Assembly: GCF_030296595.1 (NCBI RefSeq)
Contig: NZ_AP027731.1
Span: 1,364,001 to 1,428,000, forward strand
Direction of reading: 5' to 3'
Source of the DNA: Naasia aerilata
Lineage (GTDB): Bacteria; Actinomycetota; Actinomycetes; Actinomycetales; Microbacteriaceae
Length of the DNA stretch: 64,000 nt
Numbering within the stretch: position 1 is the first letter of the stretch; each line of letters begins with the position of its first letter. Both the position numbers and the translations under genes were made by a program. The notes beneath the pieces are model-generated. The model was not told the DNA's origin and made no database searches. It saw nothing but the letters and a program-made list of their open reading frames with translations. Shown here in pieces: positions 1 through 64,000 of the stretch.

Positions 1-1
1 C

Positions 2-346
2 GCGCGAGGGGGCTGCTTCGTCGTCTCCGCCGCCGCCTTCGTCACGACGGATGACCTCCCGACCGAGCTGCGGGACGCCTACCGCGCGGGTGTCGGTCCG
101 GAGGCGCCCACCGACGGGATCCTGTTCGACGGAGGCTCGTCGATCGCCGGCCCGGACGGCGGCTGGCTCGTCGAGCCGGTGCGCGGCGTGCCCCGGCTCA
201 TCGTCGCGGAGCTGGATCTCGACGCGGCGGACGAGGCGCACGCCGAGCTGGATGTCGCCGGTCACTACAGCCGACCCGACGTGCTGACGCTGCGCATCGA
301 CACCCGGCGTCGCACCGGCGTCGAGCGGGGCGTGGAGCTGCCCTGA
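2..346 (+). CDS. Nitrilase/carbon-nitrogen hydrolase, C-terminal part
   Basis: The frame is open from the window edge and ends at TGA 344-346, so only about 114 C-terminal residues are present. The visible stretch has the nitrilase C-terminal pattern: [12 protein letters not shown], then [18 protein letters not shown], then [12 protein letters not shown], then [14 protein letters not shown]. This matches the end of aliphatic or aryl nitrilases (C-N hydrolase superfamily), which hydrolyse nitriles or amides with a Glu-Lys-Cys triad. The catalytic residues lie upstream of the window or at its very edge. The substrate cannot be judged. Nitrogen release from small nitriles would fit the nitrogen-scavenging genes further along, but that is inference. 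Confidence 0.8.
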
Positions 347-536
347 ACCGACAGCCCTGAGCGGCTTCTGCGAGCCCGCCGGCGTGCGTCGGCGGCGTGC
401 GGCGGCAGGAGTAGCCTCAAGACGAGGGTCCGATGGCACGGCCGGCAGGGCCTCCCTCCCGGCAAAAGGATCGCCCCGTGACGCCTTCTCGACACCTTCG
501 GCCCTCGGGCTCCCGCTCCGGAACGCCGACCGGCCG
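347..536 (+). other. Intergenic, possible kup promoter
   Basis: This 190-base gap lies between the nitrilase stop and the chosen kup start. A TAnnnT-type -10 candidate, TAGCCT, sits at about 413-418, followed by a G/C-rich leader. I looked for a ydaO-type (c-di-AMP) riboswitch, because kup genes can carry one, and saw no convincing conserved core. No ORF here has a good ribosome site. Confidence 0.3.
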
Positions 537-2567
537 ATGAGCCCACGTGCCGAGGATGGGGACGCCGCCGCGACCCACGTCGAGGAGTCCGCCGATCCCG
601 AATCGCCCGATCCCGCTGCCGCGGAGCCGACCGGGAGTGCAGAGCCGGACGAGGCCGGGCACCCGGCTCCCCGGGCGCGGGGACTCGCGCGCGGTGTCGC
701 AGGCGCCGGTCTCGCCGCCCTGGGCGTCGTGTTCGGCGACATCGGAACGAGCCCGCTGTACGCCCTGAAGACGGTGTTCACGATCGACGGCGGCATCGTG
801 ACGCCGTCGGCGGCCGACGTCTACGGGGTCGTGTCGCTCATGTTCTGGAGCATCACGATCATCGTGTCGATCAAGTACGTCACCGTGCTCATGCGCGCCG
901 ACAACGACGGCGAGGGGGCGTGATGGCGCTGGCCGCACTCGCGCAGCGCCTCTACAAGCACCGCGCCCGCCGCACGGGGTTCCTCCTCCTCATCGGCATC
1001 ATCGGGGTCGCGCTCTTCTACGGCGACTCCATCATCACGCCGGCGGTGAGCGTGCTCTCGGCGGTCGAGGGGCTGCAGGTCGCCGCTCCCGGAGTCGCCC
1101 ACCTCACGGTGCTGATCGCGGCCGTCATCCTCACGGCGCTCTTCGCCGTCCAGCGGTTCGGCACCGGGCCGGTCGGCAAGCTGTTCGGTCCCGTCATGCT
1201 GCTCTGGTTCGCGGTCCTCGCGCTCGCCGGGCTCGTCATGGTCGTGCAGCACCCGTCCGTGCTGCAGGGCCTGTCTCCGACTTGGGCGGTCGTCTTCGTC
1301 GTGGCGCATCCCGGGATCGCGTTCATCGCCATGGGCGCGGTGGTGCTCGTCATCACCGGCGCCGAGGCGCTGTACGCCGACATGGGGCACTTCGGCCGAT
1401 CGCCGATCCGCCGGGCCTGGTTCTTCGTGGTGTTCCCGGCCCTCACGCTCAACTACCTCGGCCAGGCCTCGCTCGTGCTGCACGACCCGAAGGCCAGGAG
1501 CGACCCGTTCCTCCTGCTCTTCCCGGATTTCCTGAGGCTGCCTGTCGTGATCCTGGCGACGGTCGCCACGATCATCGCCAGCCAGGCCGTCATCACGGGG
1601 GCCTTCTCCCTGTCTCGCCAGGCGGTGCAGCTGGGGCTGCTGCCGCCCTCACGGTGCGCCAGACGTCGAAGCACGAGAGCGGCCAGATCTACCTTCCGGT
1701 GGTGAACACGCTGCTGTTCCTCGGCGTCCTCGCGGTCATGCTGACCTTCGGGTCCTCCGCGGCACTCGCGACGGCCTACGGCGTGTCCGTGACCGGCGCG
1801 CTCGTGGTCGACACCGTGCTCCTGCTGGTGGTCGCTCCGGTGCTCTGGGGGTCGCGGCCCTGGCAGGAGGTGCTCGCGGCCATCGCCTTCGGGGGCTCGA
1901 GCTCACCTTCCTGTCGGGCAACCTCTCCAAGGTCCTGCACGGGGGCTGGGTCCCCCTCCTTCTCGCGGCAGTCATCATCCTCGTCATGGCGACGTGGCGT
2001 CGCGGTCGGCAGCTCGTCACCGACGACCGGCGGATGAAGGAGGGCTCGCTAACGGACTTCGTCGAGGAGATGCAGACGGTGCGGCTCAACAGGGTGCCGG
2101 GGATCGCGGTCTTCCCGCATCCCAACAGCGACACCACACCGCTGGCACTTCGCGCCAACGTGAACCACAACCACGTGCTGCACGAGCGCGTCCTCGTGGT
2201 CTCGATCGAGGTGCTCGGGGTGCCCGAGGTTCCGGATCACAAGCGGTACGTCTACGACGACCTCCGCTACACGGACGACGGGATCGAGCACCTCACCGTC
2301 CGGTTCGGCTTCTCGGAGACACTCGATGTGCCCGCGGCCCTGCGCGCGGCGTGCGTCGCGGGAGTCCTCGACGGCGACCCGGACGAGATGGACGCCGCGT
2401 CCTACTTCGTGTCCCGTGGCGCGATCCGCCGGACGCGCTCGGGCGGCATGGCGCGCTGGCGGAAGGGCCTCTTCGTCACGCTCGCGCACAACGCGGCCGA
2501 TCCGGCCTCGCGGTTCCAGCTGCCGTCGGAGCGCACGGTGACGATGGGCGGCGACGTCGAGATCTGA
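537..2567 (+). CDS. kup: Potassium uptake protein Kup (three frameshifts)
   Basis: Kup is a K+/H+ symporter of the inner membrane (KUP/HAK/KT family). The N-terminus is a polar 55-residue extension followed by [16 protein letters not shown], the family hallmark. [23 protein letters not shown], the [13 protein letters not shown] region and [16 protein letters not shown] follow in other frames, with a soluble C-terminal domain ending at 2567. The reading frame slips by one missing base near 914-918 (G5 run, [14 protein letters not shown]), near 1643-1649 (LGLLP/LTVRQTS) and near 1891-1895 (G5 run). Restoring one base at each site rebuilds a normal-length protein of about 675 residues, so I treat this as one intact gene with sequence errors. 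The start ATG 537 is the last good start before the conserved core. Confidence 0.9.
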
Positions 2568-2604
2568 CGCGAGGGGCCGCGCCAGCGTCTCGGAAGGAGC
2601 CGCC

Positions 2605-2638
2605 GTGGCGGCCGCGGCATCGCTCGCCGGACCGCCAC
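2605..2638. terminator. Hairpin between kup and the tiny convergent ORF
   Basis: GTGGCGG at 2605-2611 pairs with CCGCCAC at 2632-2638, with further GCCG/CGGC pairing inside. It lies 38 bases after the kup stop and 13 bases beyond the stop of the convergent tiny ORF at 2651-2692, so it could terminate both. There is no long T tract, as is common in actinobacteria. Confidence 0.5.
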
Positions 2639-2650
2639 GACTTCTTCAGC

Positions 2651-2692
2651 TCAGCAGCAGCCGATGCCGCCGCAGCAGGTGTCGTCCGCCAT
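2651..2692 (-). CDS. Tiny cysteine-rich peptide ORF, 13 aa
   Basis: The frame reads MADDTCCGGIGCC followed by TGA. It has a consensus ribosome site, GGAGGGG, ending about three bases before the ATG, stronger than most sites in this window. Four of thirteen residues are cysteines in two CC pairs. Upstream on the same strand are TTGACG (2778-2773), a 17-base gap and TTCACT (2755-2750), a plausible promoter. A LacI-like TGAAGCGCTTGCA (2752-2764) overlaps the -10 end and the spacer. No gene follows on this strand, so it is not an attenuation leader for a neighbour. I do not recognise it. A metal-binding peptide, a peptide natural-product precursor or a chance ORF are all possible. Confidence 0.4.
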   Translation of the reverse strand: MADDTCCGGIGCC

Positions 2693-2749
2693 GGTCCCCT
2701 CCGTCCGTTCTCGGTGATGTTCGATTCATCGATGCGCGTCGATGTTGCC

Positions 2750-2778
2750 AGTGAAGCGCTTGCATCGACGCTCGTCAA
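2750..2778 (-). promoter_or_regulatory. Candidate promoter for the 13-aa ORF
   Basis: On the minus strand a TTGACG hexamer (2778-2773) is followed after 17 bases by TTCACT (2755-2750). The palindrome AAGCGCTT (2754-2761) overlaps the upstream edge of the -10 and the adjoining spacer, resembling LacI-family operators of the TGCAAGCGCTTGCA type. The -10 match is weak. Confidence 0.35.
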
Positions 2779-2971
2779 TGGAACCGGTGCGAATGGCCCG
2801 AGAAGCCGCGTCGGCCTTCGCCCGGCGCGCACTCCGCACAAGCGAGCTGACGCCGATATGCGCCTCGATCAGCGGGAAATGTCCCCCGAACGGGGTGGAC
2901 GCGGTGGTCGGGAGTCACTACGTTGATCTGGACGCTCCCTCTGGGTAGCCGGGGCGTTGCCTTCGGGAAAC

Positions 2972-3009
2972 CTGCGGACTGCCTGGGGTGAATCCCGGGC
3001 AGTCCGCAG
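2972..3009. terminator. Long hairpin, glycosyltransferase terminator
   Basis: CTGCGGACTGCC at 2972-2983 is perfectly complementary to GGCAGTCCGCAG at 2998-3009. An inner GGG/CCC pair extends the stem to about 16 pairs with one T-G wobble. It lies 41 bases past the stop of the minus-strand glycosyltransferase. The rest of the 2568-3049 gap holds only the tiny ORF and the sites listed separately. Confidence 0.7.
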
Positions 3010-3049
3010 CTGGCTTCCTGCTGAAGTACGCAGCACAAGGAGCCGGCTC

Positions 3050-4791
3050 TCACGGCTCCAAGAGCGCTCGCCGAACCGCGCCGTCGATGCGCAGCTCGAG
3101 CTCGCCCGTCACGGGTGTCCCGGCGGTGAGCCAGCGCGCCGCCCCCGCGGGGAATTCGGCCCGAGCGCGCCAGATGCCGTGGCGCAGGGTGCGCCTGACG
3201 GTGGCGGCTGCCCGGAGCTCGACGCAGGAGCCCGCGTCTTCCGGGCCGTGCAGCGCGATGGCCGCGGTGACCTCCGCGGGCCTCACGTCGGCTCCACGGA
3301 TCGCGAAGTCGGCCACCGCTGTCAGGGCGGCCGCCGTGTGGGAGACCTCGCCACTCCGCACGGTCAGGTCGAAGGCGGGGGCCGGGCGACCGCGCCGTGC
3401 GCGGGCGCGATGCAGCACCTCCGCCCACCGCCGCAGCACGGCTTCCTCGGAGAAGCGCGCCGCAGCAGTCGCTGCTGCCCTGCGCAGCGACGCCGCCCGG
3501 TCCGGGTGCTCGACCAGATCCCGGATCCGCTCGCCGAGCGCGACGACGTCTCCTGGCGGCACGAGGAATCCGCTGACGCCGTCGGTGATCACGTCCGCGG
3601 GGCCGTAGGGGATGTCGTAGCTGAGCGGCAGCGACCCGCGGGACATCCCCTCGGCCAGCACCAGGGGGAAGCCTTCCGTGCTGCTCGTGAGCAGGAAGAA
3701 GGACGCCGTCTGGAACGCGTCGAGCGCATCCGGGCGGAAGCCGAGCAGGCGCACGGCGTCCGCGAGGCCCAGCTCGTCGACGAGGGCCTGAAGCGCGACG
3801 CGGCCGGGCCCGTCGCCGTAGACGTCGAGCCGGGCGGGAGCGCCCCCGCCCGCGCCGATTCGACCGCCCGAACAGCGTGGTCGACGCGCTTGCGCTCGTC
3901 GAGGCTCGCGAGCACGACGCCGAGGTGCGGGTCTCGCGGCGCCGCCGCGTGCGGGGTGGGCAGGGGCGCGGAGTTGGGCACGACCTCGAGTGACTCGGCC
4001 GGCCCGAGCAGCACCCGCACATCGTCGCGCTGCCGCTCGGACAGGAGGACGACGGCGTCGAAGTCCTCGAGATGGGTGAGCGGGCCGCGGCGCGCGGTCT
4101 TGATCCGCCCCCAAGGGCGGTCCTCGCCCTCCAGATGCGAGTTGTGGACGATGTGCACCAGGGTGGCGTGCGGGTTGCGGTAGCCCACGAGGAAGTCCGC
4201 AGTCGTCTTGCTGTCGACGAGCAGGAACGCATCCTCGTCGCCGATCACCTGGTCGAGCCACCAGCGGTAGAAGGGCCACACCCGGGTGAAGCCGAACACC
4301 GGCCGGCCGTCGCCGTCGCACAGCACGATGGACCGCCCGCCGACCCGCCCGCGCTCGCGCGTGTCCCGGATGTCGCTGAGCGCGAGCGTGCCGTCGGGGC
4401 GGCGCCGGTCGATCTGGAGCAGCGTTCCGTTCTCGCTCCGGCGCGCGTGAGTTCCGTCATCGGTGGGGGGCAGCGGGTCGAAGCGGTCCAGCGCCGCGGG
4501 CTTCGCGCCGCGTGCGGTGGCGGGCCGATCCGTCGCGGCGGTGACCTCGTCCCAGAGGTTGCGGACGGCGATCCCCTCGTCGAGCAGGCCCCCTGCGCGG
4601 AGGTGTTCCACGAGATCCGGGTAGTCGTCCTGCTGGTCGAAGGTGAGGACGTCGACCGGGGCCCCGGCCAGGCGTGCGAAGGATCGCGATCGGCGCAGCA
4701 TGGCGCCGGTCATGCCGCCGAACTCGCGGGTCAGTCCCCACGTCAGTGCGAACTGGCGGCCGTGCGGAAGGACCTCTGGATCGATGGCCAA
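3050..4791 (-). CDS. GT4-type glycosyltransferase, TarM/GtfA-like (one frameshift)
   Basis: The enzyme should transfer a sugar from a nucleotide donor to a surface polymer or protein in the cytoplasm. The C-terminal half is diagnostic: DVYGDGPGRVALQALVDELG, then FQTASFFLLTSSTEGFPLVL, then EGMSRGSLPLSYDIPYGPAD and DGVSGFLVPPGD, the donor-binding E-x7-E region of retaining GT4 enzymes. It most resembles poly(glycerol phosphate) glucosyltransferases and GtfA. The start is TTG 4791 (MAIDPEVLPHG) with GAGGGGA upstream. A missing base in the C5 run at 3843-3847 splits the gene between ESARAGGG and APARLDVYGDG. The repaired length is about 580 residues. A wall teichoic acid or glycopolymer role is inference. 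It stands divergent to the 25-aa ORF. Confidence 0.8.
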
Positions 4792-4893
4792 CGGGGTCCC
4801 CTCGGGGCGGATGATACGCGGAAGCGGTCAGCTTAAGCGATGTCGGAGGCCCACCCTAAACTGGGGCCACGAAACGCCGAAGACACAACATGT

Positions 4894-4928
4894 CGGGAAT
4901 GACAGAGCTGTCATTCCCGTTATATAGT
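4894..4928 (+). promoter_or_regulatory. Strong promoter embedded in a 26-bp operator palindrome
   Basis: CGGGAATGACAG (4894-4905) and CTGTCATTCCCG (4908-4919) form a perfect 12-bp inverted repeat around two bases. The -35 hexamer ATGACA (4899-4904) lies inside the left arm, and the -10 TATAGT (4923-4928) follows after 18 bases. This is the best sigma-A-type promoter seen in the window. A dimeric repressor bound here would cover the -35 and spacer. The site drives the 25-aa ORF and lies about 100 bases upstream of the divergent glycosyltransferase. Confidence 0.7.
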
Positions 4929-4983
4929 GAAGCACCGCCGCAAGGTGGACCACAGCACTAGCTCATCGAAGGGGAGATGGCTC

Positions 4984-5061
4984 ATGGATTTCGACAACGA
5001 CCTGGGGTACGCGGTTCCGGTTGACCCGATGGACCTCCTGCAGTGCGACAGCTGCCAGTAG
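4984..5061 (+). CDS. Small peptide gene, 25 aa, C-terminal CDSC
   Basis: The peptide begins MDFDNDLGYAVPV and ends MDLLQCDSCQ. It has an acidic N-terminal half and a short C-terminal part with two cysteines and a serine. AAGGGGAG precedes the ATG by about eight bases. An overlapping ATG at 4977 gives only a 15-residue nonsense frame. The gene has its own promoter/operator (4894-4928) and a perfect terminator (5094-5125), so it looks like a complete, tightly regulated monocistronic unit. The leader-plus-core shape recalls RiPP precursors, but I recognise no family and see no modifying enzyme nearby except the divergent glycosyltransferase. Function unknown. Confidence 0.6.
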   Translation: MDFDNDLGYAVPVDPMDLLQCDSCQ

Positions 5062-5093
5062 GCACCGACGCCCGCTGATTTCAGCATCGCCGA

Positions 5094-5125
5094 AGAACCC
5101 CCGTGCGCCTCGCGCCGGGGGTTCT
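5094..5125 (+). terminator. Terminator of the 25-aa gene
   Basis: AGAACCCCCG (5094-5103) and CGGGGGTTCT (5116-5125) form a perfect 10-bp stem with a 12-base loop, 33 bases after the stop codon of the small ORF. It may also serve the convergent LuxR-type regulator gene ending at 5192. Confidence 0.8.
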
Positions 5126-5191
5126 CGCATGTCCGGCGAGGCTCCTCGGTTGCACGGTGGGGGACACCGCCGGCTGCGCCGCCGAGCAGGG

Positions 5192-5824
5192 CTAGCGGCG
5201 CAGCAGCCCCAACTCCATGGCCTTCGTGACGGCGCGCGTCCGGTCGCTCACCTCGAGCTTCTCGAAGACGTGCAGGAGGTGGGTCTTCACCGTCGCCTCG
5301 GCCAGGAAGAGCCGTGCCGCGATCTGCGGGTTGCTGTCGCCCTCGGCGACGCGGGCCAGCACCTCGAGCTCGCGGGCGGTGAGCACCGGTGCCGCCGGCC
5401 GGCGCATCCGCCCCACCAGGAGCGCCGCGATCCGCGGGGCGAGGGCGACCTCGCCGCGCGCCACCGCGCGGATGCCCGCCAGGATCTCCTCCTGCGGCGC
5501 CGCCTTGAGCAGGTAGCCGGTGGCCCCCGCCTCGATGGCGGTCAGGATGTTCTCGTCCGACTCGTAGGTGGTGAGGACGAGCACCTTGACCGCGGGACGG
5601 GTGGCGAGGATCCGCGCCGTCGCCTCCGCGCCGCCGACCTTCGGCATCCGGAGATCCATGAGCACGAGGTCGGGCTCGAGGTCCGTCGCCAGCTCGATCG
5701 CGTGCTGCCCGTCCGCGGCCTCGCCCACCACGTCGATGTCGGGCTCCGACTGGAGGAGGGCCACGATGCCGCCGCGCACGATGGGGTGGTCGTCTGCGAC
5801 GACGACCCGGAGCGGGGCGGTCAT
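5192..5824 (-). CDS. NarL/LuxR-family response regulator
   Basis: A 210-residue two-component response regulator. The receiver domain has the acidic pair at residues 11-12 (VVVADDHP), the phosphoacceptor D57 in LVLMDLRMP and the conserved lysine in GYLLKAAP. The C-terminal LuxR helix-turn-helix is LTARELEVLARVAEGDSN followed by IAARLFLAEATVKTHLLHVF. The ATG overlaps the TGA of the upstream kinase, so the pair is translationally coupled. The adjacent ABC-2 exporter on the same strand is its most likely target, as is usual for DesK/LiaS-type systems in Gram-positive bacteria. The signal is unknown. Confidence 0.92.
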   Translation of the reverse strand: MTAPLRVVVADDHPIVRGGIVALLQSEPDIDVVGEAADGQHAIELATDLEPDLVLMDLRMPKVGGAEATARILATRPAVKVLVLTTYESDENILTAIEAGATGYLLKAAPQEEILAGIRAVARGEVALAPRIAALLVGRMRRPAAPVLTARELEVLARVAEGDSNPQIAARLFLAEATVKTHLLHVFEKLEVSDRTRAVTKAMELGLLRR

Positions 5825-6980
5825 GCGCGCACGCCGTGCGGCAGCCGGACGGTGAGCGTCGTGCCGCCGGGGCCGCTCGCGATGTCGAGGGATCCGTCGG
5901 CCAGAGCGAGCCGGTCCCGCATGCCGGCGAGCCCGAAGCCGTGACCCGGCGCCGTCGGGTCGAAGCCGGTGCCGTCGTCCTGCACGTCGAGGCGCACGCC
6001 TTCGGGAGGCGAGGTGAGGGTGAGCGTCACGGCCCGCGCCCCGGCGTGCTTGCGCACGTTCGCGAGCGCCTCCTGGGCGCAGCGCAGCAGGACCACCTCC
6101 GCCTCGCGTGGCAGCTCAGGGGTGGCGTCCGCGCGCACGGTGACTGCGATTCCCGCCTCGCGCTCGAAGCGGGAAGCGATCCGCTCGAGCGCCGACACAA
6201 GACCGCCGCCGGCCAGCTCCACCGGCGCCGTGGCTGCGACCAGGGCGCGCGTCTCGACCAGCGCCTCCCGGGCGCCCTCCTCCAGGAGGTGCAGGCGGTC
6301 CTCGACCGCGCGGGTGTTCCCGGCGCGCAGCTCCTGCCGTGCCTGCTGCAGCTGGAGCACGAGCCCCGTGATGCTCTGCGCGATCGTGTCGTGCACCTCG
6401 CGGGACAGCCGCTCCCGCTCGCTGGCGACGCCCGCGTCGTGACCCAGGGCCGCGAGCTCGGCCTGGGCGGCGGTGAGCTGCTCGACCAGACGCCCGCGCT
6501 CCTCGCTGAGTCCGGCGATCGAGGAGATCCAGAGCCCCATCGCCATGCTGAAGGCGAACGAGATCCCCACCGTGATGACCGTCTGGGCGATCCCCTCGGG
6601 TCCGGTGCCCACGCTGATCAGGAAGCCGATGGCGACCGCGACCGCGACGCCGGCGTTCGCCAGGATCGAGGCGCGGAGGGTGGGGGTCAGCACCCAGACG
6701 AGCGGATAGCTGATGCCCTGCAGGATCGCGAGCAGGGGGAAGAACGCGACGGCCGTTCCGGTGAGCACGATGACGACGACGACGAAGGCGGCGGCGGGTC
6801 CGGGGAGCTGCAGCCGCGTCGGCCGAGGGTGAACCAGGCGACCACGAGCGCTCCGAGCGTCGCGATCGCTCCGGCCACGCGGGGGCCCGGCGCCTCCGCG
6901 AAGAGGACGATGAGCGCGAGCACGACGGCGACGCCCGGCACCGCGACGTTCCACCACTTCGGCGAGTCCACGGCGCTCAC
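5821..6980 (-). CDS. Sensor histidine kinase, HisKA_3 family (one frameshift)
   Basis: A membrane sensor kinase of the NarX/DesK class. GTG 6980 starts MSAVDSPKWWNVAVPGVAVV, and four to five hydrophobic segments follow up to about residue 150. The phosphoacceptor histidine is in RERLSREVHDTIAQSITGLV. The ATPase domain has CAQEALANVRKHAGA (N box), DDGTGFDP and GHGFGLAGMRDRL (G boxes). The frame slips at about 6813-6816, between FTLGRR and LQLPGPAAAF, from one missing base. It is preceded by GGGAGA and lies 16 bases after the ABC permease, so the ATPase, permease, kinase and regulator form one operon. Confidence 0.9.
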
Positions 6981-6996
6981 TCTCCCATGAGGACGG

Positions 6997-7856
6997 TCAC
7001 GAGTCCTTGCGGATCCAGCGGAAGGTCACACGGGCCAGCACGAGGCCGACGACCAGCCAGATCCCGAGGACCAGCGCGACGCCGCCGAGGTTCCACTCCC
7101 CGCCCGCCTCGACCGCGGCGTACGACTCGGGCAGGAAGACGTACCGCATGCCCTGCGCGAGCCACTTGAGGGGAAGATGCTCGCCACGTTCTGCAGCCAT
7201 TCGGGCAGCTGGCTGAACACGAGGTACACCCCCGAGATGAACTGGAGCACCAGCACGATCGGGATGATCACGGCCGTCGCGGTCTTGCCGCTGCGGGGAA
7301 GTGCGCTGAGGCCGATGCCCAGCACCGCGCTCGAGGTGACGCCGAGCAGGAACACCCACGCGAAGGTGAACCAGTGGCCCGCGTCGCCGGGCAGGCGCAC
7401 GCCGAAGACGAACGCGGCCACGACCAGGAGCAGGGCCGACTGGAGCAGGGCGGTCACGAGGACCTGGCCGAGCTTGCCGAGGAAGTAGCTGGCGATCGGC
7501 AGCGGCGAGCCCGCCAGCCGCTTCAGCGTCCCGTCGCTGCGCTCCATGGCGATGACGACCGCGAGGTTCTGCAGGCCGCTGAGCAGCACGCCGGCGGCGA
7601 CCATCGCGGACAGGTAGTACTGGGCGGCGCTGATCACACTGCCGTCCGCATCGCGGCCGAAGTCGCCCTCGCTGAACGCCACGGAGAAGATCGTGAGGAA
7701 CAGCACCGGGAACAGGAACGTGAAGAAGACGGTGTCGGGCTGACGGAAGTAGGTCCGCACCTCATAGGCCGCGCTGAGCAGACCCAGGCGGAGGGTGCGA
7801 CCGCGGGGCAGGGCTGTCGGGCGCGGGGCGGCGGGGGCGAGCGGGGCTGCGGTCAT
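6997..7856 (-). CDS. ABC-2 type transporter permease (one frameshift)
   Basis: A membrane subunit of an ABC-2 exporter, about 286 residues with six predicted spans. The cytoplasmic start MTAAPLAPAAPRPTALPRG leads to YFRQPDTVFFTFLFPVLFL, then the AMERSDGTLKRLAGSPLP loop typical of drug/antibiotic ABC-2 permeases, and a final GIWLVVGLVLARVTFRWIRK. One base is missing in the G4 run at 7170-7173 (SIFP/LKWLAQGMRYVFLP). The start ATG overlaps the stop of the upstream ATPase. Together with it the protein probably exports a drug, lipid or peptide. Confidence 0.9.
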
Positions 7857-8728
7857 GCGAGGACTCCTTCCGGAGCGGACGTGGGGGCGGCGGAGGCCAC
7901 CAGGCCGAGGTAGACGTCCTCGAGGGAGGGCCGGACGATCTCGACATCGTCCGGCTCGAGGCCGTCCGAGGCCGCCACGAGCCGTGCGACGAAGGTGGCC
8001 GGCGCGGTGGTGCGCTCCTCGCGGAGGACGCCGTCCTCGCGCCAGCGGACGACCGGGACGCGCGACGCGGCGCCGCCGATCTCGTTCACCCCGCCGATGT
8101 CGATCATGCGGCCGCCTGCGATCACCCCGACGCGGTGCGCGAGCTGCGCCGCCTCGTCGAGGTAGTGCGTGGTGAGCAGGATGGACGTGCCCTCCGCCTG
8201 CAGCGAGCGGAGAAGCTCCCAGAAGCGGCGCCGTGCTTCCGGATCGAACCCCGTGGTCGGCTCGTCGAGGAAGACCAGCTCCGGCCGCCCCACGATGCCG
8301 AGGGCGACGTCGACTCGGCGGCGCTGGCCGCCCGAGAGCTTGCGGATGAGCGTCCCGGCCTTCTCCTCGAGCCCGACTGCGGCGATGAGCTCGTCGACGT
8401 CGCGGGGTGAGGGGTAGAAGGCGGCGAAGCGGCTGAGCTCCTCGCGAACCGTGGCCGAGCCCGACTCGGCGCTCGACTGCAGCACGATGCCGAGGCGCGC
8501 CTTCCAGGCCAGGCCGCCGCGGGCCGGATCCTGGCCGAGCACGCGCACGTCGCCGCTCGTGCGGTCCCGGTAGCCCTCGAGGATCTCGATGGCGGTCGAC
8601 TTGCCCGCTCCGTTCGGCCCGAGGAGAGCGAAGGTCTCGCCCGGGCCGATGTCGAAGGACACCCCCGTCACGGCGGAGAAGGTCCCGTAGGACTTGTGCA
8701 GATCGCGCACGGACACGACTGGTTCCAT
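7853..8728 (-). CDS. ABC-2 exporter ATP-binding protein
   Basis: A DrrA-type nucleotide-binding subunit of 291 residues. Walker A is GPNGAGKST, the signature is LSGGQRRRVDVAL, Walker B is ELVFLDEPTTGFDPEA and the H-loop is LLTTHYLDEAAQ. A C-terminal domain of about 80 residues, ending SLEDVYLGLVA, is typical of daunorubicin-type exporters. I chose ATG 8728 (MEPVVSVRDLHKSYG), about ten bases after GGGAGG, over an open frame reaching 8788. It heads the operon with the permease and the two-component pair. Confidence 0.95.
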   Translation of the reverse strand: MEPVVSVRDLHKSYGTFSAVTGVSFDIGPGETFALLGPNGAGKSTAIEILEGYRDRTSGDVRVLGQDPARGGLAWKARLGIVLQSSAESGSATVREELSRFAAFYPSPRDVDELIAAVGLEEKAGTLIRKLSGGQRRRVDVALGIVGRPELVFLDEPTTGFDPEARRRFWELLRSLQAEGTSILLTTHYLDEAAQLAHRVGVIAGGRMIDIGGVNEIGGAASRVPVVRWREDGVLREERTTAPATFVARLVAASDGLEPDDVEIVRPSLEDVYLGLVASAAPTSAPEGVLA

Positions 8729-8781
8729 GGCCCCAGCCTCCCGCGCCCCGCTGCCACTGCGGCAGATCCGGTCGGCCCGTT

Positions 8782-8809
8782 CCGGCATCCACCGATCGGT
8801 GGATGCCGG
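8782..8809. promoter_or_regulatory. Perfect 28-bp palindrome in a divergent promoter region
   Basis: CCGGCATCCACCGA (8782-8795) is followed directly by its reverse complement (8796-8809), with no spacer. Outer GGCCCG/CGGGCC (8774-8779, 8814-8819) adds more dyad. It lies 54 bases upstream of the ABC ATPase start and ends 50 bases before the divergent hydratase -10. A repressor or the LuxR-type regulator could bind here. Confidence 0.6.
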
Positions 8810-8859
8810 GGAGCGGGCCCGGCCGTCCTCGAGGGCCCGGCCTTCGCAGGAGCGCTGAA

Positions 8860-8865
8860 TAGACT
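8860..8865 (+). promoter_or_regulatory. Leaderless -10 element for the dehydratase pair
   Basis: TAGACT ends six bases before the GTG at 8872. No Shine-Dalgarno sequence lies at normal distance, which fits a leaderless transcript starting at or next to the GTG. Confidence 0.5.
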
Positions 8866-8871
8866 GGCGGC

Positions 8872-9318
8872 GTGGCAGTGAACCCCGCGATCCAGGGTCG
8901 CACCTACCCCGCGACCGCCCCGTACCTGGTCGGGCGGGAGAAGGTCCGCGAGTTCGCCAGGGCCGTGCTGTCCGCCGATCCGGTGAGCCTCGATCCGTCG
9001 TCCGCCCGCGCCGCGGGCTTCGCCGACGTCGTCGCGCCGCCCACCTTCGCGGTCGTCGTGCAGGAGCACACCCTGGCCCAGCTGCTCGCCGACGAGGACG
9101 CGGGGGTCGACTTCTCCCGTGTCGTGCACGGCGACCAGCGCTTCTCGTTCACGCGGCCGATCGTCGCGGGCGACGAGCTCACGGCGACGCTGACCGTCAC
9201 GAGCGTCAAGACCCTCGGCGGCAACGCCATGGTCACCGCCGAGTCGTCGATCGCCGACGCCGGCGGCGCCCACGTCGTGACCGCGATCTCCACGCTCGTC
9301 GTGCGGGGCGACGCGTGA
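8872..9318 (+). CDS. HadA-like hotdog dehydratase (FAS1-type MaoC N-domain)
   Basis: A 148-residue single hotdog-fold protein of the UPF0336/HadA type. It pairs with the following MaoC protein to form a (3R)-hydroxyacyl dehydratase. The text begins IQGRTYPATAPYLVGREKVREFA, with VAPPTFAVVV in the substrate tunnel region and RFSFTRPIVAGDELTATL, as in mycobacterial HadA/HadC. This subunit lacks the catalytic Asp-His pair. It overlaps the next gene by four bases (GTGA). The pair next to murB is a conserved actinobacterial arrangement. The physiological substrate in an organism without mycolic acids is unclear. Confidence 0.85.
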   Translation: MAVNPAIQGRTYPATAPYLVGREKVREFARAVLSADPVSLDPSSARAAGFADVVAPPTFAVVVQEHTLAQLLADEDAGVDFSRVVHGDQRFSFTRPIVAGDELTATLTVTSVKTLGGNAMVTAESSIADAGGAHVVTAISTLVVRGDA

Positions 9319-9734
9319 CCGCCGCGGCCGACCTGGCGGTGGGTCAGGTCGTCGCCGAGCGCACCGTTCCGCTGACCCGCGACTCGCTCGTCCGGTACGC
9401 CGGCGCGTCCGGCGACTTCAACCCCATCCACTACCGCGACGACGTCGCCGCGAGCGTCGGGCTGCCCGGGGTCCTCGCCCACGGCATGCTCACGATGGGC
9501 GCGGCGGTGCAGCCGGTGGTGGACTGGGCCGGCGGCGCGCATCGCATCCGCGACTACCAGGTGCGGTTCACCCGTCCCGTCGTCGTCGATCCCGAGGCGG
9601 GCGCGACGCTCACCGTGAGTGCGAAGGTGGCGGCGCTCGACGCGGAGGCGGGAACGGCCCGCATCGATCTCACCGTGCGGGCGGGCGAGGCGACCGTGCT
9701 CGGGAAGGCCCAGGTTGTCGTCGTCGTCGGCTGA
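9315..9734 (+). CDS. HadB-like MaoC family dehydratase
   Basis: A 139-residue hotdog-fold protein with the R-hydratase motif YAGASGDFNPIHYRDDVA followed by GLPGVLAHGMLTMG, where the Asp and His of GDFNPIH are the catalytic pair. It should dehydrate or hydrate (3R)-hydroxyacyl thioesters together with the upstream HadA-like partner, with which it is translationally coupled. It starts at GTG 9315. Its last 20 bases overlap the probable murB start. Confidence 0.9.
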   Translation: MTAAADLAVGQVVAERTVPLTRDSLVRYAGASGDFNPIHYRDDVAASVGLPGVLAHGMLTMGAAVQPVVDWAGGAHRIRDYQVRFTRPVVVDPEAGATLTVSAKVAALDAEAGTARIDLTVRAGEATVLGKAQVVVVVG

Positions 9735-10847
9735 GCCGGAGGTCCGGGAGGACGTCCCGCTGTCCACGCTGACGACGCTCCGGGTCGGCGGTCCCGCGCG
9801 CCGCGTGGTCCGGGCGGACAGCACCGGCGCGCTGATCGACGCCGCGCTCGCCACCTGGGCCGACGGCGACGACTGGCTGGTCCTGGGCGGCGGGTCCAAC
9901 CTGCTGGCGGGAGACGACGGGTTCGACGGCACCGTCCTGCTGCCGGCGGCGCGCGGCATCGAGGAGCAGCGCGACGGCGATCGGGTCGTGCTGCGAGTGG
10001 AGGCGGGCGAGCCCTGGGACGACCTGGTCGCCGTCGCGGTCGAGCGCGGGCTCACCGGCATCGAGGCGCTGTCCGGCATTCCCGGTTCCACCGGCGCCGC
10101 GCCCATCCAGAACATCGGCGCGTACGGCCAGGAGCTCAGCTCCTCCTCGTCGCGGTCGAGTTCCTCGACTACCTCACCGGCGAGCTGTCGCGGAGGACCG
10201 CGGACGAGCTGGGGCTCGGCTACCGCACGTCGATCTTCAAGCAGGGACTGCGCGGCGTCGTGGTGACCGTCGAGCTGGAGCTGGCGGCGCCGAGCGGCCC
10301 CGGTCCCGCGCTGAGCGCCCCGATCGCCTACGCGCAGCTCGCCGGCGCACTCGGGGTCCGGCTCGGCGACCGGGTCCCGGTGACCGAGGTGCGGGAGGCG
10401 GTCCTCCGCCTGCGGCGCAGCAAGGGCATGGTCCTCGATCCGGCCGATCCCGACTCGGTGAGCGCCGGATCCTTCTTCACCAACCCCATCGTCAGCGAGC
10501 GCTTCGCGCGAAGCCTGCCGCCCGAGGCGCCGCGGTGGCCCGTGACTCCGGACGAGCCCGACGTGGCGGTGCCGGTGGGCGCGTCCCTGCCGGCGGTCCC
10601 GTCCCACGAGCACCTCGTGAAGCTCAGCGCCGCGTGGCTGATCGAGCACGCGGGCATCCGTCGCGGCTTCTCCCTGCCCGGCTCGCGAGCGGGCATCTCG
10701 ACGAAGCACTCGCTCGCCCTGGTGAACCGCGGGGACGCGACGGCGGAGGAGCTCCTGGAGCTCGCGCGCTACGTGCGCACTCTGGTGCAGACCGAGTTCG
10801 GCGTCCTGCTCCAGCCGGAGCCGGTCCTTCTGGGCGCCACCCTCTAG
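9715..10847 (+). CDS. murB: UDP-N-acetylmuramate dehydrogenase MurB (one frameshift)
   Basis: MurB reduces UDP-GlcNAc-enolpyruvate to UDP-MurNAc with FAD and NADPH, a required cytosolic step of peptidoglycan synthesis. LSTLTTLRVGGPARR, WLVLGGGSNLLAGDDGF and EALSGIPGSTGAAPIQNIGA are FAD-binding segments. The C-terminal part has GSFFTNPIV and KLSAAWLIEHAG. The frame slips near 10141 (YGQELSS/LLVAVEFLDYL) from one lost base. As the gene should be essential, this is probably a sequence error. The start is uncertain: TTG 9715 is the only in-frame start codon just before the conserved LTTLRVGGPA, giving about 377 residues. Confidence 0.9.
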
Positions 10848-10853
10848 GCGGTG

Positions 10854-10901
10854 CGTTCCGGCCCGGATAGCGCGGTAGAGCGCGCCACCCGGGCCGGAAC
10901 G
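10854..10901. terminator. Bidirectional terminator between murB and the aminotransferase
   Basis: CGTTCCGGCCCGG (10854-10866) and CCGGGCCGGAACG (10889-10901) form a perfect 13-bp stem exactly between two convergent genes. Confidence 0.85.
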
Positions 10902-10903
10902 TG

Positions 10904-12127
10904 CTAGGCGAAGAGGCGCTGGAGGCGCTGCACGCCCTCGAGGAGGGCGTCGTCGCCGAGCGCGTAGGAGAAGCGCAGGTAGCCGCTCGGCCCGAACGCC
11001 TCGCCCGGCACCGCCGCGACCTCCGCCTGCTCGAGGATCAGGTCGGCGAGCTCCAGCGAGGTTCGGGGCGTGACGCCGTTCCAGTCGCGGCCGAGGAGGC
11101 CCGTGACATCCGGGTAGACGTAGAACGCGCCCTCGGGCGTGGGCGTGACGACACCGTCGATCCTGTTGAGCTCGGCGACGATGACGCGGCGCCGACGGTC
11201 GAACGCCTGGCGCATCGCCTCCACCTCGTCCTGCGGTCCGGTGAGCGCCGCGATCGCCGCGCGCTGGGAGATGTTCGAGACGTTGGAGCTGAGGTGCGAC
11301 TGGAGGTTCGCGGCCGCCTTGATGGCGTCGGCCGGCCCGACCATCCAGCCGAGCCGCCAGCCCGTCATCGCGTAGGACTTCGCAACGCCGTTGACGAGGA
11401 TCGTCCGGTCCGCCAGAGCCGGCACCGCCTCGACGATCGAGATCGCCGCGGACGGCACCTCGCCCTCCGCGAGCCCCTCCGGGTACACGAGGTTCTGGTA
11501 GATCTCGTCCGCGATGATCCACAGGCCGTGCCCGTCGGCCCACTCGCCGATCGCGCGCGTCTCCTCCTCGGTGTACACCGCGCCGGTGGGGTTGGAGGGA
11601 GAGACGAACAGGAGGACCTTCGTGCGCGGGGTGCGAGCGGCCTCGAGCTGCTCGACCGTGACCTTGTAGTCCTGGTCCGCGCCCGCGAACACCTCGACCG
11701 GGACGCCGCCCGCGAGCTTGATGACCTCGGGGTAGGTGGTCCAGTAGGGCGCGGGCACGAGCACCTCGTCGCCCTCGCCGACGATCGTCGCGAAGGCCTG
11801 GTAGACGCCCTGCTTGCCGCCGTTCGTCACGATGACCTGGCCGGGGCAGACCTGGAGCCCGCTGTCGCGCAGCGTCTTCGCCGCGATCGCCTCGCGCAGG
11901 TCCGGCAGGCCGACGGCGGCGGTGTAGCGGTGGTTCTTGGGGTCGCGGACCGCCTTCTCCGCCGCGTCCAGGATGAATCCGGGAGTGGGGAAGTCGGGCT
12001 CGCCTGCCGCATAGCTGATGACCGGGCGCCCCTCGGCCTGCAGCGCCTTCGCCTTCGAATCCACCTTGAGGGTGGCGGACTCGCTGATGGCGGCGATGCG
12101 GGGGGAGATGCGGGGAAGCTCAGCCAT
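10904..12127 (-). CDS. aspC: Aspartate aminotransferase (class I PLP aminotransferase)
   Basis: A 407-residue fold-type I aminotransferase interconverting aspartate and oxaloacetate with 2-oxoglutarate. It has the N-terminal [15 protein letters not shown], the [10 protein letters not shown] motif, [12 protein letters not shown] and the PLP lysine K250 in [16 protein letters not shown]. The C-terminal R in YLRFSYA binds the substrate carboxylate. It is monocistronic, divergent to tRNA-Trp. Its place before secE-nusG is conserved in Microbacteriaceae. The exact amino-acid specificity cannot be read from sequence. Confidence 0.93.
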
Positions 12128-12186
12128 GCGTGCAAGACTATCGAGGCGCTCGCGGACCCCCTGCCCTTCGCGGAGGGGTCCGGTGT

Positions 12187-12192
12187 TAGACT
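12187..12192 (+). promoter_or_regulatory. -10 element upstream of tRNA-Trp
   Basis: TAGACT lies about 95 bases before the tRNA-Trp. It is the only clear TAnnnT element in the 12128-12286 gap. It probably drives the tRNA and possibly secE-nusG. Confidence 0.4.
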
Positions 12193-12286
12193 GGGCGTCT
12201 CTGGTCGGAAGAAGCCAGGCTTTGCTGCGCCCGTCGGCGGATCATCCTCCTCGCAATGACGTGGCGAAGCCGTGCCCCTTCCTTCT

Positions 12287-12359
12287 AGGGCGGTGGCTCA
12301 ATTGGTAGAGCAGCGGTCTCCAAAACCGCAGGTTGCAGGTTCGAGTCCTGTCCGCCCTG
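12287..12359 (+). tRNA. tRNA-Trp (CCA)
   Basis: The acceptor AGGGCGG (12287-12293) pairs with CCGCCCT (12352-12358), followed by discriminator G. The anticodon loop CTCCAAA gives anticodon CCA, reading UGG. The T arm contains GGTTCGAGTCC. No CCA tail is encoded. It directly precedes secE, the usual actinobacterial position. Confidence 0.97.
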
Positions 12360-12447
12360 CGACTGCCCGCACACCTGTGCGGACAGACCCGAGTGCACAT
12401 TCGGGCCCGGGCTCGACGAGCCCGGCGACGGGATACGAGGAGTGTTC

Positions 12448-12729
12448 GTGGCGCGAAAGGTCATCGACGAGCCCAGCGAGGACGTCGTAGCCATTGCGAG
12501 GAAGGAACGGCAGGCCAGACGGTCGCCGTTCGCTCGCATCGCGCTCTTCATCCGCCAGGTGGTCGGCGAGCTGAAGAAGGTGGTGACCCCCACTCGGCGC
12601 GAGCTGTTCGGGTTCACCGCGGTCGTGCTGGTGTTCGTCATCATCATGATGGCGCTCGTCACCGGGCTCGACTACGTCTTCAGTGCCGTGGTGGTCTTCG
12701 TCTTCGGAGATCCCTCAGTCGGCAGTTAG
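12448..12729 (+). CDS. secE: Preprotein translocase subunit SecE
   Basis: SecE clamps SecY in the Sec translocon. The product of 93 residues has a basic cytoplasmic N-terminus (ARKERQARRSPFARI), the conserved amphipathic segment FIRQVVGELKKVVTPTRREL and one transmembrane helix, FGFTAVVLVFVIIMMALVTG. I prefer GTG 12448 over GTG 12442 because GAGGAG at 12437-12442 is then spaced five bases away. nusG follows after 48 bases. Confidence 0.95.
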   Translation: MARKVIDEPSEDVVAIARKERQARRSPFARIALFIRQVVGELKKVVTPTRRELFGFTAVVLVFVIIMMALVTGLDYVFSAVVVFVFGDPSVGS

Positions 12730-12777
12730 CCTTCCCCGCCCCTCCCCAGGGCGGCGTTACAGAAAGAGCAGCACAGC

Positions 12778-13716
12778 ATGGTGGCGGACAGCTATCGCGA
12801 GCACATCAACGACCTCGACGTGATCCCTGCGGAAGAGCAGGACTCCGAGGTCGGCGAGGTGCAGGAGGGCGACCTCCTCGGCACGGGGGACCTCCCGACG
12901 ACCGAGGGCCCCGGCGACATCCACATCGTGACCGACGATGACGACGCGGCTGACCTCGAAGAGGCCCTCGAGGTCATCGAGCAGGCAGCGGACCCCGAGG
13001 CCGACCAGGTCATCGACGAGGCGCTCGAGGTGCACACCCTCGACGAGGCGGAGGCCGCCGAGGCGGCCACGGACGACGAGGCCGAGGAGGCCGCGCTCGA
13101 CCCCTACGACGCCTTCCGTCAGGAGCTCCGCGGCAAGCTCGGCAAGTGGTACGTCATCCACTCCTACGCCGGCTTCGAGAAGCGCGTGAAGCAGAACATC
13201 GAGCAGCGCAAGGGCAGCCTCGGCCAGGAGGACTCGGTCTTCGAGGTCCAGGTGCCGATGGAGGACGTCGTCGAGATCAAGAACGGCCAGCGCAAGCTGG
13301 TCAACCGCGTGCGCATCCCCGGCTACGTGCTCGTCCGCATGGACCTCAACGAGGAGTCCTGGTCGGTCGTCCGGCACACCCCCGGCGTGACGGGCTTCGT
13401 CGGCAACTCGCACAACCCGACCCCGCTGCGCTTCGAAGAGGCGTTCAACATGCTGAAGAGCACCGTCCAGGTCGCCGAGGCTCCCGCCAAGGGCGGCACC
13501 GGCGCCAAGGGCTCCGCGACGCAGGCCCGCTCGATCCCGGCCGAGGTCGACTTCGAGATCGGCGAGACCATCACCATCAAGGAAGGCTCGTTCGCGGGCC
13601 TGCCCGGCACCATCAGCGAGATCAAGCCGGAGAGCGGCAAGCTCACCGTCCTCGTCTCGCTGTTCGAGCGCGAGACGCCGGTCGAGCTCAGCTTCGACCA
13701 GGTCACCAAGCTCTAG
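12778..13716 (+). CDS. nusG: Transcription termination/antitermination factor NusG
   Basis: NusG binds RNA polymerase and couples it to Rho and the ribosome. The 312-residue protein has a very acidic extension of about 120 residues (many D/E runs) before the NGN domain, which starts at [33 protein letters not shown] and [12 protein letters not shown] follow. The KOW domain is [21 protein letters not shown] near the C-terminus. A 25-residue Gly/Ala/Lys linker separates the domains. Acidic extensions are common in actinobacterial NusG, but this one is long. Confidence 0.97.
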
Positions 13717-13829
13717 AGCCGGGAATACTCCCAGCGCCTCGCGCGCTGGACATCCAGACCACCGCACCCCGGATCCGCCGGGGAGGCGGGAGAGGGGCTC
13801 AGGCCGCTCGAAGAAAGGGAAAACAGCAC
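13717..13829 (+). other. nusG-rplK spacer with two small hairpins
   Basis: CCAGCGC/GCGCTGG (13731-13737, 13743-13749) and a CCCCGG/CCGGGG hairpin further on lie in this leader. It may host the L1-type autoregulatory site of the rplKA operon, though I cannot identify the site with confidence. AAAGGGA precedes rplK. Confidence 0.3.
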
Positions 13830-14261
13830 ATGGCACGTCAGAAGAAGGTCACGGGGCTCATCAAGCTCCAGATCAAGGCTGGCGCCGCGAACCCCGCCCC
13901 GCCCATCGGGCCGGCGCTGGGTCAGCACGGCGTCAACATCATGGAGTTCTGCAAGGCGTACAACGCGGCGACCGAGTCGCAGCGCGGCAACGTCATCCCG
14001 GTGGAGATCACCGTCTACGAGGACCGTTCGTTCACGTTCATCCTCAAGACGCCCCCGGCAGCCGAGCTCATCAAGAAGGCGGCCGGTGTCGCCAAGGGCT
14101 CCGCCACGCCGCACACCGCGAAGGTTGCGCGCCTCACCAAGGCTCAGGTCCTCGAGATCGCCGCCCAGAAGCAGCCCGACCTCAACGCGAACGACATCGA
14201 GGCTGCCGCGAAGATCATCGCCGGCACCGCCCGCTCCATGGGCATCACGGTCGAGGGCTGA
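13830..14261 (+). CDS. rplK: 50S ribosomal protein L11
   Basis: A 143-residue L11, which binds 23S rRNA at the GTPase centre and is needed for RelA/Rel signalling and thiopeptide sensitivity. [38 protein letters not shown], and [18 protein letters not shown] are family text. The in-frame ORF extends far upstream into nusG, but ATG 13830 with AAAGGGA is the true start. rplA follows after 11 bases. Confidence 0.98.
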
Positions 14262-14272
14262 GGACGAGGGAT

Positions 14273-14962
14273 ATGGCACAGAAGAGCAAGGCCTACCGCG
14301 CCGCAGCTGAGAAGCTCGAGCCGGGCAAGTACTACACGCCGAACGAGGCCGTCGGCCTCGCAAAGGAGACCGGCTCCAAGAGGTTCGACTCGACCGTCGA
14401 GGTCGCGCTGAAGCTCGGAGTCGACCCCCGCAAGGCGGACCAGATGGTCCGCGGCACTGTCATCCTCCCGCACGGCACGGGCAAGACCGCCCGCGTCATC
14501 GTCTTCGCGACGGGCGCGGCCGCCGAGGCCGCCATCGCCGCGGGCGCGGACGAGGTCGGCGGCGACGAGCTCATCGAGCGCGTGGCCGGCGGATGGACCG
14601 ACTTCGATGCCGCGGTCGCGACTCCGGAGCTCATGGGGAAGGTCGGCCGCCTCGGCCGCGTCCTCGGCCCCCGCGGTCTCATGCCCAACCCGAAGACCGG
14701 CACCGTCACGCCCAACGCGGCAGGCGCGGTCGCCGACATCAAGGGCGGCAAGATCGAGTTCCGCACCGACAAGCACGCCAACGTCCACTTCGTGGTCGGC
14801 AAGGCGGGCTTCTCGGAGGAGCAGCTCAGCGAGAACCTGAAGGCGGCTCTCGAAGAGGTGCAGCGCCTCAAGCCGTCCGCCGCGAAGGGCCGCTACATCC
14901 AGAAGGGCGCCGTGTCGACCACGTTCGGCCCCGGAATCCCGCTGGACGTGAACGCGCTCTGA
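14273..14962 (+). CDS. rplA: 50S ribosomal protein L1
   Basis: A 229-residue L1, the L1-stalk protein of the large subunit and usual translational repressor of its own operon. It has [38 protein letters not shown], and [20 protein letters not shown], the RNA-binding signature. It is followed at once by a strong hairpin that ends the operon. Confidence 0.98.
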
Positions 14963-14973
14963 GCACTGCCGAC

Positions 14974-15023
14974 ATGCCCGCCTCCGCTGCCGATTCTCCC
15001 GAAGAGGCAGCAGAGGCGGGCAT
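14974..15023 (+). terminator. rplKA terminator overlapping the next gene's start
   Basis: Two 18-base arms (14974-14991 and 15006-15023) pair with one mismatch around a 14-base loop, and TTT begins at the last base of the stem. The left arm contains the ATG of the following acetyltransferase gene, so the hairpin can both end rplKA and hide that start codon. Confidence 0.75.
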
Positions 15024-15561
15024 TTCGCCGTCCGCGGGGGCGACCATCCGGCGTGCGACGCCGAGGGACGCCGGTGCACTCGCCGCCCTCGCAGCGCGCA
15101 CCTTTCCGCTGGCCTGCCCGCCCGGCACGACCGCGGAGTCGATCGCCGCGCACGTCGCCGAGCACCTCAGCGAGCCGCGGTTCCAGCGGCATCTCGCGGA
15201 CGAGACCGTCACGATCCTGGTCGCCGAGAGCGGCGAGCTCGTCGGCTACACGATGCTGATCGCCGGCGAGCCGACGGACCCGGATGTCGCCGCGGCAGTC
15301 CGCGTGCGTCCCGCGATCGAGCTGAGCAAGGCCTATGTCGATGCCGGCCACCACGGCGCGGGTCTCGCCGCGCGCCTGATGGCGGCCACCCTGGCCGAGG
15401 CCGCCTCCTCTGGCGCGCGGTCGGTGTGGCTCGGCGTCAACGACCAGAACGCGCGTGCCATCCGCTTCTACACCAAGAGCGGCTTCGCGGTCGCAGGGCC
15501 GCGCTCGTACCGGGTCGGCGAGCAGCCGATGACCGACCATGTGATGGTCGCTCCGCTCTGA
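14974..15561 (+). CDS. GNAT family N-acetyltransferase
   Basis: A 195-residue acetyl-CoA-dependent acetyltransferase of unknown substrate. ATIRRATPRDAGALAALAAR is the usual first strand. The acetyl-CoA loop is VDAGHHGAGLAARLMAATL and the C-terminal part reads WLGVNDQNARAIRFYTKSGF. The first 30 residues are low-complexity and are encoded across the rplA terminator. No other in-frame start precedes the domain, so ATG 14974 is chosen. Expression probably depends on read-through or on a promoter inside rplA. Confidence 0.85.
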   Translation: MPASAADSPEEAAEAGISPSAGATIRRATPRDAGALAALAARTFPLACPPGTTAESIAAHVAEHLSEPRFQRHLADETVTILVAESGELVGYTMLIAGEPTDPDVAAAVRVRPAIELSKAYVDAGHHGAGLAARLMAATLAEAASSGARSVWLGVNDQNARAIRFYTKSGFAVAGPRSYRVGEQPMTDHVMVAPL

Positions 15562-15588
15562 TCCCGCGCCCGGTCCCTCCGTCCGGGG

Positions 15589-16593
15589 TCAGTAGTCGCT
15601 GACGCGCAGCACGACCTTGCCTCTGACGTGACCGCCCTCGATGAGCCGGTGCGCATCGGCCGCCTCCTCGAGCGGGAAGACCGCATCCGCGGTCACCTTG
15701 ACGTCCCCGGAGGTGATGAGGCGGGCGATCACCGAGAGGGTCCGTCCGTCCGGCACCACCCAGAAGCCGGTGGCGCGGATGCCGGCGGCGGCCGCATCCT
15801 CGGCCATGGTCGGCCAGCTGCCCGAGGGGAGGCTCACGAGCGTTCCGCCGGGGCGCAGAACCTCGAGGGAGCGCTTCGCGGTGTCGCCGCCGATGCCGTC
15901 GAGGACGACGTCGAAGTCGGAGAGCACCTCCTCGAAGGGCTCCGCCGTGTAGTCGAGGACCCGGGAGGCCCCGAGGCTCGTGAGCCATGCGGCGTTGCGC
16001 GGGCTGGCTGTAGTGGTGACCTCTGCTCCGAAGTAGGCGGCGAACTGCACGGCGAAGTGGCCGACGCCGCCCGCGCCGGCATGGATGAGGACGCGCTGAC
16101 CCTCGTGCGCCTTCGCGAGCTCGACGACGGCGCCCCACGCCGTGAGGGCCGCGAGCGGCACCGCCGCCGCCTCCTGGTGCGACAGCACGGAGGGCTTCCG
16201 CGTGACGTTGAGGGCGGGCACCGACACGTACTCGGCGTAGCTCCCCGTCGTGCGCGGGAAGGCGGTCATCCCGAACACCTCATCGCCCGGGCTCGGGCCG
16301 AACGCGGCGTACGGCGCCTCCACGACCACACCGCTGAAGTCGAACCCCGGCACAAGTGGCCAGGTGGCGGCCTTGGCGACTCCGCGTCCCGCGCGCGTCT
16401 TCGCGTCCACCGGGTTCACCCCGGCGGCGACGACCCGCACGAGCACCTCGCTGCCGATCCGCACAGGTGCGGCGACGGTGGCCGGAACCAGGGTGTCCGG
16501 CGAGCCGGCGTGGTCGGCCGTGACGGCGCGCATGGTGGCGCCCGGTGCGGTCGGCGCAACCGGGGTGCGCACGGCGCCGGTCAGCTTCGCCAT
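15589..16593 (-). CDS. NADP-dependent quinone oxidoreductase-like MDR enzyme
   Basis: A zinc-independent medium-chain reductase/dehydrogenase of about 334 residues. It shows VLVRVVAAGVNPVDAKTRAG, the VPGFDFSGVVVEA entry of the GroES-like domain, and the nucleotide-binding VLIHAGAGGVGHFAVQFAAY. ATG 16593 (MAKLTGAVRTP) is preceded by GGAGGA at good distance. The longer open frame to 16737 lacks family text. It likely reduces quinones or reactive enones with NADPH. It is monocistronic and convergent with the acetyltransferase. Confidence 0.88.
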   Translation of the reverse strand: MAKLTGAVRTPVAPTAPGATMRAVTADHAGSPDTLVPATVAAPVRIGSEVLVRVVAAGVNPVDAKTRAGRGVAKAATWPLVPGFDFSGVVVEAPYAAFGPSPGDEVFGMTAFPRTTGSYAEYVSVPALNVTRKPSVLSHQEAAAVPLAALTAWGAVVELAKAHEGQRVLIHAGAGGVGHFAVQFAAYFGAEVTTTASPRNAAWLTSLGASRVLDYTAEPFEEVLSDFDVVLDGIGGDTAKRSLEVLRPGGTLVSLPSGSWPTMAEDAAAAGIRATGFWVVPDGRTLSVIARLITSGDVKVTADAVFPLEEAADAHRLIEGGHVRGKVVLRVSDY

Positions 16594-16842
16594 GGCGTCC
16601 TCCTCCTGGGGTCGCACTGCGATGGCGACTCGGTCAGTCAACTGCGCCAATGCTTCCACGGTGTTACGGGGGTGTTCCGCCCGGTGAACATCCGCCCGGA
16701 GTGCACGTTGCGGCGGCGATGGCGCTCTGCGCGGCACTTCGCGCCGGATCGGGAACGTGTCTCCCTCAGCTTCGCCTGTCGCTCACCGGGGCCGCAGAGG
16801 ATGTCCATAGGCGGCTCATAGGATTCTGCGAATACTGGAGCC
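16594..16842 (+). other. Divergent intergenic region upstream of the OmpR-type system
   Basis: The gap holds a TGTTC-n8-GAACA dyad near 16672-16690 and a TAGGAT -10 candidate shortly before the regulator start, with GGAG just upstream of ATG 16843. I see no ORF in it. Confidence 0.3.
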
Positions 16843-17592
16843 ATGACCTCCTCCGACATGGCGGCCCGAGTGGCCCGCTCCCCGATGCGCCGTGCCGACG
16901 GATCGCCCATCCGCGTCCTCGTGGTCGACGACGAGTCCACCCTCACCGACCTGCTCTCGATGGCGCTGCGCTACGAGGGCTGGGAGGTCAAGACGGCGGC
17001 CGACGGGCGTCAGGCTCTGGCCGTCGCGCGGGAGTTCAAACCCGATGCGATGGTCCTCGACATCATGCTCCCCGACATCGACGGCCTCCAGGTCCTTCAG
17101 CGCGTGCGAGCCGACGGCACCGACACCCCGGTCCTCTTCCTCACGGCGAAGGACTCGCTCGACGACCGGATCACCGGCCTCACCGCCGGCGGCGACGACT
17201 ACGTCACCAAGCCGTTCAGCCTGGAGGAGCTCGTGGCCCGCCTTCGCGGCCTCATCCGCCGCTCGATCGTCGCAGTCGCCGACGACTCCGATCCCGTTCT
17301 CACGGTCGGCGACCTCTCGCTCGACGAGGACAGCCACGAGGTGTTCCGGGCCGGGCAGCAGATCGAGCTGACGGCCACCGAGTTCGAGCTCCTCCGCTAT
17401 CTGATGCGGAACCCGCGGCGTGTGCTCAGCAAGGCGCAGATCCTCGACCGCGTGTGGAGCTACGACTTCGGCGGCAAGTCGAGCGTCGTGGAGATCTACA
17501 TCTCCTACCTGCGCCGCAAGATCGACGCCGGGCGCGAGCCGATGATCCACACGGTCCGCGGCGCCGGCTACATGCTGAAGCCCGCCCCATGA
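16843..17592 (+). CDS. OmpR/PhoB-family response regulator
   Basis: A 249-residue DNA-binding response regulator. A 22-residue N-terminal extension precedes the receiver domain IRVLVVDDEST with acidic residues D29-D30, phosphoacceptor D73 in AMVLDIMLPDIDG and KPF near residue 125. The C-terminal winged helix is LTATEFELLRYLMRNPRRVLS to HTVRGAGYML. It is coupled by ATGA overlap to the kinase. It resembles MprA/TcrX-type regulators of actinobacteria, which respond to envelope stress, but the signal here is unknown. Confidence 0.95.
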   Translation: MTSSDMAARVARSPMRRADGSPIRVLVVDDESTLTDLLSMALRYEGWEVKTAADGRQALAVAREFKPDAMVLDIMLPDIDGLQVLQRVRADGTDTPVLFLTAKDSLDDRITGLTAGGDDYVTKPFSLEELVARLRGLIRRSIVAVADDSDPVLTVGDLSLDEDSHEVFRAGQQIELTATEFELLRYLMRNPRRVLSKAQILDRVWSYDFGGKSSVVEIYISYLRRKIDAGREPMIHTVRGAGYMLKPAP

Positions 17593-19072
17593 TCCGCACG
17601 CCGTCGCTCCGGCTGCGGCTGGTCCTCATCGTGGTCGCGCTGCTGGCCGCCGTCGCGGCGGTCATCGGCGTCGTCACCGCCGTGGTGCTGCAGAGCTACC
17701 TGGTGGGCCAGGTCGACCAGGCGGTCTCGTCGGCGGCGGAGCGCGCCTCGCACGGCTTCGGGGGACGCGACGGGGACGGGGACGGATTCGTGCTCGGCCA
17801 GGGGAGGGCACGGTCATCGCGCTCGTGGCGGGCGGCGGAGTCGTGAGCTCCGGCTACCTGGACGAGGAAGGCAGGCAGCGGACGCTCTCCGACGACGCGC
17901 AGGCCTCCATCCTCAACCTCATCGCGGACGGCCACCCGCACACCGTCGACCTCGGCGGCGACCTGGGCGAGTACCGGATGACCGCGGTCGTCGATCCGCT
18001 GCACGCTCAGGCGATCGTCACGGGGCTGCCCCTGTCCGGCGTGCAGGACACCGTGCGCCAGCTGGCCGTCATCGTCTCGATCGTCACGCTGGCCGGCCTC
18101 GTGCTCGCGGGTGGCGCCGCCGCCCTCACCGTCGGTGCCGCGCTGCGCCCGCTGCGGCGCGTGGCTCAGACGGCCGCGACGGTCGCCGAGCTCCCCCTCG
18201 ACCGCGGCGACGTCGACATCAGCGTCCGCGTGCCGGAGCGCGACACCAACCCCGCCACCGAGGTGGGCCGCGTGGGCGCCGCCCTCAACCGGCTCCTCGG
18301 CCACGTGGGCACCGCCCTCGCCGTCCGCAAGGCGAGCGAGGACAAGGTGCGCCAGTTCGTCGGCGACGCGAGCCATGAGCTGCGGACGCCCCTCGCGTCG
18401 ATCCGCGGCTACTCCGAGCTCACGCGCCGCACCCAGCCGGACCTCGCGCCGGAGGTCCGGCACAACCTGGCGCGGATCGAGAGCGAGGCCATCCGGATGA
18501 CCTCCCTGGTCGAGGACCTGCTCCTGCTCGCGCGCTTGGACTCCAGCCGCGAGCTGGAGCGCGGCGAGGTGGACCTCTCCCTCGCGGTCGTGGAGGCCGT
18601 CGGCGACGCCCACGCGGCCGGCCCCGACCACGAATGGGTGCTCGACCTGCCCGAGGAGCCGGTCGTCGTCCAGGGCGACGGGGCCCGGCTGCGGCAGGTG
18701 GTGGTGAACCTCCTCGCGAACGCGCGCGTGCACACGCCGGCCGGGACGGTGGTCACCGCCCGCCTGGCCGAGGAGCCGAACGGCACGGTGACGCTGCAGG
18801 TCGGCGACGACGGTCCCGGCATCGACCCGTCGGTCGCCGCGACACTGTTCGAGCGCTTCTCAAGGGGCGACGCCTCCCGCGCGCGAGAGACGGGCACCAC
18901 GGGCCTGGGCCTGTCCATCGTCAAGGGCGTCGTCGAGGCGCATGGCGGCACGGTGCGGGTCGACAGCAGGCCCGGCGCCACGGTCTTCACCGTGACCCTG
19001 CCGCGTGCCGTGCCCGCTCCCGGGGAGGGCGCCGCCGCTCGCGCGGGAGAAACCGCCACGGCGCTGGTGTAA
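17589..19072 (+). CDS. Sensor histidine kinase, HAMP-HisKA type (one frameshift)
   Basis: The membrane partner of the preceding regulator, about 494 residues. TM1 is VLIVVALLAAVAAVIGVVTAVVL near residue 12. An extracytoplasmic sensor region runs to TM2 (LAVIVSIVTLAGLVLAGGAA). HAMP and the phosphoacceptor box VGDASHELRTPLASIRGY follow, then the N box RQVVVNLLANARVHTP and DDGPGIDP, and TTGLGLSIVKGVVEAHGG. One base is missing in the G4 run at 17811-17814, in GQGEGTVIALVAGGG. All catalytic boxes are intact after repair. Confidence 0.92.
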
Positions 19073-19077
19073 CGACA

Positions 19078-19110
19078 CCCGCGGAGAGGCGGGTACACCC
19101 GCGGATCCGC
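19078..19110. terminator. Convergent terminator region
   Basis: CCCGC (19078-19082), GCGGG (19089-19093), CCCGC (19098-19102) and the palindrome GCGGATCCGC (19101-19110) allow alternative stems between two convergent genes. Confidence 0.5.
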
Positions 19111-19116
19111 CCGCGC

Positions 19117-20124
19117 TCAGGCGAGGAGGTGCGTCGGCTCCCGCAGCGGTCGGTCCGGCTCGGGCTCGCTCACGGTCGGCTCCGGCGCGGTGTCGAAGCT
19201 CGTGATGAGCGTGGTCGGCAGGGAGACCGCCAGGGCGCCCCAGGAGCAGGCGTAGCCGAGAGCGTCGGCGAGCGTGAGCTGCGACCGCTCCGCCGGGCTG
19301 GCGCCCGCGCCGTCCACGATCGAGTGCGCGAGGAATCCCGCGAGAGTCGCATCGCCGGCGCCGGTCGTGTTGACGACCTCCGTCGCGACCGCGCGGCCCC
19401 AGTGCGCCTCGTCCGCGGTGATCGCGAGGGCTCCATCGACGCCGAGGCTCACGAGCGCCACCTCGATCCCGAGGGCGTTGAGCTCCCGCCCGGCGACCAT
19501 CGCGTCCTCGATGGTGAAGAGGTTGCGGCCGACGAGGTTCGCGAGCTCGTCCGCGTTCGGCTTGATCAGGTTGACCAGGCCGCTGCGGACCCACTTGTCG
19601 AGGGGCGCGCCGCTCGTGTCCAGCGCGACGCGGGTCCCGCGACCCCGGACCGCCTCGAACAGCGCCGTCATGTCGACGTGCTCGCCGGTCTCGGCGGTCG
19701 TGGGATGGACCCCGGAGACGACCAGCCAGTCGGCGTCGGTCTCCTCGACCTGCTCGATCGCCAGGTCGCACACGCGCCCCCAGTCGGACACGGTCATCGG
19801 GATCGCCGTCTGGTTGATGTTGGTGGTGCGGCCGCCGCGATCCACGACCGTGGTGTTGACGCGGACGCGGCCGGCGATCGGCACGATGCGGAGGATGTGC
19901 GGGTACGGCGTGCGGAAGAGGAGGTGCTCGTCCTCCCGGCCGATGGGCAGGATGCCGGCCACCGAGACGCGCGCGAGGTGCAGCGTCCTCGCGACGTTGA
20001 GGCCCTTCCCGCTCATGTACTCGTGCACCTCGTAGGCGCGGTTGACCTTGCCCTCGGCGAACGAGTCGACGAGGTAGGTGCGGTCGAGCACGGGCGCGGG
20101 CGTCAGCGTGACAACGGCGGTCAA
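19117..20124 (-). CDS. PfkB-family hexose kinase, 1-phosphofructokinase type
   Basis: A ribokinase-fold sugar kinase of about 335 residues. It begins TAVVTLTPAPVLDRTYLVDSF, has EYMSGKGLNVARTLHLA (the GKG-N sugar-binding loop typical of FruK/LacC), NLIKPNADELANLVGR and the catalytic anion hole NTTGAGDATLAGFLAH. It would phosphorylate fructose-1-phosphate, tagatose-6-phosphate or a similar sugar phosphate. No PTS genes are adjacent, so the substrate is open. I chose TTG 20124 with AGGA upstream. A GTG at 20169 would add 15 unconserved residues. Confidence 0.85.
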   Translation of the reverse strand: MTAVVTLTPAPVLDRTYLVDSFAEGKVNRAYEVHEYMSGKGLNVARTLHLARVSVAGILPIGREDEHLLFRTPYPHILRIVPIAGRVRVNTTVVDRGGRTTNINQTAIPMTVSDWGRVCDLAIEQVEETDADWLVVSGVHPTTAETGEHVDMTALFEAVRGRGTRVALDTSGAPLDKWVRSGLVNLIKPNADELANLVGRNLFTIEDAMVAGRELNALGIEVALVSLGVDGALAITADEAHWGRAVATEVVNTTGAGDATLAGFLAHSIVDGAGASPAERSQLTLADALGYACSWGALAVSLPTTLITSFDTAPEPTVSEPEPDRPLREPTHLLA

Positions 20125-20184
20125 GAGGAATCCTTGCAGTCGGTCGGCGGGCGTTCGGGCTCCGGACACTCTACCGAGCGGGGG

Positions 20185-20901
20185 TCAGACCCCGGCGGGC
20201 TCCGGCGCCCTGCTCGGGGCGCCGAGGTGCCCCAGCGCCGCGACGCCCACCGTGAGCAGCGCGGCCAGCGCGATCCCTAGCGCCAGATGGATGTGCAGCA
20301 GCGCCGCGCCGACGAGCGCCCCGAGCGAGATGAGGATCACCGCGAGGAGGCGCCGCCCCCACTTCTGGCCGACCCGGCGGCCGAGCCACGAGTCGAAGGC
20401 GAGGCCCGCGAGCGTCGACGTGACGACGACGGTCGTGACATCGGCGATGGCGATGTGCCGGGCGACGCCCGCCTGCATCCCCATGGCGAAGCCGAGCATC
20501 CCGGTCGTGAGGAGCAGGAGGGGCTCGGGGGCACTCTCACCGCCGGCGAGGATCGGCACGACCGACGCGGTCACGACGAGCCCGACGAGGCCGAGGAGGG
20601 TCGTGACGCGTCCGCTCCAGCCTTTCGCGACTCCGCGGAGGAGGGCGCCGGCCAGGATCGCGCCCAGCACGAAGCAGGCCAGGGCGACGACGGGTCCGAC
20701 CACGGGCAGCCCGTCGGCACCCGTGAGGGCCATGCCGAGGATCACCACGTTGCCGGTCATGTTCCCCGTGAAGACGCGGTCGAGACCGAGGTAGCCCACC
20801 GCGTCGATCACTCCGGTCGAGAAGGTCAGCACCAGCATGAGGGCGAGGTGCAGCCGTTCCTGGTCCCGTCGCAGCGATGCGCGCACCGGATCCCCTTCCA
20901 T
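20185..20901 (-). CDS. DUF1275/YoaK family membrane protein
   Basis: A 238-residue integral membrane protein with about six spans. The family text is LMLVLTFSTGVIDAVGYLGL followed by VFTGNMTGNVVILGMAL, with the second half MQAGVARHIAIADVTTVVVTSTLAGLA. Function of the family is unknown. It is divergent to the amidase operon, sharing a 67-base intergenic region that carries the GlnR-like box, so it may be nitrogen-regulated. ATG 20901 fits the family N-terminus. Confidence 0.85.
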   Translation of the reverse strand: MEGDPVRASLRRDQERLHLALMLVLTFSTGVIDAVGYLGLDRVFTGNMTGNVVILGMALTGADGLPVVGPVVALACFVLGAILAGALLRGVAKGWSGRVTTLLGLVGLVVTASVVPILAGGESAPEPLLLLTTGMLGFAMGMQAGVARHIAIADVTTVVVTSTLAGLAFDSWLGRRVGQKWGRRLLAVILISLGALVGAALLHIHLALGIALAALLTVGVAALGHLGAPSRAPEPAGV

Positions 20902-20929
20902 CGATTCCCGCCCATCCAACCGGAGCCAT

Positions 20930-20945
20930 GTTTCCTGGCCGTAAC
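20930..20945. promoter_or_regulatory. GlnR-like box, amidase/DUF1275 divergent promoter
   Basis: GTTTC (20930-20934), six bases, GTAAC (20941-20945). The reverse strand reads GTTAC-n6-GAAAC, an exact match to the actinobacterial GlnR half-site pair gTnAC-n6-GaAAC. It ends ten bases before TAGGGT (20956-20961), the -10 candidate for the acetamidase gene, so it sits where an activator would contact polymerase. Confidence 0.65.
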
Positions 20946-20955
20946 AGTGCCGCCG

Positions 20956-20961
20956 TAGGGT
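20956..20961 (+). promoter_or_regulatory. Leaderless -10 element of the amidase operon
   Basis: TAGGGT ends seven bases before GTG 20969, with no Shine-Dalgarno at normal spacing, again suggesting a leaderless message. Confidence 0.45.
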
Positions 20962-20968
20962 GACCGCT

Positions 20969-22089
20969 GTGACCGACCCCACTCTGCTCAGGACGGACGC
21001 CGCTTCGCTTCCGTCGGTGGCGCTGCAGCCCGGGACGGGCGCGATCCCGGGCGAGGCGTACCTGCCGGCCCGGCCGGACGAGGTGTTCTGGGGACGGCTC
21101 CCTTGTGCCACGGATGCGCCGGTGCTCACGATCCGCCCCGGGCAGACGGTCACGATCGACACTCTGAGCCACGAGGGGCTCCTCGAGGATCAGGGCCGGG
21201 ATCCCGCCGCGTTCTTCGCCGGGCACGGCGTCGCCCGCGAGGGGGTGCTGGACGACCTCGTCGCCCTCGCGGCCTCGGCGCACCCGCGGGACCCCGTCCG
21301 CGACGGCCCGCACGTCGTCACCGGTCCCATCGCCGTCGAGGGCGCGCTGCCGGGTGACCTGCTCACCATCGAGGTGCTGCGGCTCGACCTCCGGGTCCCC
21401 TACGGGGTCATCTCCAACCGGCACGGCCGCGGCGCCCTGCCCGGCGAGTACCCGGCGGACGGCCGCACGGTCAGCGTCTTCGCTCCGGTCGAGGAGGGGC
21501 CGGACGGCCTGCGGGGGCGAATCCCCTTCGGCGCCGGTGCCGAGCGGTCGGCCCGCTTCCCTCTCGCGCCGTTCCTCGGGCTGATGGGCGTCGCGGCCGC
21601 CGCCGAGGAGCGCCCGCACTCGGTTCCCCCGGCGCCTTCGGCGGCAACATCGACGTCAAGCTCCTCACCGAGGGCAGCCGCCTCCACCTGCCCGTTCAGG
21701 TTCCCGGAGCGCTCGCCTACGTCGGCGACCCGCACTTCGCACAGGGCGACGGGGAGGTCGCCCTCACCGCCATGGAGGCGTCCCTCCGGGCCACCCTCCG
21801 CTTCGACATCGTCCCCGCGGACCGCGTCGCACGCGAGTACGGGCGCGTGACCGGCCCGCTCATCGAGACCAGCGAGTACCTGGTGCCCACGGGACTCTCC
21901 GAGGACCTCGACGAGGCGGTCGCCGCATGCGTGCGCGCCGCCATCGAGCTCCTCACCGCGCGCTGGGGCATGGCTCCCGCGCATGCCCTCGCCTACCTGT
22001 CCGCGGCCACCGACTTCGACATCTCGCAGGTCGTCGACCTCGTGAAGGGTGTCCATGCCCGCATCCGGAAGGCCGACTTCGATGACTGA
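20969..22089 (+). CDS. Acetamidase/formamidase family protein (one frameshift)
   Basis: A FmdA_AmdA-type amidase hydrolysing small amides to ammonia and the acid. It contains TIRPGQTVTIDTLSHEG, GPHVVTGPIAVEGALPGDLL, VPPGAFGGNIDVKLL (in the restored frame) and GDPHFAQGDGEVALTAME, the conserved metal-site region. One base is missing in the C5 run at 21626-21630. About 373 residues after repair. It heads an operon with the amidase, ureidoglycine aminotransferase and allantoate amidohydrolase. In that setting oxamate is an attractive substrate, which is inference. GTG 20969 is favoured over GTG 20960 by the position of the -10. Confidence 0.85.
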
Positions 22090-23646
22090 CGTGCCCCGCT
22101 CCGCGCCCGTGATCGCCGACGCCGCCATTCCCGATGGACTCCTCGAGGCGTTCTGGACCTACGAGCAGGCGCTCATGGACGACGACGTGGCGGTCCTCGA
22201 TGCGCTGTTCGCGCCCGGCCCGCACACGCTGCGAGGCGACGCCCTCGGCCTCCTCGTCGGTTCCGACGCGATTTCCGCCTTCCGCAGAGGCCGCGGCGGT
22301 GCTCCGCGCCGACGCATCGAGACGGTCCACGTCCGCCCCGCAGGTCCGGATGCCGCAGTGGTGATCGCGGTCCTCGTGCCCGACTTCGGCGGCCGCGGCC
22401 AGCAGACGCAGCTGTGGCGGAGGGGGACGAGCGGGTGGCAGGTCGCCGCGGCCCACGTCAGCGCGCCGGCGCCGGCGGTCGACTCCCGGATCTGGCGACT
22501 CGTCGGAACGCCGCTCGTCGCCGGACCGGGGGAGGGGCCGCTGAAGCGCGAGCGGGTCGCCGTGAAGGACCTCTTCGCGATCGAGGGGCAGCAGGTCGGA
22601 GCCGGCGTGCCGCTGTTCCTGCGCGAGTCGCCCGTCCAGACCGCCACAGCGCCCGCCGTGGCGGAGCTCGTGGCCGCGGGCGCGCACGTCGTCGGCATCG
22701 CCCGCACCGACCAGTTCGCCTACAGCATCGCGGGCGACAACGAGTTCTACGGGACGCCGCCCAACGCCGTGGTGCCCGGGGCGCTGCCCGGCGGGTCTTC
22801 GAGCGGCCCCGCCAGCGCCGTCGCCCTCGGTCAGGCGAGCGTCGGGCTCGCCACCGACACCGCCGGGTCGATCCGGGTGCCCGCGTCCTACCAGGGGCTG
22901 TGGGGCCTCCGGACGACCCACGGCGCGGTGTCGACCGAGGGGTGCTCCCGCTCGCCCCCTCCTTCGACACGGTGGGCTGGCTGACCCGGGACCTGGCCAC
23001 TCTCGACCGGGTGGTGCGCGTGATGCTGCCCGAGGGGTCTCGAGCGGCGTCCGGCGCCGCGATCCCCGAGGTTCTGCTGTCCGTCCTCGATCCCGCAGTC
23101 GTGCAGGCCTTCCGGTCGGCGGTCGCGCTCCTGGTCGAGCGCGGAGGCTTCGACAAGCCCGACGACGTGGAGCTCCCCGACGTGAAGGCCACCTACGCGG
23201 CATTCCGCACCGTCCAGGCCGCAGAGGCCTGGCGGGTCCATGGACCGTGGCTGACGGAGCATCCGGGCAGCGTGTCCGGTGCTGTCGCCGACCGTTTCCG
23301 GGTCGCGGCCGCGGTGACGCCGGATGAGGAGCGCCGGGCGCGGAACGTGCTCGCCGAGGCCCGGGGAGCGCTCCGCGCGCTGCTCGCCGAGCGGACCCTT
23401 CTCCTGCCCTCGGCCGCATCCCCCGCGCCGCAGGCGTCCGCGGGAGGCGCGGAGGTCGACCGGGTGCGCGGCGCGACCCTCACGCTCACCTGCCTCGCGG
23501 CAGTCGCCGGAGCGCCCTCGCTCTCCGCGCCGCTCGCCCGGGTGGGCGGGGCGCCCCTCGGCGTCGCGCTGGTGTCCGCACCCGGATCGGACCGATCGCT
23601 GCTCGAACTCGCCGGCGCCCTGGTCGACGAAACAGCAGTTCCGTAG
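22082..23646 (+). CDS. Fused AtzH/HpxZ-like domain plus amidase (one frameshift)
   Basis: Residues 1-130 form a small NTF2-like domain resembling DUF3225 (AtzH, HpxZ): FWTYEQALMDDDVAVLDALF, TLRGDALGLLVGSDAISAFR, LWRRGTSGWQVAAAHVS. An amidase-signature domain follows, with catalytic Lys in RVAVKDLFAIEG, the serine-rich GGSSSGPASAVALGQ and the nucleophile region TDTAGSIRVPASYQG. One base is lost at 22939-22942, between TEG and VLPLAPSFDTVGW. About 521 residues. Overlap of eight bases with the upstream amidase and position just before the ureidoglycine aminotransferase point to oxalurate or a related ureido acid as substrate. Confidence 0.85.
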
Positions 23647-23671
23647 ACTGGTCAAGCGAAACAACCGTTTC
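23644..23671 (+). promoter_or_regulatory. Internal promoter and GAAAC-n4-GTTTC operator
   Basis: TAGACT (23644-23649) overlaps the end of the amidase gene. GAAAC (23658-23662) and GTTTC (23667-23671) form a dyad just downstream, covering the expected start site, where a repressor such as the RpiR-type protein of this operon could bind. It lies 14 bases before the aminotransferase GTG. Confidence 0.5.
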
Positions 23672-23685
23672 ATCGAGAGGACCCC

Positions 23686-24909
23686 GTGGCCGTACCGCCC
23701 ATCGCCCCGCCCACCCGACTGCTCATGGGGCCCGGACCCATCAATGCCGACCCCCGCGTCCTGCGCGCGATGTCCGCCCAGCTCGTCGGGCAGTACGACC
23801 CCGCGATGACCGGCTACATGGCGGAGACGCAGGAGCTCTACCGGGAAGTGTTCGGCACCGCCAACGAGGCCACGCTGCTCGTCGACGGGACCAGCCGCGC
23901 CGGCATCGAGGCGGCGCTGGTGTCGCTGCTGCACCCGGGAGACCGCGTGCTCGTGCCCGTATTCGGCCGGTTCGGCCACCTCCTCGTCGAGATCGCCCAG
24001 CGTGCGGGCGCCGAGGTGCACACGCTCAGCACCGAGTGGGGAACGGTGTTCGCGCCCGAGCAGATCGAGGAGGCGATCCGCGCCGTCCGGCCGGCGATGC
24101 TCGCCGTCGTGCACGGGGACACCTCGACCACCATGGCGCAGCCGCTCGACGCCCTCGGGGACATCTGCCGCCAGCACGGCGTCCTCTTCTACACCGACGT
24201 GACGGCGACGCTCGGCGGCAACGAGTTCGAATCGGACGCCTGGGGCCTCGACGCGGTGAGCGCGGGCCTGCAGAAGTGCCTGGGCGGCCCATCCGGAAGC
24301 GCGCCGCTCACCCTCTCGCCGCGCGCGGTGGAGGTCCTCGACTCGCGGCGCAGCATCGAGGCCGGGATCCGCGACGACCACTCGCCGGTGCGGTCCGACC
24401 CCATCCGGAGCAACTACCTCGACCTCGCGATGATCCTCGACTACTGGGGCCCGAAGCGGCTCAACCACCACACCGAGGCGACGACGATGCTCTACGGCGC
24501 TCGCGAGTGCGCCCGCATCCTCCTCGAGGAGGGCCGCGCGGCGGCGATCGAGCGGCACCGCCTGCACGGCGACGCGATGCTGACGGGCGTCACCGGGCTG
24601 GGGCTGAGCACGTTCGGGGACCTCGAGCACAAGATGAACAACGTCGTCGGCGTCGCCATCCCCGACGGCGTCAACGGGGACGCGATCCGTGGCGAGCTGC
24701 TCACCGACTACGGAATCGAGATCGGCACCTCCTTCGGCCCGCTGCACGGCAAGATCTGGCGGATCGGCACGATGGGCTACAACGCGCGGCGTGACGCCGT
24801 GCTGCTCACGCTCGCAGCCCTCGAGCAGGTCCTGCGGCGGGCCGGCGCGCCGGTCACCGCAGGCGGCGGCACGGGCGCCGCGCTCGAGGTCTACGGGGCC
24901 GCAGCGTGA
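23686..24909 (+). CDS. pucG: (S)-ureidoglycine-glyoxylate aminotransferase
   Basis: A 407-residue PLP enzyme of the alanine-glyoxylate aminotransferase class (fold type I). It converts (S)-ureidoglycine plus glyoxylate to oxalurate plus glycine. LLMGPGPINADPRVLRAM opens the protein, LFYTDVTATLGGNEF carries the PLP-ring Asp and K197 in SAGLQKCLGGPSGSAPL is the Schiff-base lysine. Text such as GPKRLNHHTEATTMLYGARE is typical of PucG. GTG 23686 is preceded by GAGAGGA. Placement before an allantoate amidohydrolase supports the PucG assignment over serine-glyoxylate aminotransferase. Confidence 0.88.
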   Translation: MAVPPIAPPTRLLMGPGPINADPRVLRAMSAQLVGQYDPAMTGYMAETQELYREVFGTANEATLLVDGTSRAGIEAALVSLLHPGDRVLVPVFGRFGHLLVEIAQRAGAEVHTLSTEWGTVFAPEQIEEAIRAVRPAMLAVVHGDTSTTMAQPLDALGDICRQHGVLFYTDVTATLGGNEFESDAWGLDAVSAGLQKCLGGPSGSAPLTLSPRAVEVLDSRRSIEAGIRDDHSPVRSDPIRSNYLDLAMILDYWGPKRLNHHTEATTMLYGARECARILLEEGRAAAIERHRLHGDAMLTGVTGLGLSTFGDLEHKMNNVVGVAIPDGVNGDAIRGELLTDYGIEIGTSFGPLHGKIWRIGTMGYNARRDAVLLTLAALEQVLRRAGAPVTAGGGTGAALEVYGAAA

Positions 24910-26147
24910 CCCCAGCGGGAGCGGGACGCGCGCTGGAGCGCTGCGACGAGCTCGCGGCGATCACGTCGCTGCCGGACGGCATCGAGCGCGTGCACCTCTC
25001 CGACGAGCATCGGCGCGCGAACGCCCTCGCCCTCGGCTGGATGCGCGACGCCGGACTCACCGCGTGGCAGGACGCAGCGGGCAACGTCTGCGGGCGCCTG
25101 GAGGGGAGCGAGCCGGGACTCCCCGCGCTCGTTCTCGGAAGCCACCTCGACACCGTCACCGACGCGGGCCGCTTCGACGGCATGCTCGGCGTGCTCCTCG
25201 CGATCGAGGTGGCCGACCGCATCCGCCGCAGCGGCCGCTCCCTGCCGTTCGCACTCGAGGTCGTCGGGTTCGGTGACGAGGAGGGCACCCGGTTCGGCAA
25301 CGCACTGCTCGGCTCCCGAGCCTTCGCGGGATCCTGGCAGGAGGCGTGGGGTGACCTGCGCGACCGCAGAGGCACCCGCCTGGCCGATGCGGCGGCAGCC
25401 TTCGGCCTGGACGCGAGCCGGATCGGAGAGGCGGCCCGGCGTCCCGACGAGCTGATCGGCTACCTCGAGACGCACATCGAGCAGGGGCCGCATCTGGAGG
25501 ACGCCGGACGGCCGCTCGCTGTGGTGTCCTCCATCGCCGGCGCCCGCCGCTTCGCGCTGACGGTGACCGGGCAGGCCGGACATGCGGGAGCCACCCCCTA
25601 CGACCGGCGGCGGGACGCGCTCGTCGGCGCCGCCGAGGTTGTCGTCGAGATCGAGCGGATCTCGAAGGAGACCGGCACGATCGGCACGGTGGGCCGGATC
25701 CGCGCGTTCCCCGGCGGCGTCAACGTCGTGCCCGGCATGGCGCGCTTCTCGCTGGACCTGCGCGCCGAGTTCGACGAGCAGCGGGATGCCGCGTGGGCGC
25801 GCATCGAGGACTTCGCTCGCGACGTCTGCGCGCGGCGTGGACTGGAGTGGGCGGTCGAGGAGCTCTACCGCGCGGACGCCGCCGCCTGCGATCCGGGGCT
25901 CATGGCGGCGGTGACCGCCGGCATCCGGGCGACGGGCGACCCCGAGCCGCTCGTCCTGTGGAGCAGGGCAGGGCACGACGGCATGGCCGTCGCGGCGGTC
26001 ACGGGCTTCGCGATGCTGTTCCTGCGCTGCGGCAACGGCGGGATCAGCCACCACCCCGACGAGACCGTGACCGCGGAGGATGTCGCCCTCGCCCTGGACG
26101 CGTTCGAGGCGACGGTGCTCGCGGTCGCGGACGGCCCCCGGCCGTGA
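24906..26147 (+). CDS. Allantoate amidohydrolase (M20 family)
   Basis: A 413-residue di-metal amidohydrolase releasing ammonia and CO2 from allantoate to give ureidoglycine. LGSHLDTVTDAGRFDGMLGV supplies metal ligands and VVGFGDEEGTRFGNALLGSR the catalytic acid region. ETHIEQGPHLEDAGRPLAVV is the hydantoinase/carbamoylase-type signature, with RAGHDGMAVA and GGISHHPDETV near the end. It overlaps pucG by four bases (GTGA). A beta-ureidopropionase-type substrate is the main alternative, but context favours allantoate. Confidence 0.88.
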   Translation: MTPAGAGRALERCDELAAITSLPDGIERVHLSDEHRRANALALGWMRDAGLTAWQDAAGNVCGRLEGSEPGLPALVLGSHLDTVTDAGRFDGMLGVLLAIEVADRIRRSGRSLPFALEVVGFGDEEGTRFGNALLGSRAFAGSWQEAWGDLRDRRGTRLADAAAAFGLDASRIGEAARRPDELIGYLETHIEQGPHLEDAGRPLAVVSSIAGARRFALTVTGQAGHAGATPYDRRRDALVGAAEVVVEIERISKETGTIGTVGRIRAFPGGVNVVPGMARFSLDLRAEFDEQRDAAWARIEDFARDVCARRGLEWAVEELYRADAAACDPGLMAAVTAGIRATGDPEPLVLWSRAGHDGMAVAAVTGFAMLFLRCGNGGISHHPDETVTAEDVALALDAFEATVLAVADGPRP

Positions 26148-26979
26148 GCCGCCTCACCGACGCGATCGCCGACAGCTACGGGGATCTCGCACCGCAGGAG
26201 CAGCGCGTGGCCGACCTCATCCGCTCCCGGCCGCAGGACATCGCGCTGTACAACTCGAGCGAGCTCGCCGCCCTGGCAGGCGTCTCGAAGGCCACGGTGT
26301 CCCGCCTCTTCCGCCGGCTGGGGTTCAGCGGATCGCAGGAGGTGCGCGAGAGCCTGCGGGCCCAGCGCACAGCCGGGGTGCCGGTCGACCTCGATCCCGG
26401 CCAGGCGATGGACGAGCGGCTCGCGGCTCAGCTCCGGCAGGACCTCGAGAACCTGGGGCGCCTGTACGCGAGCCTCGACCCGCGCGCCGTGACCGAGGTG
26501 GCCTCGCGGATCGCGACGGCGCGCCGGGTGCTCGTCCTCGGCTTCCGGAGCGGCTTCCTCTCGCGCTGCAACTGCGCACCCAGCTCGCGCAGGTGCGCGA
26601 CGGCGTGCACCTCGCGCCCGAGCCGGGCCAGTCGGTGGGCGAGGAGCTGGAAGGTCTCGAGGTTGGCGATGTGGTGCTGCTGGTCGGCGTGCAGCGCCGT
26701 CCGGCGGGCTTCGCCCGGCTCGTGCAGGCGGTGGCGGAGTCCCCGGCGACCGGCGTGATGCTGGCGGACCCCTCGGCCCGCGCGCACGCCGCCCGCCTCG
26801 ACTGGACTCTCGAGTTCCCGCTCGCCTCCCCCTCGGCGTTCGACAGCTACGCCGCGGCGGCCAGCCTCGTCAGCCTGCTCGCGGGCGCGGTGCTCACTGC
26901 CCTCGGCCAGGAGGGCGCGGAGCGGGTGCGCGGCGTCCGGAGCCGGTATGCGGCACTCGGCGAGCTGGAGGGCCCGTGA
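26144..26979 (+). CDS. RpiR-family transcriptional regulator (one frameshift)
   Basis: About 278 residues. The N-terminal helix-turn-helix is LAPQEQRVADLIRSRPQDIA to ELAALAGVSKATVSRLFRRLG. The C-terminal SIS domain includes RRVLVLGFRSGFLS, then QLRTQLAQVRDGVHL and VGDVVLLVGVQRRP. One base is missing near 26565. It overlaps the allantoate amidohydrolase by four bases, so it is the operon's own regulator. RpiR proteins control purine-catabolic hpx/puc genes in several bacteria, using a small-molecule ligand in the SIS fold. Confidence 0.85.
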
Positions 26980-27476
26980 CGCCCGAGCTCCGGCGGGAGC
27001 TGCTCGCCGACCACGCCCGGCGTCCTGTCGGCCGCGTGGAGATCCCGAGCCCGGGAGCGTGGCAGGAGGCAGCGCTCACCACCCCGACCTGCGGCGACGA
27101 GGTGACGATACGCGTCCGGGTCGTCGGCGACTCGATCGCCGACCTCGAGTGGCAGGGCATCGGGTGCGAGGTCTCGCAGGCGAGCGCGTCGATGCTCGCG
27201 TCGCTCGTCCGCCCGGGAACGCCGGTGCAGGCGGTGCCGGGGCTGGTGGCGAGCGTGCAGCGCCGCGTTCACGACACGGGCGACGCCGCCGGCGACTCCG
27301 CCTCAGAGTCGGCCGGCGACGCCGAGCTCGGCGATGCGGAGGCGCTCGCCGGGATCGGTCGCTATCCGGTACGGGCCCGCTGCGCGCTCCTCGCCTGGAA
27401 CGCGCTCGCGGCCGCCGTCGCACCGAGCGCGCCGATTCCGCCGAGCGCGCCCCGAGACGCCGAGCGCGCCCCGTAG
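26976..27476 (+). CDS. SufU/NifU-like iron-sulfur scaffold paralogue
   Basis: A 166-residue NifU_N-fold protein. LRRELLADHARRPVGRVE, TPTCGDEVTIRVRVVGDSIA and WQGIGCEVSQASASMLASLV match SufU, and YPVRARCALLAWNAL supplies the third conserved cysteine. The Asp after the first Cys is also kept. It overlaps the RpiR gene by four bases (GTGA). SufU normally pairs with SufS in the suf operon. Here no SufS is nearby, so a role in Fe-S supply to xanthine dehydrogenase is a guess. The C-terminal tail carries three copies of the DNA repeat CCGAGCGCGCC. Confidence 0.8.
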   Translation: MTPELRRELLADHARRPVGRVEIPSPGAWQEAALTTPTCGDEVTIRVRVVGDSIADLEWQGIGCEVSQASASMLASLVRPGTPVQAVPGLVASVQRRVHDTGDAAGDSASESAGDAELGDAEALAGIGRYPVRARCALLAWNALAAAVAPSAPIPPSAPRDAERAP

Positions 27477-27520
27477 ACGCCACGCGCTCGTCGCTGCGGG
27501 CCGCGCTCGGCGGAAAGGCG

Positions 27521-28111
27521 TCAGCGCGCGCGGTCGACGTCCTCGCCCGACCAGAGATCGCCGCACTCGATCGCGGTGACGCCGTGGGTCAGGAGGTAGG
27601 GGCGCGCTCCCGTGTCGCCGTCGAGCGTGCCGCGGAGGGGCGCCCAGTGCGCACGGCCGAGGACCACGGGATGCCCCGGGCGGCCCGCGTACGTCGCCTG
27701 CAGCAGGGCGCTCCGGTCTGCGGCGCGGCCGCCCGCCGCGGCGATCAGCCGCCGGACCGCGGTCGACGGCAGCCCGGGGAGGTCGACCAGGGTCACCACC
27801 GCGGCCGGGGCCTCCTCAATCTCGGGGCTCCCCTCGAGGGCGGCGAGGCCGGCAGCCAGCGATGCGCCGACGCCGTCCGCCCAGTCGTCCGCGACGACCG
27901 CCGACACCCCCTCGGGCAGCAGCCGTCGCGCTGCCTCGGCCTCGGCGCCGAGTACCGCGAGGATCGGACCCGCCCCGCCTGCGCGCAGCGCGGCGGCGGC
28001 GAGGTGCAGCCAGGGCTCCCCGGATGCCGAGCGCGCCAGGGCCTTGGGCATCCCGAACCGGGTGCCGGCACCGGCGGCGAGGATCACCCCGGGAAGCGTC
28101 GCGGCGGCCAT
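27521..28111 (-). CDS. MocA-like molybdenum cofactor nucleotidyltransferase
   Basis: A 196-residue NTP-transferase-fold protein. PGVILAAGAGTRFGMPKALA is the nucleotide-binding motif of MocA/MobA/PucB. VVTLVDLPGLPSTAVRRL holds the metal-binding DLP, and YAGRPGHPVVLGRAHW is typical of MocA. It should convert molybdopterin to its cytosine dinucleotide form, or otherwise mature the cofactor of xanthine dehydrogenase. ATG 28111 is divergent to the OHCU decarboxylase. The terminal 44-base gap to the SufU-like gene is convergent and has no clear hairpin. Confidence 0.85.
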   Translation of the reverse strand: MAAATLPGVILAAGAGTRFGMPKALARSASGEPWLHLAAAALRAGGAGPILAVLGAEAEAARRLLPEGVSAVVADDWADGVGASLAAGLAALEGSPEIEEAPAAVVTLVDLPGLPSTAVRRLIAAAGGRAADRSALLQATYAGRPGHPVVLGRAHWAPLRGTLDGDTGARPYLLTHGVTAIECGDLWSGEDVDRAR

Positions 28112-28149
28112 GGATACAGTTAACGGCACGACCCGAAGACGGAGGCCGC

Positions 28150-28647
28150 GTGCTGGACGTTCCCGATCCCGAGCTGCGTGAGCGACTCACCGCCGCCCTG
28201 GGCATCGCCCGCTGGGTGGACGAGGTGGCCGCTCAGGCGCCCTATCCCGATGTCGCGACGCTCGTCGCCGCAGGACGGTCCGCTGCCACGCCGCTCTCCG
28301 ACGCCGAGCTCGACGAGGCGGTCGCGCACCACCCCCGCATCGGCGAGCGCGCCGAGGGCACCGGCACCGCCCTCCGCCTGTCGGCCGGCGAGCAGAGCGG
28401 CCTCGGCCGCGCCGATGAGGGCGTCGACGCCGCCATCGCCCGGGGCAACGCCGTCTACGAGGAGCGGTTCGGCCGCGTCTTCCTCATCCGCGCGGCGGGG
28501 CGCACGCGCGAGGAGGTCGCGGACGAGCTCCAGCGGCGGCTCACCAATGCGCCGGAGGAGGAGGCCGAGGAGGCCAAGGAGCAGTTGCGCCAGATCATGG
28601 AGCTGCGGCTGCGCACGCTCTTCCCCGAGGACGGAGCCGCGGCATGA
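28150..28647 (+). CDS. OHCU decarboxylase
   Basis: A 165-residue 2-oxo-4-hydroxy-4-carboxy-5-ureidoimidazoline decarboxylase, the last step giving (S)-allantoin. The family text is ARWVDEVAAQAPYPDVATLV, then the active-site HHPRIGE (His-His-Pro) and AIARGNAVYEERFGRVFLI, with the A-G-R-T of IRAAGRTREEV. GTG 28150 is six bases after GGAGG. TACAGT upstream is the likely -10. It overlaps the HIU hydrolase gene by four bases. Confidence 0.92.
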   Translation: MLDVPDPELRERLTAALGIARWVDEVAAQAPYPDVATLVAAGRSAATPLSDAELDEAVAHHPRIGERAEGTGTALRLSAGEQSGLGRADEGVDAAIARGNAVYEERFGRVFLIRAAGRTREEVADELQRRLTNAPEEEAEEAKEQLRQIMELRLRTLFPEDGAAA

Positions 28648-28976
28648 GCCAGATCACCACGCACGTGCTGGATGCCGCCCTGGGCATCCCGGCGGAGGGC
28701 GTCACGGTCGCCCTGCAGAAGCGCTCGCCCGAGGGCTGGGTGCGCGTGGGCAAGGGCGAGACGGACGCGGACGGACGGCTGCCGGAGCTCGGCCCGGACA
28801 GCGTCGAGGCCGGCGTGTACCGGCTGATCTTCGCGACCGGCGACTACTTCAGGGCGAGCGGGCGCACGACCTTCTATCCGGAGGTCGAGGTCCTGTTCGA
28901 GGTGACCGGGCCCGAGCACTACCACGTGCCGATCCTGCTCAGCCCGTTCGCGTACTCCACCTACCGGGGCTCCTGA
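28644..28976 (+). CDS. 5-hydroxyisourate hydrolase (transthyretin-like)
   Basis: A 110-residue HIUase hydrolysing 5-hydroxyisourate, the product of uricase. The N-terminal ITTHVLDAALGIPAEGVTVAL holds the catalytic His. The C-terminal YHVPILLSPFAYSTYRGS carries the diagnostic YRGS end. It is coupled to the OHCU decarboxylase. A GC-rich dyad in the 30-base convergent gap at 28983-29007 may terminate both strands. Confidence 0.95.
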   Translation: MSQITTHVLDAALGIPAEGVTVALQKRSPEGWVRVGKGETDADGRLPELGPDSVEAGVYRLIFATGDYFRASGRTTFYPEVEVLFEVTGPEHYHVPILLSPFAYSTYRGS

Positions 28977-29007
28977 GCCGGCCGCCGCGTCTCCCGGGCG
29001 CCGGCGG

Positions 29008-29481
29008 TCAGTAGTCGGTGCGGGACTCCAGCGCCAGCCAGGCGTCGAACGGCGCGGGAGCCGCGTCCACGCGGAGCCCCTCGATCTGCACGTGCCACTC
29101 CGAGCGGTCGCGGCCGAACAGGTCGTAGAAGTCGCGGTCGTCGAAGCCGCCCCGAGCCGCGTCGTGCCGGTCCGCCGCGTACACGACCCGGTCGATGCGC
29201 GCCCACAGCGCAGCCGAGAGGCACAGCGGGCACGGCTCGCACGAGGTGTAGAGGATGGCGCCCGGCAGTGCGAAGTCGCCGGCGGCCTGACACGCGGCAC
29301 GGATGGCCTGCACCTCGGCGTGCGCGGTGGGATCGAGGTCCCGGGTCACGCGGTTCTGGCCCTCCGCGAGCACCGCACCATCCCGCACGACGAGCGCGCC
29401 GAATGGGCCCCCGCCCTCGGCGACGTTCTGCACGGCGAGCTCGATCGCCCGCTCCAGCCAGCGGGCGTCGTCGGCGGCCAT
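29008..29481 (-). CDS. guaD: Guanine deaminase, cytidine-deaminase fold
   Basis: A 157-residue zinc deaminase like Bacillus GuaD. The zinc site is TAHAEVQAIRAAC (His and catalytic Glu) plus YTSCEPCPLCLSAALWA (two Cys). The end reads DDRDFYDLFGRDRSEW, more like guanine deaminase than the tRNA deaminase TadA. It would convert guanine to xanthine, feeding xanthine dehydrogenase. Its ATG shares a base with the uricase TGA. Confidence 0.82.
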   Translation of the reverse strand: MAADDARWLERAIELAVQNVAEGGGPFGALVVRDGAVLAEGQNRVTRDLDPTAHAEVQAIRAACQAAGDFALPGAILYTSCEPCPLCLSAALWARIDRVVYAADRHDAARGGFDDRDFYDLFGRDRSEWHVQIEGLRVDAAPAPFDAWLALESRTDY

Positions 29482-30383
29482 CAGGCGAGCCCCGCCGAGA
29501 AGCGCCACGCATCGCCGGAGGGCGGACCGTCGTCCCGCTCCACCGTCGCCTCGATGAGCCCGTACGGCCGGTCGTCCGCATGGAAGACCTCGCCGTCGTT
29601 CTCCAGGTCGAAGGCGGAGAAGTCGACGAGGAAGTGGTGCTTGTTGGGCGCCTTCAGCCGCACCTCGGCGATCTGCGGATACGCCTCGATCGCGGCTCGG
29701 CCCATGTGCCACAGCGTCTGCTGCAGAGCCAGCGAGTGCAGGTTCGCGAAGCGCTCGAGCATCACCGCCCGCACGCCGACGTACATGGCGTTCCAGTCGA
29801 TGCCCTCGAGCCGGTCGCCGCTGACCCGCCAGCGGGCCACCAGCGACGTCGCCATCACGCGGTCGTCGGTCGGCCGAAGGGTCGTGTACTCGTCGGTGAG
29901 GAAGTCCTTGAACGCCGATCCCGTCGACTTGAGGACGACGAGATCCTTGAGCCCCTGCACGACGTGCTCTCCGCCGGCCTCGACCGTGACCGCCGCGGTC
30001 CGCACCTCCTGGCCGGAGCGGATCCAGGTGTGGTCGTGCTCGCCGTCCTGCGCGACCACCCGGGTCCACCCGAACTGCTCGATCTCGATGCGTGCGGCCT
30101 CGACCGGCTCCACGTCCTCCACGAAGTGCCGGGCGAGCGAGAGCCCGTACTCCTCGATGGGGTCGACCGCGTGGGTCTTCGCCCATACGTAGGCGGAGTT
30201 CTTCTGCGTGTCCGTCGGCAGCACGGCGGACTGGTCCCCGTCGAGGTAGGCGGCCGAGAAGTCGCCGCGCAGGGCGGTCGTCACGTTGAGGTCGGTGATC
30301 TGATGCCGGGGGCTGTCGCGGACGAAGCGCACCAGGCGCGTCTCCGCCTTCCCGTACTGGTTGGAGCCGAGGACGATGGCCAT
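29481..30383 (-). CDS. Urate oxidase (uricase)
   Basis: A 300-residue cofactor-free uricase producing 5-hydroxyisourate and H2O2. It has SNQYGKAETRLVRFVRD, DLNVTTALRGDFSAAYLDGD with the catalytic Thr, LPTDTQKNSAYVWAKTH, and VLKSTGSAFKDFLTDEYTTL, and ends with AEVRLKAPNKHHFLVDFSAF. It is close to full length for the family. It is co-transcribed with guaD. The HIU hydrolase and OHCU decarboxylase that handle its unstable product are on the opposite strand next door. Confidence 0.96.
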   Translation of the reverse strand: MAIVLGSNQYGKAETRLVRFVRDSPRHQITDLNVTTALRGDFSAAYLDGDQSAVLPTDTQKNSAYVWAKTHAVDPIEEYGLSLARHFVEDVEPVEAARIEIEQFGWTRVVAQDGEHDHTWIRSGQEVRTAAVTVEAGGEHVVQGLKDLVVLKSTGSAFKDFLTDEYTTLRPTDDRVMATSLVARWRVSGDRLEGIDWNAMYVGVRAVMLERFANLHSLALQQTLWHMGRAAIEAYPQIAEVRLKAPNKHHFLVDFSAFDLENDGEVFHADDRPYGLIEATVERDDGPPSGDAWRFSAGLA

Positions 30384-30438
30384 GCGGCGATCCTCTCAGA
30401 GCCGTGTGTCGGCGGTGTTTCCTCGCTGCCGCGGTCCC

Positions 30439-31023
30439 CTAGCGGCTGGTCGGGCTGTCGAGCGAGGGCCGACCCGCCCGCCACTCGCGGTCGAGCATCG
30501 CGTAGACGAGGGTGCTCGTCCACTCGCCCTTGAACCAGTCGTCCTCGACGAAGTGCGCCTCGAGCCGCATGCCGAGCCGCTCGAGGACGCGCGCGGATGC
30601 GCCGTTGCGGGCGTCCAGCCGGCCCATCACGCGGTGCACGCCCAGCTCCTCGAAGGCCAGTGCCAGGAGGGGGCGGCACGCCTCGGTGGCGTAGCCGCGT
30701 CCGGCGACGTCCGGCGCGAAGACGTAGCCGATCTCCGCGGTGCCTTCCGGATCAGCGGGGCGCATGAGGATGACGTCTCCGATGACCCGCCCGTCCAGCT
30801 CGACCCCGAGCGTCAGGTTGGACCTCGGCTCCTCGGGCAGCGCCGTCGTGGCCCACTGGCCGGCGAGGTTCCGGTCGATGTCGGTCAGGCTCTGCGGGGA
30901 GAAGGGCACGTAGCGGCACACGTCCGGGATCGACCGGTACGCGACGAGGTCCTCCCGATCTGCGTGCCGCAGCGGACGCAGGAGCAGCCGCTCGGTCCGG
31001 ATCGGGTAGTCGGGTTCCGTCAC
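30439..31023 (-). CDS. RimJ/RimL-type N-acetyltransferase
   Basis: A 194-residue GNAT protein. PIRTERLLLRPLRHADREDL is the RimJ/RimL start, EIGYVFAPDVAGRGYATEAC the acetyl-CoA loop, and RLDARNGASARVLERLGMRLEA the C-terminal part. It starts at GTG 31023, which overlaps the allantoinase stop, so it is translationally coupled. Whether it acts on a purine-pathway intermediate or is a passenger is unclear. Confidence 0.88.
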   Translation of the reverse strand: MTEPDYPIRTERLLLRPLRHADREDLVAYRSIPDVCRYVPFSPQSLTDIDRNLAGQWATTALPEEPRSNLTLGVELDGRVIGDVILMRPADPEGTAEIGYVFAPDVAGRGYATEACRPLLALAFEELGVHRVMGRLDARNGASARVLERLGMRLEAHFVEDDWFKGEWTSTLVYAMLDREWRAGRPSLDSPTSR

Positions 31024-32362
31024 CGCGCGCGCTCCAGCAGCCGGCCGGCGGGTGCCCGCTTCGCGGATCGAGGATGGTGCCGCCCAGGTAGGTCCGGCGT
31101 ACCCGGCCCGTCAGCGTCCGGCCGTCGTACGCGCTCACCGGGTTGCGGTGCAGCAGCTCCGCCGCCCGCACAAGCAGGGGCTCGTCCGGCGCGAAGACGG
31201 CCAGGTCCGCGGCGGCACCCACCGCGATCCTGCCCTTGTCCACCAGCCCGGCGAAGCCCGCGGTGCGCTCCGCCATCCAGCCGGCCACGCGCTCCAGGCC
31301 GATCCCGCGGCGCCGCGCCTCCGACCAGACGGCCGACAGCCCGAGCTGGAGGCCGGCGATGCCGCCCCACGCGATGGCGAAGTCGCCGTCGCCCGCGAAC
31401 TTGCGCTCGGGCGTCGAGGGGGAGTGGTCGGACACGATGAGATCGATCGTGCCGTCCAGGAGGCCGGCCCACAAGGCGTCCTGGTTGCGCGCGTCCCGGA
31501 TCGGCGGGCAGCACTTGTACTGGGTGGCGCCGTCCGGGATGTGCTCCGCATCGATCGTCAGGTAGTGGGGGCAGGTCTCCGCGGTGATCGGAAGGCCCTC
31601 CCCCTTCGCGGCAGCGAGGAGCGGCAGGGCGGACGCGGCGGACAGGTGCAGGATGTGCGCCCGCGCCCCGGTGGCACGGACGCCGTCGATGACGGCCTCG
31701 ATGGCGCTCGTCTCCGCCTCCTGCGGTCGGGAGTCGACGAAGCGCGGGTAGCTGCGCCCGCCCTCGTTGACGCTCTGGTCGAGGACGCCGGGATCCTCCG
31801 CGTGCACGATCAGCAGCCCGCCGAAGCTCGCGATCTCCTCGAGCGCCTCGCGGAGCTGCGCGCGGGAGAGCTCCGGGAACTCGTCGACGCCGCTCGGCGC
31901 GAGGAAGGCCTTGAAGCCGAAGACGCCCGCCTCGTGCAGCTCGCGGAGGTGCCCGAGCGAGGACGGCACCGCGCCGCCCCAGAAGCCCACGTCGACCACG
32001 GCTCCGGCGGCGGCCGCCTGACGCTTCGCCTCGAGCGAGGGCACGTCGATGGTCGGCGGGATCGAGTTGAGCGGCATGTCGAGGAGAGTCGTGACGCCGC
32101 CCGCGGCCGCGGCCCGGGTGGCCGTCGCGAAGCCCTCCCATTCGGTGCGGCCGGGCTCGTTGATGTGCACGTGGGTGTCCACGAGCCCCGGCAGCAGCAC
32201 CTCGTCCTCGGCCAGCCGGTCGAGCTCCGGGGCGGCCAGTCCCGCGCCGAGCGACTCGATCGCCACGACGCGCCCGTCCCGGATGCCGACCTCGGCCGGT
32301 CGGAGGACGCCGTCCACGAGCACCCTGTCGCCTCGGATCACCCGATCCAGCTCATCCGCCAT
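31020..32362 (-). CDS. Allantoinase (frameshift near the end)
   Basis: A cyclic amidohydrolase of about 448 residues opening the allantoin ring. DEVLLPGLVDTHVHINEPGR carries the HxH metal ligands, FGFKAFLAPSG the carbamylated lysine, LLIVHAEDPGV and ILHLSAASALPLL two His ligands, and IDLIVSDHSPSTPERK the catalytic Asp. A missing base near 31049-31053 moves the last codons. In the restored frame the protein ends PAGRLLERAR and the stop overlaps the acetyltransferase GTG. ATG 32362 has AGAGGTGG upstream. It is divergent to an amidohydrolase gene across the GlnR-like array at 32446-32472. Confidence 0.93.
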
Positions 32363-32445
32363 GCGCCACCTCTGTTCCCGCGGCGCTCGCCGCACCCGCA
32401 TTCAACCAGCGGCGTGCGTCGCGGGTGTTACGGGCCCTCGCGGCG

Positions 32446-32472
32446 TAACCGGGGCGCAACAGGCGGGAAACC
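32446..32472. promoter_or_regulatory. GlnR-like triple array, allantoinase/amidohydrolase promoter
   Basis: GTAAC (32446-32450), six bases, GCAAC (32457-32461), six bases, GAAAC (32468-32472) occupy one face of the helix at 11-base steps, as in GlnR boxes. An extra GTTAC lies at 32428-32432. The array is 33 bases before the amidohydrolase GTG and 84 bases before the allantoinase ATG. Confidence 0.6.
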
Positions 32473-32505
32473 CCCACGGCGACCGGAGCGGTCACGATAG
32501 GGGGC

Positions 32506-33875
32506 GTGGACCTCCTCGTGATCAACGCCCGCCTCCTGCCGGTGACGCCGGAGGCGCCCGACCTCGGCTACCGCGAGCGCGGGTGGATGCGCGTGCGCGA
32601 CGGGAGGATCGCGGCGCTCGGCGACGGGGACGCCCCGCAGGCCGACGGCGCCGAGGTCCTCGACGTGGCCGGCGCGTTCGTCGCTCCCGGCTTCGTGTCG
32701 AGCCACAGCCACCTGTTCACGAGCGGCGCCCGGGGGCTCGGCGCGGACCAGACCCTCTACGGCTGGTGCACGTCGATGTTCAGCCTGATCAACCACGCGT
32801 CGCCCGCGGCGATGTACTGGAGCACGCTGCACGGGTCCCTCGACTTCCTCGCCAACGGAGTCACCACGGCCTTCGACTTCACCGACCCCCGGATCCCGTG
32901 GGAGCCGATGGGGGAGGGGAGCGTGTCCGCGTGGGCCGGCTGCGACCTCTCGATCACCAGGTCGCCCAGATCGACGGCAAGGCGGACAGCGGCATCCGCT
33001 TCGTCAACGCCACGGGCCTCGATGACAGCGTCGGCTCGGACGAGGCGATCCTCGAGCGGATCGGGGCGGCCGTCGCCCACGCCCGAGCCCTTCCTCCGGA
33101 CCGCATGCTCGGCGCCGCCGTCATGGGCGCCGTGCAGTGGTCGGCACGGCCCGACGCGGCCGAGCTCGAGGTCGAGGCCATGCGCCGCTTCGGACTCACC
33201 AATCAGGCGCACTTCCTCGAGACCCGCGAGCAGGTCGAGGTGCAGCGGGCCAAGTTCGACCTCTACGTGAGGGCCGGAGCGCTCGGGCCGGACCTCGTGT
33301 TCGGCCACTTCATTCAGACCACGCGGGAGATCATCGAGACGGCGGCGGCGGGCGGTTCCGGCATGTCGTGGCAGCCGGCCTCGAACGGGCGGCTCGCCTC
33401 CGGAGTGGCCGATCTGCCCGCGATCCGAGCTGCCGGGATGACCGTCGGCATGGGCCTCGACGACCAGGCCTGCACGGACATCGCGGACCCGTGGCAGAAC
33501 ATGCGGATGGGGATGTACCTCGTGCGCGCGCAGACCGGCGATCCGCTCTCGATGATGCCCGAGGACGTCCTCGAGCTGCACACGAGAGGATCCGCGAAGG
33601 TGCTCCAGGTGGACGACAGGGTGGGCAGCCTCGAGGTCGGGAAGTTCGCGGACTTCGTGGTCGTGGACCCGCGCTCCCCGGACATCGGGCCGCTGTGGAA
33701 CCCGGTGCGCAGCTACGTGCTGGCCTGCGGGCTGCGCAACCTCAAGCGGGTCTACGTGGGCGGCGTGCTGCAGGCCCAGGACGGCGTCTCGACCAACCCG
33801 CTGGCTCCGGAGGCTTCGGCCAAGCTCCACGAGCTGCTCCCGGCGATCGAGCGGGAGCACCGCATCCTCCGCTGA
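32506..33875 (+). CDS. TRZ/ATZ-type amidohydrolase (one frameshift)
   Basis: A metal-dependent deaminase/chlorohydrolase-family protein of about 457 residues. VAGAFVAPGFVSSHSHLFTSG holds the HxH motif, FGHFIQTTREIIETAA the third His region, SWQPASNGRLASG the substrate-binding region and GMTVGMGLDDQACTDIADPW the catalytic Asp. One base is missing near 32938-32941. The family deaminates aromatic rings such as guanine, 8-oxoguanine, isoguanine or s-triazines. Beyond a probable purine-type substrate nothing more can be said. GTG start, divergent to allantoinase. Confidence 0.82.
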
Positions 33876-33876
33876 G

Positions 33877-33930
33877 GAGGAGCGCCGGAGGCTGGCTCGC
33901 CCGCACCGCTGATTGAGGAGCGCCGGAGGC
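33877..33930 (+). repeat. Direct repeat GAGGAGCGCCGGAGGC, two copies
   Basis: Identical 16-base copies at 33877-33892 and 33915-33930, just after the amidohydrolase stop. The second is the first part of the palindromic element that follows. Confidence 0.7.
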
Positions 33931-34021
33931 GCGTCTCGAAATCCACGGATCCGCGCGGCGCCAGCTCGAGGGGGAGGTGGGGATTTCGAGACGCTCGCTG
34001 CGCGAGCTCCTCAATCGGCGG
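33908..34021. repeat. REP-like inverted pair
   Basis: The left unit contains GATTGAGGAGC (33911-33921) and GCGTCTCGAAATCC (33931-33944). The right unit (33981-34021) is its reverse complement with a variable middle. The same unit type recurs at 55250-55381. It sits between convergent genes and can form a long hairpin, so it probably also stops transcription. Confidence 0.8.
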
Positions 34022-34045
34022 AAAGGGGGAGCGGGGGCTCGGCCG

Positions 34046-34621
34046 TCAGCCGGGGAGGTCCGAGCGCGTCCAGGTGCCCCCGGCGAGGGCGAACTCGACG
34101 CGGTGGCTGGGACCCGCCGGGTTCGCCTCCCAGAAGGTGAGCCGAGTGGGGCGGACGCGGTAGCCGATCCACGTCGCGGGCGGTTCGAGCCCTCCGATGT
34201 CGTGTTCCGCCTGGAACTCGGCCCACACGCGTTCGCGCTCCTCGCGGGGGGCCCGGGCGAGCTCGTGGGTGTTCTGCCAGGCGAGCTGGCGGAGATACGG
34301 GGACCGGCGTGCGTACGCGCTGCGCTCCTCGTCCGGGTCGGCGCGCTCCGCTGTGCCCTGTACCACGAGCTGGCGGGCGAAGCCGGGCCAGAGCAGGTCA
34401 AGGGCGACGGCGGGGGAGGCGGTGAGCTGGGCGACCTTCCGCGAGTTCGCGTCGGTGTGCAGGTAGAGGCCGGTCTCGTCCCACTCGCTGAGCAGCACCG
34501 TCCGCACATCCGGGGCGCCCGTCTCGTCGAGGGTCGCGAGCTGCATGCGCGGGCGGTCGGGATCCTCGTTGCCGGGCAGCCACTCGCGGAGCAGCGCGAG
34601 CGCCTCGGGCGCGACGGTCAC
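34046..34621 (-). CDS. Pyridoxamine 5'-phosphate oxidase family protein
   Basis: A 191-residue FMN split-barrel protein. DRPRMQLATLDETGAPDVRT, LYLHTDANSRKVAQLTASPA and ALDLLWPGFARQLVVQGTAE match PdxH, and the end WIGYRVRPTRLTFWEANPAG has the PdxH C-terminal pattern but differs in the last residues. It could be a true PNP oxidase or an FMN reductase-like relative acting with the upstream oxidase. GTG 34621 overlaps the creatininase stop. Confidence 0.8.
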   Translation of the reverse strand: MTVAPEALALLREWLPGNEDPDRPRMQLATLDETGAPDVRTVLLSEWDETGLYLHTDANSRKVAQLTASPAVALDLLWPGFARQLVVQGTAERADPDEERSAYARRSPYLRQLAWQNTHELARAPREERERVWAEFQAEHDIGGLEPPATWIGYRVRPTRLTFWEANPAGPSHRVEFALAGGTWTRSDLPG

Positions 34622-35403
34622 GCTGAGGCCGTTGGCGAGAAGCGCGCGATCTCCTGCAGAGCGGCCGCGGCGAGGTGGACGCTGCGGCCGAACATCCGGG
34701 CCCCCTCGGCGGCGCTCGCCCCGGTCGGGTCGCCGACCACCCCGCTCGGGCCGAAGTCGTCTGACAGCCACCCGAAGCTCACGGGATACCCGTTGAAGCC
34801 GATCTGCTCGAAGCCGGCGAGGTGCTCGGGGACGTTCCGCTCGAACCGGCCCTCGTCCACGAGGTCGGGTCGCAGGTGCATCACGATCGAGGTCTCCGAC
34901 CAGCCCGCGTGGATGCCCATGCCGTATTCGTCCGGCTCGCCGCCCTCTCCGGAGCCCGCGGTGACCCGAGCGGCCGGCATGGTGAACGTCTGCAGCCCGA
35001 ACAGGCGGCGCAGCTCGCGGTTGGCGACCTGCAGGAGGGCCGCGTTGCCGCCGTGCCCGTTGAGGAAGACGACCTTCCGCGCCGGAGTGGTCGCGATCGA
35101 GCGGCCCAGGTCGGTCAGCACGGAGAGCAGCGTCGAGGCGGTGAGCCACAGCGTGCCCGGAGCCCAGGAGTGCTCGTCGGACTTCGTGACGGTGAGGGTC
35201 GGCAGTTGCCACACATCGAGCTCTTCGTCCGCGGCCCGGGTGACGGCGGCGGTGGCGACCGACTCGGCGATCAGCGAGTCGGTGACGAGCGGCAGGTGCG
35301 GGCCGTGGTGCTCGATGGCGCCGACCGGGACGACGAGGATCGATTCCGCGGTCAAGGTGGACGCGACGGCGGGGCCGGGCAGCTCGGCGAACAGGCGCGT
35401 CAT
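34618..35403 (-). CDS. Creatininase-family amidohydrolase
   Basis: A 261-residue protein of the creatininase/FAPy deformylase/MftE family. Metal ligands are in VPVGAIEHHGPHLPLVTDS (Glu-His, Asp), VVFLNGHGGNAALLQVANRE and GMGIHAGWSETSIVMHLRPD. The family hydrolyses cyclic or formylated amides. It is coupled at both ends to an FAD-dependent oxidase and a PNP-oxidase-like gene. With the cytosine-deaminase-like gene and NMT1-type transporter upstream, creatinine, a hydantoin or a related ring is a plausible substrate. Confidence 0.85.
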   Translation of the reverse strand: MTRLFAELPGPAVASTLTAESILVVPVGAIEHHGPHLPLVTDSLIAESVATAAVTRAADEELDVWQLPTLTVTKSDEHSWAPGTLWLTASTLLSVLTDLGRSIATTPARKVVFLNGHGGNAALLQVANRELRRLFGLQTFTMPAARVTAGSGEGGEPDEYGMGIHAGWSETSIVMHLRPDLVDEGRFERNVPEHLAGFEQIGFNGYPVSFGWLSDDFGPSGVVGDPTGASAAEGARMFGRSVHLAAAALQEIARFSPTASA

Positions 35404-36728
35404 CGGATGGCTCCCTTGCGCGGTCCCGCGTAGTCCGGGTTGAGCTTGCCCGGGTTGAGCAGGCCGTGCGGGTCGGTGCGGCGAGCCAGCTCCACCGTCC
35501 GCTCGACCTCGAAATCGACGTTCCACTGGTGCGGGTTGTGCACGCTGACGCCCAGCGCGCCCAGTGCATCGATGCCGGCGTACACCTGCTCGGGGCTCTC
35601 GTAGCGGCCGGCGAGCATCCCGATCGGCACCGTGTGGCCGGCCTCGATGTGCAGCATGCCGCCGGGATAGACGGCCTCCACCTCGGCGATGCGCTCGACG
35701 AGGGCGTCGCCGCCCACCTCGAGGTGGAAGATCGGCGCCGCACTGCTCTTCTGCAGCCACTCGATGGGGTGGTTGTAGCTGAGCATCGAGATCCGCATGC
35801 TCGTCTGCGGACCGTCGCGGAGGGCCTCCACACGGCCGTCGGCGCTCTCGATGAGGGCGGTGACCTCGTCGATCGTGTCCGCAGAGAGGAGGATGCGCAT
35901 GCTGCTGCGGCCGGACGGGATCGCCTCGTCGGCGGGCAGGGCCGCCGAGATCCAGGGATTGTCCGCCGAGACCAGGCGGGGGCGCGGCGTGACGAGGCCG
36001 ATCTCGCGAAGGACCGAGAGCGCCGACGGGAAGTCGGGGAAGCTCGCGTAGAGGCCGCGCCAGTCGCGGAGCGGCTCCAGCCTGACGGTGGCTCGGGCGA
36101 TGATGCCGGCCGTGCCGTAGTTGTGCACGTACGCCTGCGCCTCGTCGCCCTCGACGTGCAGGAGGTCGCCCGTGCCGTCGGCGTGCACGACGTCGAGCGC
36201 GAGCACGAAGCCCATGTGATTCGCGCCGTGCTCGATGGTGCCGGTGCCGCCCGAGCCGCCGGCGAGAAACCCGCCGATCGTGGACTGGGTGGTGGAGGGG
36301 TACATCCAGAGCGCCTGATCCGCCGCCCACGCCGCCTGCTCGATCACGACGAGCTGCGCGCCCGCCTCGGCGGTCACGTAGCCGTCTCCGACCTCGACGA
36401 TGGCCCGGGCGCGGGTGGTGTCCAGCACGAGGCCGCCCTGGAAGGGGATGCCCTGGCCGTAGTTGCCGGTGCCCTTGCCCCTGGGGGTGACCGGGACGCC
36501 GTGGCGGCTTGCGGCTCCGACCACCGCCGCGATCTGCTCCGCGCTCGTGGGGAACGCGACGAGGTCGGCGAGCCCCAGAGGGAGCTGCGCGGCGAGGATG
36601 GGCGACATCGCCGCCCCGTCAACGCTCGCGCGCTCGCGGACGCGGGGCTCGGTGCTGACGCCGCGCTCGCCGAGGAGCTCCTTCAGCTCCTGCTCGAGCA
36701 GGAGCACGGGGGCGAGGGTGTCGGTCAT
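35400..36728 (-). CDS. FAD-binding (PCMH-type) oxidoreductase
   Basis: A 442-residue flavoprotein of the GlcD/vanillyl-alcohol oxidase class. The FAD domain contains VAFPTSAEQIAAVVGAASRH, VTPRGKGTGNYGQGIPFQGG, and STIGGFLAGGSGGTGTIEHG. The C-terminal end RRTDPHGLLNPGKLNPDYAG is typical of the family. No transmembrane segment is visible. It probably oxidises a hydroxy acid or a small heterocycle brought in by the adjacent transporter. ATG 36728 is the start, after the terminator at 36761-36803, so its transcription depends on read-through or its own promoter. Confidence 0.85.
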   Translation of the reverse strand: MTDTLAPVLLLEQELKELLGERGVSTEPRVRERASVDGAAMSPILAAQLPLGLADLVAFPTSAEQIAAVVGAASRHGVPVTPRGKGTGNYGQGIPFQGGLVLDTTRARAIVEVGDGYVTAEAGAQLVVIEQAAWAADQALWMYPSTTQSTIGGFLAGGSGGTGTIEHGANHMGFVLALDVVHADGTGDLLHVEGDEAQAYVHNYGTAGIIARATVRLEPLRDWRGLYASFPDFPSALSVLREIGLVTPRPRLVSADNPWISAALPADEAIPSGRSSMRILLSADTIDEVTALIESADGRVEALRDGPQTSMRISMLSYNHPIEWLQKSSAAPIFHLEVGGDALVERIAEVEAVYPGGMLHIEAGHTVPIGMLAGRYESPEQVYAGIDALGALGVSVHNPHQWNVDFEVERTVELARRTDPHGLLNPGKLNPDYAGPRKGAIR

Positions 36729-36760
36729 AGCGGGCTTCCTTGTCGTCTGGATCAAAAGGA

Positions 36761-36803
36761 CGCCGGGTGGCAGCGGCGCGCGCGGCGCAGCTGCCACCCG
36801 GCG
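36761..36803 (-). terminator. Terminator after the substrate-binding protein gene
   Basis: A perfect 14-bp stem, CGCCGGGTGGCAGC (36761-36774) with GCTGCCACCCGGCG (36790-36803). On the minus strand it is followed by TCCTTTTG. It lies nine bases after the binding-protein stop and splits the transporter genes from the oxidase-creatininase genes. Confidence 0.85.
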
Positions 36804-36811
36804 GAGAGGAG

Positions 36812-38009
36812 CTACTTGCTGAGCCCGATGGACGGGTCGATGAACTCGTTGGTGTAGATGTCGGTGGCCTTGAGGCCCGACTTGACGGTCGTGCCCTGGC
36901 CCTCGAACGTCTTCACGGCCTTGTCGAAGAAGTCCGCGGAGCGGGCCTCGTCGAAGTCGCCGATCGTGTCGTTCTCGCCGTTGCCGGCGAGGCCGTCGGC
37001 CAGCTGCGTCTTCACCGAGTACTCGGCGACGCCCTTCGAGTAGGGGTACCCGAGGTCGTACTGGTCGGTCGCGTCGAGGATCAGATCGATGGTGGCGGAG
37101 GGGTCGTCGAAGAAGTCGACCTCGGCCTGCTGCATCACGGGCACGAACGCCTTGAGGCAGCCGGACAGGTCCTCGAGGTCATCGGTGCGCACGGAGACCG
37201 CGGAGCTGTACGGGTCCCAGCCCTCGTCGCTGACGAGGGCGTAGTCGATCTTCTTGCCCCAGTCGGTGACCTCGTTCTCGTAGATGTACGGCTCGGCCGA
37301 CGCGAAGCCCTGCTGCGCGTCCTTGCCCTGCGCCGCCACGAACGCGGCGGGCGTGCCGTCGTAGCCGCCGTCCTCGATGCTCGCGTCGATGATCCCCTCG
37401 TTGACCATGTAGTCGATGTAGGGGAGCTCGCGCCGAAGTAGCGCAGCTTGCCGCCGCTCTTCACGAGCGCGTCGCTGAGGCTGCCGTAGTCGGTGACGTC
37501 GGGATAGGTCTCCGGGTCCCACATCGCCATGAACGGGCTGGTGTCGAGCGGGGCGAACACCGCGGTCATCGCGAACTGGTCGGACGTCTGGACGTTGGCG
37601 TCGGTTCCGACGTAGCCCATCGTGATCGAGTCGTCCTCACCCATGGTGGCGGCGACGCCGGAGAAGGCGACTGCGGGCCCGCCTGCGCGGATCTCGAGGT
37701 TGACGCCCGTGTACTCACCGGATGCCATGAGGGCCCGCTCGCCGACTTCTTCGAGGCGTCGATCGTGTAGTCACCGGCGATCATCTGGTAGAGGTGGCCG
37801 TGCTCCGACTCCGGGACCCAGTCGGTCTGGACGACGATGGTCGCGGGACAGCCGGCAGCCTTCAGGTCGATGGAGCCGACCTTGAGGTCCGTGCTCGGCG
37901 TGGATCCGCCGCCCGAGGAGCCGCTGGCCCCGCCGCTGCAGGCGGAGAGGGCGACCGCTGCGACGGCAACGGTCGCGAATGCCGCGGCCCGCTTGGAGGT
38001 GAAATGCAT
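36812..38009 (-). CDS. ABC transporter substrate-binding lipoprotein, NMT1-like (two frameshifts)
   Basis: A secreted lipoprotein with signal RAAAFATVAVAAVALSACSGG, where the lipobox Cys follows LSA. The mature part opens VQTDWVPESEHGHLYQMIAG and has IRAGGPAVAFSGVAATMG and TMGYVGTDANVQTSDQF, as in NMT1/THI5/SsuA-like binding proteins for pyrimidines, nitrate or sulfonates. Missing bases at about 37731-37736 (G3C3) and 37429-37432 break the frame. Repair gives about 399 residues. With the cytosine-deaminase-like gene in the same operon a pyrimidine or related heterocycle is the best guess for the ligand. Confidence 0.85.
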
Positions 38010-38071
38010 TGCATCTCGCTTTCTGTGTCGTGGTGCAGGAATGGTGCGAGGTGGTGCGGAGGGAAGATCGG

Positions 38072-38920
38072 TCAGCTGGCGCTCTCGTACCACTTGCCGA
38101 CGGCGGCCTTGGAGAGCCAGCCGAAGACGACGAAGATCGCGACGCCCAGGAACGCGGCGGACAGGATTGCGGCGAACAGCTCGGGACCCTGCAGGCGGGC
38201 GGTGTAGTTGGAGATGAGCGAGCCGATGCCGGGCGTCCCGCGGCGGAAGAAGAAGTCGCCGACGATGGCGCCGACCAGCGCGAGGCCGGCGGAGATGCGC
38301 ATGCCGGCGAAGATCGTCGGCATGGCGGCGGGCAGCTGGAGCTTGGTGAGGATCGTCCACCGTGAGGCGCCCTGCAGCTTGAAGAGCTCGCGCTGCGACT
38401 TGTCGACGCCCTGCAGACCGAAGAGCGTGTTCGAGACCATCGGGAAGAGCGCGATGAGGACGCTGACGATCATCCGCGCGAAGAACTCCTGCCCGAACCA
38501 GAAGCCGATCAGCGGCACGAGGGCGAGGATCGGGATGCACTGCAGGATGACCGCGTACGGGTAGAGGGTCCGCTCGATCGCCTTCGCCTGGGACATCGCG
38601 ATCGCCCACACGACGCCGATCACGATGGCGAGCACGAGGCCGGCGAGCGTGACGAGGACGGTCTGCACGAGCGCGTTGCCGATGTCGCCTGCCACCTTCG
38701 GGTCGAAGAAGGCTTCGGTGAAGATGCGGTGCGGCGCGGGCAGCAGGAAGCTGAGCTTGCCGAGCAGGGCGCTGACGATGTACCAGAGCACGACGACGAG
38801 GGCGAGGAACGCGATCGGCGGCCCGAGGAGGACGGCGACGCCCCGCGGACCGCGACCGGTGCCGCGCACCGCGAGCGTCGGGGACCCGGTGGTGGGGATT
38901 TCCTTCGCCAGCGTGCTCAT
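38072..38920 (-). CDS. ABC transporter permease, SsuC/TauC/ThiX-like
   Basis: A 282-residue inner membrane permease with about six spans. GVAVLLGPPIAFLALVVVLW is TM1, TLAGLVLAIVIGVVWAIAMS another. The cytoplasmic coupling loop reads KLQLPAAMPTIFAGMRISAG, followed by LVGAIVGDFF. It works with the downstream binding protein and upstream ATPase. ATG 38920 overlaps the ATPase TGA. Confidence 0.93.
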   Translation of the reverse strand: MSTLAKEIPTTGSPTLAVRGTGRGPRGVAVLLGPPIAFLALVVVLWYIVSALLGKLSFLLPAPHRIFTEAFFDPKVAGDIGNALVQTVLVTLAGLVLAIVIGVVWAIAMSQAKAIERTLYPYAVILQCIPILALVPLIGFWFGQEFFARMIVSVLIALFPMVSNTLFGLQGVDKSQRELFKLQGASRWTILTKLQLPAAMPTIFAGMRISAGLALVGAIVGDFFFRRGTPGIGSLISNYTARLQGPELFAAILSAAFLGVAIFVVFGWLSKAAVGKWYESAS

Positions 38921-39695
38921 GAGTGGCCTTCCCGGAGGGCGTGCGAGACCTTGCCGACGAGTTCGGCGAACTCGCCCGTGTAGCGGATGTCGGGGTCCCG
39001 CGGCATCTCGAACGGCACCTCGAACACGTCGACGATGCGGCCGGGGCGGCCGGACATCACGACGACGCGGGTCGAGAGGTAGACCGCCTCGGACACCGAG
39101 TGCGTGATGAAGAGGCCGCCGAACTGCTGCTCCGCGAAGAGGCGGAGCAGCTCGTCGTTCAGGCGCTCGCGCGTGATCTCGTCGAGCGCACCGAAGGGCT
39201 CGTCGAAGAGGAAGAGCTCGGGGTCGAGCGTGAGCGAGCGGGCGAGCGAGGTGCGCATCCGCATGCCGCCGGAGAGCTGCTTCGGCAGGTGCTTCTCGAA
39301 GCCTGAGAGGCCGACCAGCTTGATCGCCGCCGCGGCCTTCTCCGCACGCTCCTTCTTCGACTGCCCGTTCAGCTCCGCGAGGAGCTCGACGTTGCTCTCC
39401 ACGTCGCGCCACGGCAGCAGCGTCGCGTCCTGGAAGACGTAGCCGATGCGGCTGGTCGACACCTCGGCGGTGCCTGCCGAGGCCGTCTCGAGGCCGGAGG
39501 CGATCCGCAGCAGCGTGCTCTTGCCGCAGCCGGAGGGGCCGACGACGGTGACGAACTCGCCGGGCCGGACGGTGAGGTCCACGCCGGACAGGGCGACCGT
39601 GCCGTTCCCGAACTGCATGGCGACGTCGCGGAAGTCGAGGAGGGGGTGCTCGTGGAGCGCGCAGGGGCGGCGCGTCCGGGGGCGGAGAGGGTCAT
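38917..39695 (-). CDS. ABC transporter ATP-binding protein, SsuB/ThiY-system type (N-terminal frameshift)
   Basis: A nitrate/sulfonate/pyrimidine-type ATPase of about 259 residues. Walker A is VVGPSGCGKSTLL, Q-loop IGYVFQDATLLPWRDV, signature KQLSGGMRMRTSLARSL, Walker B LFLFDEPFGALDEITRE and H-loop FITHSVSEAV. The ATG at 39695 (MTLSAPGRAAPA) is in another frame from HEHPLLDFRDVAMQFG, so one base is probably missing in a G run at 39663-39682. No other start in the main frame keeps the first strand. Confidence 0.88.
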
Positions 39696-39698
39696 GGG

Positions 39699-40966
39699 TC
39701 AGCTTCCGGAGAGGGCGGAGGGTGCGGACAGAGCGGGAACGAGAAGGCCGGGGGCGGCGGTCTCGGTGGAGGCGGTGGTGCGGCTGACGAGGCGTCCGGC
39801 GTGCAGGACGACGCGGTCGGCGGGCGCGAAGGCGATCGCCTCGCCGATGTTCGCCGCGCGCACCGCGAGGAGGTCGGCGACCCGGCCTGCGACGGGTCCC
39901 GCGGCCGGAAGGCCCATCACGTCGCGGGCCCCGTCGGTGATGAGGTGCAGCGACTCCGCGAAGTCGAGGTGTCCGGCGGTCACGAGCAGCGAAGCCGTCT
40001 CGAGCGCATCCCCCGCCCGACCGGGTTGAACGGGTCGCGGATGTTGTCGGCACCGGCGGCGACGCGGACCCCCGCGTCGAGCAGCGCGCGGAGTGCGGTG
40101 AGCCCGCGCGGGGTGGCGACCGGGCGCTCCCAGCCCTGCAGGTAGAGGTTCGTGATCGGCAGGGAGATGATCCCGAGGTCGCTCGCGCGGATCTCGGCGA
40201 TCACCGCATCGAGCTTCGCGGCCTCCAGGACGCCCAGCCGCACGCAGTGGCCGGCGCTCGTCGTAACGGGCCAGTCCCGCACGAGCCGCGCATACTCGGC
40301 GAGCGTGTCGGCTCCGTCCAGGCTCTCGTCCGCGTGCAGGTCGACCCCCACGCCCCGGCGCTCGGCGATGGCGAGCAGGCGGCGCAGATCGGCCGACGGG
40401 TCGGGTGCGAGGTGCGGTGCTCCGCCGACGAGGTCGATGCCGCGGTCGAGTGCCTCCTCGACGTGCCGGTCGGGCGCCTGCCAGCCGGCCAGCGCGACGA
40501 GCTCGAGGTCCATCAGGCCTGCGAGCTCCTCACGGACCCGGACGAGCGCGTCCACGGCGCGCATCGGGTCCCCGGTGCTCAGCAGGTCCACGTGGCAGCG
40601 CACCGCGGTCGTGCCGTGCGCCAGCAGCCGGAGGGCGACGGCCCGAGCGCGGTCCGCGATGCCCTCCGCCGTCATCTCGGCCGAGTAGGCCTTCCACGAC
40701 TCGATGGCGCGGACCAGGTCACCCTGCGGCGGGCGGATGAGGTCGTAGGACAGCGCCTTGTCGAAGTGCGCGTGCGGCTCGGCGGGGGCCGTGATCAGCA
40801 GGAAGCCGTCGAGCTCGAGCGTCTCGTCAGCGGCGGCCGGGGCGGCGCTTCCCGACGGCAGCACGGCCGAGACCCGGTCCCCGTCGAGCTCGACATCCAC
40901 GACGCGTCCGTCCGCGAGGGTCGCTCCGCGCAGCAGCCGGAGCGGTCGGGGAAGGGTGTCGGGCAC
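39699..40966 (-). CDS. Cytosine deaminase-like amidohydrolase (one frameshift)
   Basis: A CodA-type metal amidohydrolase of about 422 residues. ITAPAEPHAHFDKALSYDL carries the HxH ligands, GVGVDLHADESLDGADTLAE the substrate Glu region, TSAGHCVRLGVLEA the His ligand and AAGADNIRDPFNPVGRG the catalytic Asp. The frame breaks in the C5 run at 40010-40014, in VGRGDALETASLLVTAGH. CodA relatives deaminate cytosine, isoguanine or creatinine. It starts at GTG 40966 and heads the transporter operon, so the imported compound is probably its substrate. Confidence 0.85.
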
Positions 40967-41059
40967 GGCGCAAGCCTCCGGAGGAAGGGGAAGCTGCCAC
41001 GCCGTCGGGACAGAGGGGGATGTTCAGGAGATCAACAGGACCGACGCTAGGGAGCGCTC

Positions 41060-41086
41060 GTTTCCGCCGTGTAACGGGAGCGTGAC
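41060..41086. promoter_or_regulatory. GlnR-like triple array, codA-like/XRE divergent promoter
   Basis: GTTTC (41060-41064), six bases, GTAAC (41071-41075), six bases, GTGAC (41082-41086). The first pair reads GTTAC-n6-GAAAC on the other strand, the GlnR consensus. TAAATT (41093-41098) just downstream is a good -10 for the XRE gene, placing the array at an activator position. Confidence 0.65.
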
Positions 41087-41126
41087 CCTCTGTAAATTGC
41101 GTCGCCGCGGATGCATCCGGCGTTGC

Positions 41127-41863
41127 ATGCGCGTGATTGCATGGATCCCCGAACCCCGCCGGACGTCCGCCGGGAGCCCGTCGCGTGAGCAGGAGGACGC
41201 CGTCAGCAGCATCGGAACCCGCGTCGACGTGACCGACGACGGCAGCGTGCCCGGCCGCCTGCGGCCCCTCGGTCACAGCGACCCGCAGGCCAGCCGGCTC
41301 GGCCGGAGGGTGCGCGCCCTGCGACTCGCCCGCGACCTGACCCTCGTCGAGCTGGCTGAGCTGGCCGGGCTGTCGCACCCGTTCCTCAGCCAGCTGGAGC
41401 GCGGCCTCGCCCGGCCGAGCATGACGAGCCTCGAGCGGATCGCGCGTGCGCTCGGCACCAGCCAGCTCGAGCTGTTCGCCGTCGCGGAGGAGCCTGCGGT
41501 CGAGGGCGCGGACACGGCGCCGTCCCTGGTGCGCGCGTCCGAGGGGGCGGTCGGGCCCTATGCGGAGGGGCGCGCGCGACTCCTCGTGCGCGGGCGCCGG
41601 CAGTTCCAGCCGATGGAGTTCGAGGGATCGAACGCGGATCCGGGCGTCTTCTACGTGCACGACGAGGACGAGTTCCTCACCGTGCTCGCCGGGATCGTGC
41701 GGGTCGAGCTCGACGGCGAGGGGGAGTGGCTGCTCGAGCCGGGCGACTCGCTGTACTGGCGCTCGCGCACGCCGCACCGCTGGAGCTCGCCGGGGGCGAG
41801 CCCTATCGGCTGCTGCTCGTGAAGGACAGGTTCGGACGGTCGGCTGCGGAGGGGGACGCGTGA
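41127..41863 (+). CDS. XRE-cupin transcriptional regulator (one frameshift)
   Basis: An N-terminal Cro/C1 helix-turn-helix (LGRRVRALRLARDLTLVELA, LAGLSHPFLSQLERGLARPS) is joined to a C-terminal cupin_2 domain (VFYVHDEDEFLTVLAGIVRV, LLEPGDSLYWRSRTPHRWSS). Such regulators, for example PuuR-like ones, sense small metabolites in the cupin. A missing base in the G5 run at 41792-41796 displaces the last 25 residues. The repaired stop at 41861-41863 overlaps the reductase GTG. The start is uncertain: ATG 41127 gives about 245 residues, and GTG 41230 is also possible. Confidence 0.85.
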
Positions 41864-42809
41864 GCGGAGGGGGCGAGTTCGAGGTCGTCGTGCGTCGCCG
41901 GGAGGCGGCGGCGGACTCCATCGTGCTGCTGGACCTCGTGTCGCCCACGGGAGCTCCTCTGCCGGGCTGGTCGCCGGGCGCCCACATCGACGTCGTCCTG
42001 CCCGACGGCAGGGAGCGCCAGTACTCGCTGTGCTCGGATCCGAACGACCGCATGTGGTGGCGCATCGGCGTGCTCCGCGAGCGGGACGTTTCGGCCTACC
42101 TGCACGACGTGGTCCGGGAGGGCGACCGGCTGCTCGTCCGCGGGCCGCGCAACCACTTCGCGTTCGCGCCCTTCCCCGGCCGCAAGTACCTGTTCGTCGC
42201 CGGCGGCATCGGCATCACGCCGATCTACGCGATGCTCCGGTCCGCCGCGGCGGCGGGGAACGAGACGAGGCTCGTGTACGCGGGGCGCTCTCGCGCGGCG
42301 ATGGCCTTCGCGGAGGAGCTGACCGCCGAGTACGCCGACTCCGCCGAGTTCTACGCGTCCGACGAGGGCTCGCGCGCCGACATCGCGGCGCTGCTGGCCG
42401 ACCCTGCGCCCGGCACCATCGTCTACTGCTGCGGACCCCGGCGGCTCATCGAGGCCGTCGAGGCGGCAGGAGCGTCCTGGCCGCGCGGATCCATCCACCT
42501 GGAGCGCTTCGAGGCCAAGGTCCTCGGCGAGCCGATCTGGAACGAGCCGTTCGACGTGGAGCTCCTGCTCTCGGGGATGACCGTCACGGTGCAGCCGGAG
42601 GAGACGATCCTCGACGTGGTCGAGCGGAACGGGCTGGTCGTGCCGTCCAGCTGCCGGGTGGGCACCTGCGGGACCTGCGAGGTGGCCGTGGTCGACGGCG
42701 AGATCGAGCACCGCGACTCCGTGCTTTCCCCGAGGAGCAGGAGGACAGCTTCGCCATGATGGTGTGCGTCTCGCGCGCGAGGTGCCCGCGCATCACCCTC
42801 GAGCTCTGA
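41860..42809 (+). CDS. Ferredoxin-NAD(P)H reductase component, VanB/PDR-like (one frameshift)
   Basis: A class IA oxygenase reductase of about 316 residues. The FMN/FAD domain has REAAADSIVLLDLVSP, GWSPGAHIDVVLPDGRERQY and SLCSDP. The NAD domain has YLFVAGGIGITPIYAMLRSA and TIVYCCGPRRLIEAV. The C-terminal plant-type ferredoxin has SSCRVGTCGTCEVAVV, with the last Cys in the restored frame. One base is lost in the C4 run at 42728-42731 (SVLSP/EEQEDSFAMMV). It transfers electrons from NAD(P)H to a Rieske oxygenase, but no oxygenase is in the window. It is coupled to the XRE-cupin regulator. Confidence 0.9.
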
Positions 42810-42828
42810 GCTGCGCGCGGCCTCGCGG

Positions 42829-44165
42829 TCAGACGCGGGTCGCGAGGAGGGCGGTGAGGTCGCGGACGATGGCGGACTCCTCCGCGCTGGCCAGTCGGCC
42901 GCCCTCCACCACCCGGCGACCCGCCACGTAGACGTCTCGCGGGCGGCGGCCGGGGACACCCAGAGCAGGCCGGCGATCGGATCGGCGACGCCCGCATCGG
43001 CCACCCCGCTGACGTCCCACACCGCGAGGTCGGCGGCGGCGCCCACCGCGATCCGCCCGAGCTCCGGGCGGCCCAGGCCGTCGGCCGAGCCCGCCGTCGC
43101 CATGTCGAGAACCGTCTCCGCCGGGAGCTGCGGCCCCACCAGCCCCGACACCTGCATCGCGAGGCGGGCGTCGGCGAGCAGGTGACCGGCGTCGTTGCTG
43201 CCGCCGCCGCTCGTGCCGAGCCCGACCCGCAGACCGGCCTCGAGGAGACGCGCCACGGGGGCGATCCCCCAGCCCATCGGCACGTCGCAGCCAGGAGCAT
43301 GCGTCGCCGTGATCCCCGAGGCCGCGAGCCGGTCGATCTCGGCGTCCGTGACGCCGCAGAGGTGCGCGAGGGTCACGTCCGGCGCGAGCCAGCCCCACTC
43401 CTCGAGGAGCTCGAGGGGTCGCCGCCCGTAGCGGTCCTGCGCGATCTCGACGTCCACCTGCTCGTTGGCCTGGGTCCGCCTGCGGAGGCCGTGCCGCGCG
43501 GCGACCTCGCCGAGCAGCGCGAAGGTCTCCGGCGAGTCGCTGTGCACGCCGGCCGGACCCACGGCCACCTGCAGCAGTCCGTCCGCGGACACTCCTCCCG
43601 GACGCCCGGGGACGAGCGCCTCGACGATCGCCTCGGCGCTCTCGGCCGCGACCTCCGCGCGGTCGCGGGCGGTGCCGCGCACGAACACCAGCCGCGCGCC
43701 CAGCTCGGACGCGGCGGCCGCCGTCGCCCTGGCCATTCCCACGGTGTCCGAGCCGTCCGGCCAGGTCAGGTGGTGATCGGCGACGGTCGTCACTCCGGAC
43801 AGAAGAGCCTCGGCGAGGCCGGCACGGGCCGCGGCTCGCGTCGACTCCGGGTCGACGCCGACGCGCGTGTAGGCCGCGGCCATGGCCGGGAGCCAGTCGC
43901 GCATCGGCACGCCCCGGGTGCCGGGGAGCGTGCGGAAGGCGGTCTGGAAGAGGTGGTGGTGGGCGTTCACGAGGCCCGGCGTGAGCGCACAGCCCGCGAG
44001 GGAGACCATCTCGACGGGCGCGTCGGGTGTGAGTTCGGCGGCCGCGGCGGGTCCCGCCCCGGGCGGGGTCACGGCCACGATCGCCGCGCCGTCGAGGATC
44101 ACGTCGGCGGGGCCGCTCGATCCGTCCGGACCGAGAACGGCGACCGCGTCATGCAGGATGATCAT
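42829..44165 (-). CDS. 8-oxoguanine deaminase/TRZ-ATZ amidohydrolase (one frameshift)
   Basis: An amidohydrolase of about 445 residues. LTPGLVNAHHHLFQTAFRTL holds the HxH metal pair, TVADHHLTWPDGSD and RRRTQANEQVDVEI further ligands, VTLAHLCGVTDAEIDRLA and GLGTSGGGSNDAGHLLADAR the catalytic region. The last is a variant with Ser where many relatives have Asp (VDGSASND). One base is missing near 42936-42940 (AAAR/DVYVAGRRVVEGG). The family covers 8-oxoguanine deaminase and hydroxyatrazine hydrolases. It is divergent to xdhC. Confidence 0.83.
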
Positions 44166-44212
44166 GTCCTGTTCCTAGCATCCCGCCGCTTGCCCACCGA
44201 AACGAGGCGCCT

Positions 44213-45322
44213 GTGCTCGAGCTCGCCGCTCGGCTCCTGGCCGCTCCCGGCCCACTCGCCGTCGCAACCGTGACCGGCGTCATCGGGAGCGCCCCGCGCG
44301 ATGTGGGCACCTCCATGGCGCTGACCGGCGGGGCGGTCGTGGGCAGCATCTCGGGCGGCTGTGTCGAATCGGCCGCCGTCGAGGCCTGCGAGCGCGTGCT
44401 CGAGCGCGGGGTCGCGGAGGTCGATCGGTTCGGCTACGACGACGCGGATGCCCTCGCCGTGGGCCTCGCGTGCGGCGGCGAGCTCGACGTGGTCGTCCAT
44501 ATGCTCGATCTCGAATATCTTCGGGCAGAGCTCGCCGAGGCCGCGGCCGGCCGCGCGGCGGGGTGCGCGACGATCGTCGGCGGCGCGCCTGCCCTGCTCG
44601 GGCGGGGCCTCGGCTGGCGCGCCGGCAGCGGGCTGCCCGGCGAGCTCACCTCGAGCGAGCTCGAGGCAGCCGGGCTCCACGGCCTGCCCGTCGAGCGCAT
44701 CCGCGCGGTCCTCGACGCCGAGGTCGCATCCGGCCGCACCGGCGTGGTCGAGCTGGAATGCGGAGCCGACACCGTGCGTCTGTTCGTGGAGTCCACACGC
44801 TCCGCCCCGCGCATGCTGCTGTTCGGGGCGGTGGAGTTCGCCTCGGCGCTCTCCGCCGCCGGCCGGGCGCTGGGCTACCGGGTGACGGTGTGCGACGCGC
44901 GGCCCGCCTTCACGACGGCGGAGCGCTTCCCGGCCGCCCACGAGGTCGTGACGGCGTGGCCGCACCGCTTCCTCGCGGGCACGGAGACGGATGAGCGTAC
45001 CGTCATCTGCGTCCTCACCCACGATGACCGCTTCGACGAGCCGCTGCTGACGACGGCGCTGACCCTCCCCGTCGCCTACGTCGGAGCCCTGGGCTCGCGG
45101 CGCACGGCTGAGCGGCGGCGGCAGAGGCTGCTCGAGAGCGGACTCGACGAGGCCGCGCTAGCGCGCCTGCACTCGCCCATGGGGCTCGACCTGGGAGCGG
45201 CGACCCCCGAGGAGACTGCGGTCTCGGTGCTCGCCGAGGTGCTCGCGGAGCGATCGGCGGCCTCCGCCCGGGCACTCCGCGACGTCCCCGGCCCGATCCA
45301 TCCTCGGCGCGCGGCCTCGTGA
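44213..45322 (+). CDS. xdhC: XdhC/CoxI family molybdenum cofactor chaperone
   Basis: A 369-residue XdhC, which binds and delivers sulfurated molybdenum cofactor to xanthine dehydrogenase. LAVATVTGVIGSAPRDVGTS and GGAVVGSISGGCVESAAVEA form the XdhC_CoxI domain with the Cys. RMLLFGAVEFASALSAAGRALGYRV starts the Rossmann XdhC_C domain, with VICVLTHDDRFDEPLL and YVGALGSRRTAERRRQRL. GTG 44213 is the start and it overlaps the next deaminase by four bases. Confidence 0.93.
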   Translation: MLELAARLLAAPGPLAVATVTGVIGSAPRDVGTSMALTGGAVVGSISGGCVESAAVEACERVLERGVAEVDRFGYDDADALAVGLACGGELDVVVHMLDLEYLRAELAEAAAGRAAGCATIVGGAPALLGRGLGWRAGSGLPGELTSSELEAAGLHGLPVERIRAVLDAEVASGRTGVVELECGADTVRLFVESTRSAPRMLLFGAVEFASALSAAGRALGYRVTVCDARPAFTTAERFPAAHEVVTAWPHRFLAGTETDERTVICVLTHDDRFDEPLLTTALTLPVAYVGALGSRRTAERRRQRLLESGLDEAALARLHSPMGLDLGAATPEETAVSVLAEVLAERSAASARALRDVPGPIHPRRAAS

Positions 45323-46671
45323 GGGTCCTGCAGGGCGGCTACGTCGCCACGGTGTCCGGGGACGAGCACGACGGAGGCCACGTGGTCGTCGACCGCGGCC
45401 GGATCGTCGCCGTCGGTCCGGGCGCCGCGCCGGCCGACCTCGCCGCGGACGCCGAGGTGCTCGACGTGTCCGGCTGCCTCGTCACACCGGGTCTCGTCAA
45501 CACCCACCATCACCTCTACCAGTGGCTCACGCGCGGGTGGGCGCAGGACTCGATCCTGTTCGACTGGCTCGTGGCGCTGTACCCGGCCTGGTCGCGCATC
45601 GACGCCGACCTCGTCGGGGCCGGGTCCGCGGCCGCCCTGGCGGTGCTCGCGCGGTCCGGCTGCACGACCGTCGCCGACCACCACTACGTCTTCCCCCGCG
45701 GCGGCGGCGACCTCCTCGGCGGCATCGTGGACGCCGCCGGACGGGTGGGCGTTCGCCTGCATGCCACACGCGGCTCGATGGACCTCGGCCGCTCCCAGGG
45801 CGGTCTGCCGCCGGACTTCGCGGTGGAGTCGACGGACGCGATCCTCGAGGCGAGCCGGGATGCGGTCGCCCGATTCCACGACCCCGCGTTCGACGCCCGC
45901 GTCCGCGTCGCCCTGGCGCCGTGCTCGCCCTTCTCCGTGACGGGCGACCTCCTGCGCGAGTCCGCACTTCTCGCGCGCGAGCTCGGCGTGCGCCTGCACA
46001 CCCACGGCGCCGAGACCATCGAGGAGGAGGCGTTCTGCCGGGAGCGCTTCGGCAGCGGCCCCACCGAGTACCTGGAGGGGCTCGGATGGCTCGGCGACGA
46101 CGTGTGGATGGCGCACTGCGTGCACCTCTCGCCCGAGGACATCGCCCGCTTCGCCGCGACGGGAACCGGCGTCGCCCACTGTCCCTCCTCCAACGGCCGG
46201 CTGGCCGCCGGCATCGCACCCGTGGCCGACCTGCTCGCGGCGGGCGTCCCCGTGGGTCTCGGCGTGGACGGCGCCGCCTCCAACGAGTCGGGGCAGCTGG
46301 GCACCGAGCTGCGGCAGGCGGTCCTGATGGGCCGCCTGCGGGCAGGAGCGGATCGCCTGAGCGGCCGGGATGCTCTCCGCATGGCGACCCTCGGCGGCGC
46401 GCGGCTGCTGGGACGGGACGCCGAGCTCGGCAGCCTCGAGGCCGGCAAGCTCGCCGACATCGCGGTGTGGCGGATCGACGGCGTCGAGCACGCCGGGATC
46501 GCCGACCCCGTCGCCGCGCTGACCCTCGGCTCGCAGCCGCCGCTGGAGCTGCTCCTCGTCGGCGGGGAGGCGCTCGTGCGCGAGGGGGAGCTCCTGACCG
46601 CGGACTCGGCGGAGCTGGCCCGGCGGGGTGCGCGGGCCGCGGGAGTCCTGCGCGAGCGCGCGAGCTCCTAG
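45319..46671 (+). CDS. 8-oxoguanine deaminase-like amidohydrolase
   Basis: A 450-residue intact amidohydrolase. VTPGLVNTHHHLYQWLTRGW has the HxH motif followed by the WLTRG segment seen in 8-oxoguanine deaminases. VRLHTHGAETIEEEAFCRER supplies the next His and Glu, VWMAHCVHLSPEDIARFAATG and AHCPSSNGRLAAGIAPV the substrate site, and GLGVDGAASNESGQLGTELR the catalytic Asp. It would release ammonia from 8-oxoguanine or guanine and yield urate or xanthine. It is coupled to xdhC. Confidence 0.87.
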   Translation: MRVLQGGYVATVSGDEHDGGHVVVDRGRIVAVGPGAAPADLAADAEVLDVSGCLVTPGLVNTHHHLYQWLTRGWAQDSILFDWLVALYPAWSRIDADLVGAGSAAALAVLARSGCTTVADHHYVFPRGGGDLLGGIVDAAGRVGVRLHATRGSMDLGRSQGGLPPDFAVESTDAILEASRDAVARFHDPAFDARVRVALAPCSPFSVTGDLLRESALLARELGVRLHTHGAETIEEEAFCRERFGSGPTEYLEGLGWLGDDVWMAHCVHLSPEDIARFAATGTGVAHCPSSNGRLAAGIAPVADLLAAGVPVGLGVDGAASNESGQLGTELRQAVLMGRLRAGADRLSGRDALRMATLGGARLLGRDAELGSLEAGKLADIAVWRIDGVEHAGIADPVAALTLGSQPPLELLLVGGEALVREGELLTADSAELARRGARAAGVLRERASS

Positions 46672-49427
46672 CCGTCTCCCTCGGCGCGCCGGCTGACCAG
46701 CCGCCAGATCCGCTCCCGCGTCATCGGCAGCTCGCGGGGCCGGACGCCGATCGCGTCGCGGATCGCATTCGCGAGCGCGGGCGCCACCGGGTTGTACGGC
46801 GCCTCGCTCATCGACTTCGCGCCCAGCGGCCCGAGCTCGTCGTGCGTGCTCGCGAACAGGACCTCGGTGCGCGGCACGTCGGCGAACTGGGGGATGTGGT
46901 AGTTCCGATAGGCCCGAGTGGTGACCCGGCCCTCTCCGTCGGTCCGCACCTCCTCGTACAGGGCCGACCCGAGCGCCTGAGCCGTCCCACCCTCCACCTG
47001 GCCCCGCAGCTGCTGCGGGTTGAGGACCGTCCCCGCATCCGCGGCCTGAACCGACCGGAGGATCCGGACCTCTCCGGTCGCGGGGTCCACGGCCACCCGG
47101 AACGCATGCACGTTGAAGGCCAGGCTGCGCGGCGTGCCGCTCGCGGTCGCCACCGCCGCAAGCGGCGAGGGCGCCGCCGCGGCGACCGCCGCCAGCGGGA
47201 GCGACGCCTGCTCGTCGACCAGCGCATCGAGGGTGTGATCCACGCCGCGCCGGGTGATCGACATACCCAGAGGGGTGTTCGCGTCACCCCGAGGGGTAGA
47301 GCCCAATTCCTTCGCAGCTGCGCGGATGGCCTCCCGCAGTGCCAGGGCCGCCGCGTGCACCGCCTTCCCCGCCACGACGGTGCCTGCCGACCCGAACGCC
47401 CCTGTGTCGTAGGCGGCCGCATCGGTGTCGGACTGCCGCAGCCGCACCTGCTCCGGCGCGGTGCCCAGGACCTCCGCGACCAGCTGGACGTGCACGGTCG
47501 AGGTGCCGTTGCCGAACTCCGCGGTGCCCACGTCGAGGCTCACGCTGCCGTCCCGCTCGAGCGTCAGCCGGACCTCGGAGAAGTGGCCGCGCGGCGGCAT
47601 CGTGGCGATCATGCTGAGGGCCATCCCGGTGCCGGCGAGCCACCCGTCGGGGGCGGATTCGCCGCCCTCGGCGACGGCGGCCTCGGCGAGATCCAGGCAC
47701 TGGTCGAGCCCGTAGCCGCTCAGCTGCAGGTCGCTCTCCTCGTCGGCGTCGGTGACGACCACGGGATCGCCCGGGACGACGACGTTCCGCCGGCGCAGCT
47801 CGAACGGATCCATGCCGAGCTCGCGAGCCAGGTCGTCCATGGCGGACTCGACCGCGAAGAGCACCTGGCCGAGGCCGTAGCCGCGGAACGCCCCCGACGG
47901 AGGATTGTTGGTGTAGACCGCCTCCGCGTCCACCCGGCGGTTCGGCACCCGGTACACGCTGACCGACTCGTGCGTGCCGTGGAACATGACGCCCGGGCCG
48001 TGGTTGCCGTAGGCGCCGGTGTCGCTCAGCACGTCCACCGCCATCGCGGTGAGGGTGCCGTCGCGCCGTGCGCCGAGCGTGACGCTCACGCGCTTGGGGT
48101 GGCGCAGCGTGGCGATCGTGAACTCGTCCTCGCGCGTGAACTCGTATTGGACCGGCCGGCCGGTGCGGAGCACGGCGAGCGTGACGAGGTCCTCCGTGAG
48201 CAGCTCCTGCTTGCCGCCGAAGCCGCCGCCGACGCGTGCGGTGAACACCCGCAGGGCGCCGCGGTCAAGCGAGAAGATGCGCGCCAGCTCGTCCCGGACG
48301 AGGTAGGGGACCTGCGAGCTCGTGCGCACGACCAGCCGGCCCGCGGCGTCGAGCCAGCCGCGGCTCGCGTGCGTCTCGAGCTGTGCGTGCGCGACGCGGC
48401 CGGTGCGCCACATGCCCGACACGACGACGTCCGCCTCGGCGAGGCCGGCCGCCACGTCGCCGAGCTCGCCGTGCTTCTGGGCGACGACGTTGCGCTCGGG
48501 TGCCGCGATCCGGTGCTCGAACGGATCCTTGTCGCCGTGCAGGAGCGGGGCCCCCGGTGCGCGGGCCTCCTCGGGGTCGAAGACGGCGGGCAGGACCTCG
48601 TACTCGACGCGGATCAGGCGGCAGGCCTCCTCCGCGATCCGGACGGTGTCCGCCACGACGGCGGCGACGCGCTGGCCGAGGAAGCGCAGGACCGAGTCGA
48701 AGACGCGGGTGTCGTCCGGGTCCTCCAGCCGGTTCTCGTGCCGGCCGGTGGAGAAGAGGACGTCGGGGGAGTCGGCCGCGGTGAGGACGGCGTGCACCCC
48801 GGGGAGGGCGAGCGCCTCGGTGGCGTCGAGAGAGCGGATGCGCGCGGAGGCGTGCGGGCTGCCGAGGACGGCGAGGTGGGTGAGTCCCGTCGTGGTGAAG
48901 TCGAGGGTGAAGGGCTCGGTGCCGGTGACCACGCGCTCCGCGGCGGGCGCGCGGACCGACGCGCCGATGCCGCCGCCGCCGCGCGCGTGGGTGGTGGTGA
49001 CGCCGTGCAGAGCGTCGTCGATGCTGCGGTATCCGGTGCAGCGGCACAGGTTGCCCTTGAACAGGCGCGGCAGGTCGGCGTCGTCGGCCGCCTGCACCTC
49101 GGCGGAGGAGGCGGTGACGATCATCCCGGCGGTGCAGAACCCGCACTGGAACCCTGCCGCGTCGACGAAGCGCTGCTGCACAGGGGAGAGGCGCTCGGGG
49201 GTGCCGAGTCCGGCGACCGTCGTGACCTCGCGTCCCTCCATTCGGTGGGCGGGGTAGACGCACGAGTGCACCGGCGTGCCGTCGACGAACACGCCGCAGG
49301 CGCCGCAGTCGCCCGAGTCGCAGCCCTTCTTGACGTCGAAGTGCTCCTGCTCGCGCAGGAGGGTGCGGAGGCACTGCCCCGGCGCGGGCTCGGCCTCCGT
49401 CGGCTGCCCGTTGACGGAGAACCTCAC
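46668..49427 (-). CDS. Xanthine dehydrogenase, fused FeS and molybdopterin subunits
   Basis: A 919-residue fusion. Residues 1-160 carry two [2Fe-2S] clusters: GCDSGDCGACGVFVDG and GFQCGFCTAGMIVTASS with GNLCRCTGYRSIDDAL. The molybdopterin domain follows, with RVGGGFGGKQELLTEDLVTL, NPPSGAFRGYGLGQVLFAVE, and FGSAGTVVAGKAVHAAALAL, and a probable catalytic Glu near the C-terminus (GAKSMSEAPYNPVAPALANA). It oxidises hypoxanthine/xanthine to urate with the FAD subunit. GTG 49427 overlaps the FAD subunit stop. No frameshift occurs in its 920 codons. Confidence 0.92.
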   Translation of the reverse strand: MRFSVNGQPTEAEPAPGQCLRTLLREQEHFDVKKGCDSGDCGACGVFVDGTPVHSCVYPAHRMEGREVTTVAGLGTPERLSPVQQRFVDAAGFQCGFCTAGMIVTASSAEVQAADDADLPRLFKGNLCRCTGYRSIDDALHGVTTTHARGGGGIGASVRAPAAERVVTGTEPFTLDFTTTGLTHLAVLGSPHASARIRSLDATEALALPGVHAVLTAADSPDVLFSTGRHENRLEDPDDTRVFDSVLRFLGQRVAAVVADTVRIAEEACRLIRVEYEVLPAVFDPEEARAPGAPLLHGDKDPFEHRIAAPERNVVAQKHGELGDVAAGLAEADVVVSGMWRTGRVAHAQLETHASRGWLDAAGRLVVRTSSQVPYLVRDELARIFSLDRGALRVFTARVGGGFGGKQELLTEDLVTLAVLRTGRPVQYEFTREDEFTIATLRHPKRVSVTLGARRDGTLTAMAVDVLSDTGAYGNHGPGVMFHGTHESVSVYRVPNRRVDAEAVYTNNPPSGAFRGYGLGQVLFAVESAMDDLARELGMDPFELRRRNVVVPGDPVVVTDADEESDLQLSGYGLDQCLDLAEAAVAEGGESAPDGWLAGTGMALSMIATMPPRGHFSEVRLTLERDGSVSLDVGTAEFGNGTSTVHVQLVAEVLGTAPEQVRLRQSDTDAAAYDTGAFGSAGTVVAGKAVHAAALALREAIRAAAKELGSTPRGDANTPLGMSITRRGVDHTLDALVDEQASLPLAAVAAAAPSPLAAVATASGTPRSLAFNVHAFRVAVDPATGEVRILRSVQAADAGTVLNPQQLRGQVEGGTAQALGSALYEEVRTDGEGRVTTRAYRNYHIPQFADVPRTEVLFASTHDELGPLGAKSMSEAPYNPVAPALANAIRDAIGVRPRELPMTRERIWRLVSRRAEGDG

Positions 49428-50224
49428 GACAGCTCCCTCCTGATCTCCTCGGCGAAGCGCCTGCTCATCGCCTCGCGCCAGTCGGGCGAGCCGTGGGCGT
49501 CGTCGTACCAGGTGTCGATGCCGTCGATGGCGGCGGCCAGCTGGGCGACCGTCGGGATGCCGGCGAAGCGGAGCACCTCCGGCCGCTCGGTGCCGCCGGT
49601 CAGCGACAGGGTGACCGCGTCGTCCGCGTCCCGGCGGCCGATCACGACGGTCCCCGCGCGGCCGAGAGGGGAGAGGGCGATGCGGCGGAACGCCGCGCGG
49701 CCGGCCAGGGCAGCGGCGGGGAAGTGCAGCGCCCGCAGCACCTCGCCGTGCTCGATCGCGGTGCGGCGCACCCCGAGCACCAGGTCGGCGACGGGGATCC
49801 GTCGCTCGGAGTCCACCGTCCACAGCTCCGCTACGGCGTCGAGCGCGGTCGCGAGGGAGGTGAGCCCGCCCGCGGGAAGCGCGAGGGCGATGTTGCCGCC
49901 GATCGTCGCGGTGTTCCAGATCTTGAAGGAGGCGAGCAGCGAGTTCACGCAGAGCGGGATGAGGGAGAGGGCCGGCCACTCCGGCCGCGCGGGGATGCGC
50001 ACGAGCTCCGCGAGGGTGCAGGTAGCCGAGACGGTGAGCCCGCCGTCGGGGTCCGCCGTCCACGGCTCCCACCCGAGGCCGGTGAGATCGACCAGCTCGG
50101 TGACGTCGTCCTGCCGCTCGGAGTAGAGCCAGGTGCCGCCCGCGAGCGGGACGGCGCCGGGCGCGAACGTCAGCTCGCCGCGGCTGCGCGGCACGCGCAC
50201 GGCGCGGACGCTGATGAGATCCAC
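49424..50224 (-). CDS. Xanthine dehydrogenase FAD-binding subunit
   Basis: A 266-residue FAD subunit (FAD_binding_5, CO dehydrogenase medium-chain-like). PLAGGTWLYSERQDDVTELV is the first FAD motif and NTATIGGNIALALPAGGLTS the second, with the CO_deh_flav_C domain FRRIALSPLGRAGTVVIGRR. GTG 50224 is preceded by GAGGAGA. It is the first gene of the two-gene dehydrogenase operon, divergent to rplJ. Confidence 0.92.
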   Translation of the reverse strand: MDLISVRAVRVPRSRGELTFAPGAVPLAGGTWLYSERQDDVTELVDLTGLGWEPWTADPDGGLTVSATCTLAELVRIPARPEWPALSLIPLCVNSLLASFKIWNTATIGGNIALALPAGGLTSLATALDAVAELWTVDSERRIPVADLVLGVRRTAIEHGEVLRALHFPAAALAGRAAFRRIALSPLGRAGTVVIGRRDADDAVTLSLTGGTERPEVLRFAGIPTVAQLAAAIDGIDTWYDDAHGSPDWREAMSRRFAEEIRRELS

Positions 50225-50265
50225 CGTCGTTCTCCTCTCGGGTTCGCCCATTGAACCCCAGGTCG

Positions 50266-50281
50266 GTTGCGCGCATGTTTC
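50266..50281. promoter_or_regulatory. Weak GlnR-like pair upstream of xanthine dehydrogenase
   Basis: GTTGC (50266-50270), six bases, GTTTC (50277-50281). It reads GAAAC-n6-GCAAC on the gene strand and uses the same 5-mers as the array at 32446-32472. The match is imperfect. Confidence 0.35.
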
Positions 50282-50318
50282 GGGTCTGCTGGGTGGGATC
50301 CGAGCGAAACACCGCGGT

Positions 50319-50347
50319 TTGGCGGATCGCCCGTCGTCACGTACTCT
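50319..50347 (+). promoter_or_regulatory. rplJL promoter
   Basis: TTGGCG (50319-50324), a 17-base spacer and TACTCT (50342-50347) form a good housekeeping promoter about 200 bases before rplJ. Confidence 0.65.
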
Positions 50348-50353
50348 GGACGG

Positions 50354-50546
50354 AGCCAAAGACCGCCGGTTGTCGGCGTGCCAGGAATCCTCCGGGAATC
50401 CAGGACCGCCGCCTAAGGCTCGCGATATGCGAGAGCCTGCGCAGGTGTTCGAAGTCTCCCAGTCGGGATCTGCTCCGTGCGCTTGCGCCGGAGCTTTTTT
50501 CATTCGTGCTCCGCGCGGTCCTTTTCGACACACGTAAAGGAGACCC
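50354..50546 (+). ncRNA. L10 leader region of rplJL
   Basis: The long structured leader before rplJ is where the ribosomal protein L10(L12)4 complex normally binds to control translation. It contains several possible stems and ends with AAAGGAG before the ATG. The exact kink-turn cannot be drawn with certainty by eye. Confidence 0.55.
50472..50500 (+). terminator. Intrinsic terminator inside the rplJL leader
   Basis: GCTCCG (50472-50477) pairs with CGGAGC (50489-50494), with GCGC pairing inside, and is followed directly by six T residues (50495-50500). It stands 46 bases before the rplJ start, so it can act as an attenuator. Confidence 0.75.
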
Positions 50547-51062
50547 ATGGCTGCGAAGGAAGCTTCGGTCGCCGAGCTCACGGAGAACTTCCGGAACTCG
50601 AACGCCGCTCTGCTGACCGAGTACCGCGGGCTCACGGTGGCCCAGCTCAAGACGCTGCGCAAGAGCATCAGTGAGCACGCGACCTATGCCGTGGTGAAGA
50701 ACACGCTGACCAAGATCGCGGCCAACGAAGCGGGAATCTCGTCGTTCGACGAGGAGCTCGCGGGGCCGTCCGCGATCGCGTTCGTGCACGGCGACACCGT
50801 CGCCGTCGCGAAGGCACTGCGCGACTTCGCCAAGGCGAATCCTCTGCTGGTCGTGAAGAGCGGCTACTTCGAGGGCGCTCCGCTGAGCGCCGCCGAGGTG
50901 ACGAAGCTTGCGGACATCGAGCCCCGGGAGGTGCTGCTGGCCAAGGCCGCCGGCGCCTTCAAGGCCACGCTGTTCCGCGCCGCCTACACGATCAACGCGC
51001 CGCTGTCGAAGGCCGTTCGCACGGTCGACGCACTGCGCGAGAAGCAAGAGTCCGCGGCCTGA
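50547..51062 (+). CDS. rplJ: 50S ribosomal protein L10
   Basis: A 171-residue L10, base of the L7/L12 stalk. LTENFRNSNAALLTEYRGLT, VVKNTLTKIAANEAGISSF and the C-terminal helix binding L12 dimers (TINAPLSKAVRTVDALREKQ) are typical. The start is preceded by AAAGGAG. rplL follows after 51 bases. Confidence 0.98.
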   Translation: MAAKEASVAELTENFRNSNAALLTEYRGLTVAQLKTLRKSISEHATYAVVKNTLTKIAANEAGISSFDEELAGPSAIAFVHGDTVAVAKALRDFAKANPLLVVKSGYFEGAPLSAAEVTKLADIEPREVLLAKAAGAFKATLFRAAYTINAPLSKAVRTVDALREKQESAA

Positions 51063-51113
51063 ACAGGCCCGGTAGGAACCTGATTTCAGTACCGACAACA
51101 AGGAGAGATACCG

Positions 51114-51503
51114 ATGGCGAAGCTGTCGACCGACGAGCTGCTTGACGCGTTCAAGGAGCTGTCCCTGATCGAGCTCAACGAGTTCATCAAGAAGTTCGAG
51201 GAGACCTTCGAGGTCACCGCCGCCGCGCCCGTCGCGGCCGCCGCCCCCGCTGCCGGCGGTGCCGGCGCTGCCGCCGAGGAGGAGGAGGAGAAGGATTCCT
51301 TCGACGTCGTCCTCGAGGCCGCGGGCGAGAAGAAGATCCAGGTCATCAAGGAGGTGCGCGCCCTCACCAGCCTCGGCCTCGGTGAGGCGAAGGCACTCGT
51401 CGACGGCGCTCCCAAGGCCGTCCTCGAGGGCGCCAACAAGGAGACCGCGGAGAAGGCCAAGGCGCAGCTCGAAGGCGCCGGCGCGACCGTCACCCTCAAG
51501 TAG
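51114..51503 (+). CDS. rplL: 50S ribosomal protein L7/L12
   Basis: A 129-residue stalk protein that recruits translational GTPases. The N-terminal dimerisation part is [20 protein letters not shown], the hinge is an Ala/Gly/Glu-rich stretch (residues 40-62), and the C-terminal domain has [20 protein letters not shown] and [16 protein letters not shown] strong terminator follows. Confidence 0.98.
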
Positions 51504-51522
51504 TTCCTGCCTTCGGGCAACC

Positions 51523-51556
51523 GGGACGCCGCTCCGAAAGGGGCGGCGTCCCTTTT
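51523..51556 (+). terminator. rplJL terminator
   Basis: GGGACGCCGCTCC (51523-51535) pairs with GGGGCGGCGTCCC (51540-51552), with one T-G wobble and a GAAA loop, followed by TTTT. Confidence 0.93.
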
Positions 51557-51605
51557 CATGCCCGGCGGCCCGGCTCCCGCTGTGTATCGATTAGGACACG
51601 ACCGC

Positions 51606-51617
51606 GGGAGCGCTACC
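51606..51617 (+). promoter_or_regulatory. LacI-type operator upstream of the sugar importer
   Basis: GGGAGCGCTACC matches the actinobacterial LacI-family consensus GGGAGCGCTCCC in 11 of 12 positions. It lies 96 bases before the binding-protein ATG. No LacI gene is in the window. Confidence 0.5.
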
Positions 51618-51713
51618 AAAGTGGTTGGAAGGAGGCTCTCCGGCGCAATAGCGTTGCCCCGTGGCGTGTCTCCGCAGATTGCGGCCGCCGCATCTCAACG
51701 AAGAGGAGAAACG

Positions 51714-53051
51714 ATGAGGCACATCTTGCGCCGTCGCTACAGCATTCCGATCATCGCCGCCGCAGCCGCGGGCCTTGTGCTCACGGGCTGCACCGACAGC
51801 TCCGGCGGGGGCGGCGGAGGCGGCAACGGCGGTCCCGGCGATGTCGGCGAGGCCGACGGCACCGTGACCATCCTCGGCACGATCATCGACACCGAGGCCG
51901 ACCTTCTCGAGCAGTCCTGGGCGGACTGGGAGAAGGAGAACAAGATCGACATCAAGTACGAGGGCACCCAGGAGTTCGAGGACATCATCGGCACGCGTGC
52001 CCAGTCCGGGGACACCCCCGACCTGGCGATCACGCCGCAGCCGGGCCTCGTCGCCGACCTCGCCAAGCGCGGCTACCTGCAGCCCGCGCCGGATGCCGTC
52101 GCCGCGAACGTCGAGAAGAACTGGTCGGAGGACTGGGCGGCGTACGCCACCACCGACGATGTCCTCTACGGCGCTCCGCTGATGGCGAGCGTCAAGGGCT
52201 TCATCTGGTATTCGCCGAAGGTGTTCGCACAGAACGGCTGGACCGTCCCCACCACGTGGGACGAGCTGATGACGCTCACGAAGACGATCGCGGACTCCGG
52301 CACCAAGCCGTGGTGTGCGGGCTTCGGCTCGGACGCGGCCACCGGCTGGCCGGGCACCGACTGGATCGAGGACATCGTCCTCCGCCAGTCCGGCCCCGAG
52401 GTCTACGACCAGTGGGTCGCGAACGACATCCCGTTCACCGACGACAAGATCAAGGGCGCGTTCGACACGCTGGGTGAGATCCTCCTCAACCCGGACTACG
52501 TGAACGCCGGCATCGGTGACGTCGCGAGCATCAACAGCACGCCGTTCGGTCCGGACATCGCCGCTGCGGTGGTCGACGGCAAGTGCCCGATGACGCACCA
52601 GGCCTCCTTCTTCGACGGCTTCCTCACGGACGCCGGCGGCAAGGTGGCCGAGGACGGCGACGTGTGGGCCTTCCTGACCCCGGGCACCGAGCCCGGCGCC
52701 TCCGCCGTCACCGGTGGTGGCGAGATCGTGGCCGCGTTCAGCAACGACGCGGACACCCAGAAGGTGCAGGAGTACCTGTCCAGCCCCGAGTGGGCCAACA
52801 GCCGGGTGAAGCTGGGCGGCGTCATCAGCGCGAACAAGGGGCTCGACCCCTCGAACGCGTCGAGCGCCATCCTCCAGCAGGCGATCACGATCCTGCAGGA
52901 CCCGGAGACCACGTTCCGCTTCGACGCGTCGGACCTGATGCCGGGCGCCGTGGGCGCGGGCACCTTCTGGTCGGGCATGGTGGACTGGATCAACGGAACA
53001 CCGACGGACGACGTCCTCGCCTCCATCGAGGCGGGCTGGCCGTCCGAGTAA
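51714..53051 (+). CDS. Carbohydrate ABC transporter substrate-binding lipoprotein
   Basis: A 445-residue lipoprotein. The signal SIPIIAAAAAGLVLTGCTDS has the lipobox LTGC, then a Gly-rich linker. The mature part has VTILGTIIDTEADLLEQSWA, FIWYSPKVFAQNGWTVPTTW (the typical KxFxxxGxxxPxTWDEL region) and SSPEWANSRVKLGGVISANK. This resembles the alpha-glucoside binding protein AglE group. ATG 51714 follows AAGAGGAG. Its ligand is probably an oligosaccharide. Confidence 0.9.
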   Translation: MRHILRRRYSIPIIAAAAAGLVLTGCTDSSGGGGGGGNGGPGDVGEADGTVTILGTIIDTEADLLEQSWADWEKENKIDIKYEGTQEFEDIIGTRAQSGDTPDLAITPQPGLVADLAKRGYLQPAPDAVAANVEKNWSEDWAAYATTDDVLYGAPLMASVKGFIWYSPKVFAQNGWTVPTTWDELMTLTKTIADSGTKPWCAGFGSDAATGWPGTDWIEDIVLRQSGPEVYDQWVANDIPFTDDKIKGAFDTLGEILLNPDYVNAGIGDVASINSTPFGPDIAAAVVDGKCPMTHQASFFDGFLTDAGGKVAEDGDVWAFLTPGTEPGASAVTGGGEIVAAFSNDADTQKVQEYLSSPEWANSRVKLGGVISANKGLDPSNASSAILQQAITILQDPETTFRFDASDLMPGAVGAGTFWSGMVDWINGTPTDDVLASIEAGWPSE

Positions 53052-53060
53052 TACAGTGAC

Positions 53061-53098
53061 GGGAGGGCCGTGCGGGACGCGTTCCGCACGGCCCTTCC
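53061..53098 (+). terminator. Hairpin between binding protein and permease genes
   Basis: A 15-bp stem (53061-53075 with 53084-53098, one G-T pair) and an 8-base loop lie 10 bases after the binding-protein stop. It probably lowers permease expression relative to the binding protein, or protects the upstream mRNA. Confidence 0.75.
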
Positions 53099-53144
53099 TG
53101 TCATTGCTTTCGCGTTCACCGTCGCACTCGAAAGGTTCTGAGAA

Positions 53145-54278
53145 GTGCTGAAGAGATTCTTCGACTGGCTCGGCGATCTGCCGCCGCTCGCCCAGATCCC
53201 CGTCATCATCCTCGCGTTCCTCGCGGTGGTCGGGCTCCTGCTGTTCTTCCTCGAGGTCGCCCCTCGGCGGGGTCGCAACTACACGATCCTGCGTGCCGCC
53301 GTCGCGGTGCTGGTCCCGGCGGTCGTGCTGTTCCTCTTCGGGTCCATCTGGTGGGCCATCGCCGTGGCCGCCGTGCTCGGCGGGGCGCTGTTCCTGCTCG
53401 ACTACCGCTCACGCCAGGGCGCTGGCTACCTGCTCCAGCTGTTCGGCTTCCTCGCCCCGGCGATGTTCCTCCTGCTGGTCGGACTCATCTATCCGTCGAT
53501 CCAGACGATCTTTCAGGCCTTCCTCAGCTCGCGCGGCCGCTTCGTCGGCCTCGACAACTTCGCCTGGATCTTCAGCCAGCCGGACAACCTGATCACGATC
53601 CGCAACACGATCATCTGGGTCCTGGTCGTGCCGATCGTCTCGACCGCGGCCGGCCTCGCCTACGCCGTGTTCATCGACCGGTCCCGTGGCGAGAAGTTCT
53701 TCAAGATCCTCGTCTTCATGCCGATGGCGATCTCGTTCGTCGGCGCCAGCATCATCTGGCGCTTCATCTACGGCTACCGCGAGGCGGGCAACAGCCAGTA
53801 CGGGCTCCTCAACCAGCTCGTCGTCTGGTTCGGCGGGACGCCGGTCAACTGGCTGCAGAACGCGCCGCTCAACACCTTCCTGCTCATCGTCGTGCTGATC
53901 TGGGTGCAGACCGGCTTCGCGATGGTCGTCCTGTCGGCCGCCATCAAGGGCGTCCCGACGGAGCAGGTCGAGGCGGCGGAGCTCGACGGGACCAACGCCT
54001 GGCAGCGCTTCACCAACGTGACCGTGCCCGGCATCCGCAGCTCGCTGGTGGTCGTCCTGACGACGATCTCGATCGCGTCGCTCAAGGTGTTCGACATCGT
54101 CCGGACGATGGGCACCGCCTACCCGGACACCGGCGTCATCGCCAATGACATGGTCACCCTGGCGCAGAACTTCGAGACCGGCCGATCGGCCGCGTTCGCG
54201 GTGCTGCTGTTCATCCTGGTGCTGCCGATCGTCATCTACAACGCACGTGTGATCAAGAGCCAGAGGGAGATCCGATGA
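53145..54278 (+). CDS. Sugar ABC transporter permease, AglF/MalF-like
   Basis: A 377-residue membrane protein. The N-terminal part has an extra pair of hydrophobic segments before the usual six (FLAPAMFLLLVGLIYPSIQTIF onward). The EAA loop is VEAAELDGTNAWQRFTNVTV-PGI. VGLDNFAWIFSQPD is typical of binding-protein-dependent sugar permeases. It starts at GTG 53145 and overlaps the next gene by four bases. Confidence 0.93.
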   Translation: MLKRFFDWLGDLPPLAQIPVIILAFLAVVGLLLFFLEVAPRRGRNYTILRAAVAVLVPAVVLFLFGSIWWAIAVAAVLGGALFLLDYRSRQGAGYLLQLFGFLAPAMFLLLVGLIYPSIQTIFQAFLSSRGRFVGLDNFAWIFSQPDNLITIRNTIIWVLVVPIVSTAAGLAYAVFIDRSRGEKFFKILVFMPMAISFVGASIIWRFIYGYREAGNSQYGLLNQLVVWFGGTPVNWLQNAPLNTFLLIVVLIWVQTGFAMVVLSAAIKGVPTEQVEAAELDGTNAWQRFTNVTVPGIRSSLVVVLTTISIASLKVFDIVRTMGTAYPDTGVIANDMVTLAQNFETGRSAAFAVLLFILVLPIVIYNARVIKSQREIR

Positions 54279-55237
54279 CCGCCACCATTCCCGCCGACCT
54301 CCCTCTGCCCGGCGCCTCCACCACCAAGGGGGCGGTGGAGAGAGCCGATGTCGGCAACATGACGCGCCGCACCAAGCGGCGCCTCACGAGCCGCGGTGCG
54401 ACGATCGCGTCGATCATCATCGCGGTCGTCTGGACGATCCCGACCTTCGGGCTCTTCGTGACCTCGCTGCGCCCGCAGGCCGAGATCACGCGGTCCGGCT
54501 GGTGGGAGGTGTTCGTCAAGTGGGACCTCACGACGGAGAACTACGCGACGGTCCTCGGCAACAGCGACCTCACGCGCTCGTTCATCAACTCGATCGCGAT
54601 CACGCTCCCCGCGACGATTGCACCGCTCGTCATCGCCTCGCTGGCGGCCTACGCGTTCGCGTGGATCGACTTCAAGGGCAAGAACTGGCTGTTCATCTTC
54701 GTGTTCGCGCTGCAGATCGTGCCCATCCAGATGACGCTCGTGCCGCTGCTGACCCTGTTCTCGCGGGGCCTCAACACGCAGGCGGGCACGCTCTTCTCGG
54801 GCTTCCAGGGCGCGGGCATCTATACCCAGGTCTGGATCGCGCACACGATCTTCGCCCTGCCGCTCGCGATCTTCCTGCTGCACAACTTCATCTCGGAGAT
54901 CCCGGGCGAGGTCATCGAGGCGGCCCGCGTGGACGGGGCGGGCCACGGCCAGATCTTCCTGCGCATCGTGCTGCCGCTCACGGTTCCGGCGATCGCGTCC
55001 TTCGCGATCTTCCAGTTCCTCTGGGTCTGGAACGACCTGCTCGTCGCGCTCATCTTCGCGAGCGGTGACGCGTCGCCCATCACGAGGACCCTGGCGGAGC
55101 TGACGGGTCAGTTCGGACGCTCGGCGTACCTGCTGCCGGCCGGCGCCTTCATCGCGATGCTGGTGCCGCTGCTCGTGTTCTTCGCGCTGCAGCGCTACTT
55201 CGTCCGCGGCCTCCTGGCGGGCTCGACGAAGGGCTGA
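54275..55237 (+). CDS. Sugar ABC transporter permease, AglG/MalG-like
   Basis: A 320-residue permease with six spans after a 45-residue cytoplasmic N-terminus. FVTSLRPQAEITRSGWWEVF leads into the periplasmic part and the EAA loop is VIEAARVDGAGHGQIFLRIVLPL. With the previous two genes it forms a CUT1-type importer. No ATPase is encoded, so a shared MsiK-type ATPase elsewhere is expected, as is common in actinobacteria. Confidence 0.93.
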   Translation: MTATIPADLPLPGASTTKGAVERADVGNMTRRTKRRLTSRGATIASIIIAVVWTIPTFGLFVTSLRPQAEITRSGWWEVFVKWDLTTENYATVLGNSDLTRSFINSIAITLPATIAPLVIASLAAYAFAWIDFKGKNWLFIFVFALQIVPIQMTLVPLLTLFSRGLNTQAGTLFSGFQGAGIYTQVWIAHTIFALPLAIFLLHNFISEIPGEVIEAARVDGAGHGQIFLRIVLPLTVPAIASFAIFQFLWVWNDLLVALIFASGDASPITRTLAELTGQFGRSAYLLPAGAFIAMLVPLLVFFALQRYFVRGLLAGSTKG

Positions 55238-55249
55238 TTCCTTGTGAAT

Positions 55250-55381
55250 CCGGTGATCGAGGAGCGACCGTAGGGAGCGTCTCGAAATCTGGTGAGTTTG
55301 TCTGTGGACTCAGCCGACGGCTGGGTCCACAGACATGTGACGAGGTTTCGAGACGCGGCTTCGCCGCTCCTCAACCAGCGG
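55250..55381. repeat. Composite REP-hairpin-REP element
   Basis: The left unit (55250-55290: GATCGAGGAGCG, GAGCGTCTCGAAATC) and the inverted right unit (55342-55381) match the pair at 33908-34021. Between them a 17-bp stem (55299-55315 with 55319-55335, one wobble) closes a GAC triloop. It separates two convergent operons. Confidence 0.8.
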
Positions 55382-55388
55382 TCGGAGT

Positions 55389-57125
55389 TCAGTCGGAGTT
55401 CCAGGTGCGCCACAGCTGGGCGTACTCGCCGTCGCGGGCCATGAGCTCGTCATGGCTGCCCAGCTCCACGAGGCGGCCCTTCTGCATCACCGCGACCCTG
55501 TCGGCGTCACGGCTGGTGTGCAGGCGGTGCGCGATCGCGACCACCGTGCGGCCGCGGAGGACGGCGTTCATCGTCCGCTCGAGGTCGCGCGCCGACCCCG
55601 GATCGATGAGGGAGGTCGCCTCGTCGAGGACGAGCGTCGCCGGGTCGAGCAGCAGCAGGCGGGCGAGCGCCAGCTGCTGGGACTGCGCAGGCGTCAGCGG
55701 GTGCCCGCCGGATCCGACCGGCTCGTGCAGGCCGCCCGGCAGGGCCTTCACCCACGGCCACGCGTCCACGACCCGCAGCGTCTCGACGAGGTCGTCGTCC
55801 GTGGCCGACGGGCGCGCGAGCCGCAGGTTCTCGGCCACCGTGCCGACGAAGACGTGATGCTCCTGGGTGACGAGCGCGACGTGCCGGCGCAGCTCCTCGA
55901 CCGGAAGGTCGACGAGGCGCACGCCGCCCACCTCGACGCGGCCGGACTTGGGCTCGTCGATGCCGGTCAGCAGCCGGGCGAGCGTCGACTTGCCGGATCC
56001 CGTCGGCCCCACGATCGCGAGGCGCTCGCCCACCGCCAGGTCCAGGTCGACCCCGTGCAGGACCTCGATGCCCGTCCGGTACGAGTAGCGGACGGAGTCC
56101 GCGACGACGTGCTCGTCCGCAGGGGTCTCGCCGGTCGCGTGCCGGTCGGGCGGGACCTGGCTGACCCCGATGATTCTGGAGAGAGCGGTGGTGCCGACCT
56201 GGATCTCGTCCATCCAGGTGATGAGCTCGTCGATGGGACGCACGAGCTGGGTGGCGATGAGGGCCACGGTCGTGACCTCGCCGACGCTCGCGGCGCCCTG
56301 GCCCACGAGATAGGCGCCCCACGCGACGACCGCGACGACGGGCAGCAGGAACCCGATGTCGGTGATCGGGAAGAACACCATCCGAAGGCCCAGGGTGTAG
56401 AGCTCGGAGTCGCGCCGCTCCCGGATGGCCGCGTCCACCTCCTCCCGCCGTACCGGCGCGAGCCCGAGCGCCTCCACCGTGCGCGCGGCCTCCACCGTCT
56501 CGGTCACGGTGCCGCTGAGGACGGCGAAGGAGGCGAGCTGGCGCTGGTATCCCCTGCTCGCTCTCCGCAGGTACCAGCGGGTGCCGACGACGAGCAGCGG
56601 AACGCCGAGGAACATGGCGAGCGCGACGAGCCAGTTCGTGAGCAGGGCGGCGCCGACCGTCAGGACGGCGGTGACGAGGGCCACGAGGACGCGGGGGACA
56701 CCGAAGCGGACCGTCTGCGCGATGCTCTCGACGTCGTTGGTGGTGCGGGAGAGAAGGTCTCCCGTTCCGGCGCGCTCCACGGTCGTCAGGGGAAGACGGC
56801 CGACGGCGGCGAGCAGCTCCTCGCGGAGCCGGGCGAACACGGTCTCGCCGAGGACCATCGAGCGGAGCTGGGCGAAGCGGGTGAGGACGGTCTGCACCAG
56901 GACCGAGGCGAGCAGCCACAGAGCGGCCTGGACCACCGAGGCGGAGGTCGCCGTGCCGCGCGTGATCGCGTCGAGAAGGGCGCCGATGAGCAGCGGTCCG
57001 ACCAGTCCGGCGAGGGCGGCGAGCGTGTGCAGCCCGAGCACGAGGGCGAGCCCGCCGCGGTGGTGCCGGATGAGGCGCAACGCCGTCCGCCGGACCTCCG
57101 CCGTGTCAGCGATCGGCAGCAGCAT
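55389..57125 (-). CDS. ABC exporter half-transporter, subunit with functional Walker motifs
   Basis: A 578-residue TMD-NBD protein. Six membrane spans fill residues 15-310. Walker A is VGPTGSGKSTLARLL and Walker B is ATLVLDEATSLID, with H-loop VAIAHRLHTSRDAD. The signature is altered: HPLTPAQSQQLALARLL in place of LSGGQ. Its ATP site is completed by the other subunit. ATG 57125 lies 20 bases inside the end of the upstream partner gene. Confidence 0.92.
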   Translation of the reverse strand: MLLPIADTAEVRRTALRLIRHHRGGLALVLGLHTLAALAGLVGPLLIGALLDAITRGTATSASVVQAALWLLASVLVQTVLTRFAQLRSMVLGETVFARLREELLAAVGRLPLTTVERAGTGDLLSRTTNDVESIAQTVRFGVPRVLVALVTAVLTVGAALLTNWLVALAMFLGVPLLVVGTRWYLRRASRGYQRQLASFAVLSGTVTETVEAARTVEALGLAPVRREEVDAAIRERRDSELYTLGLRMVFFPITDIGFLLPVVAVVAWGAYLVGQGAASVGEVTTVALIATQLVRPIDELITWMDEIQVGTTALSRIIGVSQVPPDRHATGETPADEHVVADSVRYSYRTGIEVLHGVDLDLAVGERLAIVGPTGSGKSTLARLLTGIDEPKSGRVEVGGVRLVDLPVEELRRHVALVTQEHHVFVGTVAENLRLARPSATDDDLVETLRVVDAWPWVKALPGGLHEPVGSGGHPLTPAQSQQLALARLLLLDPATLVLDEATSLIDPGSARDLERTMNAVLRGRTVVAIAHRLHTSRDADRVAVMQKGRLVELGSHDELMARDGEYAQLWRTWNSD

Positions 57126-58894
57126 GCTTCTCCTTGTCGGGTCCTCGGGTGACGATCGAGCGGTAGAGGCGGCCGGTCGCGTCGGTCCGGCGCAGCAGCT
57201 CGTCATGCCGGCCCTCCCCGACGAGGTGGCCGCGCGAGAGCACCTCGACGCGCTCCGCCCGCTGCAGCAGGAGTGGACTCGCGGACACGACCACGGTGGT
57301 CCGTCCTGAGCGGGCCTCCGCGAGCCGCTCGGCGATCCTCTCCTCTGTGCGGGAGTCGACGGCGCTCGTCGGCTCGATGAGCACGAGCACCTCGGCGTCG
57401 GTCAGCAGGGCTCGCGCGAGGCTCAGCCGCTGTCGCTCCCCGCCCGAGAAGGACCGGCCGCGTTCCGACACGTCCTCGTAGAGGCCCTTGGGCAGGTTGG
57501 AGACGGTGTCGGTGGCGGCCGCGGCGTCGATCGCCCGCTCGACGCGGCGGATCTGGCCGGTGTCCGTCGAGGGGACCTCCGGCTCCCGGACGGGCAGCAG
57601 ATCCAGCCCGTCGATGAGGGCGCCCCGGAAGAGGTGCGGCATCGCGTCGTTGACGACGATGCGCTTCCGGACCGCGGTCACGGGCACGCTCGTCTGGTCC
57701 ACGCCGCCCCAGAGGACGGGAGCCTCCTCCGCGGCGAGGTCGTCGAATCGGCCCAGCCGCGTCGCGACCTCGGCGGCCGCATCCGGGTCCTCGTCGACGA
57801 TCGCGGTGAGCACCCCGGGGTGGATGGTCACGCCCGAGGCGACGTCATGCAGCTCGGAGCCGGGGGAGGCGCCGGCTGCGGCTGCGGGCGGTCCCGGACG
57901 GCGGGCTCGACGGCGAGCACCTCGAGGATGCGCCGGACTCCGACCATCCCGCGCGAGAAGACGCCGAGCGCCTCCACCCCGGTGCGGATCGGCAGCACCA
58001 GGAACGCGGCGAAGCCGTAGAGGGCGACCAGGTCGCCGGCCGTCGCCCGGCCGGCGAGCACCAGCTCGGCGCCGTACAGCATGACTCCCGTCAGGAAGAG
58101 GCCGGGAATGAGGACCTGTGCCCCGTCGAGGTAGGAGGCGACGCTCGCGACGCGGACGCCGGCTCGGCGCACCTGCTGGCTACGCGAGCGATATCGCGCC
58201 ACGAACTCGTCCTCTCCACCGACGCCCCGCAGCACGCGGAGCCCCGCGACGGCGTCAGCCCCGAGCGTGGCGAGGCCGCCGAACTGAGCGCGCTGCTCGA
58301 GCTGCCGGCGGGCCAGAGGGCGCACGAGGACGGCGAGGAGCAGGGACGACGCGGGCACCCCGAGGAGCACGAGGAGGCCGAGCTCGAACGACGAGGTGAA
58401 CAGGATGCCGGCGATCACCAGCCAGGCGACGATGGAGCCGATCAGCCGGGCGAGGATGTCGAACATCGCGCCGAGGCGGTTGGAGTCCGCCGACACCGTC
58501 GCGACGATCTCGCCCGTGGTCTTCGTAGCGGTGATGGCGCGACCCGTGTCGGCGGCGTGGTGCGCGACGAGACGCGCGACGCCGAGGAGCTCCGCAGGCG
58601 GTTCACCGTCGCTGTTCGATGGCGCATCACCCCCGCTGCCGCCTGCACGAGGACGACCAGCGCGAGGGCGGTCAGCCAGGGCGCCGGACCTCCGTCGCTC
58701 CCCGACGTGCCGGCATCGATGGCGCGCCCGAGCAGGAGGGGCCAGAAGGCCTGGGCCACCATCCAGATCACGCCGTACAGCACGCCGGAGAGGAGCGTCC
58801 CCTTCTGGCGGCCGGCCTGCCAGAGCAGGAACCGCCAGGCGGAGCCGAGGGGAGGACGGGTGGTGGGAGGTTTCGGCAGCGCGGGGCTGGACAC
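57106..58894 (-). CDS. ABC exporter half-transporter with degenerate ATP site (two frameshifts)
   Basis: About 597 residues. The TMD starts SAWRFLLWQAGRQKGTLLSG. In the NBD the Walker A lysine loop is absent (TIHPGVLTAIVDEDPDAAAE in its place), Walker B reads EVLVLIEPTSAVD without the Asp, and the H-loop His is Ser in TTVVVSASPLL. The signature RSFSGGERQRLSLARALL is intact. Missing bases lie in the G5 run at 57862-57866 and near 58590-58595. Paired with the gene at 55389-57125, it forms an asymmetric heterodimer. The exported compound is unknown. Confidence 0.9.
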
Positions 58895-58929
58895 GACGGG
58901 GAGGTCCTTCGGCAGGCAGGCAGGTGTGG

Positions 58930-59549
58930 TCAGGAGGGCGGTCGGAGAGCGGCGACGTCGGCGGGGAGAGGAGCCGCGGTGCGCGGTCCGCGAGGAGGAG
59001 GGTGAGCTGGGCCGCCGTCTCGAGCTCCTCGGCGAGGTCGACCGCCGAGTCCACGGTGTCTCCGGCGACGACGGAGCCGTGCTGAGCCAGCAGGATCACC
59101 GGCGAGTCCTTCGCTCGGGACTCGACCCCGTCGGCCAGCGCCCGCGATCCTGGCGCCGCGAACGGCGCGACCGGGACGTCGCCGAGGCGCATCAGGCGGT
59201 ACGGGGTGAGCGGCGGAAGAGGGGCGAGGCCGCCGTCGGGCGGCAGGCATGCGATCGCGGTCGCGTAGGGGGAGTGCAGGTGCACGACCGCGTTCGCGCC
59301 GGGCCGCTGCCGGTAGACCGCGAGGTGCAGCGGGTACTCCTTGGAGGGGCTGCCGTGAGTGGCGCTCCCGTCCCCGAGCGGGACCTCGGCGAGGTCCTTC
59401 GACTCGACACGGCTGAGGCTCGAGCCGGTCGGCGTGATCAGCATCCGGTCCCCCATGCGCACGCTGAGGTTGCCCGAGCTGCCGGGGGAGAGCCCGCGGG
59501 CCGCGAGGTGGCGTGCGGCGCGGATCAGGGCGTCGGCGTCGTCGGTCAT
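58930..59549 (-). CDS. Class II aldolase/decarboxylase, OtnC-like (one frameshift)
   Basis: An AraD/FucA-fold zinc enzyme of about 206 residues. RGLSPGSSGNLSVRMGDRML is the phosphate-binding start, VHLHSPYATAIACLPPDGG carries two zinc His residues, and LLAQHGSVVAGDTVDSAVDL the third. Next to an OtnK-type kinase, 3-oxo-tetronate 4-phosphate decarboxylase is the likely function. One base is missing near 58961-58966. The restored end reads SPADVAALRPPS. ATG 59549 overlaps the kinase stop. Confidence 0.85.
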
Positions 59550-60817
59550 GGTGCGCTCTCCCAGGCTCGCGTGAACAGATCGGGCTCGCCGAAGTTGCCC
59601 GACTTGAGCAGGAGCGCCACGGTCGGGGAGCCGCCGACCGCCGCGGCCGCGCCCGTGGTCCAAGGCACCCCGGGTGCGGCCAGCCGGCCTACCGCCAGGC
59701 GGCGGAGCCCGAGGGCGGCGACGGCGGCGCCGGAGGTCTCGCCGCCCGCGACGATCAGCCGGCGGACACCGAGCTCGGCGACGCCGAGGAGGCCCGCTGA
59801 GGCGAGGGCGGACTCGAGGAGGCCGGCCGCTCGTTCGGCGCCCAGCCGCTGCTGGGCGTCCCGCACGCGCTCGGGCCCGACGGTGGCGGACACGAGAACC
59901 GGCGTGTCCCCGGAGGCGGACAGGGCGGCGCGCACGGCCGCCAGCACGGGTGCCGTGCCCTCCCGGTCGATCGCGAGGGGGTCGACGGCGACGACGGGGC
60001 CGTCGAATGCCGCCACCTGCTCGCGAGTGCGGAGCGAGGCGCTCCCGCTGAGGATGAGGCGCGGCCCGCCCGGCGGCACCGCTTCCGCCGCGACACCGGA
60101 GCCGTGCCCGGTCCTGCGGGCGAGCGCGAGGGCGATCCCGGCCCCGCCGCCGAGCACGAGCGGGGTCTGCACGCGATCGAGAGCGGCGGCGAGGGCATCG
60201 AGATCCGAGTCCGCGATGGCGTCGACGAGGAGGTGCCGCGCTCCGGCCCCTGCCCGGCGGTCGAGCTCGGCGGCCAGCTCGGTCGCGCCGCTCCGCACGG
60301 TGGGCAGAGGAACGAGCTCCACCCGGGAGGAGGTCTGGCGGGACAGCACGGCGACGAGGTCGCTGTCGCGCATGGGGGTCAGCGGATGGTCGCGCATGGA
60401 CGACTCGGAGAGCAGCCGGTCGCCGACGAACAGGTGGCCGAGGTACTGGGTGCGGCCTGCGGCCGGGGTGGCGGGGGTCCCCACCGAGATCCCGTCAACG
60501 GGGGCCAGGGCGTCCGCGACCGGACCGATGTTGCCGCGGTCCGTGCTGTCGAAGGTCGAGCAGTACTTCTGGTACAGCCGCGTGGCGCCGTGCGCCCTCA
60601 GCCAGCGCGCCGCCTCGGCCGACTCCGCCACCGCCTGCTCGGCGGGCACGGTCCGGGTCTTGAGGGCCACCACGAGGCACTCATCGGCGGCGTCGTCGGT
60701 CGCGTCCGCCCCGGGAACGCCGAGGTAGACGCTCGTCCGGACTCCCGCGGCGGCCACCCCGCCCGCCACATCGCAGGCGCCGGTGACGTCATCGGCGATC
60801 ACGCCGAGGCGGCTCAC
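59546..60817 (-). CDS. 3-oxo-tetronate kinase, OtnK/DUF1537 family
   Basis: A 423-residue four-carbon acid sugar kinase. The N-terminal domain begins LGVIADDVTGACDVAGGVAA and holds RLYQKYCSTFDSTDRGNIGP. The nucleotide-binding domain has LILSGSASLRTREQVAAF and RLIVAGGETSGAAVAALGLR, with VPWTTGAAAAVGGSPTVALL and SGNFGEPDLFTRA at the end. It phosphorylates 3-oxo-tetronate. The dehydrogenase and isomerase of the route are not in the window. GTG 60817 overlaps the regulator stop. Confidence 0.88.
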   Translation of the reverse strand: MSRLGVIADDVTGACDVAGGVAAAGVRTSVYLGVPGADATDDAADECLVVALKTRTVPAEQAVAESAEAARWLRAHGATRLYQKYCSTFDSTDRGNIGPVADALAPVDGISVGTPATPAAGRTQYLGHLFVGDRLLSESSMRDHPLTPMRDSDLVAVLSRQTSSRVELVPLPTVRSGATELAAELDRRAGAGARHLLVDAIADSDLDALAAALDRVQTPLVLGGGAGIALALARRTGHGSGVAAEAVPPGGPRLILSGSASLRTREQVAAFDGPVVAVDPLAIDREGTAPVLAAVRAALSASGDTPVLVSATVGPERVRDAQQRLGAERAAGLLESALASAGLLGVAELGVRRLIVAGGETSGAAVAALGLRRLAVGRLAAPGVPWTTGAAAAVGGSPTVALLLKSGNFGEPDLFTRAWESAP

Positions 60818-61594
60818 TGGGCAGCCTCGAGAGTGTCGGACACGTAGAGGACGTCGCCGGCCGCCTCGAGCAGTGCGCGCTGCTCCTCGGTCGCCGCTGC
60901 GCCGGTGATGACCAGGTCGATGGAGGAGAGGGCGCCGAACCGGATGGGCGCGCGCCCGCCGATCTTGGTCGAGTCCACGAGGAGGATGCGCCGGCGGGCG
61001 GCGGCGCCCATCGCGCGCTTCATCTCTGCGTCGAGGTCGTTCGCGCACAGCAGGCCGCTGTCGTCCACCGCGGTCGCGGACAGGACGGCGACGTCCAGCG
61101 ACACGCGTTCGAGACCGTCCCGCGCGGGCTGGCCGGTGAACGAGCGGGTCGAGGCCTGGTAGGTGCCGCCCAGCGCGATGAGGAGAGGTCGTCGCGCGCG
61201 GTGCACGTCGTGAGCACGGGGAGGAGTGGGTCACCACCGTCGTGCCCGGGGCGAGCAGAGCGGCGACACCGGCGACGGTGGTGCCGGCGTCGAGCGCGAC
61301 CGTCGCCGCGGCGGCGAGGAGGTCCGCGCAGGTTGCGGCGAGTGCCGCCTTCTCCCTCGAGGCGGCGAGGTCGCGCTCCTCGAACGTCGCCCCGCGGGCA
61401 CCGCCCTGGGGCAGGCTGGCGCCGCCCGCCACTCGGCGGGCGTGGCCCTCGTGGTGCAGCTGTCGAAGGTCCCGCCGGATCGTCATCTCGGACACTCCGA
61501 ACTCCTCGGCTAGGGCGGCGGAGGAGACGTAGCCGTCGGACGCGAGGCGCCGCAGCAGCTCCGCGCGTCGCGCAGGGGCCTCGGTGTAGCGCAC
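60814..61594 (-). CDS. DeoR-family transcriptional regulator (two frameshifts)
   Basis: About 260 residues. The HTH is RRAELLRRLASDGYVSSAAL with FGVSEMTIRRDLRQLHHEGH. The effector domain has TVALDAGTTVAGVAALL, then LIALGGTYQASTRSFTG and RILLVDSTKIGG, typical of DeoR repressors sensing sugar phosphates. Missing bases near 61218-61221 and 61183-61187 split it into three frames. The start is uncertain: GTG 61594 begins just before the HTH, but TTG 61630 is possible. It is divergent to the sugar kinase and probably represses both operons. Confidence 0.85.
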
Positions 61595-61620
61595 GGTCCA
61601 ATCCAACCGGGGCGACACAA

Positions 61621-61675
61621 AACTTGTCAATGGACTGACAGAACTTGACGCGTCTGTTAGAAACCGAACAGAATT
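61621..61675. promoter_or_regulatory. Divergent promoter/operator of the sugar-acid genes
   Basis: TCTGTT (61653-61658) and AACAGA (61667-61672) form a dyad with 8-base spacing. AACTTG occurs twice as a direct repeat (61621-61626 and 61642-61647). TTGACG (61645-61650) and CAGAAT (61669-61674) suit a leaderless start at GTG 61681, and TTGACA is present on the minus strand (61630-61625). Confidence 0.55.
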
Positions 61676-61680
61676 AGCGG

Positions 61681-63179
61681 GTGACCAGCGGAGCGGCGGG
61701 CGATCTGGAGCGCCCCGAGACCGTGGCCGTGGGCATCGACATCGGCAGCACCAACGTGAAGGTCGCCGTCATCGGGATCGGGACCGGCGTCACTGAGCTG
61801 GCCGTGTGCACCGCGCCGACTCCGCGGGACGCCGACGAGCTGGTGCGGGTCGTGTTCGACCTGCTCCGCAGCGTCCTCGCCACCGCGCCCGGGCCGCCGG
61901 AGACGGTCGGCATTGCGTCGATGGCCGAGTCGGGCGTGCCGCTGGGCCGCGATGACCGCCCTCTTCGCCCCATCCTGCGCTGGGACGGCAACGACGACAC
62001 GAGCGACCTCGACGCCCTGATCGGCCGGCTGGGAGCCGCGGAGGTGTTCGCCGCGACCGGCGTGCCCGCGCTGCCCAAGGCGCCCCTTGCGCAGTGGGCC
62101 CGCCTGCGCCGCCTGGATCCCGTGGGCTGGCAGCAGATGCGCCGGTGGGCCGGTGTGGCGGACCTCCTCGCCCTCGCCCTGACCGGCGAGCTCGCCACCG
62201 ACCAGACCCTGGCCGCCCGCACCATGGCCTACCGCACCGCAGTGGCCCCCGATCGGTTCGATGAGACCCTCCTCGCCGCTGTCGGGCTGCGCTCGGACCA
62301 GCTCCCGGAGGTCCGTGCCGCCGGCCTGCCCGCCGGAAGCGTCACCTCGGACGCCGCCTCGCTCACCGGCCTCCCTGCCGGGATTCCCGTGCACGTGGCC
62401 GGTCACGATCATGCGGTCGGCGCGTGGGCCGCCGGCGCCCGGGGTCCGGGGAGACGGCGGACTCGATCGGCACAGCGGAGGCTCTCGTGCGCGTGCTCGG
62501 GGACGCACCCGACCCCGCGATCGTGCGACCGACCGGGATGAGCATCACGCGGACCGTCACGGGTGCGCCTTCGCTGCTGGCGGGGTCTGCCAACGCGGGC
62601 GCCTTCGTCCGCTGGTGGTTCGCCCACCGGATCGGAGCCCGGGACACCGCGGACGTCCTCGCCGAGATCGCCGAGCTCGGACCGGAGCCGAGCGGCCTGA
62701 CCGTCCTGCCCTACCTGGCCGGGCGGCAGACGCCTCGCCCGGATCGCAGGGTCGACGTCCGCCTTCTCGACGAGGACGGCCGCGAGGTCGATGCGAAGGC
62801 GCGGGCGATCCCGCTGCTGGCCCGGGCCATGCTGGAGGGCACCGCGCTGCACGCACGGTGGATGCTCGATGAGCAGTCGCGGATCGCGGGACCTCCGGCC
62901 GGTCCGCTGCGCATCCTGGGTGGGCCGGGTGGCGGCAACCGCCCATGGATGGACATCAAGGCGCAGGTGTATCCCATGAACGCGCGCCTGACGACGGCGT
63001 CAGAGCCTGTCGCCTCCGGAGCCGCTCTGCTCGCAGCGTCGCGAGCAGGGCGTCTGCCCGGCGAGGCGCCCGTCCTCGCCGGCGTGACCCTGTCCCGGGA
63101 ACCCGGGGATCCCTATCGGAAGATGTACGAGCGATTCGTGGCAGCCGCAGCCGGCTCGCCCGACGGAGAAGGAGAATGA
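61681..63179 (+). CDS. FGGY-family carbohydrate kinase (one frameshift)
   Basis: A sugar kinase of about 499 residues. VAVGIDIGSTNVKVAVI is the N-terminal phosphate-1 motif, GIASMAESGVPLGRDDRPLR and ILRWDGNDD the substrate region, VHVAGHDHAVGAWAAGA the second phosphate motif, and LRILGGPGGGNRPWMDIKAQ the adenosine motif. One base is missing in the G4 run near 62447-62451 (GPG/ETADSIGTAEALV). The substrate is not evident: xylulose, gluconate or erythritol-type sugars are possible. It is coupled to an aldolase gene by ATGA overlap. Confidence 0.88.
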
Positions 63180-64000
63180 TGACCCGGACGATGCTCACCC
63201 TCGACGCGATCGCGAGGCCCGGCGGAGGCTTCGCCATGGTCGCGATGGACCAGCGCGAGAGCCTGCGGGCTATGTTCGACGCGGCCGGCGTCGGCCGACC
63301 GGCCGACGACGTGCTCGTGCAGTTCAAGATGGACGTCGCCCGGGAGCTCGGGCCGCTCGCCTCCGGCTTCCTGATCGACCGGCACTACGGGTTCGAGCGC
63401 GTGCGCGATGAGGGCATCCTGCCCGAGAGCGATGGCCTCATCCTCGCCGCAGACGCCCTGCAGCAGGAGGACGGCGGACCGGTCGAGGAGACCGAGCTGG
63501 ACGAGACGGTCGTCGGCGGCGCGACGGAGCTGGAGGGCGTCAGCGCCCTCAAGCTGCTCATCATCTGGCGCCGCGACGAGCGACGCGAGCACCGCGTCGA
63601 GCTGGCCGACCGGTTCGTCCGCCGCTCGGCGGAGCTCGGCCTGCTGTCGGTGCTCGAGCCCGTCGTCCGCGCGACCCCTGCGGAGCTCGATGCCGGCACC
63701 TGGAACATGGACGACGCCATCGTCGAAGCCGCACGCGAGCTGTCGCCCCTCGGCCCGAGCCTCTACAAGGCGCAGGTCCCCATGGCGGGAAAGGGCGACT
63801 TCGAGGATCAGCGCCGAGCGAGTGAGCGCCTCGGCACCGCGATCGGCGCCCCCTGGGTCGTCCTTTCGCAGGGCGTCGACCGGGAGCACTTCCTTCCGGC
63901 GGTCGAGGCGGCGTGCCAGGCGGGCGCGAGCGGCTTCCTCGCCGGGCGCGCGCTCTGGAGCGACGTCGTGGGCGCGCCCGACGTGCCCGCTCGGCTCCGC
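63176..64000 (+). CDS. Class I aldolase, YihT/LacD-like (partial at the window end)
   Basis: The frame is open to the window end (275 codons), so only a short C-terminal part is missing. ARPGGGFAMVAMDQRESLRAMF, DVLVQFKMDVARELGPLASG, KLLIIWRRDERREHR, LLSVLEPVVRATP, LYKAQVPMAGKGD, WVVLSQGVD and GASGFLAGRALWSDVVGAP match the sulfofructosephosphate aldolase YihT segment by segment. The Schiff-base lysine is probably in LYKAQVP. Tagatose-bisphosphate aldolase is the main alternative. ATG 63176 or 63179 (same frame) follows GGAGAAGGAG. A sulfoquinovose role is not shown, since the other sulfo genes are absent here. Confidence 0.82.
   Translation, partial: MMTRTMLTLDAIARPGGGFAMVAMDQRESLRAMFDAAGVGRPADDVLVQFKMDVARELGPLASGFLIDRHYGFERVRDEGILPESDGLILAADALQQEDGGPVEETELDETVVGGATELEGVSALKLLIIWRRDERREHRVELADRFVRRSAELGLLSVLEPVVRATPAELDAGTWNMDDAIVEAARELSPLGPSLYKAQVPMAGKGDFEDQRRASERLGTAIGAPWVVLSQGVDREHFLPAVEAACQAGASGFLAGRALWSDVVGAPDVPARLR

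Follow-up and report, generated by a model that had tools for sequence, protein, structure and literature searches.

A 25-codon gene of Naasia aerilata very probably encodes a detached redox tail of class I ribonucleotide reductase

The window, i.e., the whole analysed stretch of 64,000 nt from contig NZ_AP027731.1 of Naasia aerilata, harbors on its forward strand an open reading frame (ORF) of 25 codons plus stop at 4984-5061, with the product MDFDNDLGYAVPVDPMDLLQCDSCQ. The locus has the following features:

4883-4898, forward strand: NrdR box 1, ACACAACATGTCGGGA, predicted by consensus match
4894-4919, no strand: perfect 12-bp inverted repeat with a 2-nt loop, covering the spacer and reaching into both NrdR boxes
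4899-4904, forward strand: likely -35 hexamer ATGACA within the spacer, assigned from the sequence
4915-4930, forward strand: NrdR box 2, TCCCGTTATATAGTGA, predicted, overlapping the -10
4923-4928, forward strand: -10 element TATAGT, read from the sequence
4971-4976, forward strand: ribosome-binding site GGGGAG, 7 nt before the ATG at 4984
4984-5061, forward strand: probable stand-alone redox-tail gene of ribonucleotide reductase (RNR), assigned by similarity, co-occurrence and synonymous excess
5094-5125, forward strand: terminator hairpin, from repeat search and folding

An earlier note on this DNA had described a self-contained peptide gene under a palindromic operator. The perfect 12-bp inverted repeat, the TATAGT -10 and the GGGGAG ribosome-binding site were all present as described. 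The arms of the repeat were perfect 12-mers in the repeat search (CGGGAATGACAG at 4894-4905 and CTGTCATTCCCG at 4908-4919), and the putative -35 hexamer lies within the first arm, as had been proposed. The ORF is followed 33 bases later by the announced terminator, the arms of which (5094-5103 and 5116-5125) are perfect 10-mers; the fold of 5085-5135 had a free energy of -29.2 kcal/mol (z -4.8), and none of 200 shuffles was equally stable. The operator proved to be a conserved element. Its identity had to be revised, since the palindrome is the centre of a larger element of two 16-bp NrdR-type boxes with a 16-bp spacer, which fits the RNR repressor NrdR.

The note had also placed a glycosyltransferase gene on the divergent side. 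A glycosyltransferase domain was indeed found there by Pfam in the frame 3053-4321, but the divergent ORF with the start nearest to the peptide gene (3589-4791) gave no match in the family scan; the gene, therefore, looks frameshifted. The glycosyltransferase gene (3050-4791) and murB (9619-10847) are each apparently split over two frames, hinting at assembly indel errors or pseudogenes. The conserved neighbour was not the glycosyltransferase but a hadA/hadB-type sequence, detected by motif search near 66 of 80 named loci. Rfam at gathering scores returned one tRNA and nothing else for the whole window. Searches of NCBIfam and PHROGs with the peptide gave no matches, and Pfam gave only sub-threshold matches to zinc-finger and DUF5816 models.

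The peptide matched the C-terminal redox tail (CxxC) of the class I RNR alpha subunit, NrdA. In G045, a genome from another family of the same order, the motif was the C-terminus of a full-length NrdA. The terminal cysteine pair within the C-terminal motif of NrdA homologues was present in the peptide; in Microbacteriaceae the tail was a separate ORF instead of a continuation of the alpha chain. A protein search at the loose threshold of E ≤ 10 matched 18 of 60 relatives (10 at two places, 3 at three and 5 at one), a number that includes the fused NrdA ends of G045 and G058 and a match with E 1.44 in G054. At the DNA level the window gene was matched in 6 of 9 genomes of the genus; for G002, G003 and G008, which belong to the same genus and have one RNR alpha (class I or other), neither the peptide nor the DNA of the window gene found a match. 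In G000 and the majority of the relatives inspected, a second copy of the tail had a long ORF on one side and, on the other, the gene that follows it on that strand. The flanking genes in G000 and G045 were those for RNR alpha (ATP-cone, lgN and lgC; NCBIfam NF005101) and RNR beta. The best model for the G000 alpha protein, with its adjoining RNR beta gene, was ribonucleoside-diphosphate reductase alpha and not the B12 kind. It contains the motifs NCF, NLCTE, VCNLASIN and TTYYL, which we take to hold residues with roles in NrdA catalysis. From these data we conclude that the 25-residue peptide is very probably the detached C-terminal redox tail of NrdA.

The frame and the cysteine positions were kept in relatives that keep the palindrome, and the conserved regulatory element together with the conserved cysteines in Microbacteriaceae bore out a genuine self-contained peptide gene. 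In an alignment of 25 tails chosen from those found, the positions P, DPM, L, C and SCQ were invariant. The last 17 codons of 47 window-type loci showed 3985 synonymous versus 612 non-synonymous single-step differences (omega-like value 0.04), and 16 operon-type loci gave 0.08; the pairs are not independent in either set, and selecting loci by similarity of the peptide favours low values. The acidic N-terminus was more uniform in window-type than in operon copies.

We extended the comparison to a class-wide sample of 296 genomes. A close NrdA was found in 21 genomes and a tail match in 18, with G000 excluded from both counts. In 17 of these 18 genomes the open frames of tail and NrdA were equally long; in the remaining genome, G359, NrdA and the tail lay at the ends of two contigs. 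The three NrdA proteins lacking a tail match comprised one ending in CxxC (G351), one truncated within the motif where the contig stops (G236) and one without cysteine (G401). No detached tail was seen outside Microbacteriaceae in this sample at E ≤ 0.001. Detached tails mostly showed the pattern [YF]xVPxDPM[DE], and the seven fused ends that were read had CPVDP followed by QER, AER or MEA. We speculate that these features may serve docking in place of the tether.

The loci retrieved contained 48 distinct stop-terminated NrdA C-termini. Five of them, all from outside Microbacteriaceae, end in CxxC; the other 43 comprise 42 from Microbacteriaceae and that of G401, which is from outside the family and has no cysteine. 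The Cys-less NrdA of G401 (L303) had no detectable tail, and a second RNR alpha is present in this genome. A cysteine after TTYYL was absent in 41 of the 42 distinct Microbacteriaceae C-termini. The 42nd belongs to G017 (L061), where the nrdA frame reads on across the tail gene, probably due to an indel; otherwise it would be a new fusion form. The tail followed directly downstream for 38 C-termini, with its start between -4 and +16 nt relative to where the nrdA stop codon ends; those of G084, G023, G001, G401 and G017 had no adjacent tail. Judged by sequence, NrdA of Microbacteriaceae retains its catalytic core but not the terminal cysteine pair, which is encoded by separate ORFs with a length of about 22-35 residues. 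One such predicted tail ORF overlaps or abuts the nrdA end, and another one, that of the window, lies elsewhere under NrdR-type boxes.

Presence of the tail followed presence of NrdA. Among 120 Microbacteriaceae genomes, tails occurred in all 54 with NrdA and in 2 of the 66 others (Fisher test, 2.9e-32, phylogeny being ignored). The NrdA search had returned 58 genomes at E ≤ 1e-10, of which 4 with best matches of 41-61 bits were removed. The tail profile had returned 57 genomes at E ≤ 0.1, reduced to 56 by removal of G091 (E 0.05); one weak tail row each was also removed from G068 and G030, giving a final tally of 128 tails. Both tail-only genomes are incomplete: G131 contains an RNR fragment, and G143 is 77% complete and has no RNR. 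Adjacent tails were found in 52 of the 54 NrdA genomes and distant tails likewise in 52 of 54, with 76 tails being distant. All 20 tail genomes with an intact class I/II RNR alpha (PF02867) had a single one. G061 had both kinds of tail. In addition to the window-type copy, extra copies were present in G072 (L307, L308), G083, G099 and G121; G072 has five distant tails, four of them without NrdR boxes, and some extra copies adjoin genes that by eye are integrase-, ParA- or phage-like.

In three genomes (G023, G084 and G001) the Cys-less nrdA is followed by nrdB with no tail between them. Their short stand-alone tail is distant and carries NrdR boxes (L063, L098 and L006, respectively). Since these genomes lack the tail on the nrdA side, the distant gene, if working, would work in trans, and we take them as a natural experiment to this effect. 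G001 also has an NrdH-tail fusion; the window-type gene is, therefore, its only short tail and not its only tail.

Box 1 and box 2 of the window begin 32 bp apart, and box 1 scored 11 of 16 against ACACWATATATWGTGT, which we assume as the NrdR-box consensus for scoring. A box pair with a score of at least 21 of 32 and a distance of 31-33 bp was present at 48 of 48 window-type loci, these being the best-matching distant copies, with spacers of 15-17 bp allowed. Only 0.17% of 9,600 first-order Markov shuffles reached the same pair score. Five more window-type copies scored 21-25. Within 500 nt, a pair was present at 79 of the 80 top-ranking named genome loci, a set that overlaps in part with the 48, and the one locus without a pair adjoins nrdA. 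Upstream of nrdA we detected a pair in 18 of 18 regions found among 20 loci of 17 genomes, with spacings of 30-33, in a count made without shuffle control. The NrdR gene was present in 15 of 15 genomes. No box pair was found at 17 extra tail copies (15 loci; scores 12-16) or at 2 more.

PMC12051234 gives spacers of 15-16 bp between NrdR boxes at RNR promoters and binding at 14-17 bp. The paired boxes at the window promoter, with their 16-bp spacer, thus fit NrdR. In 95 distinct chromosomal sequences selected for carrying boxes, the columns of the -35 hexamer were conserved at 0.88-0.98 and those of the -10 at 0.98-1.00, and the spacer palindrome AATGACA-N4-TGTCATT was conserved in the same set. 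Of 17 nrdA spacers, one (L048) contained TGACA and two contained TGTCA; the palindrome is, therefore, not a feature of the nrdA promoter. Whether the spacer palindrome (4899-4914 in the window) serves a second regulator beyond its -35 role is a question raised by this pattern.

Stand-alone tails were also found on mobile elements. Nineteen plasmid records contained a tail at E up to 0.08 (15 from Clavibacter, 3 from Leifsonia and 1 from Gryllotalpicola), and no NrdA of at least 60% identity was found in plasmid records at E ≤ 1e-60. The tail terminated a short ORF in all five plasmids inspected, with genes for conjugation, relaxase, recombinase or partition nearby. On a plasmid of Leifsonia sp. 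ZF2019 (L319, 3962-4063), a tail of 33 residues is annotated as RNR subunit beta (WP_223361114.1). From IMG/VR, 80 of 356 confirmed stretches were kept; in all 80 contigs examined the tail ended an ORF of less than 300 codons, without NrdA. Named phages, among them Pseudanabaena phage Pan2, gave 6 records with weak E-values of 0.01 to 2. Three of these were read, phiPsal1, CMP1 and CN1A, and showed stand-alone tails. No NrdR box pair was present within 500 nt at any of the 83 viral loci (80 from IMG/VR and 3 from named phages). The viral neighbours scanned were phage genes, with terminase and portal genes around the tail in L231. In phiPsal1, a phage of Pontimonas salivibrio, the tail is preceded by genes for endolysin and holin; among its 56 annotated features none is RNR, and the tail itself is unannotated. 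RNR alpha had many matches in phages.

Three genomes carried the tail fused to an NrdH-like domain: G143 (L324), G001 (L330, 1337-1822) and G099 (L312). The fusions in L324 and L330 are open frames, and that in L312 has an apparent frameshift. All three matched the solved NrdH structure 4fiw (E 3.1e-10, 3.8e-9 and 8.5e-10 for L324, L330 and L312, respectively). NCBIfam NrdH models matched L330 and L312 below the cut-off, and Pfam gave no match for L312. At the position that we take to be the NrdH CxxC, L324 retains no cysteine and L330 a single one. By eye, the contigs of the three fusions also carry ParA- or relaxase-like genes.

Class I RNR tails relay electrons from the redoxin to the active site, as stated in PMC5704485 and PMC9669993. 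PMC5704485 adds that TCEP works via the C-terminal cysteines in class I RNR and that DTT gets to the active site. By analogy, the free peptide would meet oxidised NrdA and its CxxC would reduce the disulfide in the active site; the oxidised peptide would then be recharged by NrdH or thioredoxin. A redoxin would thus reduce the peptide, and the peptide would re-reduce NrdA. Falling dATP would release NrdR from both promoters, whereupon the window copy may add tail in trans; such shared control would coordinate the supply of enzyme and peptide, and phage copies would escape it. Several observations do not fit this explanation easily. An untethered 25-mer would have to reach a useful local concentration, and the Cys-less NrdA of G401 without a tail, the run-on frame of G017 and the extra copies without boxes also stand against it.

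Other explanations were weighed against the same data. The tail on the nrdA side could be catalytic, with the distant window-type copy tuning RNR as a regulator or as a decoy in competition for NrdA or NrdH. In favour of this model, both kinds of tail occur in most genomes and the acidic N-terminus of the window type is more uniform, but G001, G023 and G084 have no tail on the nrdA side and their only class I/II RNR alpha is Cys-less. The distant copy, with the NrdH fusion in G001, would have to supply the function there, and we consider the decoy model unlikely. To the view that tails are vestiges and that truncated NrdA is reduced directly by NrdH or another thiol we assign a still lower probability: G401 apparently survives with its Cys-less NrdA, though with a second RNR alpha, but the synonymous excess, the invariant SCQ end of the 25 aligned tails, the tails in 54 of 54 sampled NrdA genomes and the stand-alone copies in phages and plasmids all argue against decay.

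The earlier note had favoured a secreted RiPP-like peptide with leader and core, or a signalling molecule. The short length, the acidic N-terminus, the Cys/Ser-containing end and the ABC-2 transporter and two-component system near the gene in the window would suit such a peptide. The C-terminal half is, however, the NrdA C-terminus of related families, most genomes have a paralogue next to nrdA, the operator is of the NrdR type, the gene co-occurs with NrdA, and the conserved neighbours are others; no family model matched above cut-off either. This makes a secreted peptide very improbable. Among the scanned neighbours in the window locus an ABC transporter was seen and a RiPP enzyme was not. 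A programmed frameshift or stop readthrough that joins NrdA and tail appears even more far-fetched. Among 38 operon copies, 29 have overlapping stop and start codons (offset -1 or -4), but all three frames relative to nrdA are used (33, 3 and 2 of the 38), which argues for an independent ORF over a product of frameshifting, and distant copies could not be joined in this way.

The literature portrays RNR tails as flexible arms on a tether. The searches made here, with most subscription papers outside their scope, turned up no account of a class I tail that is detached. The tails of NrdA and of class II NrdJm share the terminal cysteine pair and the flexibility according to PMC5704485 and PMC9669993; they are part of the alpha chain, whereas here the tail has a gene of its own, in many cases at a distance. 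The split class II RNR NrdJa+NrdJb is the nearest precedent (PMC5704485), as the reducing cysteine part is likewise on a separate gene. In NrdJa+NrdJb that part is a domain of 150-220 residues with a zinc finger and belongs to a B12 enzyme, a description that does not apply to the present gene: here we find a peptide of about 22-35 residues, a class I enzyme, several copies and mobile elements. Electron delivery between subunits was tested in NrdJd, which is related to NrdJa+NrdJb (PMC5704485). The two boxes with a 15-16 bp spacer resemble the NrdR regulon as presented in PMC12051234, but here they sit on either side of a promoter that serves a stand-alone peptide gene, and they enclose a conserved spacer palindrome.

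Phage RNR genes raise the dNTP supply. The present phages resemble those with RNR genes in carrying RNR functions; here the arm alone appears to be carried, and in phiPsal1 no RNR is annotated. It appears rather probable that one catalytic arm of an essential enzyme now exists as a free peptide that can be shared, with NrdR rationing the chromosomal copies and phages and plasmids carrying stand-alone ones; about 25 codons may then be the smallest metabolic gene by which a phage lifts host dNTP synthesis, and the NrdH-tail fusions that lose cysteines would be delivery adaptors. A detached arm throughout the family allows the need for covalent tethering in turnover to be tested, and offers a minimal peptide for RNR-redoxin studies; editing tools are reported for Rhodoluna lacicola and Aurantimicrobium photophilum (PMC11577799). 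The tail gene is probably essential and is easily overlooked by annotation, and its distribution points to an exchange of part of the enzyme's working machinery by phages and plasmids.
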